From: Cystobasidium ongulense
Taxonomy: Eukaryota > Basidiomycota > Cystobasidiomycetes > Cystobasidiales > Cystobasidiaceae
Assembly: GCA_022835595.1 (NCBI GenBank)
Contig: BQUP01000013.1
Span: forward strand, 186,001 to 250,000
DNA: 64,000 bases
Direction: 5' to 3'
Below, one piece after another: positions 1 through 64,000 of the stretch. Within the stretch, counting starts at the first letter, position 1; each line of letters opens with the position of its first letter. The position numbers and the translations under genes were made by a program. The notes beneath the pieces were generated by a model. That model was not told the DNA's origin and made no database searches. It saw nothing but the letters and a program-made list of their open reading frames with translations.

Positions 1-417
1 GCCACACCGTTGAAACGCCGGAAGGTCTTTCATGCATGCCTCTGGACAAAGTAGAACACAAGGTCGTTTTAGATACGGAGTGTGACACGGAGTTATGCAG
101 TAAGAGGCTGTCAGCAAGGCCGCATGGCGCCCAAGTCTTGTACTATATATATATGCCTGCTATTCCTAGAAATTTACTTGTCAATTGCATTTCGAGATGG
201 GTGGAAGAGTGGTGCTACATGCGCGTTCTCAGCTATTCTACACGTAAAGACATGCTTACTAGATTACTAAATTTGCGAAATAGGGTATAAGGCTCGCGCA
301 ATGCCTTGACTTGTTTGAGAGTCTAAGCATGTCTTGTACTGATTCTCCCCCGGATTAGCGTTCATGCGCGCTCGCATCTAGTCGCCTCTCGATACTGACT
401 GCCTTTCCTACAAAGGC
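1..417. other. Edge region without a supported gene
   Basis: Only short overlapping frames without splice-linked continuations or family similarity are present. It includes the 3' flank of the minus-strand peptidase gene that ends at 418. Nothing else is visible. Confidence 0.6.
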
Positions 418-2470
418 TTATGGGGCGAGTCCAGCCTTTCTCAATACCTCTCTAGTATCACCAAGTCCATCCAGTCGTCCAGCCGCTAGAATAGTAGGTT
501 CGCCACTTCTAACCTCTCCCTGAATGGGAGATTCAAGAGCATACTCTTTAGGTCTAAAGATGCGTCTCGCTACTCTCTGTAGATCGGGTAATGTCACTTC
601 GTCTATCTTGCTCAGCATCTCTTCGATAGGTACTTTGGAGTTGTGTGCCAGGACTTGGCGACCTAGATCTTCAACCTGTGTTGATCACGAGCATTGCATC
701 AGCTAGTTGTCCTGAGTTGCTGAACGGGTCGAGCAGATATAAATTCCTCACCTGGACCATTCTGCTCTCTAGCGCCATTACTAAGCTACTCTTCAACTGG
801 TTCTTTGCCCTATTCAGTTCACCATAGTTGACTCCTCGTCTGTTCGAAGTATCCATAAGTGCTTGCAGTTGATCTGCGACAATCATAGGCGCTCTCCCAA
901 TCAAATTAGGGCTAGTCGCGATATACATCGCGAACAGTCCTGTATCGTTATAGCAGTGATGGAATGCCGAGGCATGCTCAACTTCATGATATCTATTCAA
1001 GACTTGCGTGTATAAGCGGGAATACATGCCCTTGCCTGGTCCACCTGCGCTGAAGGACGAGCCTCCTCCGAGCAGCATCTGAAGCGTTGCTAGAACGTAA
1101 ACATCTGGATCGTGAATCGACAGACCTTCGTATGCGATGTACAGATGGCTGAATTCAAGATCGGGACGCGAGGTATCGTAGTATGCGCCTGCAGTGTATT
1201 TTGGTCTGGCATTGGCGAGCTCTTCGTATGTGGGTGCTAAGGACGATGGGAGATCGCTAGATGACGAACTGGAGAACAGAGAGTCCGTCGCTGATGTAGC
1301 GTATGGGGCTTTCCCTAAGCTTCTGCTAGAATCTGTCGACGTGCTGTTTGAATGGAGTAGGTGAGGTGGGGTATTTCTGCTTGCATTTGAAGCAGACGTC
1401 GTCGAGCGAAGTAAGGAAGGGTTCTCGAGGTGCCCAAAATGCTTCTCCGCCAATGCCAGAAGTTCTTCATGCGGTACTCCAGCACCCGCGACAACCATTC
1501 TATCAGGTCTGAACCATTCCTTTCTGTATGACTTGATGCATTCGGCATCGATTTTCGCTAGTCTATCCTCGGGAATCAACAATGGATGTCCAAGCGTGTT
1601 CCCCTGGAAAGCGACCTCATAGAGTATCTCAGGAAGGATCATTTCTGGCTTGTTGTTGATTTCCGCCAATTCATACTGCACGCTTTCTCTTTGTAAGTCG
1701 ATCTCTTCGTCTGTAATGACTGGATTGAGGACAGTATCGCTCAGTAGCGAGACTACCTGAGGCAGGCAATGCGTATATGATGATGCTTGATACATTATGA
1801 CTTCACGACTTGAAGAAGCAAGGAATTGTCCTCCTAGTGCTTCGATTTGACTTGTCATTTCTTCGCCCGTGCGATTCGTAGTACTCTTGAAGGCCAGTCT
1901 GTCAATCATGTGACTGCTGCCGCTGTTTCCTTCCCATTCATATCTGCTACCTGCTCCTACGTAGATACCAGCAGCAACGAAATGGCCAGGCGTACCATCT
2001 GTAGCTACTCTAACTCCGTTAGGCAAGGTCGAGACCTGTAACAAAGGAGCAGTGGGTGATGCGTCTGGTATATGCGGTTTGCTGGATGGTGTAGTGTGGG
2101 AAGTAGGGTTCGAGGATATCCGCTTTGCGTGTGCTTCTGATGATGCTGCTTCGCGGCGTGCTACTGAGGTGGTAGAAAAGCTAGATGACGGTTGCGAGCG
2201 TGTGACTATGCGTTGATTGCGAACAGATGAAGAAAGTGTCGACGATGATGAGGAGTTGCATTGGCTATTGACAGAATTGAGAGAGCTAGCTGGGTCTACT
2301 AGCAATGAAGAGCCTTCTGTCCCCGATGGATTCGATGAGCTTGACGAGGCCTGTCTCGATGCGAAAAGTTGGGACCGCCGTAACGTGGCAGGCAGAGCTC
2401 TAGAAGGCCCTGCTGCTGCATTCCCCGATACGTGAGCCTGAGCTGCACGCCGTGATAAGTGTCGTAACAT
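418..2470 (-). CDS. MAS2: Mitochondrial processing peptidase alpha subunit
   Basis: Exons 752..2470 and 418..675 (intron 676..751, GTGAGG...CACAG) give 658 aa. The protein is the non-catalytic, substrate-binding half of the matrix protease that removes presequences from imported mitochondrial precursors. Its M16 fold is recognisable: where the beta subunit has its HxxEH zinc site this protein reads SSHMIDRLAFKST, as alpha subunits do. It also has the glycine-rich loop (GGGSSFSAGGPGKGMY) that captures presequences. The first ATG in frame is at 2470; the open frame upstream has no ATG. The first 120 or so residues are Ser/Arg-rich and poorly conserved, fitting a long presequence plus low-complexity linker, so the protein is longer than the usual ~500 aa. 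A second Ser-rich insert lies between the first M16 domain and the glycine loop. Confidence 0.93.
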
Positions 2471-3038
2471 GGCTGTAGATGCTGATGAATTGAAGTAGAA
2501 AGAAAAGTGACCCGGCAAGTTTCGCGCAAACGCCCGACGACTCAGCACTTCGGCGGACGAAAGTTTGGTGGCGGAAAATATACGCAAACTATCATGTTAG
2601 GAAGTGCGTTCCAAATATAAAGCTCATACCACACACACAGGTCAGAATAGTTCACGATATCTGAACAGTCTCTGAAGCCAGGCCTATCACAGAAACAGGT
2701 CAGAAGCGCGCGCGATAATGCAAAAAAGCAATCAAGCATGATGCAAACTGAATGACAGTGGAATTGTATTTCGAAACTGAACAACGAATGTCTAAATACC
2801 CATCTAGATAACGAACGAGGCATGTACTTGTGTTCCTTACGAGCGATCTAGTTGTTTGCGCAATCGATAGCTACTTCTATGAGGGTTCTAATATGCTTTT
2901 TAGATGCGAGAGACGTAATGATTCTTCTTCTTTTTCCACCGGACACGACACGACGCAACACACCGACAGACCCAGAAAACCGCAATAACTTTTCTTAAAC
3001 TCCTTTCTCTGTAGTACCTTTATCTAATTGTGGCATTT
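2471..3038. other. Intergenic: 5' flank of MAS2, 3' flank of desaturase 1
   Basis: No coding continuation was found. The region lies upstream of MAS2 and so should carry its promoter. No clear TATA box or repeated operator was seen. Confidence 0.5.
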
Positions 3039-4882
3039 TTACTCCTGCTCTGAACCTGAAGTCGTATCATCAAGTGCAACTGCGGAATCTTCCTCGTATA
3101 CAACTCTTCTAGCAGCCTTTCCATGCTTGTTCTTGTAGAAAACGCATCCTCCTTCATCCTCGACGAATCTACATTCTTGGTAGTTCTTGACGAGCGAATA
3201 GTACATGTTGTCGTCGGATTTCATGTAATAGTCACCGAGGACGGATTTCAAAGCCTCTGTTGCTTCCCAAGCATGGTAGTGCGGAATACGTGATGAAATA
3301 TGGTGAGCAACATGTGTTTCACAGATGCCATGTAAGAAGAAAGCTCCGATCTTGCCACCTAGGTTTCGGTCAATTGTGCAAAGAGCTCCTCTTGGGAAGG
3401 TCCACTCTGAATTTCGGTAATGGGGTAGGTTAATATCCGTGTGTTGAAGGAAAGTGACGCTGAAAGGGTAAAGAATGTCAGCTAAAGGTACCCTTGAAAG
3501 TCTCGCGGTCGATCAACAAGACTTACAGGACCAGAGTATGATTCAGAACGAGCCAAGGAACGAAATAATAGCAGAGGAACTCGGTGAATGAACGATAGTA
3601 GATCCATGTAGACAGAACTCCAATCATGCTGAAGACACCAATATCCGAAAGGACGATCTGGGTGAAATGTTTCTTGTCAAAGATGGTAGCTTTAGGATCG
3701 AAGTGAGAGACCCATTCAGGGTATGGTTGTCCAGAAGCGTTCTTGAGTAAATAAGCTGGCCATCCAAAGAATTGTTGAACCAATAGCCAAGTCAATGTCC
3801 AGAATGGAGCATCTTCGAATAGATCATCGAGGACTTCAAACGTCGACTTCTTATCGGCGGCAGGTTCAGATAGGCCTGAAGCTATAGCATGTGCGTGTGC
3901 AGGTCGTAGACCGAGCTCGCTGCGTGTAAAGGGAATGAAGACTTCATCGCGTTCCATGCTGCCGGTACCAGCGTGATGGCGAGCGTGCTAGAAGGTGGAA
4001 GACCAATCAGAACACGAACAGCGTCAACAACGCGTACAAAGCACGAAAGAACCTACACTAATGCGCCAGCTGTGGTAGGGAGTCAATAGCATCGAGTGCA
4101 GGATAAGTCCGACGGTGTTGTTGAGTGTCTTTGAAGTGGAGAATGCTTGGTGACCGCCTGCAGAACGAACAGAAGGAAAGACATTAGCAAGAGTTCAAGA
4201 GTTGTGCTACACGTTCGCTTTCTTTACGAATGCAAGGTTGCTGCTCACATTCGTGTCCAATGACCCAAATACCGAATCCAATAGTTCCAGTGCAGAGAGC
4301 GTAGGCCGCCCATGACAGAAGTCTAGCAGCCGTTCCGGCGTATCCATCTAGCAGCAGACCATTCTTGTAGTTGAAGAAGCCATCGATATATGTAGCAGCG
4401 TATGTTAGAGCAGCTTCCATTGCGAAATCGGTGAAAAGGTAGGAAAATGAGCGTAGGGCTGATCTTTCGAAGCAGTGTTTGGGAATGCATCCTGAAAGTC
4501 ATTCGAAAGGAGTAATCACAATACAAGTCAGTTATATGTGTCTTTTCGTGTTTGTATCTTGACGATATAGAGATGTCCGGGACCGCCCGTTTATATGAAA
4601 TTTTGACAGTGGCGACTCCCATTTCATCTCTAGCCCATTGACTGGAATCAAGAACGTGTAGGAGCGAGATGCGCGCGACCCACCCAATAGATCCTTTACT
4701 GAGAATGAAGGTGGAGTGAATGTGCTCATGGCATCCTCATCGCTGTCGCTGTCGCTGCTGCTGTTGTCGTTTGCAGCGAGTGACTGTTCGTCGTGAATCG
4801 TGCTCTTGGCTTGCACTTTTCGCTGCTTGATGGTCGCGACGGGTTCAGCGAGTGCAGAGGCGCGCGATAGAGTGGCCGCCAT
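3039..4882 (-). CDS. FAD2: Delta-12 (oleate) fatty-acid desaturase, copy 1
   Basis: Exons 4684..4882, 4249..4491, 4057..4157, 3527..3987 and 3039..3459 give 474 aa. It is a membrane-bound di-iron desaturase of the ER that converts oleoyl to linoleoyl chains. The three histidine boxes are present: HECGH at about residues 145-149 (split by an intron after GAAT), HARHH at 182-186 at the start of exon 4, and HVAHH near 379-383. The segment [14 protein letters not shown] matches the conserved N-terminal motif of FAD2-type enzymes. Hydrophobic membrane segments flank the boxes. The first ATG after an upstream in-frame open stretch is at 4882. Copy 2 lies just upstream on the same strand and shares the first three intron positions and phases. 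Copy 1 has one extra intron (3460..3526) interrupting the motif [11 protein letters not shown]. Delta-15 or bifunctional activity cannot be excluded from sequence alone. Confidence 0.92.
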
Positions 4883-6207
4883 GGTGACGATAGTCGAGAA
4901 GAAGACTGAGGAAGTGAGTATAGATCCAATGAATGAAGGTGTTAGTGGAAAGGAACAGCAGTGGATTGGATTGGATTGGTTTTCTTGAGGATAATCTCTG
5001 CGGAATGTCGATTCGATTATTCGATTGTAATAATATAATTTATGGATACTATTGAAAGGACGCGACTTTGGAATATCTTTGATAAAAGGCACTACTACTT
5101 CCATTCAAGTCCTCAGCCCACTTCTTGGAGTAACTTACGGTAAATTAAGTACGTTCAGCCGCATGAGCGTTTCCCACCCTTTCCCTTCCCATGCGATGTC
5201 CATTGTTCGCTCGCCATAAAAGATAGACCAGAGTAAATAGCGTAATAGAGGGCACCTTTCTTGGACGGTGAGTTTCGCCGTCGTGGAAGGCTAGTCTTGT
5301 AATTATTACCCTAGATAGAGATCCTCTCCACGGCCAAGCGGGATTCTGGCCATGGCGGATCGGGCTACTACCTCTACTGCCCTCTACCGCTGAAGTTTCT
5401 AATGCCTGCGATAGTAGCGTATGAGCAGCTGTGTGCTGGAAACTACTTACTCCTGCTGAGTAGTTTCCAACACACTGCTGCTCATACGGCTACTGTCGCA
5501 GGCACTAGAAGCTTCAGCGGTAGAGCGGATGACTAGACTTCACCGTGTAGAGTGGGTGGACGTCCATCATGGGTTGTAGAGCTTTAGCAATAACAGTGAA
5601 GAGTCGAGCTTGCTGTATCCTAGCTGACACAAAGACAAGATGCAAGGCAAATATCTCTCTCTCCATTCACTCAACTCAATTGAGCTTATTCACCACAGAC
5701 CTCTGTCAGACATCCTGCATACGACGATCACTCTGCGTGGATTTGCATTTATTAGTCTTTGCGTCTGACTACTGATGAGAGAAACAGCAAGGACGACAAT
5801 CGAACAGTTAGTAGAGGGAAGTAACGAGTATGTAATTTGTATATTGCCCGCAATAGAGGTACGAACAAACACGGCATAAAAGGGGAGAGGAAAGAACAGA
5901 CACAAAAGAGCACACATCCCCTTTCCATTTAGCACCGAAAGAAACACACACGCACGAAGAAAATCGCAAGCAAAGTAAAGCACGTATCTTGATTCCATTC
6001 CATCCTACTCTTTCTATCACTTCTCATCATATTCGCTTACTTTTCCCAAAACTACTTTTCTAATTCCCATCTAAATATTTTATGATTTAATTGAGTTTTT
6101 TGCATAAAGAGTGTGTGGGTTTGAATCTTGTCATGTTGGAGAGTGAGGAGCATGTGTATGAAAGTGGTGATTGTAGAGCTATCTCTTTATCCCTTTAGTG
6201 CATCCCT
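4883..6207. other. Region between the two desaturases
   Basis: 1.3 kb without a supported gene. It holds the promoter of copy 1, the 3' flank of copy 2 and the long hairpin at 5382..5525. Short open frames here lack splice partners and family similarity. Confidence 0.6.
5382..5525. repeat. Long imperfect inverted repeat (hairpin)
   Basis: The arms are 5382..5447 (66 nt) and 5459..5525 (67 nt) around an 11-nt loop. Aligning the left arm with the reverse complement of the right arm gives five substitutions and one single-base gap. The outer ends are perfect (CTCTACCGCTGAAG). No flanking target-site duplication and no open frame were recognised. It could be a foldback or MITE-like element, or a hairpin-forming transcript or terminator region between the desaturases. 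Confidence 0.9.
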
Positions 6208-8077
6208 TCAATAATCCTCCTCTGAACCCGAAGCTACAGCCGAAGCTCCTCCATTAACATCAACACCCGAATCTTCATCATAAACGACCTTTCTAACAGA
6301 TTTACCTAGTTTGTTCCTGTAGAACAGGACTGATCCTTCATCCTCGACAAACTTGCACTGTTTGTAGTTCTTGACTAGGGAATAGTACATGTTGTCGTCC
6401 GACTTCATGTAATAGTCACCGAGGACGGATTTCAGAGCCTCTGTAGCTTCCCAAGCGTGGTAGTGTGGGATCCGGCTATTTATGTGGTGAGATACGTGTG
6501 TTTCGCAAATGCCATGTAGGATGAATGCTCCGATCGCTCCTCCAAGGTTTCGGTCGACGGTGCAGAGAGCGCCTCTAGGGAAAGTCCACTCTGAGTTTCG
6601 GTAGTGGGGTAGGTTAGGGTCCGTGTGCTGGAGGAAAGTGATGAGCACTAGGTGGTGGTTGACGACGAAGTAAGGGATGATATAGTATCGGAGGACTTCG
6701 GCGAATCCGCGGTATTCACCCCAAGTAATTAGAGCAGCGAAAGTGGTGAGGATACCAATATCGGATAGGATGATCTGGCTGCGGTGTTTCTTGTCAAAGA
6801 TAGGAGAGTTAGGATCAAAGTGGTTGGTCCATCTTCCGTACTTTTGTCCAGATGCGTTTCTAAGGAGGTACATGGGCCATCCTAGAGTTTGCTGCAAGAC
6901 GACCCAGAACAAGTTCCATAGAGGAGCGTCTTCTAGAATCTCATCAAGTGCTTCAAAGGTAGTTTCACCCTGCTTGACTGCCTCTTCTTTTTGTGCTGTG
7001 GCGGGTGGAATGCCAACTTGCGAGCGAGTCTTGGGGACGAAAACTTCATCTCGCTCCATGCTGCCGGTAGCGGCGTGGTGACGGGCGTGCTGTGATTAAC
7101 AGTTTGTCAGTGACTGATGTCTCGCAGTGATATTTCCTCTGACTCACGCTGATTCTCCAGCTGTGGTAAGGAACGAGAAGGGCAGAGTGGCAGATGAGAC
7201 CGACGGTGTTGTTGAGGGTCTTTGAGGTTGAGAAGGCTTGGTGACCGCCTGTAAATAGAAGCACGTTCAATTAGTGCAATGTCCTTTTGTGATTTAAGCC
7301 CGTTTGACATTGCTCGGTCCGATGTGCCTGTCTTTGAACTTCGCCAAGACCGGCACACAGGAACCTGCTAAAGCAGCTACCAGAGCCTGCCAACGCCGCT
7401 GTCAAAGCCTGCTGATGCAGCTGCCGACGCAGCTGCCGACGCAACTGCCAACGCAGCTACTGATGCCCTGCACTCACATTCGTGTGCCACAACCCAAACT
7501 CCCGTACCGACTGAACCAGCGCAGAAGGCATATACAGCCCAAGCAACGACTCTTGCGATTGATCCAGCGAGGCCATTCAGGACGGAGCCATTCTTGGCGT
7601 TGAACGCGGGATCGATAAAGGTAGCAGAGTAGACGATGACTGCTAGCATTGCGAAATCTGCAAAGAGGTAGAGGAACGATCTGAAGGCGGATCTTTCAAA
7701 GCAGTGTTTTGGGATGGCGCCTGTGGTTGATTGACGGGATCGAGGTGGATAAGAAGGAGGGTTATTCAAGGTCAGTATTTCTGCATGATCATACGTCTCT
7801 GCGCCTCTCTTGCTGCTGTCCGACACGTCGAAGAGTGGGCCAACGAGGAGGGATTCTCTCCCGTTTGCCGTTGGCCATGCACGCAGGATCGTGGCGGCGA
7901 CTCACCCAGTAGGTCCTTTACGGTGAATGAAGGCGGGGTGAAGGTGGACATGCCATCGCCAGACTCGTCGGAGGACGAGTCACTGGCATCTTCAGCGGTG
8001 TGGAGGGTGCTCTTTGCCTGGACGACGCGCTGTCGGAGGCCCGCTGGCTGGGTTGAGGATGGGGCGAGGCCGGCCAT
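6208..8077 (-). CDS. FAD2: Delta-12 (oleate) fatty-acid desaturase, copy 2
   Basis: Exons 7906..8077, 7478..7720, 7148..7248 and 6208..7089 give 465 aa. It is a paralogue of copy 1 with the same predicted ER role in linoleate synthesis. The histidine boxes are HECGH at about residues 136-140, HARHH at 173-177 and HVSHH at 370-374. Exons 2 and 3 are exactly as long as in copy 1 (243 and 101 nt). Exon 4 (882 nt) equals the summed length of copy 1 exons 4 and 5 (461+421), so the catalytic half has no net length change. The N-terminal about 60 residues and the C-terminal acidic tail diverge most. Intron 2 (7249..7477) is unusually long and contains a 12-nt tandem repeat. The start is the first ATG (8077), aligned with that of copy 1 by the following [10 protein letters not shown]-like motif. 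Confidence 0.93.
7417..7464. repeat. 12-nt tandem repeat in desaturase copy 2 intron
   Basis: Four consecutive 12-mers of the type GCAGCTGCCGAC, the first two identical and the later two diverged, lie inside intron 2 (7249..7477). The corresponding intron of copy 1 is short and lacks them. The minus-strand frame stays open through the repeat (Ala/Ser-rich) but ends before the next exon. Confidence 0.85.
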
Positions 8078-9667
8078 GGTGGGCGGCGGTGGGAGGAGGG
8101 TGAAGAGAGAGCAAGCAGTAGTGCTGATGTGAGTGCCCTGCTGCGACCGAGGAAGAGCGAGTGTTCAGTGTGTCGACGTGGTTGGAGAGAGAGAGCAAGC
8201 AAAAAGCCACAGATGAGCCGACTTGCCAACTTTTTCCGCCCAACTTTGTCTGCAATCCATCCATCAATCAGATTCCGCGCGACTCTTTCCGATCGACACG
8301 GTGCAAGGACGGGAGAAGCAGGCGCATGCATAGGGCACACACACCATCACCATGTACTATTACTCACCCTCACTGCTGTCCTCTCTTCAGTCTGGTCGAG
8401 TCTACGCGCTGCTCCCACTCGCACTCGATATCCGCCACCACGTTCCTTGGCTTGGGCCATGCATTTCGAGTGAGTCGCCACCCTCCAACGATCCGCCAAT
8501 TAGTCGCCACATCCAGTCCCCGGCACATTCACAAGCAGATCCCCTCCAGGCCGGACACATTACAACGGCTACTACTATTTTATTGCTACTGTTGCCACGT
8601 CGATAGAATGGTATTGCTTCCAATCAAACAAGCTACACTGACCCCCCTACGTACTCGCTGAAAGTAATCTCCATCCAGTACCATTCATGAATGACACCAT
8701 GCTTGTTCCTTCCAACGCTTTTATGATTGTTCGTGATAGAGTAATGCTCGGCTACACAATCCTGGACAAGGTATGCATTCGCTGAAGCCCAGTCAGGTAT
8801 CCAGTGGTCAGATCTCTGTTCACATCGAGAAAGCCATACACCTGCAAGCTGAAAGACTAGGGAGGCCTAACGTGATTCATGCAGTCCCCATACCACTCAC
8901 TTGTCATTTACTGAATCCTTGGAGACTGACCTACCCCCGTACAGTCGTCAGATATCGCTTAAATCGACTGGCAGGAGTTCATTATGCCCTGACAAGATAT
9001 CCATCTTGCAACTGCAAGCTACTCAGTACCAATGTTACACTTGATTCACTTATTTCTTGCAGATTCAATGGCTCGTCCAGCCTCTCGCTTAACGAGACAT
9101 GCATCACGCCCAGCATAGCGAGGGAGAATGCTGTATGTAACAGCACCCATTTCCCCATACATGTGATGTCAAGTATGCATTGCTGAGCTGCAAAAGGCGG
9201 ATGCAAAATGCAGCTAGCACTCCAAGCTCGTTCTTCGGACTTCATCTTTCGGGTTGACAGCATTCAGGAACTTGTTTGCATACAGTAGGTAGGCGCGTCG
9301 GCTAGTCCTGTAAGGTGTATACCTGTTCATGATCCATCACGAGTAGGAGAGAAGCTGTCCGTTTTTCCGGATGCAACAGCGCAGAGATGAAGCAGAGCAG
9401 GATATTCTTGAATGTCTGCCAGTTGTCGGAAAAACACGTGATTATAGTGGCACATAAGACACTGCTGTAAGAAGACGATACCTGCGACGCGGTTAAGAAA
9501 GTACACAGCGCAAAGCAGACCCAACGGTACTGACGGTTCTATGTGTAACTCTTGTAATGTAGACGGACGTACTCAATCAGGTCGATCATCCGCTCAATTC
9601 ATAGCTGCAAATTGACAAATTGTTCTCCTTACTGCCACACCATTCAGACTGCCCACCAGTGTCAGCC
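8078..9667. promoter_or_regulatory. Divergent promoter region, desaturase 2 / SYO1
   Basis: 1.6 kb, the longest gap in the window, lies between the start of desaturase copy 2 (-) and SYO1 (+). Several overlapping open frames (about 8130-8660 and 8770-9260) occur on both strands without family similarity or splice partners. They look like chance frames or 5' UTR. No element could be named. Confidence 0.45.
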
Positions 9668-12600
9668 ATGCCTAAATCAGCAGCAAGACGCAAGCGCATT
9701 CGCACAGCAAGAGCAGAAGCTGATCCTATAAGCCTGCCAGAGTCCAAGGCTGCTTCGAATAGTGCCGCTGGTGGTGAAAGTTCGACTGCTGGTGATCGGA
9801 GTAAAACTGCAAAGAAGAGCACTGCTGGGCAGGACAGAGAGAAGCATTTAGGGCCTGTACTGGACAAGGTGTGTCCCTGCAGTTGTCATCCTGCTTGTAC
9901 TCTGCCCATCTTGCTGACTCGCTCTACTTGATATCATCCTCGTACGCCCAGCTCTCTTCAGATTCTGCAGATGATAGACTATGGGCAACAGCGGCTACTT
10001 CGCATATACTAAGCAACGCAGACGCAGGCACGAGAAGAGCATTACAGTCTAAGAATATAGTTGGAACACTCATCAACCTCCTAAACGACAATGTTGATGA
10101 AATTAAAGCGGAAGCTTGTGGTGCTATCAGGAATTTGGCTATTGAAGGTGGTGCCGAAGTTTGTGCAGAGGTGGGTATATACTTCACACAGACTGTCCTT
10201 TATGACAGCTAGACTGACCATCTGACTCTCTTCCGTCTTCTTCATCTTGTGGTACCGGTGTATATTCTCAGATGTTCAATAAATCAATTGTAACAAAACT
10301 ACAACCTCAAATAACAACAGTATCACTAGCATTAGAGAATTTCCTAAAAGGTATCAAACCGAAAAATGAAGATGAAATTAGAGTTAGAAAGGTATTATGG
10401 AGTTGGATTGAGCATCTCAGTACTGTTTTCTGGTGTTTGGCGTGAGTTTCTCATCACCTTTATTGTGGAAAGACCAAAGACTAGAACGATGGAACGAGAA
10501 AGCTGATGGATGGACTTTCTTCTCTCCTTCCATGGTATATTTATCAGCGAAACTTCAGATAAAGCTTTCAAAGCTATCGTTACCATACAACCACTTTCAG
10601 ACTTGCTTTATCAAATCTTGAAGAATGCAGTACCCGTAGATGGTTCTCCCGTTTCTTCGAGCAAAATACCTGCGAATGTAGCTTTGGCAGCTGGTGAGCC
10701 TGTTCCATCAGCCTGGCACCCTGGAACGGGCATTGCCAAGCGACATATCGAGTTTCGCGGACTTGCTAATACTTCTTTCTTCTTTCCCGTCTATAGCACA
10801 AGCAGTCTACGTGCTCACAGACGTGAACGTACCAAGCGCACCTAGGTTCCCACTACCTCGCGACGTTACAAAATCAGCAGCATACAGCAACACCCGTTCA
10901 ATGCTTCATGAATCACTGCGCAATCTCTCATCTTCTTTCGAATCCTCGTCTTCTTCATCAACGCAAACATCCGAATCAAATGAACAGCACCAAAGTCTTC
11001 TAGTTATGCTCATTGGTATACATCAAAATTTGACTTCACAAAGAGCATTTGGGAAATCAACAGCTAAGAATGATGAGGAAATACAAGAACAAGCATTCAA
11101 TCGATTGACTCTACGTGTTTTAGCTAGTTTGATATCATCCCTTGATATTGAATACGATGCTCAATCTGCTATACAAGCGTTTAACTCTCTACCTTTGTCC
11201 TCCTCCGCTTCTGCTACTAGCGCAGAGAAGAACGCTTCGATTGAATCAGTACAAGTCTCGCCCTCGAGAAGAACATTAGATAGGATCGAAAATAAATGGA
11301 CTAGAATTAGATTGGCATTGGAAATATTAGGTGAATTAGTAGCTGGTGTTGATGGATTATTAGATCCAGCTCTATTAGGGGAGGAGGAATATGAAGAGTG
11401 GACAGGAATCGAAAAAGATGCTGAAATGGATACTGAAGAAGAGCGAAAAGGCGGAGAATCTACCTCGAATGGAGATTCACAACAAATCGAGCAGAAACCA
11501 TTGCTTATTTCAAAAGATATCAGATCTTTACTCTCTCAACTTCCTACTCTTTTATTATCACTTGGTAAATCATCAAGTATAAGCTTTACATCCCCTCCTT
11601 CTTCCGCACCTGCATCCAAGGTCTCCTCTAAACCGGAAGAGAACCTCATCTCGACACAAATTGATGCGCCATCCTCATCGGCGCAATCAAGTGAAAACAT
11701 CAAGGAAGAGGGTCAAAAGGGAACGTATGTACCCGCTCTAAGCGAGGTCTTCTCTTTCGTGCATGTCAGAGCTTTGGAATGCTTAAACAATCTTCTCATA
11801 ACACTTGCGAGATCTGGAGTTTCGGATGAGAGCGAAGTTGCTACTGCGAAAGCGGAGATTGAAGAAGAAGAAGAAGACGAAGCTGGAGATGATGAGATAC
11901 CACATGATATGGAAGAGATGCTAAGCGAGAGCAGCGGAACTCTAGAAGACGCACTGTTAGACGATGTCGAGGAAGATATGAATACTGAAGCTGGACCTGA
12001 AGAAGCGAATGGAAAGTCAAGTAGCTATCTACTTGACAATCTCTCATCCTTCCAACATGTCTTTGAAGGCTTGTTCCACATCCTTGTAGAATATCAAGCG
12101 CGATATCGGAGCATCGTTCAAGGACCCCTCAAGAGCAAAGACAATAGCTTTGAAGGGCTGCAGTTGGTCGTGGAAGCTAGTGTAGGGTGCATATGGGCAT
12201 TGACGAGATTATGCGGAGAGCATCTGGTAAGTCGAATTTTAATCCAGTGTGTGGTGGCAGAGTACTGAATTCATTTCGTCCCCTCGGCGATTGCTCGAAT
12301 AGACCGTTGGACAAGATGAACATCGACTATTACTGAGCACACTTGATATAAGCTTGCAAGAACCCAAGAGCTTTGATATCGCCATTCGATGCGTTGGTGC
12401 ACTTGGACAGCTTGCTGTTCGACAGAGTGTTTCGATTGAGGAGAATGAGGTGAGTAGAATGATGCGCCATTGCCTTCATGTTCTGAAAAGCTCAGACTGA
12501 TTGGATGTGTTTGAATTTACTTTACATTCCTTGTTTTATACAGACTATCGGTAAAGCCCTCCTAGGACAGCTAGACGACAAGCAACTCTCGAAACTGAAC

Positions 12601-12952
12601 GGAAACAGCATTGGGGAAATTGATCTATATGCTCAAGTTCTCGATACCATCTTTGACGTGTACGGTGAAGAGACAAGATCATACGATGTGGTGTTTGGGA
12701 AGCTAGGATTCTTGGGTGCTTTGAGCGCTGTTCTAGCTCCATTCAAGCGATTGGTGAGTTGCGTGAAATGCCTTCGACCAAAAAGCGACTTAGACGGAGA
12801 CTGATCATGTTCATCCTCACCTGGTTGTCAATCCACAGACAAAAGCCGTAGACAAGAGGAAGCACCCGGACACACGAACAGCTGCAGATGCAGCCTTGCT
12901 GAATCTACCTGCTTTCGTCAATTATCGGAAAGAGGTACAGAAAAAGGCATGA
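9668..12952 (+). CDS. SYO1: Symportin-like ARM-repeat protein (5S RNP import)
   Basis: Exons 9668..9868, 9952..10170, 10272..10441, 10548..10693, 10797..12226, 12303..12449, 12544..12753 and 12839..12952 give 878 aa. Syo1 co-imports ribosomal proteins uL18 (Rpl5) and uL5 (Rpl11) as a 5S RNP precursor. Family evidence: a basic N-terminus (MPKSAARRKRIR), then ARM repeats with the characteristic run VLDKLSSDSADDRLWA, ALQSKNIVGTLINLL, EACGAIRNLAIEGG and CLAETSDKAFKAI. A long acidic segment encoded at about 11860-12000 matches the family's acidic loop. It is longer than yeast Syo1 (about 620 aa) because of Ser- and Glu-rich inserts in exon 5. The start is the first ATG, giving the expected basic N-terminus. 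An incorrect phase choice at intron 1 would lose the LSSxD motif, which fixes the splice. Confidence 0.88.
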
Positions 12953-13682
12953 CGATAGGGAACGAGGGAAGAGCGCTTGTAAGATGGCAGGACTGTGTAG
13001 TCTCCGAATATTGACGGGTATGTTTCAATACTAGCAGTAGTGATCTCCATGAATTTGGAAATGCATGCTATGATTCGAGAGAAAGATTCACTCACGCCTT
13101 TTTGTCGCCTTTTCACTTTGGCTTTCCGGCATGTCATCTTTTCTCGATGATGATCTTTTTGCCCGCCCGATGCCCGATACGGGGAGATTTGAATTGATCT
13201 CGGTTTTTCGCTCTCGCGCTTCGTTCAATTCGCCGCCATCCTGCCTGCCTTTAACTTGGGCGCTGGATCCACGCAGGGAATACTAATTGGATTAATCCAG
13301 GATTAGTAGGATTGTTTACAATTCTATCCACTCCAATCTACCGCTCGTTACTGCTCTGTCCGCGGCTCGACGGAAACACGCTGCGACGAATCAATCAATC
13401 ATTCAGATCAATTCAAGGCAATCAGGCATCGCGAGAAAAGAAAGCAGGCGTGATCTGCGGCAATCTGATAGCAGACTATCGTTGCTACCGTGTCGTTGAT
13501 AGCAGTCTCAAGCGTCTCTGTACGCGAGGTGAGTGGTGGATGTCTGCTGCTTGTCGAGGCTTCCCGCTGAGGCATGCTTGCTTCGCCCATCATCGAAAAG
13601 GCGAACAACAGTCTGCAGGAAATCCGCAATCAAACAACACCGCGACTTGCACCACTCAAACACGCCCAAGAACGACATTATC
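12953..13682. promoter_or_regulatory. Upstream region of the BED-finger gene
   Basis: 730 nt between the SYO1 stop and the next ATG. An open frame (13533-) runs into the gene in frame from an alternative codon without an earlier ATG. No conserved element was recognised. Confidence 0.45.
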
Positions 13683-13904
13683 ATGAGCGCAGGTCCTGCT
13701 TCGGGACTTCAGAGCTCTGCTGGACCTCCCGGGCAAGCTGGTGGGAGGCACGAGCAAGGCAGTGCCCCGACCTCGACGCCTTCAGGCTTCAACTTTGAGC
13801 CAGCCAGCATATTCGACTGGGCAAGCTCGCATCACACTGCCCAGCACCATCAACCTGGCCGTGGGACTGCATCGCTTTATTATCAGCATGCTCCTGCTCC
13901 TCAA

Positions 13905-13936
<32 letters not shown>

Positions 13937-14955
13937 ACAACAACAACAACAAGCTCCTCAGCCTACCCACAGCTTGGATCTTGTTAGCGCCCTAGGAGGT
14001 GGCAATAGCTCTATGAATGCTGGACCTGGCCAGCAGCATGACGACGATGACGACGAAGATGATGAAGACGATGACGACGACGACGATGGCCGACAGGAAA
14101 AGAGCAACGGTCAAATCAATAACAATCTGGGCAGGAAGAGGGTAAGAGGATCCGGACCAACGCACAGATTAAACCGCAAAGGCGGAGGAAGACCAAAGGA
14201 CTTTATATGGGCATACTTTGATGGTGCGCTCCCTCTCTCGCTTCCTCCGCTGAGCCTTTACATGTTTGTCAGAGACTGACATTATTCATGCACGTGCACA
14301 ATCTCGCATTCCTTTGCATGCTCCCTTCACAGAACACCACACACCCATGCCAACAGCAGAAAACCCGAAAGCCGTCCGACACTCTGCTGAATGCAAAGCT
14401 TGTGGATGGACGTGCGAACAACCGAAGGCCTTCCGAATGAGACAGCACGTCGTTTTGAACTGCGAAAACCTGCCTGATGCTGAAAAGCAGAGGGTACAAC
14501 AGATTCAGCAACAGAAAGATGCAGCAATTGAGCAGAAGAAGCACAACAAGCGTTCAAATTCAAACAACGATGGGATAATTGCAAGTGAAGTCATGGGTGG
14601 TGCAAGTGCTGGTGGCGGTAATAGCGTGGATGCTCATCTCAACGGAGCCTCGTTTGGAGACATGTTCAGTCGCCTGAGCAATGTACACCCGAGCAACAGC
14701 GGGTCTGGCGATGCATCCTACTTTTCCTATGCAGCCTTGGGAGGTGGCGGCCCTCAGGATCCATCTTCCTCTCTTGCGGGAACAAGCGGCCTCTCTGGAA
14801 CAGTACCAACCGCGAGCACCTCTGTCGACAAACAAGGCAACTACAAAACAAGCAGCTCGAGTGGCAGCAAGAAGAAGAGAAAGAAGGAAGACAGCACCTC
14901 TAATACCGTCAATAGCAACTGGAACTTGTCGTCGTTCCTTGGTGGTGCCCCGTGA
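13683..14955 (+). CDS. BED-type zinc-finger protein with polyQ and acidic tracts
   Basis: Exons 13683..14223 and 14333..14955 give 387 aa. The N-terminal half is low complexity: 17 consecutive Gln (13902..13952) and a 19-residue almost pure Asp/Glu run (about 14040..14090). A basic linker (GRKRVRGSGPTHR) follows. Across the intron lies a BED finger: the aromatic FIWAYF, then CKACGW and MRQHVVLNC, supplying C-x2-C and H-x5-C ligands. BED fingers bind DNA and occur in transposases and in domesticated transcription or chromatin proteins. No transposase domain is seen here, so a nuclear DNA-binding role is inferred. The C-terminus is Ser/Gly-rich with a KKKRKKE stretch resembling an NLS. The stop at 14953 overlaps a possible GTGAGT donor (14952), so a further 3' exon cannot be ruled out. 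Confidence 0.75.
13902..13952 (+). repeat. CAG/CAA repeat coding 17 glutamines
   Basis: Uninterrupted Gln codons with mixed CAG and CAA. The 3' half is nearly pure CAA. It lies in the BED-finger gene and is a likely length polymorphism. Confidence 0.95.
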
Positions 14956-15172
14956 GTCGCGCTTGACCAGTCGATCGATATGTTGTCAAAACATGCCCAA
15001 TGCCTGCTTTAGTTGGTGAAGTGATGCAGAAGCTGACTCGCTTGAATCTCATCTTTCTCTGTGCTCGCCTATGACTCGCTCCCTCGCCGTGGTCTCTGCT
15101 CCCGGCCTGCTCGCATCTCCACTCCCTTATCAACGAACGACCGACGTGATCGATAGTAGCAGTCCGAATAAA

Positions 15173-15664
15173 ATGGGCAAGTCACCCATCACTTGCCACG
15201 GTGAGTTGCTTGCCCAACCTGCATATGCTTAGCATCTTCCTGAACATGCTTACCGTCACTTTGCTACAGTCCTCGACTCGAGTGCGGGCAGACCTGGCTC
15301 GTCTATCAAGATAAGGATGGACCAGCTCGGCCAGACTGGATTCCTGCATGTAGCAACAGGGTATGTGCTCTCTTCTACAGGCCAGACGTGGTGTTCTCAT
15401 GCTCAATATGTCTCTTGCCTGCTGGTCAACAGGGAAACTGACGCTGACGGTCGCAATAATTCCTTGCTACCGAGCACGCTCAAAATCGACAAGAATGCAA
15501 TCTACAAGATGACATTTTATACTCGAGAGTATTTCAGTACTAAAGGCGTAGAATCTTTCTATCCTTTTGTAGAAGTTGTCTTTGAAGTCAAAGAACCGGA
15601 TGAGCACCATCATATCGCTTTATTACTTAGTCCATATTCGTACACTACTTATAGAGGTTCATAG
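15173..15664 (+). CDS. 5-hydroxyisourate hydrolase (transthyretin-like)
   Basis: Exons 15173..15200, 15270..15360 and 15433..15664 give 116 aa, the normal family length. The enzyme hydrolyses 5-hydroxyisourate, the urate oxidase product, to OHCU in the uric-acid to allantoin pathway. Diagnostic segments are all present: ITCHVLDSSAG at the N-terminus (catalytic His), GETDADGR (substrate Arg), HHHIALLLSPYSYTTYRGS at the end (catalytic His and the YRGS C-terminal signature). No PTS1 tripeptide or N-terminal PTS2 is evident, so cytosolic location is likely. It follows the BED gene by 217 nt on the same strand. UBC12 converges from the right. Confidence 0.95.
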
Positions 15665-16137
15665 ATCAGTTTATGATTGAGTCTCACTCAAACTAGCAGT
15701 GAGGGATTATGTGGCAGTACTCAATAAGAATAGGTTGGGTTTACGAAAGAGGTTAATAGGTGTAGTCGTATAACGAACCGAAGAAGGAAGTCTTGCATAA
15801 ATCTGTAAAATTAGGGAATAATTCTCGGGGCCATTAGTCTGAGAACGAGCATTCTGTGCATATGCACGATCTGCTATGGAGTGCTGATTACTGAGCCTAG
15901 TAAATACATTATGATACATCGCAGACCGAATTTGACAGCGCAACAAAACACGATTGAGAGTGAAGCCTACAATATTTTGCCGTTTCCACTAGAAAGTAAT
16001 GTCTAGTGTTTATCTAGGCAGATCTTCTCTCTAAAATCTCCGAACAACAGGTTCTAGCCTTCTCTCGCAGGCCTGTCGTATATGTAAGTCTCCTGCGAGG
16101 GCCCTTTGATAGATGGAAATGCTATGTGTGCCAATAT
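15665..16137. other. Convergent 3' flanks of HIU hydrolase and UBC12
   Basis: 473 nt between two convergent stop codons. No coding or RNA feature was recognised. Confidence 0.6.
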
Positions 16138-17135
16138 TCACGCTAGCACATTGTCGTAGGTCACGCCTAACACTGCACCTCCACGCAGACTGCGCTGGAC
16201 ATCCCTCGCGAACTTTGAGCGGTCTTTGCGCAGTTCTTCAGCAGCCTCTGTATAAAGTCCGAGGATTAGGGTGGTCATGTGAATTAGCCTGTGTAATCGG
16301 CTCTAAAGGTGTTATGACATGACTTACCCTTGTTCAGTGGATCGTCCGCGTTGGGTTCGAGGAAGAGGAATTGCAAGCCGAACAGAACGGTATTCAGATT
16401 CAGAACAGGCTTCCAGTCTTCACGGAGGATATTTAAGCAGATGTTTCCTTCTAGATCAATGTTGGGATGGTAGATCTGCAGTGTTCAAAGTCCAGGAAAG
16501 GTCAGCAGTTGCTCAGAGTGTACCGCACCGGAGAGAGCGTAAGAACCTTGAAGACTGACTTTTGGCACACACTTCACTTTTGGAGGTTTATGTGGGTAGT
16601 CTTCGGAAATGTTGAATGTGAATTTGAAAGAACCGCCCTTGTACATGCCTGCGTACACAGCGTGGCGAAAAAGGCATAGGAATAGAATCACCACTTAGAT
16701 GTATAAGCCTTGTTAGCGAATGTTGGAACTCACCCTCGTCTGGCTTGACAACGAGCTCGAATACAAGCTTCTTGGAAGGGTCTGGATGGGTGATTGTCAT
16801 TGTGGAAGGCAGCTCGAGTTCGGTCAGATCTGAATATAGGGACAGCACCATAAGTGAATGGAGATGTCAGTCAGCCAACGGATCCTGTCCTGTTTAGAGA
16901 ATCTTAGACAGTGCGCACCCTTCTGCACTCGTAGCTCAGCAGCCGACGTCTTGGGCCGCTTTTTGGCTGCTGCATCTTCGTTCTTCTTCATAGACCATAT
17001 CTGCGGGTATTTTTTGAGACAGGAATGGTCAGTTTGTGTGATTAGTAGTCCTGATTGATAGCCTGCATGGCCGTGAGGAGGCCCTGCAGCTTCCATGATA
17101 GCAGATCGACCTTTCGCGCAACTCACCTTTATCAT
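16138..17135 (-). CDS. UBC12: NEDD8-conjugating enzyme E2 (UBC12)
   Basis: Exons 17127..17135, 16919..17000, 16734..16829, 16560..16648, 16328..16475 and 16138..16247 give 177 aa. It transfers NEDD8/Rub1 to cullins. The N-terminal MIKIWSMKK is the UBC12-specific docking tail for the NEDD8 E1. It is produced only if the 9-nt first exon (MIK) is spliced to exon 2. The UBC fold follows: [19 protein letters not shown], the active-site Cys in [12 protein letters not shown] (about residue 105), [10 protein letters not shown], and the C-terminus [17 protein letters not shown], close to other UBC12 tails. Length matches the family (about 180 aa). Confidence 0.95.
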
Positions 17136-17642
17136 CTTAGACGGAGCTGACCTGACGGGTCCAGTGTCTAGACTACTGCTTCTCCCGAATAATCAAGTCG
17201 AACCACAGGCAAAAAGAGGTGTATCCGAGTGTTGTCGAGGATCAATTGGGTTGCAGCGGAAGAGAGTAAGCAGGCGAGCTGTTCTCGTGATGTGCCCAAG
17301 TCAATCGGTTTGGATGATGATAAAGTAGATGGAGAGACCACGAGCTGCAAGAGATTCAAGATGGGACAATACGAGCTACATACACATGCACGCTTGCTTG
17401 ATGCATGGCATTCGCGCAGGCATGACTGACTCGACAACTCAACGCAGACAGGTGGCAAACGGCAGTTACCACCGAGGTGCGATGTTCACGCCTGGTGGAA
17501 TGGCCGAATACCACTACTAAACTTGATGAACGAACACTCCAGACTGGGGTGCCTTTCGCTGGCCACTTTCCTGGCTCTTGTCGCTCGCCACTGCCTGCGT
17601 GGCCCTTGTCCGCTATCCAACTCGACGTGCCCCGACTGAGCG
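17136..17642. promoter_or_regulatory. Divergent promoter region, UBC12 / ATG15
   Basis: 507 nt between two divergent start codons, presumably holding both promoters. No recognisable element. Confidence 0.5.
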
Positions 17643-19593
17643 ATGATTCTCCGGCAGCACTCTGGCAGCGACCATTCGGCGACCCGCTCAACTCGAAGAA
17701 CACTCCATGTCTCGTACACGCCCATCCTGCTCGGCCTCGTCGCTGGGGCACTCTTGCTGTCACCCGCGTCATCACCCCTCGCCATCGTCAATGCAGCTGC
17801 AGTCGAGGTCCATACTCACGATGGGCAGCCTCAATTGACCTTTCAAGCTCCGAGGAACCGCCAGGCTGCTTTGAGCTCACACCGGCCATCCAGCTCAAGT
17901 CAATCCTTCTCTCTCACCCACGCCATTCACCTCGGCGGCGATCGATACCCGGGTCTCCAAGCTCACCATTCTTTCCATCCTGGAAGCTACGATGTTCTAC
18001 TGCTCGACAAGGACATTACGGGAGACCGCCCAGCTTCTTCCTCGGAAGACGAGGTGCGCATCTATGGAAGCGATGAAATGCAAGTCAAGTCTGTCAAGCA
18101 AAAGATATGGCGGCCTTCTCATCCTGGAGGGTCAGAGGTGTATGAAGCAGCTCGGCGGCGGAAGTTTCACAGGAACAACATAAAGATACAACAGCTAGCT
18201 GACCAGCTTACATGGAGAGAGATAGAGGTCGATGCTCCGGACGTGTCGGACGTGCACACCCTCGCCACGCTCGCCAAGATGTCAAGCAATGCATACTCTA
18301 CGCCCAACAGCGGCTGGTACGACATCACCAACGACACCCTGTCAGACGGTAGACAATACAACTTTTCAAGCTCATTCGGATGGCAGGAGGATGGCATAAG
18401 AGGACACGTGTTTTCTTCCGGTCCGAATAACGAAAGCATCATCATCGCTTTGAAAGGCACATCTTCATTCGTAGGAGGTGGAGAGACGGGAAGAAACGAT
18501 AAAGTGAACGACAACCTTTTGTTCTCATGCTGCTGCGCGAGAATCGATTGGTCATGGACCCCGGTGTGCGATTGCTATGCAGGAAGAGGGGAAGATCCTC
18601 CATCAAATGACACTACAGCAGCTTTGCCCTCGGCCACAAGCAAATTCGAAGATCAAGTTTACGTCAATAGATGCAACCTTACATGCTTAGAAGATGCACT
18701 CATCGAGAAATCAGTCTACTTTCCTCTCGCCACCGATCTTTTCAATAATATAACCTATCTATACCCCACTTCCAAGATCTGGCTCACTGGCCATTCACTC
18801 GGTGGAGCACTGGCTTCAATGCTGGCTACTACGTTTGGAGTGCCTTGCGTTACATTCGAAGCACCTGGAGATCAGCTTGCAGCCCGCCGGCTGCATCTGC
18901 CTCTACCTCCTGGATCGAATTGGGACGATAAGCGACCGGACTTTGGTATTACACAAGTCTACACCAATTCAGATCCAATACCTCAAGGCGTAGTAAGCGG
19001 ATGCCTCTGCCTAGCAGTTCACCCTTCTTCGCAGGGCTGATTTTCTCTCACTCTCACAGTGCACTGGCGCGTTCTCTACCTGTGGCTTGGTAGGGTTCGC
19101 TCTAGAGTCCAAGTGCCACACTGGACAAACCATCATATACGACGCTGTCGGCAAGCTGGGATGGGCCGTCGACATCCGCACTCATCGAATAGGCACACTT
19201 ATCGAAAGACTGCTCATCCCGGACTGGGACAAAGAAGAGGCGAGTGGTAAGGAAGAGAGCACTGCCTTTGTGTCGGACCTGTTAGCTAGACCCAAGATAG
19301 ACAAACCGAATAATAGATGGTTCTCGTGGGGCTGGCCTTGGCCCCGACCTGGCAAAGGTAAACGAGGTCATGGAGATGATGATCTCGATTCTGGCGATCC
19401 AGACGATCAGCCCGACGAAGGCGATGGCGATGGCGATGATGGCAATGAGCCTGAAGAACCAACAGATCCTGCGCAACCACCTCCTCACAAGGGCAAGCCT
19501 TCAAAGTCGCATGTTCCCAAACCTCAGATCAACTCGGAATGCAGGGATTGCTTCAAGTGGGAATTCTTCGATGACTTTGGTGGGAAGGCGTAG
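17643..19593 (+). CDS. ATG15: Autophagy lipase Atg15 (class 3 lipase)
   Basis: Exons 17643..18992 and 19060..19593 give 627 aa. Atg15 is a vacuolar phospholipase that lyses autophagic and MVB vesicles after delivery through the MVB pathway. A single N-terminal hydrophobic segment (about residues 25-50) is the expected type II signal-anchor. The lipase domain contains ALKGTSSFVGG, the nucleophile elbow GHSLG (Ser at about 385), FEAPGDQLAARRLHL, and ALESKCHTGQTIIYD across the splice, all typical of Atg15. The C-terminal 150 residues are Asp/Gly/Pro-rich low complexity ending in a short conserved-looking C-x2-C motif (CRDCFKWEFF). N-glycosylation-type NxS/T sites are frequent in the lumenal part. 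The intron at 18993..19059 restores the CTGAFSTC segment. Confidence 0.94.
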
Positions 19594-20298
19594 TGTGCGG
19601 TATTCTACTTCATTTCCCTCTGCTCTTATTCAATATGCTCGGTTGCATTTTACCGTTTCACGCAACTTTTTCAGATTACATCCTTTTCCATCAGGCATTG
19701 CATTTATATGTAGCATAACCGAAGCCGTACATCGTTGTGACACGAGGTGTGATCATCAGTGTAATTACGCTGCAGGCCTCTCTGCGCAGTGGTCTTGCCA
19801 GAGGGTGCAAGTGGTGTCCTCGTCAAAGAGGCACGTGATCGAGGATGTGGCAATTGACTTGAGGAGAGCTGTTTACGCCAGACGAGTACAGCTTGTCCTG
19901 TGCTTGATTGAAAAAGTACACAACATCTTCATGTGCCCTACTGCTGCTATCACTCGCTTTCCGAGCCGTCTTCAAGGCCCGATGCGCCTCCTCTTGGCTG
20001 CCCCGCACAATGGTCGACGCGCCCTGTTCAGAGGCAAGCAGGCCAGCAAGCAGCATCGCGACAGCGGATAGCACATACTCTGCACTGTGTGCCGATGTCA
20101 ACCCTGCAGCCTTGGTTTCCATCTCGCGGTTCTGCGTGTCGAAACGCGTCGTGAGGCAGCGCTCATCGCATGTTCGCCCGCCGCCAACTCCACTGAATGC
20201 ACAGATCCGCCATGCACAGCACCATCCAACGGCAAGCTGCGAGATGATCCCTCGTCTCTTGTCTCTGCTCCATCCATCCGTTTCCAACTGTCCTCGAG
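19594..20298. promoter_or_regulatory. Upstream region of paralogue A
   Basis: 705 nt between the ATG15 stop and paralogue A. It should contain the A promoter. Open frames on both strands are not supported by homology or splicing. Confidence 0.45.
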
Positions 20299-22741
20299 AT
20301 GCCTGAAGCTGCGCCTGCCCCCGAGGTCGAAGACAAGGTGTTCTGCTACCTCTGCCGTTGCCGTCTCTCGTCGCTCAAGCCCGTCGCCATCAACAAGACA
20401 CGAGCCCACGACGTCCGCAACAACACGCACATCAAGCACTGGATACTGCCTGAAGCACACCACACAGATGGCGTCAAAACCAGGCTGTGGACGCGCACAG
20501 AGGCCAACGAGGCCTTCATCTCCGCGTGCTATATATGCCACCAGGCAGCCGAGAACTCTTTCACTTCTGTCGAACGCGCTGTGTTCGTCAATACACCCTC
20601 CAAACTCAAGAATGCGCTCATAGAGATCGGATGGAGAGAGTGCGTAGCTTGTCTTCCCTGTTTCTTGCGTTGTCGAGTCCGTATAGCTAATGTTGTTCTT
20701 CGCTTAATCCAGCGTGCGCAATTCAGGCAAACTGACTGTAGGCTAATATACGTGTCTAGTATTGTACTCGTACCTAGCTAAAAATCACCTGCCATACACC
20801 AGCCTGCCAAGCTAAAGAATTACAAGTGGCGGACCCAAGAGCTGTGAGTGGACTTCGTGTTCAAAGCATGTGGCGTACGTACAAGCAAAGCAGAGACTGA
20901 TGGTAACACTTACTACTCCTAAAATCACAGGCTAGACTACAAATTGAAGAACTGCACCTTCAAGTGAGTTTCTTTACTGGCTGATCTACTCGTTCTCGGC
21001 AGCAATTGACTGCGCACTTCTCACTCCCTTGCAGCGATGTGACAGATTTGTGGTCAACGAAAGGAGACCTTAACTCCTTGGTAAACAAGGGGGAAGCTCT
21101 CGATATGTGGGTGAAAGCAACAAAAGACGGAGAGGCGCTGGCGGAGCGTCTGGAGACTCGTCTAACGACCAAGCACGACGCCGATATCGCCGGCGTGAAG
21201 GGTCAGATTGATGTCGCAACTGAAAAGCTGGAGCAGCTCAAAGAAAAATTCGAGGAATTGGAAGAGACCGTCGATGAAGATGAACGTGATGTTGAGGTCG
21301 CCGTTGAAGTCGAAGTCAAGACTCCCGCGCATGGAAATAAAAAGCTCATCGGTATCCTAAGGAGGGATCTCGATATGATCAAGGAGGAGCTGGAGACCTA
21401 CAAAGAGTCAAAAAACACAGAGGACCGAGCAAGGGACGAAAAGCTACACCTGCTACTCGCTGGCTTCGAAGAGCTCAAAGCTGGCCAATCACAAACGAAG
21501 CGCCTCCAGAGACACATTGAAAAGCTCGAATGGAAGCTGACGGAAGCTACCGCTCCTTTAGCTTCTGCTAGTGCAAAGGGCAAAGGCAAACGAAAGAGGG
21601 AAGAAGAAGCCAGACCTGCTCAATTCCCCCCAACTGCCAATCAAGTAATGGCTGATGCTGAAGCTGTTCTGTAAGTTGCCATTTTAGTAGTGTCAGGCTC
21701 GAGCACATGGCTGTCAGCGAGAGGACAAAAGGGCAGCGGCTGACTCTGCAGCGGTCTTGTTCCTACCACGTCTGCAATAACAGTGCCAAGAAGAATCGCA
21801 AGATCTGGACACAGATATCTCATTCGGACTCCGGATCGACGGACGCATCTTCAGATGAGGAAGCAGTTCAACAACGTCCCTCCAAGGTGCCACCGCCCGC
21901 CAAGAGGCGGCGTGTAGATGATGGGGTTGAAGTCTCGATTCCGACTCATCCTACTGCAAGAAGGTCTGGGCAATCAGTGTCTTCCCCATCTGCAAAGCCG
22001 GCGGTGGCCAGAAATGTAGCAACCAAAAACGCGGCCAGAAATACAATATATCATACAACAAATGATGCAAGAATTAGCACAGCAAACGTCTATCATGAGC
22101 AGCCTACTCCTGCAGAGGTAGTTGCTGCTGAGGCTGCTTCGACCGAGAAGGCGAGACAAGCAGCGCTCGCAAAGGAGGTCCAACAAAGAGAGGAAATTGC
22201 CGAAGCTCTTAGACAGGCAGCTGTTAGGCAGGCAGTTGACAATATAGTGGGATCGACTACGATTAAAAAGAGAATTCCTGCTGTCGACATGTCTCCTTCT
22301 CGACAAGCAGCAGCTGCCTCCTCTTCCGGTACCTCGGACAGACGACCTGCTTTGTATCCATCTCCTCGAACAAGCGCATCTGGATCGACCTCGCAACATG
22401 GACGTGGCAGTTCTGAAGAGCAGGAGGAGAATAAACCGCAAAGCAGCAACACTGTTGCAGGCGGTATCAACATTACTGCGAATGCTCCAGCTCGTACTAG
22501 CTCGGACGGAATCAGAAGCATCTTTCCATCACTTCAACGAGAAGACTCCGTCCCGTCGACCCTACCAGATCTGCCTTTTATGGGCAAGAAAGCTAAGGTA
22601 CCCATCAAGTCTGAGGATCTTGTGCAAGAGATTAATGATGAGCCAGTCTATGTCGCTCATGAAGCATCTGCAAGATCAGTAAGGCAGGAGCAACGTCAAT
22701 CTCTGATCGACAGCGCCAAAAAGGAGGATCAGGAGCATTGA
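20299..22741 (+). CDS. Unrecognised CxxC...CYIC protein, paralogue A
   Basis: Exons 20299..20639, 20713..20737, 20812..20843, 20931..20963, 21035..21670 and 21784..22741 give 674 aa. I do not recognise the family. Exons 1-4 (about 145 aa) encode a module shared with paralogues B and C: CYLC at residues 16-19, ILPEAHH near 50, ACYIC with Cys 77 and 80, FTSVERA, LKNALIEIGW, then a short stretch ending in LLDYKLKN. The two CxxC pairs, 57 residues apart, suggest a metal-binding fold (inference). The tail starts at exon 5, a long charged heptad-like region (about residues 145-330) likely to form coiled coil. Exon 6 is Ser/Ala/Gln-rich and disordered, with a basic patch (PPAKRRRVDDG) resembling a nuclear localisation signal. 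Micro-exons 2-4 (25, 32, 33 nt) were placed by similarity to B and C and by frame closure. Confidence 0.75.
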
Positions 22742-23506
22742 AAGGTACTACTACCAGGAAGTGTTGCAGCTGAAGGACAGCGGAGAAGTAATAAGTTATG
22801 AGGTTGGGCAGGCCGTCTGCCTCAGTGATGCAGCAGAAGGGTTGCACGCCGGCTCTGAATACGTCGAAGGCTAGCACGGTATGCGCATACACGGCATGGT
22901 GCGGCTAGATACCCCCAAATTTAATTGTATTGGGCTTGGATATTAGAAGATTTAGACGGACTTTAGCTTATCACATCGTAATTCGAGCCTATATGCTCTC
23001 TTCTCAATCCAGCACAGAGTGATCGGACTTTGCCGAGCACCAATCTTGCGGCTTTCGAGCTTGGTTTCCCTTACCTTGACATTGATGCATACTATACTCT
23101 GCCAGAGAAGACAAGCGCGATGAATGCGTCTGGACCTTGCCTATTCTGCTCTCGCTACACTACAGCATACGACGGTACTTTGCAGCTGATTCGAACGACG
23201 CCACGCCGCGGAAGCATGAAGCTTTCGTCTAATATTCTCCAAGCATGCTGAAGCACGAGAGTTGACTATGGCAAGCTTACCTTTGGCTGTTCAGCTTCTC
23301 TTTCTTTCCTTTCCATCCTTCTCGGACGTTCTGCTCGAGATGCAGCCCGGAACAGTGCCGCGAAACTGCGATTGAGTACTGACCGAGCGAGAATGTCGAA
23401 ATTTGATTCTGCACTCTCTCTCTTCTCTAAGTCATCATTGTCATCGTCATCGACATCATCATTACAACCACAACGCAGACCCCGAATAGCGGTCACGGTG
23501 CTCGAC
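22742..23506. promoter_or_regulatory. Spacer between paralogues A and B
   Basis: 765 nt. An in-frame ATG at 23393 lies 38 codons upstream of the conserved start of B, so the start of B could be earlier. Otherwise nothing is recognised. Confidence 0.45.
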
Positions 23507-26150
23507 ATGGCGGACCATCCAACGTGCTGCATCTGCGACGTGCGGCTCAACACGACAGAACTGCGAGTCAACAAGGCCCAGCCTGTTCGAGTACATCTCA
23601 TCCCAGAGTCTATGCATGACACGCTCATCGATGAGGGTGTGTACACCAAGAGCGAGTGCACAGCGTACCACATCGTCGCTTGCTATATCTGCAGCGAGGC
23701 CGTCAAGCGATACTTTACAGACGAAGAGCGAGCTCGATTTCTACCAACTTCAGCTGATCTCAAGCAAACTCTGGACGCACTTGGCTGGATCAGGTGAATA
23801 GACAGAGCTGGAGTTGCGCGTGTTATGGTAGAGTCACTCGGTCTAATGCTGCTACTGCTTCTAGAATCCGCAAAAAAGGTATCAACGGCAATAAGGCATT
23901 TAACGTAAGTCGGTCGTTCACCTGATCCAGTGGCATTACGACGGATAGTGACGAGAAATTCTTCCCAAATTCACCACAGCTGAAGAAATTAGCTGCTTTC
24001 GACTTCAAGACAGAACAGGTGTAAGCTGCTTCCCTGTGATTGATGCACATGCCAACAAGCTGATTATAGTCGGCCGCCAGGATTGCCTACAAGCGAGATC
24101 ACTTCAGCACACTGTAGGTTTCCATTGTCTGAATGAGCAATATGGGGTGTATACACAAGCTCGTACCCATCAAACTGACCTTCTCTACTACACTCTCGCA
24201 GTCCCCTTGCTGTTTCCCAGGCTTCGGTCGATACTACCACGCTGTTCGATGACGATGTTGTCCCGAATTCACCCACTGGCTGCGGATCCTTCGCTTTCGC
24301 AAATGATAGCACTTTAGATGAATTGGATGAGCGAGTTCCTTCGCCCTTCGAAGCCACTGCTGCAACGTGCATCCCGCACGAGGTTGACGGCGAGAATGTA
24401 ACAATGGAAGTCAATTACGGTATGAGCACAGAAATCGAGCTTGAACAGCTACAAATTGCTGCCGAAATCAACGCAATTGAACAAGAGTTAAGAGGCATAG
24501 ATACACTCATCGAGGCAAGTCAGGTCACTACCCTTCGAGACGATGCAGAACAAGTTCTCTTTGATGGCGAATACATCTTTCCAGTTGAGCTCTATCAAGC
24601 TTCGATTACACCACCAGAAGTAGACGAAATCCATGTTCCCATCGCCTGCGATACTTTCAGCAGCCTTCAGCTAGAACACATAAGTCTACCCATCAATCCA
24701 GGTCAGACGGTTTGGGGCGAAGAATTACACGAGGAAGCGTCTCCATCTATCCCAACCAGACAAAACACTGGAGTAGACAGCAACCCTAATGAAGATTCTG
24801 CAGCTATTAAGGATAAAGGCGCTGCTGCAACGGCAGACAATCTACAAGATGTGCCCGCAGCTATCTACATTAAACAAACACCCAACATAATCAGTCCACT
24901 TCTGTTGAATCCTTTGACAAGCAGTCACGAACAGCAGTCAAGAGAAGAAGTACTACTGCCTATTGACCCTACTCAGTCTGCTAGAGAAGATCCTGTTGAA
25001 TCCAATCAGCTTATGAAGAAGGAAGAAATGGAAGCAGACATGGACAACACATCAATTGTGTTCAATCCCGTTCGCCATGTAGCAGATGTCTTAACAAATG
25101 AGCTAGAAGAGGCTTCTTCGGCCATAGAGGTCGATGAGCTGGCCAATGTCGACGAGGAGCCGGAACAGGTACCTAGCATTACCGAAGGTTGTGGAGCACG
25201 CAGTCGCGTTCGAGAACCAGATCACATATGTCCCACTGAATTCAATCAGCCGTGCAGCAATCAAGCTATACCAGGAGAAATTTCGGCAACGAGGGAAGCA
25301 GAACTCGCACCTCCCATCCAAGTCAATCAGCCAAACAGCCATCAACATGAATTGACAACAGCTTCAGTTCTGAAAGAAGCAGATCATTCAGCCTTTGATA
25401 CAAAAGAGATGCAAACGAGTCATGAAGCAATAAACCAAAAAGAGGTGGATGAGCTGGTGCAAAGAGTGCTTCGCCGCACCACCCGCCTCGCAACGAAGAA
25501 CGGTCGGCCTTTAGCAGCTTCCAGATTCACCAACACCCTTTATAGTCCGTTTGACAGCAAGAAGCGGAAGAGGGGAGAAAGACTGGCTGCGGTCATAAAG
25601 AATAAGAGAAGAAGACCTGGCACGCCACATCCTGGTGGGCTGGATGTGGATGTGTATGTGGATGTGGATGTGGATGTGGATGTGGATGTGGATGTGGATG
25701 TGGATGTGGATGTGGATGTGGATGTGGATGTGGATGTGGATGTGGATGTGGACTTGGAGTCTAGCGAATTTGACGAGAGCTTGTGAGTTCGTCTGGACAA
25801 TCAAACCGTATACCTAAGGTGATGTTGTTCGACTCAGCTGATTTGTTTCTTACATCTTTTCTTTTTGTTCTGACAGGTATATTCGTAACAGATGTATACA
25901 ATGCAGGGATATAGAGCCACACGAGGTTGCGGGTTTCCCCCGTCTCGACATCGAACTCGAACTCGAACTTGAACTTGAGCTTCCTGATTCTCCCAGCCGC
26001 AGCACTCAGTGGGCCTTGTCCATGCCAAGCAGTCCCATCATTACCGATAGACTCTCCTCGCCCTCGCCCGCGCCAGTAGGTCAGTTTTCCAGAGAGCTTA
26101 TCTCATACGAGGTGACCAACAGGCTATTAGGAAAGGATCAGTGTGAGTAG
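23507..26150 (+). CDS. Unrecognised CxxC...CYIC protein, paralogue B
   Basis: Exons 23507..23793, 23865..23904, 23980..24020, 24081..24113, 24202..25782 and 25877..26150 give 751 aa. The N-terminal module matches A and C: CCIC (Cys 7 and 10), LIPESMH, ACYIC (Cys 59 and 62), FTDEERARF, LKQTLDALGWIR, LKKLAAFDF and IAYKRDHF. The tail is unrelated to A: a roughly 500-residue acidic, Glu/Ile-rich region, a basic segment (KKRKRGERLAAVIKNKRRR), then a (Asp-Val)n repeat encoded by a GATGTG array. The last exon adds a second CxxC (RNRCIQCRD), a (Glu-Leu)n run and a Ser/Pro-rich end. Start choice follows the M-[SA]-D...C pattern shared with C. An upstream in-frame ATG at 23393 would add 38 residues. 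Function unknown; nuclear location is inferred from the basic segment. Confidence 0.72.
25643..25753 (+). repeat. GATGTG hexanucleotide array coding (Asp-Val)n
   Basis: About 18 hexanucleotide units, one diverged to TATGTG, in frame inside exon 5 of paralogue B. The array is open in several frames on both strands (Met-Trp, His-Ile, Ser-Thr readings), which produces spurious antisense frames. Confidence 0.95.
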
Positions 26151-26676
26151 ATGTAGGCCATCAGCTTGCTCGGCCGACAAGGATACTATACTTTAGTTTG
26201 GAGACAATAAAGTTAGCTGCATTTGTGCGCCAAAACAGGACCGTATTTCAAAAGTAAACTCGGTATTTAGATTTTCAACACGTAGTTTGAGTATTGTTCT
26301 TGATTCTTGAGTATCCACAGTAATCATCTTATTATTCTTAAGCTTGTCGAGAGTCTTGAGTCTGACTCTATTCCGAGCTTTGTGTGAATGCGCTCGACTT
26401 TTCCTCCCGCCAACACAGGCGAGACGCTTTACACGGGCGAGAAAGTCTACAGCACTCTTATGACACTGGTAGCATGAAGTCCAAGGCAGCACTCCTGCGG
26501 TATCATCTATACGAGCAAGCTTCCTGTCACCTTGTCCGTCTGATTGCGGACCAGCTCCGGTCTGGTCGAAGACCATTGAAAGTTGTCCAACGGGGACTGC
26601 TGTTGCGCGCTTGTCGACTGACTGCGTGTGTCGTATCTCACTGACGCCTGCTCTCGCTCGAGTTGCGACAGCGCTC
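26151..26676. promoter_or_regulatory. Spacer between paralogues B and C
   Basis: 526 nt containing the 3' flank of B (AATAAA at 26206) and the upstream region of C. A long antisense frame (26193-26831) covers it but has no family support. Confidence 0.45.
26206..26211 (+). terminator. Possible polyadenylation signal after paralogue B
   Basis: A consensus AATAAA lies 56 nt downstream of the B stop codon, at a typical distance. Fungal polyadenylation often does not need it, so support is weak. Confidence 0.35.
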
Positions 26677-27833
26677 ATGAGCGACTGCCCATCGTGCTGG
26701 ATCTGCTCGGTCAGGCTCAAGACGCAGCATCCAAGCTGCGCAACCACTCGAAGATCAGGCAGGCTGCATGTCAGACTCGACCTCATCCCCCAAGCACTGC
26801 ACGGCGCTCTCGTCCAAGCAGGTCTATACACACCACAAGAGTGCAGAAACGCCCATGTCCCTGCTTGCTACATCTGCAACGAGGCTGTATCAGGCTACTT
26901 TACCGACGCTGAGCGAGCTCGCTACTTGACAAACCCACGCATCCTTAAACAAGCAATGGACAAGATTGGATGGATCAAGTAGGAGTCGCTCGAAATAAAC
27001 ATACGCGCAGGTCCTCTCTGATATCGTTGTACTGGTATGATGACAGACTCCGTCAAGCAAGGAAAGGTCCACATTCTTTCGGTGTAAGCAAGACCAAAAG
27101 TCTGTTGATTTGCACATGTTAGCAGCCTGCTGACCTGATGTTTGTTTTCCAATCCTCCAGCTGACCAAGCTGGCGACATTTGATTGGAATACCGAAGAAG
27201 CGTGAGTGACGCCGTCTTTACAGTAAAATATACCTCATTAGACTTCAGATATTGACTGCGGCCTACCTTGAACCCCTCTCGTCCTACAGTGTCGCATACA
27301 AACGCATCTACATGTCTTCAGAGTACGTATATACTTCTACTATGGCAGACACGAAGGCGAATAATCCTGAACCTGCACCTTCTTGTTACAGTCTTGAGGG
27401 CGAACTCCTAAACGAGACCAACGAAGGCGAGAACACTATGCTATCAGAGAGCGCGACACAGATTTCAGGCAGTTGCATCACACGCGGCGACCTTCTCGCA
27501 GTCGTAGATGCCATCTTCGCGCGTCAATCTAGAAATGGCGAGAACGGTGATTTAGATGCGAGGCTTGCTAGCATCGACACCACATTGGCGAACCTAGAGC
27601 AAGGACAAGCTGAATGTAGGGATGATAGCAAGAAGACCAAGGGAGTCGTAAAGCAAATCAAGAACCGAACTACTGCATATCACGATGAAGCTAAACAGGC
27701 AAGACTGGAAGATGCTCGTCTTCGATCTGAACACGAGGAAAGGCTTGCGAAACTCGAAAGACAGATTGCTCGGGTCAGACCACCTAGTCCTGAGAGTCCT
27801 ACAATACATGTCAACAGCGAGGAGATTTCCTAG
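26677..27833 (+). CDS. Unrecognised CxxC...CYIC protein, paralogue C
   Basis: Exons 26677..26978, 27047..27083, 27161..27201, 27290..27322 and 27392..27833 give 284 aa, the smallest member. The shared module has CWIC (Cys 7 and 10), LIPQALH, ACYIC (Cys 64 and 67), FTDAERARY, LKQAMDKIGWIK, LTKLATFDW and VAYKRIY. It is closest to B: exons 3 and 4 have identical lengths (41 and 33 nt). The tail (exon 5) is a single charged helical region predicted by eye to form coiled coil (residues about 170-265), followed by a short Pro/Ser end. The start ATG gives MSDCPSCWIC, paralleling MADHPTCCIC of B. This member shows the minimal architecture, module plus coiled coil. Oligomerisation through the coil is inference. 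Confidence 0.75.
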
Positions 27834-28147
27834 ATAGATAGCACTGCGAGTTGCAAGTGAGAGAGGCGAAAGAAGCGACGGCTACACAAATAATTTCTAA
27901 TTGCCAAAGTGGCAATGGCTGTTGCGGTCAATGCATACAGGTCTTTAGGGAAGTGAGCGAGTGAGAACAGCAGTCCGAGATCACATGTCTCTCTTTGGCC
28001 CCGTTTTCAGCACATTCTGAGCAGATTGGCGGGGCATCGCAAGCTCAGTCGCTTTAAATTATACAACAACGACAGTACTGCACAACGTTGCTTTCTTGAA
28101 GGACAATTTCCATCGTATACCTTTGCTACCCGAACGACCCTCATGCC
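27834..28147. other. Convergent 3' flanks of paralogue C and POLK
   Basis: 314 nt between two convergent stop codons; nothing recognised. Confidence 0.6.
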
Positions 28148-30736
28148 CTACGATTTACTGCTTTTGCTCGTTTTTGACTGTTTGTTTTGCCTGATCTGAG
28201 TGTATGCACCGTGATCTTCCTTCTTGATCTTGCGCGAGACATCCTTGCTTCTGCTTACCCGAGTAGATGATTTACTAGTAGTAGCTTGAGCGTACATTGG
28301 TAATGTAACGAATCCTCCGTCTACGAGACATTCTATATCGTCTTGCGATGAGGCGAGGGACAGATCGATGGGTTCTCGCTCTGTGTGAAGCATAGTCCGT
28401 TGTCAACATGATCTCTGCTAATAGCCAGCACGAAACTCACTCACTCATAGGTGGACTAGGGTGGTGATCTGATTCACCCGAACATGCTGCGATGTGGCTT
28501 TCGTATTCTTGATTGTCAAAGGCAATGGTCTTGTGACAGCGAGGACAGGGAGCGGCTGACAGCGATATATCATCGTAGCCATCGTCATCATCATCGTCAT
28601 CTGAAAGGCTCGTGAGGTCAATGGGCGTGGATGCATTCGATTTACGAGCAGATGTTGAGGTGGAGGTAGATGCCTTCTTCGCCCACTATCGAGTTAGTCA
28701 ACAGCGGCAGGTCAGCAGGCTATCACAAACATAGAGCTGGCGATACTTACATCATACAAGGAGCCCTTGCCTTTGCTTTTCTTGACAGCTTCTTCCGAAT
28801 CGTCCCTCAAACCCGAGACTTTCAATCCCATCAAACGTAGCCGCAGGTCTTTCCCTTTGCCTTTGATCGGTCTTCCAGCTTCATGATCTTGTGCTCGAGT
28901 CAAGACCTCGTTGTCCAGCATTTGTTTACCATACTTGTAGAGTTGATCATAGGTATGGAACATGAGTCCATCACCAGGTGTATGCGAGCGCGAAAGTACT
29001 TCGTAGGTCTCGAGCTTGAGTTTCAGTGTGAGCGTTCTTCCCGAATACTGTAAACGTGCCATATCCTCCGCTAGACTAGCTGCTATCTCCTTCAATTTAT
29101 CGTCTAGCTCCTTCGGACGCCATAGAGTGCTGAAGGTAGTTTCATGCCCGACGCCTCTCCTGTCTTCTCGCTTTCCTCGTTCGACAACGTTGCCTGCAAT
29201 ACCGAGGTGTGATCGAAACAGTGCAGCGGCACCCGACTCCCCCTTCGCTAGGACAAGCTTGGCTCGGAATTTGTAGATATCGCGGCATTTGATGACTCCC
29301 AGTGCCTCAAGCCATCGTTCTGTGACACGACCAATCTAGAAGTCCGTCATCAGCTATATTCCGAGAGAAAGTCATTCCGGTTTGTAAAGGACTTACACCA
29401 GGGATCTTGCGGACCGACAGATCATCCATGAACGATTTGCATCCTTCTTTAGTTGGTTCAACCTTGCATTTCATCGAAAGACGTGATAATCAGTGACTCG
29501 CCAGTAGTGCTGACGACGAGTCTGCTCACAACGTATTGACCGTCCGGCTTGTTGAAGTCTGCAGCAATCTTTGCTGTCATGGTATTAGGTCCACACCCCG
29601 CAGAGACTGTAAGACCAGTCTCTTGTTTCACCTCTTCGCGCATCTGTTGGATGGCTTGGTCGGCGGTCATGCCTGTTTTCTTCAGATATGGAGTCAGATT
29701 CATGTATGCTTCATCTAAAGATGCTGGAGAGTAGTTTGGATCTGTATCACGTATGCATACTTAGTAAACCTTCTTAATCGTTGCCGTCTAAGCACTTCCT
29801 CACCATATCGCTCCAGAACGGCCATTACTTTACCAGAAGCAGCTATGTATTTTGTGAAGTCCAGCTTGACGAAGATTAGATGCGGACAGAGCTTCTTTGC
29901 AATATAGCCAGGCATAGCCGATCTCTGTTGGCGAACAAAGTCAGCTCTTTCCAGGCCTGCGTTGCACTACAAGCACTCACACAGCCATACTTGCGAGCTT
30001 CGTAGCTAGCTGTTGTGAGAACACCTTCCCCTACCCCGAACGCTTTGCCTATCAAGCTGGGATCGTCGAGCTCTTCGACTGAAGCATAAAAAGCATCACA
30101 ATCCACGACAATTATTGTTTGGCTGACGTCTCGATGTGCTTCGAGATCAGCAATGATTCTGTCAGCCTTCTTCTCCTGCAGACGGAAGAAGTGTGTAAGC
30201 TCCTGCTCCAAATCATACATGGATATAGAGGTTGTATGCTCACCTCGACACTGAGGTCGCCGCCCCTCGCTCGTATGCTCTCTTCGAGCTTCTTCAAAGA
30301 AGCTTCAATTTCTACAGTCAACTTTTCATCTTTGCGTTCTTCATTGTTGAAGTAGTGACCTCCTTTGCTCTGTCAAGAGATTAAATACCATCATTAGCGG
30401 AGGATTTGGAGAGCGATACGAGGTACATACCGACTGATATATTATCTGACGAACTTCATTCGGGCTGGAGAAAGTAAGGTGGTCAGCGAAGCACAACGGC
30501 GGCGGGGAGACTCTGATGCATACTCTCTCTTTAGACCGGCTTTGTTTGTGCTCGGGCCAGCGAGTCGGTGAAGCAAGCTTTCGGCTGGTTCTGTTGACTC
30601 TTCTGCTTTGCGCTTGCCCTTGCCCGCAGCTCTGGGTGGAGATCCAGAAGGGCCGGCGGAGGTCAGACGGGAGGGCTGTCATGAATAAAGGCGCCTAGCC
30701 ATGTCAGCTATACGCTGGTGTGGTCTGCACGAGCAT
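28148..30736 (-). CDS. POLK: DNA polymerase kappa (Y family, DinB)
   Basis: Exons 30731..30736 (tentative), 30524..30675, 30431..30464, 30244..30369, 29981..30175, 29804..29924, 29530..29741, 29397..29462, 28751..29335, 28445..28685 and 28148..28380 give about 656 aa. It performs translesion synthesis. Visible features: the kappa-specific N-clasp ([17 protein letters not shown], then [18 protein letters not shown]), catalytic [13 protein letters not shown] (Asp about 131), SLDEAY (Asp/Glu about 221-222), [17 protein letters not shown] helix-hairpin-helix, little-finger domain, and a UBZ-type zinc finger (CPRC...H...C) for ubiquitinated PCNA. The tail is Lys/Ser-rich. The N-terminus is the weak point: the frame upstream of 30675 has no ATG, and a 6-nt first exon (ATG CTC) with a GTGCAG donor is only the best candidate. 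It lies head-to-head with GID9, 283 nt apart. Confidence 0.9.
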
Positions 30737-31019
30737 GGCAGGTTCGACGAACTCCAGCAGTGGCGTTGGCCTGGTCGCGACGACCTTTCTCGAGCAGAAT
30801 GGAGAGCTCGTCCTTGCCTCCCTCGCGTAGGAAGACCATCTTGCAGCGTGTGTCTATGCCATTGTGGCTGTGTTCGTGTTGACGGATGTGTTAGAGTAAG
30901 GCAGAAGAGCAACAACGCGATTTCGTCTTTACGCCAGCTGGACACACAAGACGACGACACATAGATTGTTGCAAGTCTCTTTCAAGCCGACCTCGACTGC
31001 CACTCGGTATAAGCGAGCC

Positions 31020-32371
31020 ATGGCCAATCCGACACAGTCGCTGAACAGCGACGCCATGCTGCTTCTGGAGCAGTCCCTCCTGCGAGTGCCCGTCGAAAGC
31101 ATGCGCAAGACGTACAGGCTGGCCAGCAAAGGCGCTGATAAAGAGATGTCCGCCGTCGAGGCCAACCTGAAGAAGGCCAAGTCTGCACCAGGGAGCAAGC
31201 GAGAGGACAAGCTGAAAGCCGTCGAGGCCTCTATCAAGCGCCTCGAGTCTCTCAAAGGCAAGGCAAGTGTGGTGCAGTCGTCGATAGCGCCATGCCGGCA
31301 AACGCTGATGCCGGTCTTATCGTTGTCCATCCCAAATACAGCTTCAGGAATGTCAGGCCAGCCAAAAGAGCCTAGTCGCCTCCTCCAAGACACGTATCAC
31401 CCATCTCCAACAGCTGGAAAGCATACCCTCCGCGGACACACGTGCATACTCCACCTGGTCCCATGCCAGACTTCAACGTCATCTCGTAGACTACCTGCTG
31501 CGGAGAGGATACACAGAGTCCGCGCAGACTCTAGCCATTGATGAAAATCTCAATGGCTTGACAGACGTGGACATTGAGCTCTTCAGGGATCTTCAGCGTA
31601 TCGAAGATGCTTTGCGATCAGGCTCAGCCACCGAAGCTCTGCAGTGGTGCAAGGACAATTCATCAACGCTCAAAAAGGGAAAGGTGAGGCAGCGACTTTT
31701 AAATTCAAGCGATAGGTTGCTGATACCGCTCTTCTCAGAGCACACTGGAGTTCGATCTACGTTTCCAGGAATTCATCGAGCTAGCCCGACAGCGACAGCC
31801 GCAACTTGCTATTATACACTGCCGCAAACACCTCGTACCAGCAGCTGCTTCAGCCCGTAATGGTCAACAGCGAATACGTCAAGCAATGGCTCTGTTAGCA
31901 TTTGGACCCGAAACCACCTGTCTGCCCTACAAAGCGCTGTACAATCTCGCGCGCTGGAACACACTCGCTGCTACCTTCCGACGCTCCTATCTAGCTCTTT
32001 TCGCACTTCCACCTCTTCCTCTACTCAATCTCTCCCTCTGGGCTGGACTCTGTGCCATCAAGCTCCCTTCTTGCTTCTCTCCGGACGCCGCAGACCGGAA
32101 CGTAGATTGTCCTACCTGTGACTCATCGCTCTTGGGTAAACTTGCCAAGGCACCCGAAGTGCCAGGAGGTCTCCACGCCAATTCTGCGATCGTCTGCAAA
32201 GTTACAGGCAAGTTGCTAGCAGGTGAAGACACAGCGTACGCTCTGCCAAATGGCATGGTCTACTCCGGAGAGGCTTGCAAGCAGCTGGCAAGCAGAGACG
32301 GCAAGATCAAATGCCCACGAACGCAAGATGTTTACGAGTGGAAGGACCTTAAGAAGGTTTATATTACGTGA
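31020..32371 (+). CDS. GID9: GID/CTLH E3 ubiquitin ligase subunit Gid9 (MAEA/Fyv10)
   Basis: Exons 31020..31262, 31342..31683 and 31739..32371 give 405 aa. Gid9 pairs with Gid2 as the RING-like catalytic core of the GID/CTLH ligase that degrades gluconeogenic enzymes. The order is: N-terminal helical region, LisH (LQRHLVDYLLRRGYTESAQTLA), CTLH (DVDIELFRDLQRIEDALRSG), CRA region, and the divergent C-terminal RING (DCPTCDSSL, ALPNGMVYS, KCPRTQDVY, ending KVYIT), matching human MAEA (396 aa) in length and end. Intron 1 uses a GC donor: AAG|GCAAGT at 31263 with acceptor ACAG at 31341. No GT donor preserves the phase. The start ATG has a short open stretch upstream with no earlier ATG. Confidence 0.93.
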
Positions 32372-32993
32372 TGCATGTGCCTGTACGCCACAATCAACAC
32401 AAAGGCATCGATGACAGCCGCAAATCGCATCAGCTACAGAGTAGGCATCGACACCCTAGGATCCGGCGAGTTAGGAAGAACAGAAGATAGAGGTTGGAAG
32501 CTGGGTAAGCCTCGCACTCACGGATACATGCATCCGTGATTGCTGCACATGTGCTTAAGAAGTGCAAAGCCGCAGGGCGCACTTCTGTTCTAAGCACGAC
32601 AAACCAGGCCAGAAAAAGTTCACCCAGGAAGCTTCTTCCAGCCTTTCTCGAGGCAATGTTGCTACAGCTATACGGGAATAGGAGCTCACTCCACAGGATC
32701 ATCACGATTTAATATATTAAATGGCTTTGAAATCGCTTAAATTATTGATATACCTGTTATCGCTTACTGTCCCCCCTTACAATGCAAAAGGGCGTCATGT
32801 ACAACTATGATGTATCCAAGTAGCATTTCTACTAGGAGTTGCTTCAGTCTATGCATTCTTCTACGTTACACATTTTCCTACTGGCCGCCCCGATCACAGC
32901 CTAACGTCTAGAGATTGTCAAGTGCTTGCCCTTCAGCCGTTCCCACATACACACACTCAAACACCTGCCTGCTGGAGTTTCCTCTCCGCTCAA
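32372..32993. promoter_or_regulatory. Upstream region of MAU2
   Basis: 622 nt between the GID9 stop and the MAU2 start. No coding support on either strand; presumed GID9 3' UTR plus MAU2 promoter. Confidence 0.5.
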
Positions 32994-35783
32994 ATGGAGC
33001 ACGAGAGACATGTCGTGAAGATAGAAGGCACGCCTGAACCCCTCAGCGGGCCGTATCACGAAGAACGCGAACAGACGCGTGACTACAAGCCTATGAAGAC
33101 CTTGCCAGTACCGCTGGAATTACTGGTCATAGCTACGCGCTATGTCAACGCAGCACATAGATTGAGCTCTATCATAGCAGCGGGTCACACTCTTTCGGCC
33201 GAGGAAATTCTAAAGCATGATGTGCGGATGGAAGGAGAAGCTGGAAGCGGCGCCACATCAACAACACACCAGACTGGAAGTGTCTATGCAGACTTTATAT
33301 CGACGTACAGAAGGTACATGCTAGGTGCAATCATAGCGTGTGAACATGCTGTACGCCTTGGTGGACCAGACGTGCGGCAGAATCTTCGAGCGCGTCTAAT
33401 GCTGGCGGAGCTTCTAGCGAGGGAAACGCACAACTCGGAACAGACCGAGGAGGTTATTGCAAAGGCAGTGGGTCATCCTGAACGGACTCCGATGGATGCA
33501 ATATTGACCTGATTCTTGTTTCCTCTGCTCAGCTCTCTCTGGCGTCTACGGTCAGCCCATTCCGTTCTTCAAACCATTACTATCAACTGCTGAATCCCCT
33601 ACCTTTGACAGCACGAAAATCTGGCAGACTATCGTTTTCATGCTCTGTACCTTCAAATCGAGCTGTCCCTGTCCAATGGGAACATCAAGTTTGCAAAGAA
33701 TCTCACCAAGAAGACAGCCATTGAAGTTCATCGAGATCACCCTGGTCAAATAGCTTGGTTGTATCGCTTTCAATTTCTCTTCATACGTATCTGTCACTCC
33801 TACGAGCAAGACTATTCGTCTGCTATGGCTGCTTTAGGAGACATGGTCGAACAATCCCACGCTCGCGGACACAGGGAACTCAGCTGGACTTTGCTCACCA
33901 TGCGGGCGCGTCTTGCTGTCTTGAGAGGAGATTCCGAATTAGCGGCCTCTATCATCTCGAAGCTCGCAAAAGATCTCAGTCTTCCTGTCACGGATGCGGA
34001 GGTCCCAGATGCCGATGTCAAACTCATTTCATACGAAATAACGCACGCCGATCCCGAATTGCAAGGCTTGCCTCTCCCATTACTACTTCAATTTCTCGTT
34101 CTTCTTTGCATTCACCAGACAAGTGCCGGGCAGACTACTGCTGCCCGACAGAATATACGACGAGCGCAGTACCTTCTGGACCAGAAGAAGCCTAGCGACG
34201 AAGATACCGACAGTGGCGTAACGGTAAGCTAGGTCTTCCAGCGTTGCATGAAGTGCTCAAGCGATTGACACGTATCCTCACAGCTCGTGCTTCCTGGTAC
34301 GACTGGTTTGGAAGGACGGGAACAAAGTCTTACCATTAGGACTCTCCCACGGAGTGTCTTCTATGCGTACACCTTTCTTATTTCCACCATAGTCCAGCTG
34401 GATCCCATTGGTCGGCAGCCAAAGTGTCTACATTTCGCTGCGGCAGGCCTCGAGCGGCTGATTGAGATGTTGGAATTTGGCTGGGACTTCAGGTCATCCG
34501 AAGTCGTCGAAGGTACGCCTGTGATTGCGCAGTCGGAGGAGGTACATAGCTGATCGACTGCCACACCAGACACGCGCTACGCAGACGGACCGCTAGAGAG
34601 AATCAGAGATCATGTTAAGCAGGTGGCTGCAATAAGAATTGACCTGATGCTGATACAAGGAGATCTGTTGCTCATGAGGTCGAAGTTAGACGATGTGCAC
34701 GCGGTAAGTAAAGACTTTCTCGCGGTCGAGACTGTTTCAAGCTAACGCAACTGGGCTAGATCATCATTGATCTCGTCAATCTTTCGAGATCCTACGATCT
34801 TTGGGAAGCTTACAAGACAAGAATTGTGACGCTTCAAGCAATGTTCTCAGCCTTTCTTGGGGAACTCGAGATGGCCTTTGAGTATTTCACGAAGGTACTA
34901 GAGTGGGCCGATGAGTCCAGCCACCTAGGAATTGTAGCACGCGCCTCGTTGCTTCTGATTCGACTGGCACAAGGCTTCCGTGTGCGGTTGACGGCAAGCG
35001 AAGGCCACACCAGCAGCCCCTCACCGAGGAAAAGACTCTTGACAGATCCGCTTGATCGTCCATCTCCTGCTTCGACCGAAGAAGATGTTTACGAAAACAA
35101 TGAAGATCTCGAAGGCTTCGCGAAGAATATCCTTCGAGACTGCAACAAGCACAACCCATCATTGAGAATACTCGGTTTGATCATCGAAGCACTCGTCAAT
35201 GGCGAAATAAGCAGGGCAAAGTGAGCATCTAAGCACCCCTGGACACTCGATGCTGTCTGAGCTAAGCATTTCTTGGAAAAGGCGGAACTTGTCCCTTGCT
35301 TTACAATTGAGCTCTGATGTCGGTAATCAGCACATCAAACCCATTATACTGGCTCTGTTGGCCTGCCAATTCTCGAATACTCGGAATGACCAAGCTTTCA
35401 AGATGCTTCATTCAGCCCGTAAGCTTGCCTGGAAGCGGTGTCATTTGCGTGGCTGATGCATCAATGTGACCAGATGCCATATGTGCCAGCATGGGTGGCG
35501 CCGACAAGAATAAAGACAAGAACAAGGTGAAGCTCGAGGACGGGCTGATTCTAGCAGAGAACGCAGGACTCGCCAAGCTCGGCCTGTGGACAGGAGATCG
35601 ACTTCTCGGTACGCGAGCGTGCCAGCTCAAATCCAAAGACTTGACTGACTGACTGTTCTGGCATATACAGAGACGTATCAGATGGAGAATCTGGCGTCTA
35701 AGGCTATCAGACAGCAGGAAACGAATGATCGTTACCACCGTGCCTTGGATGCGCAGCAGAAGCTGTGCCAGAAGGCGCTCTGA
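32994..35783 (+). CDS. MAU2: Cohesin loading factor Mau2/Scc4
   Basis: Exons 32994..33467, 33533..33550, 33612..34223, 34284..34512, 34570..34703, 34760..35220, 35267..35418, 35474..35608 and 35671..35783 give 775 aa. Scc4 binds Scc2/NIPBL and targets cohesin loading to chromatin. The protein is an all-helical TPR-like solenoid. Family-like segments are KALSLASTHENLADYRFHAL, ALGDMVEQSHARGHRELSWT, LSSDVGNQHIKPIILALLA, LHSAHAICASMGGADKNK and LAKLGLWTGDRLLETYQ. Exon 2 is only 18 nt, and intron 6 (35221..35266) is 46 nt. Both are needed to keep the helical repeat and frame. Assignment rests on these motifs and overall architecture rather than a single diagnostic residue. Confidence 0.8.
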
Positions 35784-36273
35784 ATGGAGAGGCCTGTCGA
35801 CGTGAAGGCTGAATAACTTTCGGAAGGTGTCCTGTAGCATAGGTAGTTCAAGAAATAGTGCATGACCGATGGCTTCGATGCTTTCTGCAATGCTTTCCTC
35901 ATTAGTAGGCAGTGGATGCACTTGCTGCAAATCACCAGAGCTACCTATCGTGCATCTGTCAAAGACCTGCCTTTATTCTGCGAGTATTTTGGACGTATTC
36001 GGCAATAAACATGGCCGTCAGCAGCAGGCAAGAAGTCGATCACGCCCGCTCACAGCCACCAGCCAGCTTCCCAGTTTGGAGATTCGGACAGCTTTGGCTT
36101 GCGAGCAACACAAGACTGCGAGAGAAGTCTTTGTGAGCTGTCGAAGTCCTCTTCAACCTCGTAGGAACGCCCCGTCCGGCCTCGCTGTCGTTCCTGCTGA
36201 TCCAGTCCGGGGAGCTTGCTATCGCAATTGTGGTGACGCCCGAGCAGCAACAGCAAGCAGCAATACAGTGACC
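35784..36273. promoter_or_regulatory. Upstream region of the Pil1-family gene
   Basis: 490 nt between MAU2 and the Pil1-family gene; an open frame (35869-) runs into the gene without an earlier supported ATG. Presumed promoter/UTR. Confidence 0.45.
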
Positions 36274-39200
36274 ATGTCGGGCTTTCTGTCAAAGTCAAAG
36301 CAGCGGCTGGAGCATACTAGCAAGATCAATGTGGGAGAGTTCAAGGCTCTCCAGTCGCTCTTGAGCCAGGAGAAGACCCTGCTCGGTAGCCATCTGCGGG
36401 TCGCGAATGATCTAAGAAAGGCCTCGCATGCCTTGGACGAGTGGGCTCAGTCTGAAGGGCCGGATCTAGCTGTAAGCACACGCTGCCTATCATATCGGCT
36501 TGCTCGTGGCTTTGTCTCGCTCCCATGCTGACCCTTCTTCCACCGTCGTTGTCGGACACTTTCACCGCCCGCCTTCAACCTGTCCAGGATACTCTTGGGA
36601 AAGTGGCCAAATTGCTGGCCAACGACCTGGCAAAAGCGGAAGAGGAGTATGCAGACCACCTCTCAAACTTCAGAATGTACTTCAAGCAGCTTCGTACACG
36701 GGAAGAGAAGTTTAGCCAGCTCAGGAAGAACAAGGACACCCTACAAGGAAAGATAGATTCAGCCGAAAAGAAGCTCGCGAAGATGAGTCCCGAGCATAAG
36801 GACTTAGGTACCTGGACGCAGAAGCTGTCCGACCTGCGAAAGGAGATGTTGAGCATGGAGAATTCTGTAATTCATGAGGATGCAGCCATTGGCGATTACC
36901 GAAGACAGACGGCCAGGTCTGCAGTTTCACACCAGGTCAGTCAACTATACCAAGATTCAGATGTCACCCCGCTAATTTAAATATTATGCCCATGTTTGCG
37001 ATTCCCAGCTCGCTGCCTTGTGTCAACTCGGAGAGAAAATGACAATTATTGGAGAGCTCGGAAAGCTTTTGACCTACGAAATCAGACTCGACAAAACTGA
37101 ACCAGGAAGCGACAGAATGATGTACAACAGTGAGTAACTTTCTCAGCAAATGCACTGACGAAGAGATGTTGACATAGAACCTACAGGCTTCGACCGCACC
37201 ATGCAAATATACGGAGAGGCACAGACTTGTCTGCACAAAGTTGTCTTTGATGCAAACAACGCAGAACCAGCATACAGTTCCTTGCCTGTCCCATCGCAAG
37301 GCGACTTCGACCAATCTTACGAATATGAGCAAGATGCACAGAATCAAGAATCTGAGCGGCACAGGCACGGCAGTAAGAGAGAAAGTTCCAGCCGGGAGGC
37401 ATCGTTGACCGGCAATGGAGGACAGTACCAAGCTCCTTACAGCGGTCAGCAGCAATCATTTGCAGCTGGACAATCCAACCTCGGCGCTTCCGAAAACGCA
37501 GCTGCCTTCCAACCTTTGTCAACACCCTCGCATGTAGGGTTGGAGAACGACTTTTCAAACGATGTGAACGCGACGTGGCGAGAGCAAGAGGGTACTGCGG
37601 ATCAACATAATCCTTACATCCAATCTCAAGGCATAACAATGCATCCCATACAAGCAATGCCGGATACGAATCATGCTCAGCCTCCATCCGCAAAGCGTGC
37701 AGAGAATCAATCGCGAGAAGATCCGTATGGAGGTGCAGAGTACTCGAGGGAGGAAGAAGACGGCTACAACGAACCAGAATATGTTGATGAAAGCCAGATG
37801 CCACCTCGAATAGAGGAGCCGCCACAGGAGCGTGAGGGCATCACCACTATAGAGGAGGAAACTCGCTCTGCTTTGCAGTCAACAGAAGTATCGTCAAGTA
37901 CCGGCAGAGGGATAGGTGGCTTTTCCAACCCCTCGGCTGTCTCCAGTGATGGAATGCAGCGCCATCAATTACATGATCGACCCGTTCCTCCTGATCCAGA
38001 CCATAGTCAAGATGAAGAATTGCAGCCTGTCGATCACTATGAACCCAATACAGTCAGCCGTAAATATACTGAGATTGCATCGCCTGGCCTGAATGAGGAA
38101 GCGGAGCATTATACTAGGCAAAACTTCGAGCCATCTGGAGATGAGTTATACGGCACTGGCCTTTACGGCGCTACCGCCGGAGCAACGGAAAGCAGAAAAG
38201 ATTTGGAACAAGTCACGGAGCCTCTCAATGTACACCACAACGCCTCTCCTCCCGAGCGTCCTGCAAATATCCCAACGATAACAGAGCCAGAGCCTGTACC
38301 GGCCTACACCGCGGCGCCTACCAGCCAACATGCATCTTCACCTCCCCCGCATGACACGGCTATTCAAACATCTCTGCCGCCGTCGCAGCCAACGTCTGCA
38401 AACACTTCACGCCAAGTATCTCCCCGTCAAGCCCAGTCACCTGATCTGTCAGCAGCCTCTGCTCTCGCAGCGGCAGCAGTTTCCTCAATCAGACCTCGAC
38501 AAGGTGCACAATCATCAAGCAAATCGATCCCCAAACAGCAGAATGTGCCTGCACCACCTCAACACCTCTATACAACAGTCGCGACTTCAAACGGCAAATC
38601 ACCCACCAGCCCTGTCACACCATCTTCACCTACCCGCCGTGACCGAACTCCACCAGTTAAGCAACAATCATATCGTTCAGATCACAAAACTCGTCAGGAC
38701 AGCAACGAAGCTATGGGTAGATCATCTATAGCATACCTGAATGACACGCCTAATTTGGAGCCACCTATGAGAGCTCCACCGCCAGTCAACCTTGGAATGC
38801 CCTTGCCTTCTTCCAGCCCTTACTTCAATCCCTATGCAAATCTGCGCAGTAGTTCGGGTGGACCAGGGGATCATGGCGCATCCGCAGCTGGGGGTGCAAA
38901 TTCTACAAATTCTGGTCGTCCAAAAGGCGCGCGGACTTCAGTGCTCGACACTACGCTGGGCAGCAAACACGGCTTCGACATGCGATCAGTCCAACAAGCA
39001 GCTCATGAGCGTCCTTTACTGCAGCAACCTTCTCCGAATACTAATCTAGGGGCTGTACGAGAAAAGGACTATTCCTATGCGATACGAACTGGCGATGATG
39101 GAGGAGGTCGTCGTCTTGCTGCGGGAGCCTTCAGACGTGCGAATCCTAGCTCCTCATCCATCCCAAGTTTCCGATCCGGCAATGAAGATGCAAGCTCTCC

Positions 39201-39603
39201 TGCACAGCGATTGCGCGACGAATGGCGCCTGAGTCAGCCTGTCGTCCCACAGTCGAATTCAGAGTTTGTAACTCCAGCTCAGACACCAAGCGGACTTCCG
39301 CTCGATACGCCTGGAGGCGGGTATATTGACGCTGGAGATGACATGTATGGTGAACGTGCAGATTCTAGAGCGCCCTTGAGCCATCGTACCTCTGCTATCG
39401 ATGCTCCCATGGACGTCATGCCGAATGACGACCAGAGCCAGAGCGACCTTGCTCATATCGCTGAAGGCAACGAAGAACCAGTTCAGCCGCTTAACGTCAG
39501 AAAGAAGTCGCCTGCTTCGGCTTCTGCAGAGTTCCCTCGACATGCAGAAATTGAAAGTTTCGATGGGCCTAATAGAGGGCAGCCCGATAATCACTTGTCA
39601 TAG
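36274..39603 (+). CDS. Eisosome Pil1/Lsp1-family BAR protein with a long disordered tail
   Basis: Exons 36274..36471, 36588..36935, 37009..37129 and 37187..39603 give 1027 aa. The first 250 or so residues match the Pil1 BAR domain layout: N-terminal basic stretch, LAALCQLGEKMTIIGELGKLL late helix, and charged helices with the REEKFSQLRKNKD pattern. Pil1-type BAR domains bind PIP2 and shape furrow-like plasma-membrane eisosomes. Yeast Pil1 is 339 aa. Here about 770 residues of Gln/Ser/Pro/Glu-rich, probably disordered sequence follow in one large exon, with no second folded domain recognised. The stop at 39601 is followed directly by the CAK1-like gene 243 nt away. Divergent fungal BAR families are similar, so a specific eisosome role is inferred. 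Confidence 0.72.
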
Positions 39604-39846
39604 CCCTGTGAAACCGTCACGTGCTCCTCCATCTGTATCTTTTTACCACATTGTATCCAGGTAGTTCTGTGCGTGTTTCCAACCGAGTGTGAAAGTAGAG
39701 CAACACTAGCCTTTTTGCATACGCCTGCGTCATGGTCTAGGTCAACCACATTCTTAATTCCTGCTGGATACTTGCTTCTAACTTTTGATGATCGAGTTGG
39801 ACGGCTGCACCACTCTCCTTCATGGCAACACTGATGGCAGCAACGC

Positions 39847-41174
39847 ATGGTGAACTTGACTGCAGTGAACACTCGGAAGCCGTCTCAGCTGCTGCAAGAA
39901 GGCGTACTTGAAGGTGAAAGCTTGGAGTTGCAACTGTCGAGCATCTCCGAACATGTCCACTCGCGAGCAGCAACCATTTACTGTGCGCAATCTGAGAAGA
40001 ATGGACAAGTCGCACTCAAAGTAGTCTTTGCACCCGATGTGAGGGAGCCGCACAACATTAAGAAGGGGATCAGGCTGCTGTCGAGGCTCGAGAACCCAAA
40101 CGTGCGCCATGTCGTCCACGCCGCTTTAGAGCTTCTTCACTGATACCTACTCTGTGCAGATCTGCCCACTCTTGAACGCGTACTTTATCGACTCGCATTA
40201 TATCATAGCCCTTCCGTTCTACCGAATCACTCTTCAACATGTACTAGACAATCCCACCTTCGTTCCGGGCCACGATGAAAGTACTTTCGCAACGACAGCT
40301 AAATTGTTGATCAAACAGATGTGCAGCGCTGTTGCAAGCTTGGAGAGCCAGCAGATCGCTCATCGAGACATCTCACCCTCCAATTTCCTCGTCTCTACCA
40401 AGGGACATGTAGTCCTTGCGGATTTCGGTGTGGCGTATGATGCACAAGAGCCTGGGCAAGAAGGAACAAAGAGTCTACAATTCGAATTGGGCACCGGGTG
40501 AGTACACTCCATTACACTCTCGGTCGATCTGCAAGTACATGTAACCTCTTGCTGAACCTATCTGACTCACTGTGCAGACCCTATCGCGCTCCTGAACTTC
40601 TGTTCGGCTCTCGCTCTTACGACCCATTCGCCATTGACAGATGGGCTCTAGGAGCGACAATAGCAAGCTTTTTTACGACAATTGGGCCAACTCGATCGCC
40701 TTCTCCGGACTCGGATGAGCCTCAAATGTCTTTCATGTCAACATTAGCACCGGGGCCAATTGTTCGTTTATCCTTCTTCGAGGGTGGATTTAGCGACTTT
40801 GCTCTCATAGGCAGCATCTTCAAAACTTTGGGCACGCCCAGTCTGAAGACATGGCAGGTGAGCATGTTACTAACCTGTATATTGATTCAAGTACAAGCTA
40901 ATAGGCGTAACTGTTCTTTCAGGACGCGAAAGACCTCCCTGATTTCGGCAAATTTACATATCGGGAATTTCCCTCACTGAACTTGAAGACAGTCTTGCCG
41001 AATCTACCAAAAGACGGGAATGAAACCGAAGGTCCCGTTGAGATAATCATTGATTTCTTACAGTACCCATTCGCTGACCGCCTCAAGGCCAGCGATGCGC
41101 TGAATCATCCATGGCTCCGAATTGCGCAAGGCGAAGCTGAAATGCCACAGGACGCTACAAGCTGGTTTCAATAG
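39847..41174 (+). CDS. CAK1: CAK1-like protein kinase (CDK-activating kinase type)
   Basis: Exons 39847..40101, 40160..40497, 40578..40857 and 40923..41174 give 374 aa. It is a protein kinase with VALKVV (catalytic Lys), HRDISPSN (residues 153-160), ADFG (172-175), GTGPYRAPELLF activation-segment end, and DRWALGATIA. The glycine-rich loop is absent (the equivalent reads SSISEHVHSRAATIY). This absence, the small size and the ISPSN catalytic loop resemble Cak1, the monomeric kinase that phosphorylates the CDK T-loop. Other CMGC-like kinases remain possible. A 46-residue Ser/Pro-containing insert sits after GATIASFF. The gene is convergent with the GST gene, with 101 nt between stops. Confidence 0.65.
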
Positions 41175-41275
41175 ATGCACGAAGCCTTCTTTGGACTTGC
41201 TGGACTATGCCTACAAACACAACCGTTTTCTTATCAGTCACCTGTCTGGGCAGGATCTCCCGAAATGCCGCCTGC

Positions 41276-42392
41276 TCATTCATCGAGTTCGGGGTAGTGA
41301 CGCTGCGAAGAATAGCATCATGTCAGAACTCGCCAAGAAAATCAAAGCACACGGAAATACAAGAATGCTCACGAAGATTCCCGAGCTATATGGCTCGCGC
41401 TTGTCACTCTTCATATACTTGGCGATCTGGGGGGTTGTTCCAATGGTCTTCTTCAGCTTGAAGACCTCGGCATAGGCGCCTTCCGTCTCGAGTCGCTTCA
41501 TCAGATTCGGGAAGGCGAATTGGAGGCCATCAACGATTTGGAATAGAGCCAAGTCGGCGTATGTGACCGAGGTGCCGACAAGATAGCCGGAACCGTTGTT
41601 CTTGATTACATTGTTAAAGTAATCAAAGAACTTTGGGATGCGATTTTCGCGAACATCCTTGGCTTTTCGCTTTGCTTCTTCTTTCTGGTCCTCGTAGTAG
41701 AGCCCTACGGCGACAGGGTGGTGCTAAGGGAGGAAGAAACCTCAATACAAAGTGTCGTAGGCTGATCCGAACTGTCCACTCACAGTATCGTGAATCTCAT
41801 TGTTCAGGTCGAGGATTGTCAAGGTGAGTTCATTGACGTAGAACTTGTCATTGTAGTACTTTCCATTGAGCTTGAGTTCATCCCCAATGTAAAGGAGGAT
41901 ATTTGGCGTTTGTGAGATGACAATCGCCTTGTGCTTCAGGATAGGTGGGGCGAATGCATGCGGGACCCCTGGACCTGTCGCGGATGGATCCTTGATGTAC
42001 TTCATGAATTTTTCGGGATTGAGTTTCTGATTGTAGGGGTGCCTTGCATACTCGAAGGCCTGGCAGGGTCATTTGAACAGTGCTTGCAAGTCAGCGACAT
42101 TGCATAGCGGCTATAGCCAGCTACTAGGGCTTGGCGGGGAAGACGGCTCACCAGGCGGACGAACTCGCCTGATGGAGTGGATCTGGTTAATCAGCAGGCA
42201 AGTACGTGCAGACTGGGGAGTAGTAATGCTACCTACCTCTGCCAGGAATACCTGCGTATGATAAATTATGTCAGCCCGGACTCTGATGCGCATCCGTCGG
42301 CCGGACCGCAACGCACCTGGCCAGTAGTAAAGCGTGAAGTCAGAGTCGGACATTCCCATTTCGCGGTAGTCGGAGTGCTCGTCGTCGGACAT
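41276..42392 (-). CDS. Glutathione S-transferase
   Basis: Exons 42317..42392, 42237..42251, 42152..42168, 41784..42059, 41373..41723 and 41276..41302 give 253 aa. The N-terminal thioredoxin-like domain begins after a 17-residue acidic lead with FTLYYWPGIPGRGEFVRL (Tyr near the start of the fold is the likely glutathione-activating residue). ISQTPNILLYIGDEL follows at the position of the QS motif that contacts glutathione. The all-helical C-terminal domain includes TSVTYADLALFQIVDGL, the conserved SxxADL-type N-capping box. Two micro-exons (15 and 17 nt) encode IPGRG/EFVRL. The layout suggests a sigma/mu/pi-like cytosolic GST, and class cannot be fixed. The last exon codes only RHYPELDE, typical of fungal members. 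Confidence 0.9.
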
Positions 42393-42820
42393 GGTGCCTG
42401 TGCTGATCTGGATGGAATATAATAGTAGTTCGAATCTGCTTGCTGTTGTTGCTTTGGAACAGAAGATGGAAGACTTATTAGCCTATGCCGGCAGGATGCA
42501 GCGTGATCGAGTCTTCCAAAGTATCAAGACAAGGTGTCATGACCAATCCGTTAGAAAGTGGTAGCCGATTCAAAGCCATACCCTTGTACAATATGCTGTG
42601 AACCAGTGATGGTCCGGGGGCTGCAGGTTGGTGGTGAGCTGACTATTCGCCACATCGCCGTGCCAGCACATGCAATTAGAGCTGCACGTGCTTGCTTGGG
42701 TGAATCAATTATTGAAGTGATATGCTTCCGCTTGCACTTTATCATCACTTGACGGGAGTTGGTGCTGGCCACGTCTGCTCTTGTCCCACTGCCATATCCG
42801 ACCACCAACAATCTCCAACC
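42393..42820. promoter_or_regulatory. Divergent promoter region, GST / 2OG oxygenase
   Basis: 428 nt between two divergent starts of possible detoxification genes. A shared bidirectional promoter is plausible; no site recognised. Confidence 0.45.
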
Positions 42821-44500
42821 ATGTCAACGCTCCCCATCGTCGACCTCGACGTCTTTCTGCACGGCGAGCCGGATGCGCGTGCAGCCGAAGCCAGCAAGTG
42901 AGCGGGCGAACAATACTTTGCAGATAGCTATCCAGGTGCACTGACTGTAGTCCCTATTCGCTCCTCAGAACCGCCGACGCTCTCATCAAATACGGCGCTC
43001 TCGTCGTCAAAGACTCGCGAGTCTCCGAGGACGACAATGCCATCTTCCTCGATCTCCTCGAGAACTACTTTGCACAGCCAGACGAAGAACTGCGCAAGGA
43101 CATCAGGCCAGAGTTTGGTTATCAAGGTATGTCGAGGTGCTTGACAGCTTCGGCTCAGTCTACCGTGCTCGGACCGCCGGGCCCACCGAACTTCCTTCCT
43201 GTCAAAATCGAACCGCGGTCACTTTGCTGATGAGCACGCTGTTCACACCTTCCTCCCTCTCTTATGCTCCCTCCAGTCGGTGCAACCCTCGAGAACACAG
43301 AAAAGCCACGATGCAGCCTGGATACCGACTGCCACGAGCTCATTGCCTCGCTCGACTCGTCCGAGCGTCCTCTCGATCTCACTGGCGAATTCAAGGATCC
43401 CAAATGTCGCTTCTTCTGGCGAATGAACAAGAATGAGCTTGACGAGCTGCCAAATGACAATGATGAGCTGACAAATAACATAGAAGGAGATGCCAACAAG
43501 TTTGCTATGCTCAAAGCTCCTAATGTCCTCCCTGCCGCATTTCCAGACTGGAAGGCAAAGATGGGAAAGTGGGGAAATCAGATGCTATCAGCTGTAGACG
43601 ACGTCAACGGCATGCTGGCTGTCGGACTTGGCCTCGAGGAAAGCACTTTCAAGGATCTAGCCAAGTAAGCATATTGAGAAAGTCAAGCTCGAGGGTTGGA
43701 CGCAGCTGACAATCCCAAACTACAACTTCCGACAGGAACGGATCGCATCTACTTGCACCAACGTCCACGAACCTCGAGAAATATGGGAGAAAGGGCGACA
43801 TTTTCGCTGGGTTCCATTCCGATCTCAACTACTTGACCATTCACGGCCGGTCCCGCTACCCCGGTCTGCACATCTGGGGCCGAAACTCTGTATGTTCCTT
43901 ACGCATACACGCGCAATATACGGAATATTATGATTGATCCTTAGCCATGTTGATAGGGCAAGCGTATACAAGTCTCCATGCCGCCTGGGCATCTCCTGGT
44001 CCAAGCAGGAAAGCAGTTAGAGTGGGTCAAAAGGAAAGAAAATGTCCGCTGATCATACTGAAACCTTGGCGTTCACTAGGCATCTGACAGGGGGCTTGAT
44101 ACTTGCTGGCTTTCACGAAGGTGAGCAGCGTCCCAACTGTTATGGGTTTTCTTGACTGAATCAGTCTTCTGCAATATAGTCGTCTGCACCGATGGCACAA
44201 TCGCTGCGATTGAACGCACAAAACGCGAATCACCCGAAAGACCGTTATATCGTATCAGCTCTACATTCTTCTACCATCTATCCCCTCAGGAATTCATCGC
44301 GCCTCTGAAAGAGCTGGAATCCCGGCGTCAGGCTACCATAAGCGCGGATAGAAAGCCAATCCATTACGAGGGTATGTATGTCGGAGAATTAGTTCAAAGG
44401 TATGTCGATAAGATAACATGCTATATATATGCTACATATGGCTACTGACAAAGTGTCTTGTGTTCCGCAGAGAACTGCAGCACATCAAGCTGATGGCGTA
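42821..44500 (+). CDS. 2-oxoglutarate/Fe(II) oxygenase (isopenicillin N synthase-like)
   Basis: Exons 42821..42897, 42969..43126, 43277..43664, 43736..43889, 43957..44021, 44080..44120, 44180..44399 and 44470..44500 give 377 aa. Double-stranded beta-helix dioxygenase: N-terminal LPIVDLDVFL and LIKYGALVVKDSRV, then the iron ligands His and Asp in FHSDLNYLTIHG (about 235 and 237), distal His in LEHLTGG (about 282), and a RISSTFF motif supplying the R-x-S that binds 2-oxoglutarate. It resembles uncharacterised fungal members annotated clavaminate/IPNS-like, and the substrate is unknown. Eight exons, several with phase-2 boundaries, close into one frame. Confidence 0.85.
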
Positions 44501-44563
44501 GTGATTTGGAAGCCTGTGGATCTCGCAATGAAACCTGACCAAGCTTACTTTAAGATGAAGCAG

Positions 44564-45794
44564 TTATTTCTTCTTTCGACTATCACCTTTCCTATCCTTG
44601 TCGTTCCTGCATTTGGATAAACTTTTACGAGACTTTTCCATTTTCCCCTTAACCGCAACTTCGACGACCCACCTCCCCAATTTTCGACCTTTGGGTGATG
44701 ATGACTTAGCCCTACGTCTTCTGGCCTGTTGGCGTTCCTTCAGGATACTTCTGATTTTGGTCTCCGCAGCAGGTGCAGCCTTTTCAACCCATCGCGATGT
44801 AGTCATTGGCGCGAACGGGCTTGAAGAGTCTGTGCTGCTCAACGAAATGATGATTGAATCGATTTTCTGAGGTGTTCTCTCACGAGGCGAGCTTCCGTTT
44901 GATCTCAAGTGGACGCTCGCCTGACTAGGTGCTCGCTGTCTCGTAGGAGATGGACTTGAAAGGGGAGACGTGGGCGCTGGACTCGACCTTAGTGGACTCG
45001 AGATTAAAGGCTCGGCATAGGCAGTCACCTTTCTAGCAGTACGATGATTCAACGCCACTACTTCATCTTCATCTTCAGTTTCCTCAGAACTCGACTCTAC
45101 TAATTTGTTGCTCCTCAGCAGCGCGTGCGCTCGAGTAACCCCCGCTTCTCCACCCATAAATGGTGCTCGTCCAGAGATGACATTGGCATCTGCACAGAAG
45201 ACAATGTTGACAGATCAGCTCAATATCACGTAAGAAGTCAGATCCCGCAACATATTTCTCTTACCTCTAGCTGCAGCCCCCAAATTCTCCTGACGTCCCC
45301 GGCGATAGCTATACGGTTCTGTCGAATTAGCACACCGTTGTCAGCTAAAACTGTCCCAGCGCTGGATGGTCTTGTCTGAGGACCACGAAAGGAAGCGTAT
45401 GTGCAATGCTGGAGCTGCAAGGTATCGACACTTCCGATCATCCTCGTCACGCTGCGACTTACTATGCTCGACCGGCGCATATATCCTGTTTCCGTGGTAT
45501 TGTACTTCTGATGATGCTGGCGATGTCGGAGGTACCGATGAGTATTCGGCTTCTATTTCTCTCTCATTTTTCGCAATCACCAGCTGATTTCTCATTTTCC
45601 TTCTGCCGGCTTTCGCCTTCGCTACTTTCAGCTGCAGTACCTTGACACTCTCCGCTTTCTCCGGGCTCCTCTTCCCGCTGATACTGTTACAGAAGACTCT
45701 TGGTAAGAACTGGAAAGTATCGACCGCAGTGCAGGCCTAAGCAATGAGACATTACTGACCGGCGTCGTTTTTCAGCTTGATTGTGTTTGGCCAT
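44564..45794 (-). CDS. Unrecognised basic/acidic disordered protein
   Basis: Exons 45760..45794, 45463..45683, 45265..45318 and 44564..45189 give 311 aa. I do not recognise it. The N-terminus is basic (MAKHNQAEKRRR), followed by a Lys/Glu helical stretch (about residues 12-60). A conserved-looking core spans about 85-130 (YSYRRGRQENLG, VISGRAPFMGGEAGVTRAHALL). An acidic patch (SSSEETEDEDE), Ser/Pro-rich linker and a very Lys/Arg-rich C-terminus ending RKKK follow. Composition suggests a nuclear or nucleolar protein (inference). It converges on the oxygenase gene, 63 nt apart. Confidence 0.62.
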
Positions 45795-46125
45795 GATGCG
45801 ATGTGCCTGACGCTGGTGCTGACGAGTGAAGTGTCTAGCTGAGTTATATCCTTTGTCTGTCTTGCTAAGTGTGTTTTCGAAGGACTCGTTTGCAGTTGAT
45901 TGGGTGACTACTTGGGAGCAAGAGACAAGAGGCAAAAGTACAGCCTTCCGTGTAGCGATACAATCGGCGAACACTTCAAAAAGTTCCAGCACTTTACTAG
46001 CCATTGGACTGCTGCCTAAAACAGCTACAGCCAGAGATCAGGAAACAGCCAGAACGCAAAAGAAACGCAATTACAGCATGCAACCTGGCAAACCGAAAGG
46101 ATGCAATACAAAGAATGCAATGCTT

Positions 46126-46606
46126 CTACTTCTTGACAGGCTTTACGTATATCACGACTTCTACATGGCCCCTTCTGATTACTGGAGCTGCTGCCTTAGG
46201 TTGTGGCGGAGCTTCTTTTGGGCAGCAAGTCAGCATGACTATCACCGATACTACAGATGCGCAAGTAGACATACGGACAGCCGGTGACTCGTCTCTCTGC
46301 TCACTCATCTGCGTTTCGAGCCTGCGCTGGCGATTGATGCGCCTCTGGTGGAGCGGTGTGATGCGGACCTTTCTTTTTCGCCGTTCTGGCTTTTTATCCT
46401 GCAAGGCGTCCTGTTTAACAGCATACGTACCGCGGACTGCATGAGAGTCAGCACGTGGAGGATCTGAGGGTAGTACAGCATCTCTTTGGCCATCGCAGCT
46501 CACCTGGTGCCGGGGGTATCCTGCAGCGGTCTTGACGGCGGTCTCGATAGTCACCACACTTCCGTCGAGGTCTTCTTTCTAGCAAATCTGCTACGACACG
46601 CGGCAT
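46126..46606 (-). CDS. Small, very basic unrecognised protein
   Basis: Exons 46504..46606, 46275..46436 and 46126..46214 give 117 aa starting MPRVVADLLERRPRRK. About one residue in four is Arg/Lys, with clusters KKPERRKRKVR and QRRINRQRR, then an Ala/Pro stretch and a hydrophobic end (HVEVVIYVKPVKK). No family recognised. A nuclear, nucleolar or mitoribosomal protein would fit the composition. The second intron (46215..46274, GTATGT...AAAAG) is 60 nt, so retaining it keeps the frame and adds 20 residues. A further 5' exon cannot be excluded. Confidence 0.5.
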
Positions 46607-46945
46607 CTTCCAGGCAGAGCTGCAGAGTCTTGAAGAAGCGTAGAGGAGGAGCCTTGAAAGCCCGAGTGAAGACGAGCTGCAGTACGAGTATTGCGTTCCA
46701 CCACAGTAGGTTACAGAGAAAAGAGCGCCAGGAGAAGTGGCAAGAGTGATTACTGAAGTCGCTGTGCTCTCACCACGATATCGCGCCTATACAGCGACAT
46801 CATCTATATTAAGCTAGGCGGGGTCCAAGGCAAATAGATTCCTTGCAGACTAAAAGGCAATTGGCAAATAGTAGACAGTACACTTCTTTTGAAGTATAGA
46901 CCGCAAAGGCAGTTTGACACGACCAGAAAGCTATCGAAATGCTAC
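46607..46945. other. Short spacer upstream of the small basic-protein gene
   Basis: 339 nt between the small basic-protein start and the DHHC stop; no further coding support. Confidence 0.5.
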
Positions 46946-48530
46946 TCAGTCCCCTTCCTCGTCTGTTAACATATCATCTTCCTCTATACTGCCTGCCTGC
47001 CAGTCGTGCCGCTTTCGCCAGCGCCAGCCATCGCTTGTAGGCTCAATACGCAGAGGCATCAAGATCGTCCAATATGGATAACTATGCTGGGAATCAGCTC
47101 CGAAAGGCATTTGGTAGCTTGTGAATCTACATACCGTTCCTCGCCAACATTGAAGAAGTCTTTCAGGTTTTCTCGCCATCCAAGATTGTAGGGAGGTAGA
47201 AATGTCTATTCAAACTTAGGATCAGCTCGAGAACCAACAGCAGAGCGCAGAGCGAATCACCTTGTTCCGCCGCTTTGCGATCTTTCGATAGTAGGCTGGA
47301 CACGAGATTCAGCAAACCATCTCACGATAGGACTTGCTTGCGCTTACAGTTATCATTCGCTTCAACTGCTGTTTCGTTCTGAGAAACCAGCCACAGCTGG
47401 AGTATAAATACGTGTCAGATCAGGTAGGGAGTATACAACACAGCAAGCGTCCTGTGTACATTGTACAGGTACACACCTGCCATATTGCCATGACTGCCAA
47501 TGCAAAACCCATAGCTACGCATAGAATCCAGAGGATCAAGCTGAAAGGACGAGGAGTGAAATGCGGCCACTGGAACAAATCGACACGATCCCAATCAGCT
47601 TGATTGCGGATGCTGGGAAGAAGGACGATAGGTGACTTACATTATGACGAAAGTCAAACGTCCGTAGCATTGTATGGAAGCCTAAGAGTGCGACTGATAT
47701 GCATGCGCAAGCCATGTGGACCATGAACAGCAGGAAGTAACGAGCGTTGTACAAGCCGACCTAGGAGATGGCTGCAATTCAGCAAGGTTCGCTCGAAGAG
47801 CAGCTAGGATAGAGAGACATACACAGCCGTTTATCCCTGTATTTTGTGAGAGCCAAGTTCAGCTGAATCCTGTTGTTTAGAGCATCACGCAACCTACAAG
47901 GGCAGTGATGATCAAAAGCAAGCCAGCATGCGGCACAGACACTGCAATGATGACAGCGTTCTGGCTTGGACGGTTGTTTCCAGATGCTCTTGTCGTGGGT
48001 ATCCTGTACTAGTGGACAGCGCTTGCATGTTCTGACTATCGTGGATGGCTGCTGTATTTCGAGTAGACGACCGCGTCGCCTCTTCTTTGCATCGCCCGCG
48101 TCGACCTTGGTAGGGCGTGCAGTCGCTCTCTGGTTCCTCCAGGACAAGAACGGACGTATCCTGACGGTACCAGGTGGGTCTGCTGGACTGCCAGGAAGAA
48201 TGGTAACCGCGCTGTAGTAGTGGAACGCGATGTTTGTCACGAGGTAGAGAGCCCAGATTGTGCCGGCGATGGAGGTGAACCAGGAGACTCCGGGCGCGAG
48301 GAACATGTCATAGTAGTACACATCGACTGTAGGGACGGTCGCAGAGATCAGCTGCTGCCGTCTGCCTCGGTGGATGCAGCGCAATTCTCACAAAACGTGA
48401 TCGTGCCCACGACGAGCAGGACGGTACAGAAGAAGACGCATGCTGGGCCTACGCGGTCGGTGAGCCTGGTGAGCGCACTCTCGAAGCGGTGGAAGCACGA
48501 GAAGACTGAGCGGGAGATGCGCTCCAGCAT
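46946..48530 (-). CDS. DHHC-type palmitoyltransferase
   Basis: Exons 48392..48530, 47898..48326, 47823..47836, 47641..47760, 47477..47569, 47348..47396, 47261..47295, 47135..47205 and 46946..47081 give 361 aa. Membrane S-acyltransferase: two N-terminal transmembrane segments, the Cys-rich domain (TCKRCPLVQD...[24 protein letters not shown]), catalytic DHHC at residues 185-188, then two more membrane segments and the post-TM basic region. A 14-nt exon encodes the junction CPWINGC inside the catalytic core. The final intron (47082..47134) was chosen because its TAG acceptor alone gives the membrane-proximal YPYWTILMP reading. PFA3/PFA4-like subgroup assignment is not possible by eye. Confidence 0.88.
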
Positions 48531-48942
48531 TCGAGCCTCATGAGCGGGTGGTGGTGGTGTGGATGGAATGCGTGTGGTGTCAGAGGTGAATCTGGTCAAG
48601 CAAGAGTGGCGTTCAAATACACACAGCACACCCTTGATAGGCAGCAGGAATTGCAGACGCACGCAAGGTGTTGCTCATTGGTGATTTAGTCTATTGGTCC
48701 CTAGTGCTTCGATGGAGCACTTGAAGCCATCCTTGCCCATGAACGGTAGCACTTGCATAGCAATTGTGGATGGGTATTGAACGAGAAAGTATGCTAAATG
48801 TAGATAGGCTGGTCTAAGCACTGCTATCTTATCTGCTGTTTAAAGGATCAAACTGTACAACATTTGCCAACATAATCACAGCAACTACATGCGCAAACGA
48901 AATTCCTCAACCGGAGTGCTACATAGTATACGTAGAATTACT
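48531..48942. other. Spacer between DHHC and SPT2 genes
   Basis: 412 nt: DHHC upstream region and SPT2 3' flank. Nothing recognised. Confidence 0.5.
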
Positions 48943-50346
48943 TTACGACTTTGCATTCTTCTTGGCAGCTTTTTCTCTCGCTCGCTGCTTGAGCCTTTCT
49001 TCTTCTTTCTTGTCCTCGAGTCTGGCAATACGAGCTGCCCTTCGGTCCTCCTCTTCGATATCATCGATACCTGCTTCCATATCATCATCAGAAAGATCAT
49101 CTGCATAGGAAGCTCCGAATGCAGGTGCTTGAGCTTTGTGCGGGTTGAGTATGGCCCATATTTCTTGTCTACGAGCTTCTGTTTTGGACAGCTTCGCAGG
49201 GGGCGAACTTGGAGGAGAGGCAGCACGTTTGCGAGGAGGTGATCTCGAACGAGCTGGCTGTCTGCTGGAGGTCGGATTGGAGGGCGATCTGGTACGTTTC
49301 CGTGGCATCCCATCTGCTGTCGACTCTTTAGCTTTACTACTGCTTTGACCTGGCTTGCTGGAAGGTTCGGCAACTGAAGAGCTGGGTCTCTGATTGGCAA
49401 GAGATGCTTGGGTAGTGGTAGTCAATGTAGAGCTAGATGGCGTTGTTTGAGTGACGTTGCTCGCCGTCTTCCGATTGGCAAATAAACCAGTGCTGGGAGG
49501 TGCAGACGGCGGCGGCTGAGCGAGAGCTTGCTTCCTACGATAGTCTTGCTCAATCTCTTCAATAGTTCGGACGTCTTTCCGGTTTTCATTGAGGCTGCGG
49601 AGCTCGGATGGATCAAACCCAAGCTTGAGTTTCTCCTTGGCTGATAAAGTATCGCTTGCAGAGGCTAATCCCGAAGAACTGCGTGCAGCCTTTCCAGATC
49701 CTCCACCGGCTCGGTGCTTGCTGGAGCCAGCTTTTCGAGAAGTGGAAGCATCCGAGGTGCCTTCGTCATCTGAGAACATAGCATCTATGCGTCTTTTCTT
49801 CTTGAGAGCGACGCTGACGACTTTGGAGGTGGATGCTGCTGATGGTATGCGCTCGGTGGTCGAGGGCAGCTTTCCTCCCTTCTTCGCCACCTGGACCATT
49901 TGTGCTGGTCTATCCTTGGCTTCCTTGTCCTTGAAGGGATATGAACACATAAGCAAGGTTAGCGGGCGAGAGATTGAAGTTGGAGGCGAGTCACCTTCTG
50001 CGCTCGTTTCTCCTCCCTCTCCTTTCGCAGCTTTTCTTCTAATGCCAGCCGTTCTTCCTCTCTCTTGCGGCGAGCTTCCTGTTCTTTCAGGCGACGCTCC
50101 TTCTCTCTTGCGGCATTCTGTTTTTCAATCTCTGCTTCTCTCTTTCGCGTTGCCTCGAGCTCCGCCTGCTTTGCCAGGGCGAGTCCAGATTGTGCCTGCG
50201 TGTTGGCTTTAGCCTTGCTCATCAGGGCTGCAAAGGTGGACTGAAGCCAGAGCAGAGCGTCAGTGGCGGTCTGTCAAGTATTGGCGGTACCCGATGCATG
50301 CAGCTGTGACAGCGTGCTTGTCGTGGTGGTGACTGCTCACATCCAT
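48943..50346 (-). CDS. SPT2: SPT2 chromatin protein (histone H3-H4 chaperone)
   Basis: Exons 50341..50346, 49995..50240 and 48943..49929 give 412 aa. Spt2 binds H3-H4 behind elongating polymerases. The N-terminus MDSTFAALMSKAKA matches the family's conserved start and is obtained only with a 6-nt first exon (ATG GAT|GTGAGC). A long charged helix (residues about 20-85) follows, then Ser/Arg-rich linker and the C-terminal SPT2 domain: EARRQEIWAILN..., the acidic SDDDMEAGIDDIEEEDRRAARIARLEDKKEEE block and basic end. An alternative model starting at the internal Met (50222) loses STFAAL. Confidence 0.9.
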
Positions 50347-51070
50347 CCTTGCAGCCCGAACGGCGTCGGCGTCGGCGTCGACGGGGAGACCTGGCTGGCG
50401 AGCGCGCCTCTACAGATCCATAGGTGCCGTGCTGTACTCTGTTCTGTGCTGACTATGTGCTTGCTGCAGGCTATGGCGTGTATGTGTCTTCCACTTGTCG
50501 ATGACTTCCTCCAAGTCGGGTCAATGGCAAGTCGCTGCCTTTCTGCTCTGCTCGACTTCGTAACGACGGATGGATGGGACAGGTACAACAACGTGGCACG
50601 CAGCTCCACTCTGCACATGGCAGCACTCCATGTGTATAACCAGCATGGCATCGCTGTCCTGTCGCTGATGCTGCTGGACCTCGCTGCTCGCCATCCGGAT
50701 GCTGCTGTCCATCATCGCCCGCCACCTGCCCACCATGGACGGATGGATGGACTCGACGACTTGGACCACAACACACAACAGTCAACACTGCCCAAATATG
50801 TAGATCTGAGTCACTGACCTGCTGACAGAACAGGCACCGTACCTGACATCCAGCGAGCGAGTGAGATCCTGGCTGGAAGCAGATCCTGACTTGGGGCTTG
50901 ACCGACCATCCACCTATCTTTCTTTCTTTCCCTTCTTCCTTCCATCCAACACACAAGCATCAACAAGTGCATAGATATCTCATTCTGAATTCCAAGGGAT
51001 CATCCGGTAAGCTGATGCCGCATTCCGCCCTCATTACTTCCAGCTGCTGACCCTCCTTCTACAGTTCACA
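50347..51070. promoter_or_regulatory. Divergent promoter region, SPT2 / membrane protein
   Basis: 724 nt. A long pyrimidine tract (about 50905-50950, CTTTCTTT-rich) lies about 130 nt upstream of the plus-strand ATG, as often seen before fungal transcription starts. An open plus frame (50263-50817) has no family support. Confidence 0.5.
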
Positions 51071-53260
51071 ATGACCCAGCACGCCCTTCTCCTCTCTCGG
51101 TCTGCTGAAGATCCTCATAGCACCAGCACTCTAGCGCCATCAAATACTTCTCCATCTGATGCTGCCCCGGATCAAGGCATACTCCTCACCCTCACCCTCG
51201 ACGCTGCTCAGGTCAGCGCAGTCGTCTCAGCAGTCCTGGCAGAATCCACGGCCGGAACTTCAGATACCGAGAAGACATTCAGCCAACATCGCACCAACAT
51301 CAAGCTCGTCAATCCCAAAACCGTCTCAACTTCGGCTACTAGGCATTCCATTTCGTTTTCAGCAACAGCTGGTGCTTCCGTAGATCGCGATGGAAGAAGA
51401 CCTGCTAGAAGTTCGGCAGTTGAAGCATCACGCCCGTCAAGCACCATCTCCGAACCATCCGCAGAGACTCCAGTCTTCTCAGCATCTTCAGGTGGAATCA
51501 AAGCTGTTGTCACGAGGTCATCTACCCCGGCTATTGAACAAGCTCTGTCGTCAAGCTCCTCCGCTCCCAATCCATCAAGCGCCGAGTCGAATTCTGAAGA
51601 GTCGTCTGCTTCTTCACCAACACAAAGTACTACTAACAGTGCTGCCGACTCAGCCTCCTCCCCGTCAAATGCTAGCCACTCTACCTCCTCTCTCGCTACA
51701 AGCTCACAGGCTAGCTCCACGATAAGGAGCAATACCCGCGTGGCCGCCACTTCGATAGTAGCCAAGCCAGTCGTCACAAATGCGAACGGTATTCCTGTCG
51801 TTACTGTCTACGAGACGACTGGAACTGCTTTCGTCAGTGCTACCACACTATCTTCGCCCGCACCTACACCTACAGGCGCAGCAGAGTCGAAGAAGAACTT
51901 TTTCCAAATGATAGACTCGTCTCCCACCGCCAAAGCCCTCACCGCGATCATCTCCGCTCTCATCATACTTATTATCGGTCTTGCAATCTGGCTGTGCATG
52001 CGCCGTCGGTCACGCCGACCCAAACGACGCGATTCACTCTTCGACTTCGCTCCAGATGCTACAGATGTAAAGAGCGCCGCTAGCTCTTACAGCGAGAAGA
52101 CGCCTACTGTTGCTGCTGCGGCTTCCTTTTTTGGGACTGGCGCCGCTTATCCATTCTCGACCGATCAAGCTTCATTCGGATACGATAGCCGCTATGTCGA
52201 AGCTGCCACTAGCACTCCTGCTCGCAGTCCACAACAGGCAGAAGAGGAATACCGAGCTTCCACATCGGCTGTCAGGTTTGCTGGGATCTATCCTACCATT
52301 CCTTCTGAAAGACGCAAAAGCTCTGTCGACCTCGGCCAAGTTTATCGACTAGCATCTGATTATCCGCGAGAAGTTGGACAGGACAACATAACCACCATGG
52401 AAGAAACGCCTGGTATAAGCCCAAGAGATATTCCGACTATCATTGTTCCCGGCTCAACGAGCCCCGCCAGTCAACAGGAGGCTTGGGGACAAGCCCACGT
52501 CGAATCTCCTCTGGCAGTTCCTCCTCGCCCAGCAAGACCAGCCTCACTTAGCGGTTCTATCACCAAGAATATTGACGAAATGTACGACGTAGCCACACCC
52601 CGGTCAAGCATGAGTGTTCTACCACCTATCTCTCGACCATGGATGCGTCAACCACGCAAATGGGCCTCTATGAGCTCCATGGGCGGAGGAGGTCCTGATC
52701 GTCGACCGTCAGTGGATAGAAGATTGTATCAGCAGCAGCTACCTTCCAGATTCTCGATTACCACATTCGCAACCAGCGTGGAAGCATCTCCTGATCTTGG
52801 CGCATTCAGACCCCGCCGAACCGCCATCACCGAACAACATTTGGGAAACTCTATGCTCAGGACAGACATCTTCAAGGCACCACTAGCGCCAGCGACCAAT
52901 CAAGATGCGAACCCATTCAGTGATCTTGCCCAAGTAGCACCTGAACACGCACCCGTCGATACTCCAAGCCCAATGAGCCTGAGCGAACCATGGGCTGTGA
53001 CGGCTCCGCTGAATGTGCAAAGTAGTGCCTTGCAGAATGAAGTCAAAGTAAACTCAAGTCCGTCTGCTAGTGCATCTGAACAGGGATCGCCTATGGAAGG
53101 AAAGCCGAGTTACTCGCCAGTAGCGGCATCCGAGGAAGGAAGCTTCGAGGATAGCCTAGAGACAGCATCGCAAGCCAGTGCCATCGATGAGGAAGAAGAG
53201 GAGAAGATTAGAGCATTGATCAAACGCAGACAGTCTGCCAGTAGCGGCAAACGGCTTTGA
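51071..53260 (+). CDS. Single-pass membrane protein with Ser/Thr-rich ectodomain
   Basis: A single-exon gene of 729 aa. Residues about 60-285 are extremely Ser/Thr/Ala-rich, apt for O-mannosylation, followed by one clear transmembrane segment (about 290-310, ending in WLCMRRRSRRPKRR). A 400-residue cytoplasmic tail rich in Ser/Pro follows. The layout resembles fungal cell-wall sensors of the Mid2/Wsc kind and other mucin-like proteins. No cysteine-rich WSC domain is present, and no convincing N-terminal signal peptide follows the first ATG (MTQHALLLSRSAED), so the anchor may act as a reverse signal anchor or a 5' exon may be missing. Function unassigned. Confidence 0.78.
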   Translation: MTQHALLLSRSAEDPHSTSTLAPSNTSPSDAAPDQGILLTLTLDAAQVSAVVSAVLAESTAGTSDTEKTFSQHRTNIKLVNPKTVSTSATRHSISFSATAGASVDRDGRRPARSSAVEASRPSSTISEPSAETPVFSASSGGIKAVVTRSSTPAIEQALSSSSSAPNPSSAESNSEESSASSPTQSTTNSAADSASSPSNASHSTSSLATSSQASSTIRSNTRVAATSIVAKPVVTNANGIPVVTVYETTGTAFVSATTLSSPAPTPTGAAESKKNFFQMIDSSPTAKALTAIISALIILIIGLAIWLCMRRRSRRPKRRDSLFDFAPDATDVKSAASSYSEKTPTVAAAASFFGTGAAYPFSTDQASFGYDSRYVEAATSTPARSPQQAEEEYRASTSAVRFAGIYPTIPSERRKSSVDLGQVYRLASDYPREVGQDNITTMEETPGISPRDIPTIIVPGSTSPASQQEAWGQAHVESPLAVPPRPARPASLSGSITKNIDEMYDVATPRSSMSVLPPISRPWMRQPRKWASMSSMGGGGPDRRPSVDRRLYQQQLPSRFSITTFATSVEASPDLGAFRPRRTAITEQHLGNSMLRTDIFKAPLAPATNQDANPFSDLAQVAPEHAPVDTPSPMSLSEPWAVTAPLNVQSSALQNEVKVNSSPSASASEQGSPMEGKPSYSPVAASEEGSFEDSLETASQASAIDEEEEEKIRALIKRRQSASSGKRL

Positions 53261-53829
53261 GGTCTGCAATTAATTAGTGACATTAGTTTTGCGGCATAAG
53301 GGATTTTCGGGATGTATATAGGTTAATCAAAACAAGCTGTAGCATTCGTAGAGCATCGGCACAGGGATCAGTAATCTGAGTAGCGCGACATCCATCTATG
53401 CAATGTACCATTTTTGCATGCATGATTGGCTAGCAGTTGTCTTTAATTGCGTTCATGTGCGATCGCCATCGTCGGAGCCTCGCTTGCCTTTAGCGGAGGG
53501 CTGTGAACGTTAGATGCAACGCATAGATACTGTGGCCGAAGAGTCCAACACGAGCAGTGGAAGTCAGAAATCCCAAATAGTAGAAAACTGTCGAGGCTGT
53601 CAAATTGGGTGGCTGTTACTTGATAACATTTCATTTTATTTAATTTGCGGTAGAAAGATTGTGCTAACAAAATAGGCAACTGCCTTGAGTAGCTGCAATG
53701 ACCAGACCACAAAAGCATTGCTAAGGATCGCCATCTACACTACTTGTGGGCGATTGCGGCAATCGTTCAAAAGACAATCGCAACCTTTTCTTTCTGTGGT
53801 TCGGTTTGAGCCAAGGGCGCACGACCAGT
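53261..53829. other. Convergent 3' flanks of membrane protein and cyclophilin
   Basis: 569 nt between convergent stops; AT-richer than surrounding coding sequence; nothing else recognised. Confidence 0.55.
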
Positions 53830-54859
53830 TTAAGCCTCACCAGAATCGGTGATGGTGATCTGGTTCTTGGTCTTGCCGGACTGCGAGCCTTCAGCCTCGA
53901 CGGCCTTGACGACATCCTGGCCGGAGATGACTTCTCCGAAGACGACGTGCTTGCCATCGAGCCATGGGCAGGGAACGGTGGTAATGAAGAACTGCGATCC
54001 GCTGGAGAAGAGGAAGCGAGATTGTAATCAGCAAGATGCAAGTCGCGTTTCTTGCCAAGTCCGAGCGGCAACTCACTTGGTGTTAGGACCAGCGTTAGCC
54101 ATGGACAAGAGGTAAGGCTTCTTGTGCTTGATGGAGAAGTTCTCATCGGCGAACTTTTCGCCGTAGATGGACTTTCCGCCAGTGCCTGCAGGAGGACAAG
54201 CGAGAGAAGGCAGCTGAGATCAGCTTGATACTCTCCATTTCGGCCATTCCTTGCCATCAGGAGGATAAGCAAGCTCAACCTACCGTTGAAGTTGGTGAAG
54301 TCACCACCCTGGAGCATGAATTGAGGGATTACTCGGTGGAAGCTGTGCGAAGAGGATGAGGAGTGTGAGCAGGGCGTACCGTGAGACACGACGCGGTGCC
54401 TGGAGTGGGCTTGTTAGAGAGAATGAACCTACATCGAGCCCTTGTAGCCGAATCCAGGAGCGCCAGTGCAGAGCTCTCTGAAGTTCTTTGCGGTCTTGGG
54501 TACGACATCGTCGTAGAGCTGGAACACAACTCTGCCGGCTGGCTTGTTGGCTGTTGTAGGGGAGAGCGAGTTGGTTGCAACGTGGGCAGTGGACGAGTGA
54601 AGTGAGAAGACGCGAGAGAGAACCAGTCAGCGGGCGGGACTAGGAGCGCGACGCGAGCGCGAGGCTGCAGCGAGACTCGACATACCAATGGAGACGTCGA
54701 AGAATACCTGTAGCAATGAGAGCAGGGTCGAAGAGGCAGCAAAGTCAGCGAGGGTCCCAAGTCACCCAAATTCGCAGGCGCGAAGGAGCAGAGGACGAGG
54801 ACAGGACAGCGGCCAGTCCAGGCGCACTCGAGAGCAGTGTGTCTACCCACCTTGGACAT
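53830..54859 (-). CDS. CPR1: Cyclophilin A peptidyl-prolyl isomerase
   Basis: Exons 54851..54859, 54686..54707, 54433..54550, 54284..54342, 54077..54185 and 53830..54001 give 162 aa, standard for cytosolic cyclophilin A. It catalyses proline isomerisation and is the cyclosporin target. Conserved residues: [16 protein letters not shown] (catalytic Arg about 53), [16 protein letters not shown], and [13 protein letters not shown] with the cyclosporin-binding Trp. No targeting signal. Five introns, with the first exon coding only MSK. Confidence 0.97.
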
Positions 54860-55456
54860 GTTGGCTGCTGCAGATCGGATTGCGGATGATTGCATGGATT
54901 GGGTGTGATGATGGATGGGATTGTTGGTGGGAGGGAAAGAAGGCCATCGAAGGTCGCGGTGGGTCGAGTCGTCGTCATAAGAGTGGGATGGGATGGATGG
55001 GATGGGATGGGATGGGATGGCAGCAGGTCAGCGCGAGCAAGGCAGCACCGTCGTCACATTGCGGACAGTGTACACACACCTTGTAGATCGTGTAGATGGA
55101 CAGAGTTGAGAGGATTCGAGTGGGTAGATCAAAGCAAAGCGGCAACGAGCTCGCCTCGCAGACGGCTGGCAGGCTGGTGATGTGGCAAATACTCGGACAT
55201 GCATGCATGCATGGATGGACAGGATGCGCAAGTCTGGCAATGGCACGCAGCGACTCGTGGCATGACAGGCGTGGCATGCACGCCCTGCTCATCCAGGTCG
55301 ACGAGTCAATCCACTCTTCGTCTTGCTACAGCCAATCCCGGGCTTGCCTCAGCCTTCCTTCCCGTATCGCCACAGAGACAGTAGTATGTAGTATCATGTT
55401 ACCGCAGCACACCAATACTGCACCACGCACCTCCTCCACAATCCAATCCATCCCCC
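54860..55456. promoter_or_regulatory. Upstream region of cyclophilin
   Basis: 597 nt: CPR1 promoter and ELP5 3' flank. It contains the TGGGA array at 54984..55020 and a (GCAT)n-like run near 55198..55215. Confidence 0.5.
54984..55020. repeat. TGGGA pentanucleotide array upstream of cyclophilin
   Basis: About seven units of TGGGA with one four-base variant, about 125 nt upstream of the CPR1 start codon. G-runs occur on the plus strand at 5-nt spacing. Confidence 0.9.
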
Positions 55457-57120
55457 TTACAGCTCCAGATCCTCGTCCGGATCACTGTCGTCCAGGTCAT
55501 CTGCAGAGTCCGGCTCATAGATGATAATCGCCCCAGACCCATTCGCCTCGCCTCCTCCTCGCGTAAATGGCAGATCCACCTTCTCCTTGTCCTCTCTCTG
55601 TCGCTCGGTCAAGCCAAGGTTGAACATTGAGCTTTTGAATGGGTCCTCGTCGGGAGCGGGCTATTGAACATAAACTCGAATCAGCTTCACATTCGATAGT
55701 TTTCTGCTTTGCGGACACCCATCAAGGACAATCCGATTCTCTCGATTGTCTCGATTCACTCACCGTGGTATCCCCATGCTTGCCGGACTGGCTACCGGTC
55801 CTCCGCTTGATCCTCAATACTTCGTTGACCCGCGTCACAGATAGGGTTTGACTATCACCAGAGCTAACCTCTACCCTCCTCAACCCCTCCAGCCCTCGCA
55901 CTATCTTTGATGCATCGCTCCTCTTGTTGCTCTTGTTGACTCCTCTCAGCGCGTGCTCCACCACACATCGCCCAGATGCCCCGCCATGCGGACTGCTGCT
56001 ACTGCTGCCCAACAGATCCAACACCACTCTCGACGCGCTTGGATGGTCGTATTCTCGCCCTCCATAGCCTTCTTCCTCCATGCTTGTGCTCGCATCCTGA
56101 TCACTTTGCATCAATGGACTGCCCCATCCTCTTTGATGCAGTAGTTCAAGGAATTGATAGGTTCTCGAGTCTACCTCGTCCTCGTCATCCTCGTCGCCAG
56201 TTGCCGAGTATGGTTGACGACTCTGCCCGACATTCTCAATGCCGTAGACATAGTGCAAGTGTGCTAGAAGAGCACATGCATGTAGAGTAAGGTGAATGGA
56301 CGAGCGACTCCCCGATGCTGTTAGCAGGAGTGGTAGAAGCGGACTCTTCGAGCTTGCTGCCTCTGTTTCTGGCGACACCGCCACGTCTGTGTGATGAACA
56401 GCAACAACTGCATACTTGCCTAGACAGTAGACACGTGTAGGTTCAATTAGCCTTCGAATACTTTTGAACAAAGGACTGTTTTCACCCGCTTACATTGCCT
56501 GAACATTCGCAAGACTTTAGAGGAGGAATTGAAAGTCTCGAGACCATTTATGCTATCGAAGAAGATTGTTGTCTGGGATTCCATCAAGTATAGCAGTCAG
56601 TAAGCTGGCATCATCCAGACGGTGGGATTCAAGTCAATTGCCATTCACACGTGATGGGTCGCTGTCCAAGCCGTTCAGAATATTCGACAATCCGGCAATG
56701 TCCTCTATGTCGAAAGCTAGAGCATCCAGTCTTCTGGTTGGTTGCTTCGGCGAACCTGTGTCTGCGTCCAAATTACAATCCAGCACTTGCAAGCTTGCCA
56801 GCTTGTCATAGTTTCCGTCTAGGCAGAGTGATTCTACGAAACGAGTGGAATCAATTTCACAGCATACGAGATGGACGGCTTCTCCACTGGAAGGATGAGC
56901 CGATACATAGAGTCAGTGTTCAGTATATCGCAGCGTCGATAGACTCCATCCTGCTTTTGCTACCGTGTTGAAGGACTGCTTACCGCTCCAGCTTCCTCTC
57001 GATCAGCTCTCGGAAAAGTAGCAATGCAGGCTGAACCAGAGAGTCGGATATGATAGTCGTCGAGGCTTGGAGTTGTCCGTGGAGTAGACTATTGAGAACG
57101 CTCTTCTTGACGGGAGCCAT
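55457..57120 (-). CDS. ELP5: Elongator complex subunit Elp5
   Basis: Exons 56984..57120, 56649..56886, 56494..56572, 55764..56419 and 55457..55660 give 437 aa. Elp5 is part of the Elp4-6 RecA-like ring of Elongator, which modifies wobble uridine in tRNA. Family segments: LVQPALLLFRELIERKLERG, VHLVCCEIDSTRFVESL, TIFFDSINGLETF, VVAVHHTD and the C-terminal FNLGLTERQREDKEKVDLPF followed by an acidic end. Like other Elp5 it lacks a Walker A motif. It is longer than yeast Elp5 (309 aa) through a Ser/Glu-rich insert encoded around 55900-56200. Confidence 0.87.
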
Positions 57121-57542
57121 GTTTGATTCGATACTTCTGTGAATGGATGGTCAGAGGCAAACCTGGCTCGAGAGAAACGCCCCCGGCGAGACCGAAAACA
57201 CGTGAGTTACTATACACCATATATGCGAATAACTCAAGGGCGTGTAGCACAGTTAGGACTGGTACATTTCTCATACGAGACTTCAATAGGTGGCTGTATC
57301 GGAAGTAGTATACAGCCACAAGCGAAACAATTTTAAATGATACCGCTGTGAGAGAGCTAAGAAGATTGTAGGTCATCAATGCATTCGATCGAGGTATGTA
57401 GTCTATCTAAGGCAAGTATATTCCATTATTCATTCTCCTGCTAATTGTCCGCCCGAGAGCGGCGGACTCGTCTCATTCCAGGTTCAGGGCAGCCATTCGA
57501 GCAGAAAAGTTGACTATTTACACGAAATGTCGAAGGAAGTAG
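57121..57542. promoter_or_regulatory. Upstream region of ELP5
   Basis: 422 nt upstream of the ELP5 start; nothing specific seen. Confidence 0.5.
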
Positions 57543-57956
57543 TCAGTTGAAAGGCTTCCTACAGTTTGCGCGGGATGACTATGCTTACCCATCTAAATCG
57601 ATGTTCACTACACCCCAATAATGGGGCATGCCTGGCAAGATAAGTGGACACCTCTCGCATGCGAGAGCTTGACGTGCTTCGTCACCGACAATGCGAGCTG
57701 GCACATGGCCTCCATAGATCTGTGCATCATTTAGCTGCCCGTGAGAGTCTACCTCAGCGTCTGATCCTCCTATGCCGCCACAAAAGCTTTTGAGTACCTC
57801 AATGGCATGGAGTTCATGAGCAGTGTATTTACGGCCTCGAGCTATCGCGCAGCTACGACGAGGTTTGGAGACTTTCCGTTTGAGGTGCACCCTGTTCCAG
57901 TCCTTGTAAGGGATATCCAACTCCGACGCGATTGTTGATGTTTCTAGTGTGCACAT
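57543..57956 (-). CDS. Doubtful small gene
   Basis: Exons 57589..57956 and 57543..57558 would give 127 aa starting MCTLETSTIASEL. The open frame contains a basic stretch (HLKRKVSKPRRS), a Cys pair (ACERC) and a credible GTAAGC donor/CTGTAG acceptor, but no family is recognised and the second exon adds only a few residues. An acceptor-like CAG immediately upstream of the ATG (57962) would allow a missing 5' exon. It could be a small orphan gene, a remnant or chance. Confidence 0.3.
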
Positions 57957-58574
57957 AGAGACTGTTCGTCAAGCGTGATGTTAGGCCAGCTAACAACACC
58001 AGATGGGTAATGGATCGGAAGGCGGGGATTAGGAATTCTTGAAACGATCTATCGATTTGTCTGAACACAAGAATCATTGCAGCTATACTGTTACCTTGTG
58101 ATACATCCCGTTGTACCGCCTCCTTGCGTGGGCTGTTGCGGGCGGTGTCCTAACGTGACCATCCTGCTGATCATATATGTCGGAGGGACGCCTGCCTGGC
58201 TGGGTCTTGACGTTGACCGGCTTCTACAGTACATCGTTGTGGTCTAGGGATGTGCTCTGTCATACGCGTGGTGAATATCAGATGCGAAAGCTCAGAACGG
58301 AGTCAAATTAGCCTTTGGCTCATTCCCGGTGAATAAACCTGCCGCCAATGTTTCATCGTCTCAAGACACACCCGCGCACCAGTTGATCACGGATATCAGT
58401 AACAGTGGCTGGTGGCATGACCATATCAACGCTTTGGGCCTCCTCGAATGCTGTGCAAGTCGTGGATCTCTGGGCGCCGGTGTCGTGGCGATTCCAAGTG
58501 GAGGGTATTGCTAATATTGCAGATGGAGAACGAACAAGGACGGCGCACAACGCTCAGAAAGGAAATGAGAATCT
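57957..58574. other. Spacer downstream of QCR6
   Basis: 618 nt. A minus frame (57853-58077) with a hydrophobic stretch has no splice-linked partner that I could establish. Otherwise nothing. Confidence 0.45.
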
Positions 58575-59304
58575 CTATTTGAGCTTTGCGAAAAGCTTTG
58601 GCGCCGCCTGCAAAACAGCACCAACGTCAGTAAGGAGCACGCATCATTGCCGGGTAAGAAACATGGAAGCAGAAGACCTACGCAGTTATCGACACAATGC
58701 ATCAAATGGACTTTGGAATGAACGCGGATTGTTAGTTATCGTAGATGGCATCCACAGAGATGTCAGAGACCCACAAAGCTCTTCAACACAGTCCTCGCCC
58801 TTGTGGCCCTTCCCAGCTTCTACGCGTTCAGAGCAGTGCTCGAAGTGGTGCTTGAGGTTGATGCACTCTTTTGATTCCGCGCACTCTGTGTAGAAGGACA
58901 GGAGGTGTTGAACACATGATAATCAGCACTCGGCTCGTACAGACGACAGATTTGGATGCGAGAAACTGACTTTCGCGTATTTCAGGGTAGATCTGAGGAC
59001 AGGAAAGAAACGTGTGTGACAGAGTCAGCACGGGATATTGTTGTGGTCGCTGCCATCATGGAGCCTCTTGCATGATCTGGCTACTCACATCTTCTGGCTC
59101 CTCCTCGTCTTCGTCGTCGTCGCCTCCAGCCTCAGTTTCTTCGGCATCATCTCCAGCATCGTCGCTACCAGCTTCTTCGGACTTGTCCTCCTCCTGAGGC
59201 TCGTCTGCGCGTGCACTTGGTAGCAAGCTTGTGAAGAAGCTGCTGAAGGAGCTGAATCCGGTCGACTGCTGCTGATCCTGCTGGCTCTCGCTTGTCACGG
59301 CCAT
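58575..59304 (-). CDS. QCR6: Cytochrome bc1 complex hinge protein (subunit 6)
   Basis: Exons 59089..59304, 58971..58992, 58775..58885, 58682..58710 and 58575..58607 give 136 aa. It is an acidic subunit of complex III on the intermembrane-space side that supports cytochrome c1. The N-terminal half has a Ser/Phe-rich lead, then a highly acidic run (residues about 35-72). The C-terminal hinge domain has paired Cys in CAESKEC...FEHCSERV...EDCVEEL...LMHCVDNC that form two disulfide-linked helices, and the end APKLFAKLK is typical. Start ATG is the first in frame. Confidence 0.94.
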
Positions 59305-59578
59305 GTTGACTCTATTGATGCGTTAGGCGGACGGCGTATACGAGGTTGAGTGCTCTGTATGCTTTTGAAGGGCTCGGTGACTGGCTGCTGGCTTTCCCTC
59401 CTGCCGCTGTCGTCTTGTTGCGGTTGTACTTGGTGCAAGAGCTGCTGCAGAGAATATTGGGGCGAAATGATTGGGCGGCGATCGGGGCAAGCAATCAGAG
59501 GCAAGTTGGCTGTCGGATTATAACGATTACTGCTTCCTTTTCAAGCGACACTGCATGCAATACATCTGGTTCCCTTGC

Positions 59579-62500
59579 TCATCCTGTTGCATAAGACGTA
59601 CCCTCAAGCCCTCGACAAACAATGGCAAAGTTCTCTGTAGCTTCCCTCAACTTCCGCAAAGAACGCGAGCTAGATACGATATGGGTTGACACTTAGCATC
59701 ACGTTCAGATTGTTGAACAACTACACTCTCGTACTCACCTCATGATCGCCTTGGCGTATCTGTCTTTCTGCTCTTGCGAGACTCGTCGCGATGGAAAACC
59801 GTCCTGACCAGTGCACCTGAATCAGCACATTGCAATGCTGTGGAAGACGACGATAGCTTGCTGACCTGTGCCATAAGCTCCTTCAGCCAGGCGCGCGTTT
59901 CGTTCGGAATCCTCTTCGAGAATGCCAGAAGAAGCTCTGCTAGGTAGCCCAGATTTGATCTGGGCAGTTTCCCGCCAACGCCGGCTAGCGTACGCTCGAG
60001 AGCTGACTGTCCATGTGCCTGCATCAGGGATAGGAAAATTGGAGCGATGTCCGGCCGAGTACTATCTGCTGCAGCTTCGTTGACCATTGCAGTCTATCAA
60101 AACGTCAAGTGGACTAGATTAACGATAGTCTCGCCAAGTTTCCAGCCATCGGCTTCGACTTACAAGAAGCTGTATGCTCTTTTGGAGACCCACACGCTCC
60201 TGCAGCTCGAGTGCATAAATTGAGACGACGACTAGCCCTTCTAAAAGCTGAGGCAGTGACGCAAGCACAGCGGAGTAAGACGTTAAGGCGGATAACGCCC
60301 AGTCCATGAAAGTCTGCACCAGATCGGGGTGAGCCTCCATTGCTGCAGACATGCATCAGCTCGTTTCACGTTAGCTCGTTTCCTAGGAGCATCACCCACT
60401 TGGCAGATTAGACAAAGATGAGAGGCCCCTCTCCAGTATTCGACCTATCGCGACCTGTAAAATTCCTTGCCCACCTGCTGGAAGCGTGTTCTTACGGAGT
60501 CTGAATAGAAGGAGGCTGGAAATGGATAGCCAGGTGGCTTCGAGGTCTGACACGATCAAGTGACTGAGGATGTCTGCGAGGGCCAGGGGATCCAAAGATA
60601 GTGGAGTAGCTATATTTGTGCTTGTACACGCCTTAAGGAAATCGGCTAAAGACTGTGAAACCTCCGCATCTCTTCTATACGTATTGGTAATGGCCTTCAC
60701 GGCTTCCAGCAGGTGGCCCCGCAATGTCTCAACACGCTCATCTGAGTTTACAGCTTTCGATTTTTCTGCTTCATCCGTAGCTTCGGCCAGACTATCGAGA
60801 TCGAGAATTTCGTCCTCTGGCTCCGCGAGGGACTTTGCGCATGCAGTCAAGGACGCTAACTGCAGGAGGATCACCGCTTTACCCTCATCCTGTCGTGTAG
60901 AGTTAGTAGGCGATGCGACCTAGTTGAGCTAGTCACTTACTGTACTCGGATTGGTCATGGCGTTCGAAAGTTTGGCTATGGAATTTTCCACTAGAACTAC
61001 CACTGGCTCGACCAGGCGGTCTGCTGGAAGTGCTTGAATGACGGCAGCCACACTTCCCACGACTCTGACATAGTCTGATTCCTGCAAGTTATGACGGTTA
61101 ACATCATGCCTTTTGACGTACATCCTGCGACTTACTGGTATTTGCCCCTCTAAATTCCGCACCAGCTCTGCAAAGGAGGCAACATGGTCGATAAGCTCCC
61201 GTCGACAGGAATCACACAGGGCCGAAAGAGACATCGCGGCTGCTTGGGAGGTGTTCTCCTGGCCGAGGAAGCCGACAGTACACTGGAGAGCTGGAAGGAG
61301 AGCTTCGCTGTTGTGCCGGAACCAGGGAGCATACACCTCTGTTGAGGAATGCGCTATGAGCTTAGATCTTTGAAATCGTTGAGAATCAACGTGCTCACCG
61401 ATGAGGCGCAGACCTGCTCGCTGCAGTCGATGATATTGGTTTCCGGTAAGCTTGGCGAGTGTCTGAATGAGCGGCCCACCAAAAAGTTGGGTCGCGGCCG
61501 TCTCCTCGTCCATGGGGACTGCTTCATGTATTGCGGATATGCAGTATAGACTTGATTCCAGATTCTGAACTGATTGTCCGTTCTCTGCAATTGCTTGAAG
61601 CTCGTTTGTCGCTCGCTGGACCAGTTCGGCCAGCATGGGCTCACGCAAGACGTAGTAGGCGTTGATAAGGCAGTCTCCAACGTCAATCCTATATCTTGAA
61701 AAGCTTTGTTTGATGTCTGAGAATGCCTCCAAATTAGCAATCATCACGCTCAAGCCACTTCTAGCAAGCGGCTTACCTGCGGGCCAGCTGCTATACTCCC
61801 TGTCTTCTGGGAAAGTGATTTTGACTTTTAAGCCGTTGACAAGGGTATCGAATACTTCTTTCACTATTGGCCACCTTGGATCTCCGAGGCCGCTTTGTGT
61901 CGCCACTACTCCATTATCTGCTATCTCCTCTTGCAAGTACGCCCAGATTGGAAGAGCTATGTCGCTGATTTGCTCATCTATATCATGATAGCCAGGAAAA
62001 CAGGTAACTAGAAGTAGTCTTTGTAGCAAAGCAATTGACCGGGGAGTAGACAGTTCCGCAATAATGGTGGTGTAAGAGTGCTCGAACAATGCTACTAAAA
62101 GTTTAAAGAGTGCCAGAGTCACGTCTTCCACTTCTTGATCTATAAATTGCCAAGTATTAGCATAGCGTCGCAGTCTAGTTGGTATGGAGCGTACCTTCTC
62201 TAGCTCTCTCGTAAATTTGGCCCACTCCGGGAGATGCGCAGAAATCTAGAAGGGCTGAAACGCGAGTGTCGGTTGCAAAAGCGCCGTCCAGAAGGATATC
62301 TTCGACACAGGCGCATGCGTCGACGCACGTGGCTTCGTTGGGTAACAATTGGAGTACAAGTGGATATACAGATTCCAAAAGGCTGAGGTGTGGTGCATGC
62401 TGGTCAGCTTTGCTCCGGGTTTGTACGAGATGAGGAAAGCTGACTATCTGTTGACGTCGCGCTTTGCTAGCCAACTTTGAAGGCATCTCAGAGCTGCGTT

Positions 62501-63515
62501 CAATTCGGCTGGATCTTTGCTTTCTGGAGCTGACAAGCTGGTGGTTATCATGTCCGTCACGTTTGGGGCTACGTCCGAGACCACCTGATCGTACTGTACT
62601 CTGGAAGAGTAGGTGACTTCAGTAAAGCTCACTTCGACTCTGTGACAGTTCACCCACCTTTTACTGCCCACTAAATCGGCTCTACCAATCTCTTCTATTG
62701 CCAGTGTGAGAAACTCGTAGATTCCTAAGCGCGAACAGCCGCTCGCAGTCAATCGCAGAATAGTTTCGAGAAGCCAGTTGGGCCATGTATTCGGAGCCAG
62801 CCGGAAAGAAAGGTTCGTGATCTGGAGACGGGTATAATCGACGTATCAGAAAACCACCTACGGTAGGACGAGCAGAATGGAAGATGCGCCTGACCGCCAC
62901 TGCTAGTTTGCGATACACGACTCGCTCGCCTGGAACACTTGATGTTCCGGCAGGCGGGTACGCTGCTCTTGCGCTGTCACATAGCCATTCTAGTATGGCT
63001 TCCTTCAATGAGGTCCAGTGCTCTTCCGGCAGAGTATGCCAGTCGCGCGAGATCTTGACAGTCAATGTATGCGCGCCGAAAAAGCGTACGTTTGCATCCT
63101 AAGTGAGACGAGGGCTCAGCGCTAGACCTCAATTCTTAAGCTGCGTGGTTCTGAGCTTGAAGCATACGTTGTTGCTGCTCGACAGGAGCTGACCACCGAG
63201 AGACCATGCATTTTGCGATTGCTGAGCTGTGAAAAGGGCATGTTGGAGCTGCTTCTGCTCTTCGAGCTACGATAATTGCAAGTCAGGTCAGTATTGGACC
63301 TTTAGCCAGTATCATGGAGGAGCACCGCAGTACTCACACCTGGCGGTGCTGCGTTTGAGCCGTGGAGTCGCTGTATGATCTGGGTCACGCGAAACAAAAA
63401 CAAGATGGTCGTGATCAGCAAGCGGTCGATGATCACCAGTCTCACACAACGGCAGGAACCTCAAGCTCACCTGTATTATCGAAGCAACCTCGCTCGTAGC
63501 TGACTCATTGCTCAT
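59579..63515 (-). CDS. IPO13: Importin-13 family karyopherin beta
   Basis: Sixteen exons: 63471..63515, 63338..63370, 63168..63266, 62862..63098, 62658..62821, 62445..62600, 62195..62382, 61777..62139, 61399..61716, 61136..61338, 60941..61081, 60400..60889, 60164..60342, 59866..60093, 59739..59803 and 59579..59669. They give 999 aa (human IPO13, 963). It is a HEAT-repeat transport receptor for import and export cargo. Markers: NAWSLGGQLL, DANVRFFGAHTLTVKISRDW near the N-terminus, SFRLAPNTWPNWLLETILRLTA, and the C-terminal DGFPSRRVSQEQKDRYAKAI and FAIVCRGLEGTSY ending, which distinguishes importin-13 from transportin-SR. In yeast the nearest relative is Pdr6/Kap122. All exon phases close. The weakest boundary is exon 6/7 (GTCAGC donor at 62444). 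Confidence 0.92.
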
Positions 63516-64000
63516 ACCGCTCCAGCTTGTTTCGTGTACGGGGTTCGACAAAATGCAAGCCATGTCGAAAGAGCCAGTTCTGGCAAAAGCTCAAAGCTGC
63601 CTATCGCAAGGCGAACCCACGACACCACGTAGAAAGCAATTCTTCGAGGTGTACATGTAACTATTCACTACTAATCAAACCGAAGTATCACATCCTGGAA
63701 TATATGCTAATGCCAATGGCTTCCCTCGCGCGTATAACAAGGTCTCAAGGACCATTTGGCACGTGCTCGCAGGACACCTTCCAATGATACCTCTTCACTT
63801 GAAGGTGAATCCTAGCTTAGATGAGACAGATACATTAAGCTACTTTATGCTTATATAGCTGACAGCAATCATCCCATTTGGACATATTAGTATTAGCAGC
63901 TCAAACTCTAGCGATCATTTTTCATCGTCTCGAAACGTCTCTGTAAAAAGGACATGCTACGCTGCCTTAACCAAGCTGATTGACTGTGCATTGACACAAT
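63516..64000. promoter_or_regulatory. Upstream region of IPO13 to window edge
   Basis: 485 nt. No supported gene; it should include the IPO13 promoter. Confidence 0.45.

What the first reader, a model, noticed from the sequence alone, without database searches (positions are those of the whole stretch)
20299..27833. Tandem array of three undescribed proteins sharing a CxxC...CYIC module with unrelated tails
Three consecutive plus-strand genes share about 145 N-terminal residues: CxxC, (I/L)P(E/Q)xxH, ACYIC, FTxxERA, LKxx(L/M)xxxGW, and a final YK(R/L). Spacing between the CxxC pairs is 57 (A), 48 (B) and 53 (C). The first four exons carry the same phase series (2, 0, 2, 2), and exon 4 is 33 nt in all three. 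After exon 4 the proteins are unrelated: coiled coil plus nuclear-like disorder (A), long acidic tail with Asp-Val repeat and extra CxxC (B), short coiled coil (C). Conserved head, swapped or fast-diverging tails and tandem arrangement suggest recent expansion of a lineage-specific, possibly zinc-binding adaptor or chromatin family. I cannot match the module to a known domain.
Basis: partly seen in the sequence, partly recalled or inferred. Interest (0 to 1): 0.8.

Follow-up and report, generated by a model that had tools for sequence, protein, structure and literature searches.

The report
Three fungal paralogs with HNH-like heads
Three neighbouring fungal genes share an old, conserved, probably zinc-binding head that looks like a nuclease fold with a worn-out active site, each joined to a different tail, which may be an undescribed family of nuclear binding proteins.

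Summary
Genes A, B and C (20299-27833, +) share a four-exon head of 133-146 residues. All four introns fall at the same alignment column and phase (2,0,2,2) in 3 of 3 genes; with a better acceptor in A, exon 3 is 41 nt and exon 4 is 33 nt in all three. Head similarity is far above shuffles; tail similarity is not. No further copy of head or tails was found in the 19.8 Mb genome.

'Recent expansion' is not supported: B-C dS is about 2.6, saturated, and relatives of B's head (P0002, 84%) and C's tail (P0001, 94%) exist separately.

No Pfam family reaches its cut-off. Best reading: an HNH/His-Me-like treble-clef zinc fold. Fold search with C's head model returned mainly nucleases, all weakly; B's poorer model did not. 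A profile comparison aligned the head with HNH (P 0.00095), but not with one HNH subfamily or two other CxxC families. No copy keeps the full H-N-H triad, so I infer a non-catalytic nucleic-acid or chromatin-binding head with variable tails. Function is untested; fungal proteomes could not be searched systematically, so lineage-specificity stays open.

The parts
20299..22741 (+). Gene A, 6 exons: 20299-20639, 20713-20737, 20803-20843, 20931-20963, 21035-21670, 21784-22741; 677 aa
   Evidence: Open spliced frame with GT-AG introns
20299..20963 (+). A head module (exons 1-4), CxxC C16/C19 and C77/C80; HNH-position residues W48, A72, H81
   Evidence: residue numbers counted from the translation
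21035..22741 (+). A tail: lysine/glutamate-rich stretch, then basic clusters (KGKGKRKR, PPAKRRRVDD)
   Evidence: no second copy of exon 5 in the genome
23507..26150 (+). Gene B, 6 exons: 23507-23793, 23865-23904, 23980-24020, 24081-24113, 24202-25782, 25877-26150; 751 aa
23507..24113 (+). B head module, CxxC C7/C10 and C59/C62; HNH-position residues H30, Y54, S63
   Evidence: P0002 is 84% identical
24202..26150 (+). B tail: acidic, basic cluster KKRKRGER..KNKRRR, Asp-Val run, C-terminal CIQC
   Evidence: no second copy of exon 5 in the genome
26677..27833 (+). Gene C, 5 exons: 26677-26978, 27047-27083, 27161-27201, 27290-27322, 27392-27833; 284 aa
26677..27322 (+). C head module, CxxC C7/C10 and C64/C67; HNH-position residues D35, A59, N68
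27392..27833 (+). C tail, 147 aa, charged, probably helical
   Evidence: P0001 matches it at 94%; no second copy in the genome

Best explanation
A, B and C are functional, long-diverged tandem paralogs. Their shared head (exons 1-4) is a zinc-stabilised treble clef of the HNH/His-Me (beta-beta-alpha-metal) type: CxxC knuckle, strand ending in (H/D/W)(L/I)(I/L)P, an inserted helical segment, strand ending in ACYIC with the second CxxC opening the next helix. The H-N-H triad is incomplete in each copy (B H-Y-S, C D-A-N, A W-A-H), so the head probably no longer cuts and instead binds nucleic acid or a chromatin partner, while the tails add other contacts (basic clusters in A and B, acidic stretch in B). 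Shown: gene structure, homology, conserved cysteines, purifying selection on the head, divergence of the tails. Supported weakly: the HNH-like fold. Inferred: zinc binding, loss of catalysis, nuclear location, binding role.
Confidence: 0.45

Rival explanations
1. The head is another zinc treble clef or zinc-binding fold (RING-, ZAD- or FCS-like) that joins proteins, for example by dimerising, and has no tie to nucleases.
For: Two CxxC pairs suit many zinc folds. The only PDB profile match is a zinc finger protein (2csy, E 7.7); A alone has a sub-threshold FCS-type hit (zf-FLZ, best E 0.03); ribosomal zinc proteins also appear among the fold matches (4 of 15 entries).
Against: The fold matches favour nucleases over other zinc folds, and the profile signal extends beyond the cysteines (2 of 300 Cys-fixed shuffles). 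No RING or FCS family reaches its cut-off.
Confidence: 0.33
2. At least B is an active, unusual HNH-like nuclease: it keeps the first His (H30), and the invariant P-x3-H histidine replaces a lost ligand.
For: B and its relative P0002 both read VHLIP; the P-x3-H histidine is invariant in 4 of 4 sequences.
Against: B has Tyr and Ser at the second and third triad positions; A and C lack the first His; no HNH family hit above cut-off.
Confidence: 0.1
3. The shared head is a chance or model artefact, or the copies are pseudogenes.
For: No RNA evidence; few relatives found.
Against: Identical intron positions and phases in 3 of 3 genes, open spliced frames, low dN/dS, and conserved relatives of B's head and C's tail.
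Confidence: 0.03

Closest known systems
HNH nuclease family (Pfam PF01844; His-Me finger treble clefs)
   Same: Order CxxC, HxxP-like strand, second strand ending in CxxC that opens a helix; HNH proteins dominate the weak fold matches and the profile alignment.
   Different: No copy has the full triad; about 25 extra residues with helices between the strands; extra C-terminal helix with LK..GW; no Pfam hit above cut-off; eukaryotic, intron-rich, fused to long tails.
MH1 domain of Smad (treble clef that lost zinc ligands; DNA-binding)
   Same: Precedent for a non-catalytic treble clef in a DNA-binding protein; PMC4999995 (passages seen) names MH1 of Smad1 as a treble clef altered by loss of zinc-chelating residues. 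Its descent from a His-Me endonuclease is recalled.
   Different: MH1 was not compared here by sequence or structure; the present head keeps its four cysteines.
ZAD (zinc-finger associated domain of insect transcription factors; recalled)
   Same: N-terminal domain with two CxxC pairs and lineage-wise expansions (recalled).
   Different: No C2H2 fingers in A, B or C.

Membership tests
HNH nuclease (PF01844) | Match to the family model above its cut-off | tested here: not met
   No PF01844 match in Pfam scans; PF01844 not found in the own genome at E <= 1. One PHROG named HNH endonuclease at E 3.9 in 1 of 4 members.
HNH nuclease (PF01844) | Catalytic His on the first strand | tested here: not met
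   Present in B (H30) and P0002, absent in C (D35) and A (W48): 2 of 4 sequences.
HNH nuclease (PF01844) | Middle Asn and third His/Asn of the triad | tested here: not met
   Middle position Y/Y/A/A in B/P0002/C/A; third position S/S/N/H. No sequence has all three.
HNH nuclease (PF01844) | Two CxxC pairs of the zinc-binding HNH subgroup | tested here: met
   Invariant in 4 of 4 sequences.
HNH nuclease (PF01844) | Beta-beta-alpha-metal fold | tested here: inconclusive
   C's model fits the order and finds HNH chains weakly; B's model does not.
HNH nuclease (PF01844) | Profile-profile similarity | tested here: inconclusive
   Score 23.0, P 0.00095, probability 22% with a PF01844 alignment; none with a gp74-like HNH alignment.
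ZAD transcription factors | C2H2 zinc fingers after the head | tested here: not met
   No zf-C2H2 match in A, B or C at E <= 10.
ZAD transcription factors | ZAD fold of the head | tested here: inconclusive
   Not listed in the fold searches, which excludes nothing.

The most novel reading that the evidence does not exclude
A fungal family in which an HNH nuclease fold was turned into a DNA- or chromatin-binding head: the three copies each keep a different remnant of the triad (B the first His, C the third Asn, A the third His), as if one competent ancestor had decayed independently after duplication, in parallel with the origin proposed for the MH1 domain of Smads (recalled).
Probability: 0.15. 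Interest if true: 0.6.

Novelty: new variant of a known kind. Interest (0 to 1): 0.4.

Why it matters
If right, it is an undescribed family that shows a nuclease fold reused as a binding head in fungi, kept as three old tandem copies whose tails have diverged beyond recognition. It would give an annotation handle (CxxC-x48-57-CYIC-FTxxERA plus four conserved intron positions) for proteins that current family libraries miss. If the HNH tie fails, it is still a well-defined orphan zinc-module family.

Tried and rejected
Paralogs elsewhere in the genome: A's head gave one extra weak match (C1, E 0.034, 26%), which lacks the first CxxC and the CYIC when read; rejected as chance. Relatives in viral contigs (18 pattern matches, 0 confirmed) and prokaryote contigs (86, 0 confirmed): none. 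Protein collection: C gave 1 of 1360 candidates, alignment A2 1 of 244, A's exon 1 0 of 2. A2 and the A sequences used came from my first A model, three residues shorter in exon 3.

Direct comparison with a gp74-like HNH alignment (68 of 79 loci plus HK97) gave nothing. The PF01844 alignment used 30 loci of 43 matches (17 of 18 genomes asked for were held). Control alignments: PF01396 27 of 30 loci; PF01258 22 of 25 loci tried, 15 kept after dropping rows with stops or too few Cys, and at least one kept row (L235) looks out of frame, so that control is weak. Reversed A3 scored 17.6 against HNH, and single sequences scored 14.5-21.0. ZAD, RING and FCS families were not among the leading fold matches, which excludes nothing.

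Organism: a Prp8 fragment shows only that it is a eukaryote; a paper search for the assembly size found 0 papers. Paper searches for the family or for fungal non-catalytic HNH heads listed nothing relevant by title and abstract; this is no proof of absence in print.

Full report
Observation. The window is 64 kb of contig C13 (256,459 bases) of a 19.77 Mb, 19-contig genome. I rebuilt the genes with GT-AG introns. Heads are 146 (A), 133 (B) and 137 (C) residues.

Significance. Head alignment scores were 319 (B-C), 188 (A-C) and 152 (A-B) and were reached by 0 of 300 global and 0 of 300 ten-residue-window shuffles for each pair. Tail scores of 43, 41 and 47 were reached by 74, 155 and 164 of 300 global shuffles. 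Tail exons searched in the genome found only themselves: C exon 5, A exon 5, B exon 5. The two short or last exons A6 and B6 were not searched.

Age. NG86 gave dN/dS of 0.44/2.55 (B-C), 0.75/1.63 (A-C) and 0.84/1.64 (A-B), with third-position identity 0.38-0.42: saturated, so the ratios show constraint only roughly, but the duplications are not recent. DNA-level similarity between the B and C genes was limited to pieces of the head of 61 and 36 bases; other matches in that call are overlaps of the queries themselves or chance. Two relatives came from a collection of 5.8 billion predicted proteins: P0001, 94% identical over 51% of C, which covers C's tail; and P0002, 84% identical over 70% of B's head. 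They are closer to C and B than B and C are to each other, so the copies were distinct before those lineages parted. A's exon 1 found none. P0001 reads through an intron, so this collection seems to hold uninterrupted frames; I had no control for its fungal coverage, and absence elsewhere cannot be read as lineage-specificity.

What the head is. No Pfam family reached its cut-off for full proteins, heads, or the four members of A3 (best E 0.016). I noticed by eye that VHLIP and ACYIC resemble the HxxP and second CxxC of zinc-containing HNH domains, before any structure was predicted. AlphaFold2 was run on exon 1 only (uninterrupted frames) with a four-sequence alignment. For C it gave pLDDT 75.0 and pTM 0.62, though only 2 of 5 models agreed at that level; for B it gave 61.0 and 0.43. 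C's model shows strand 32-35, helices 39-47 and 53-58, strand 60-63 and helix 65-74, the second CxxC (C64, C67) opening that helix. I could not measure Cys-Cys distances, since no coordinates are held.

Profile test. I built an HNH alignment from 30 loci found by PF01844 in 17 bacterial genomes. hhalign of A3 against it: score 23.0, P 0.00095, probability 22%, 50 columns, pairing the first CxxC, B's H30 with the catalytic His and P33 with its Pro, Y54 with the middle Asn, the second CxxC, and S63 with the third position. Shuffles of all gap-free non-Cys columns reached 23.0 in 7 of 200 and 2 of 300. Against two CxxC control families scores were 13.1 (PF01396; 190 of 300 shuffles as good) and 12.4 (PF01258; 237 of 300). 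A gp74-like HNH alignment also gave nothing (12.8; 213 of 300), although it matches the PF01844 alignment strongly (145.4). Reversed A3 scored 17.6 against HNH. So there is modest sequence support, carried by the PF01844-type alignment alone.

Triad. B: H30, Y54, S63; P0002: H, Y, S; C: D35, A59, N68; A: W48, A72, H81. No sequence keeps all three. Defining features were tested and not met, so I do not file the family under HNH nucleases; 'HNH-like fold, probably non-catalytic' is the claim. PMC4999995 (passages seen) lists His-Me fingers among the main treble-clef families and notes variable loss of zinc ligands in them and in MH1 of Smad1.

Function. Heads are basic (pI 8.5-9.4), A's and B's tails carry basic clusters of nuclear-localisation type, and B's tail is acidic. 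From these I infer nuclear binding proteins with divergent effector tails; that step is inference. Rivals are another zinc fold used for protein contacts, and a residual nuclease in B.

Noticed in passing
window 27323-27391: Intron 4 of C is 69 nt and open in frame; P0001 reads through the same stretch with 3 of 23 residues changed, so the intron may be retained in some transcripts.
   Followed up: partly
window 25641-25764: GATGTG minisatellite coding an Asp-Val run in B's tail, likely variable in length.
   Followed up: no
window 25877-26150: B's last exon has a further CxxC (CIQC) near the C-terminus that loosely recalls the head's first CxxC.
   Followed up: no
window 25214-25345: Two 51-nt copies, 71% alike, inside B's tail suggest a decayed internal repeat.
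   Followed up: no
window 48943-49956: Minus-strand frame with the SPT2 chromatin protein domain (E 3.1e-18).
   Followed up: no
window 671-2587, 6208-7059, 36525-36980, 60929-62131: Other neighbours look ordinary: peptidase M16, fatty acid desaturase, Pil1-like, importin-13-like (below cut-off); 20 of the 48 frames of 150 aa or more were scanned.
   Followed up: partly
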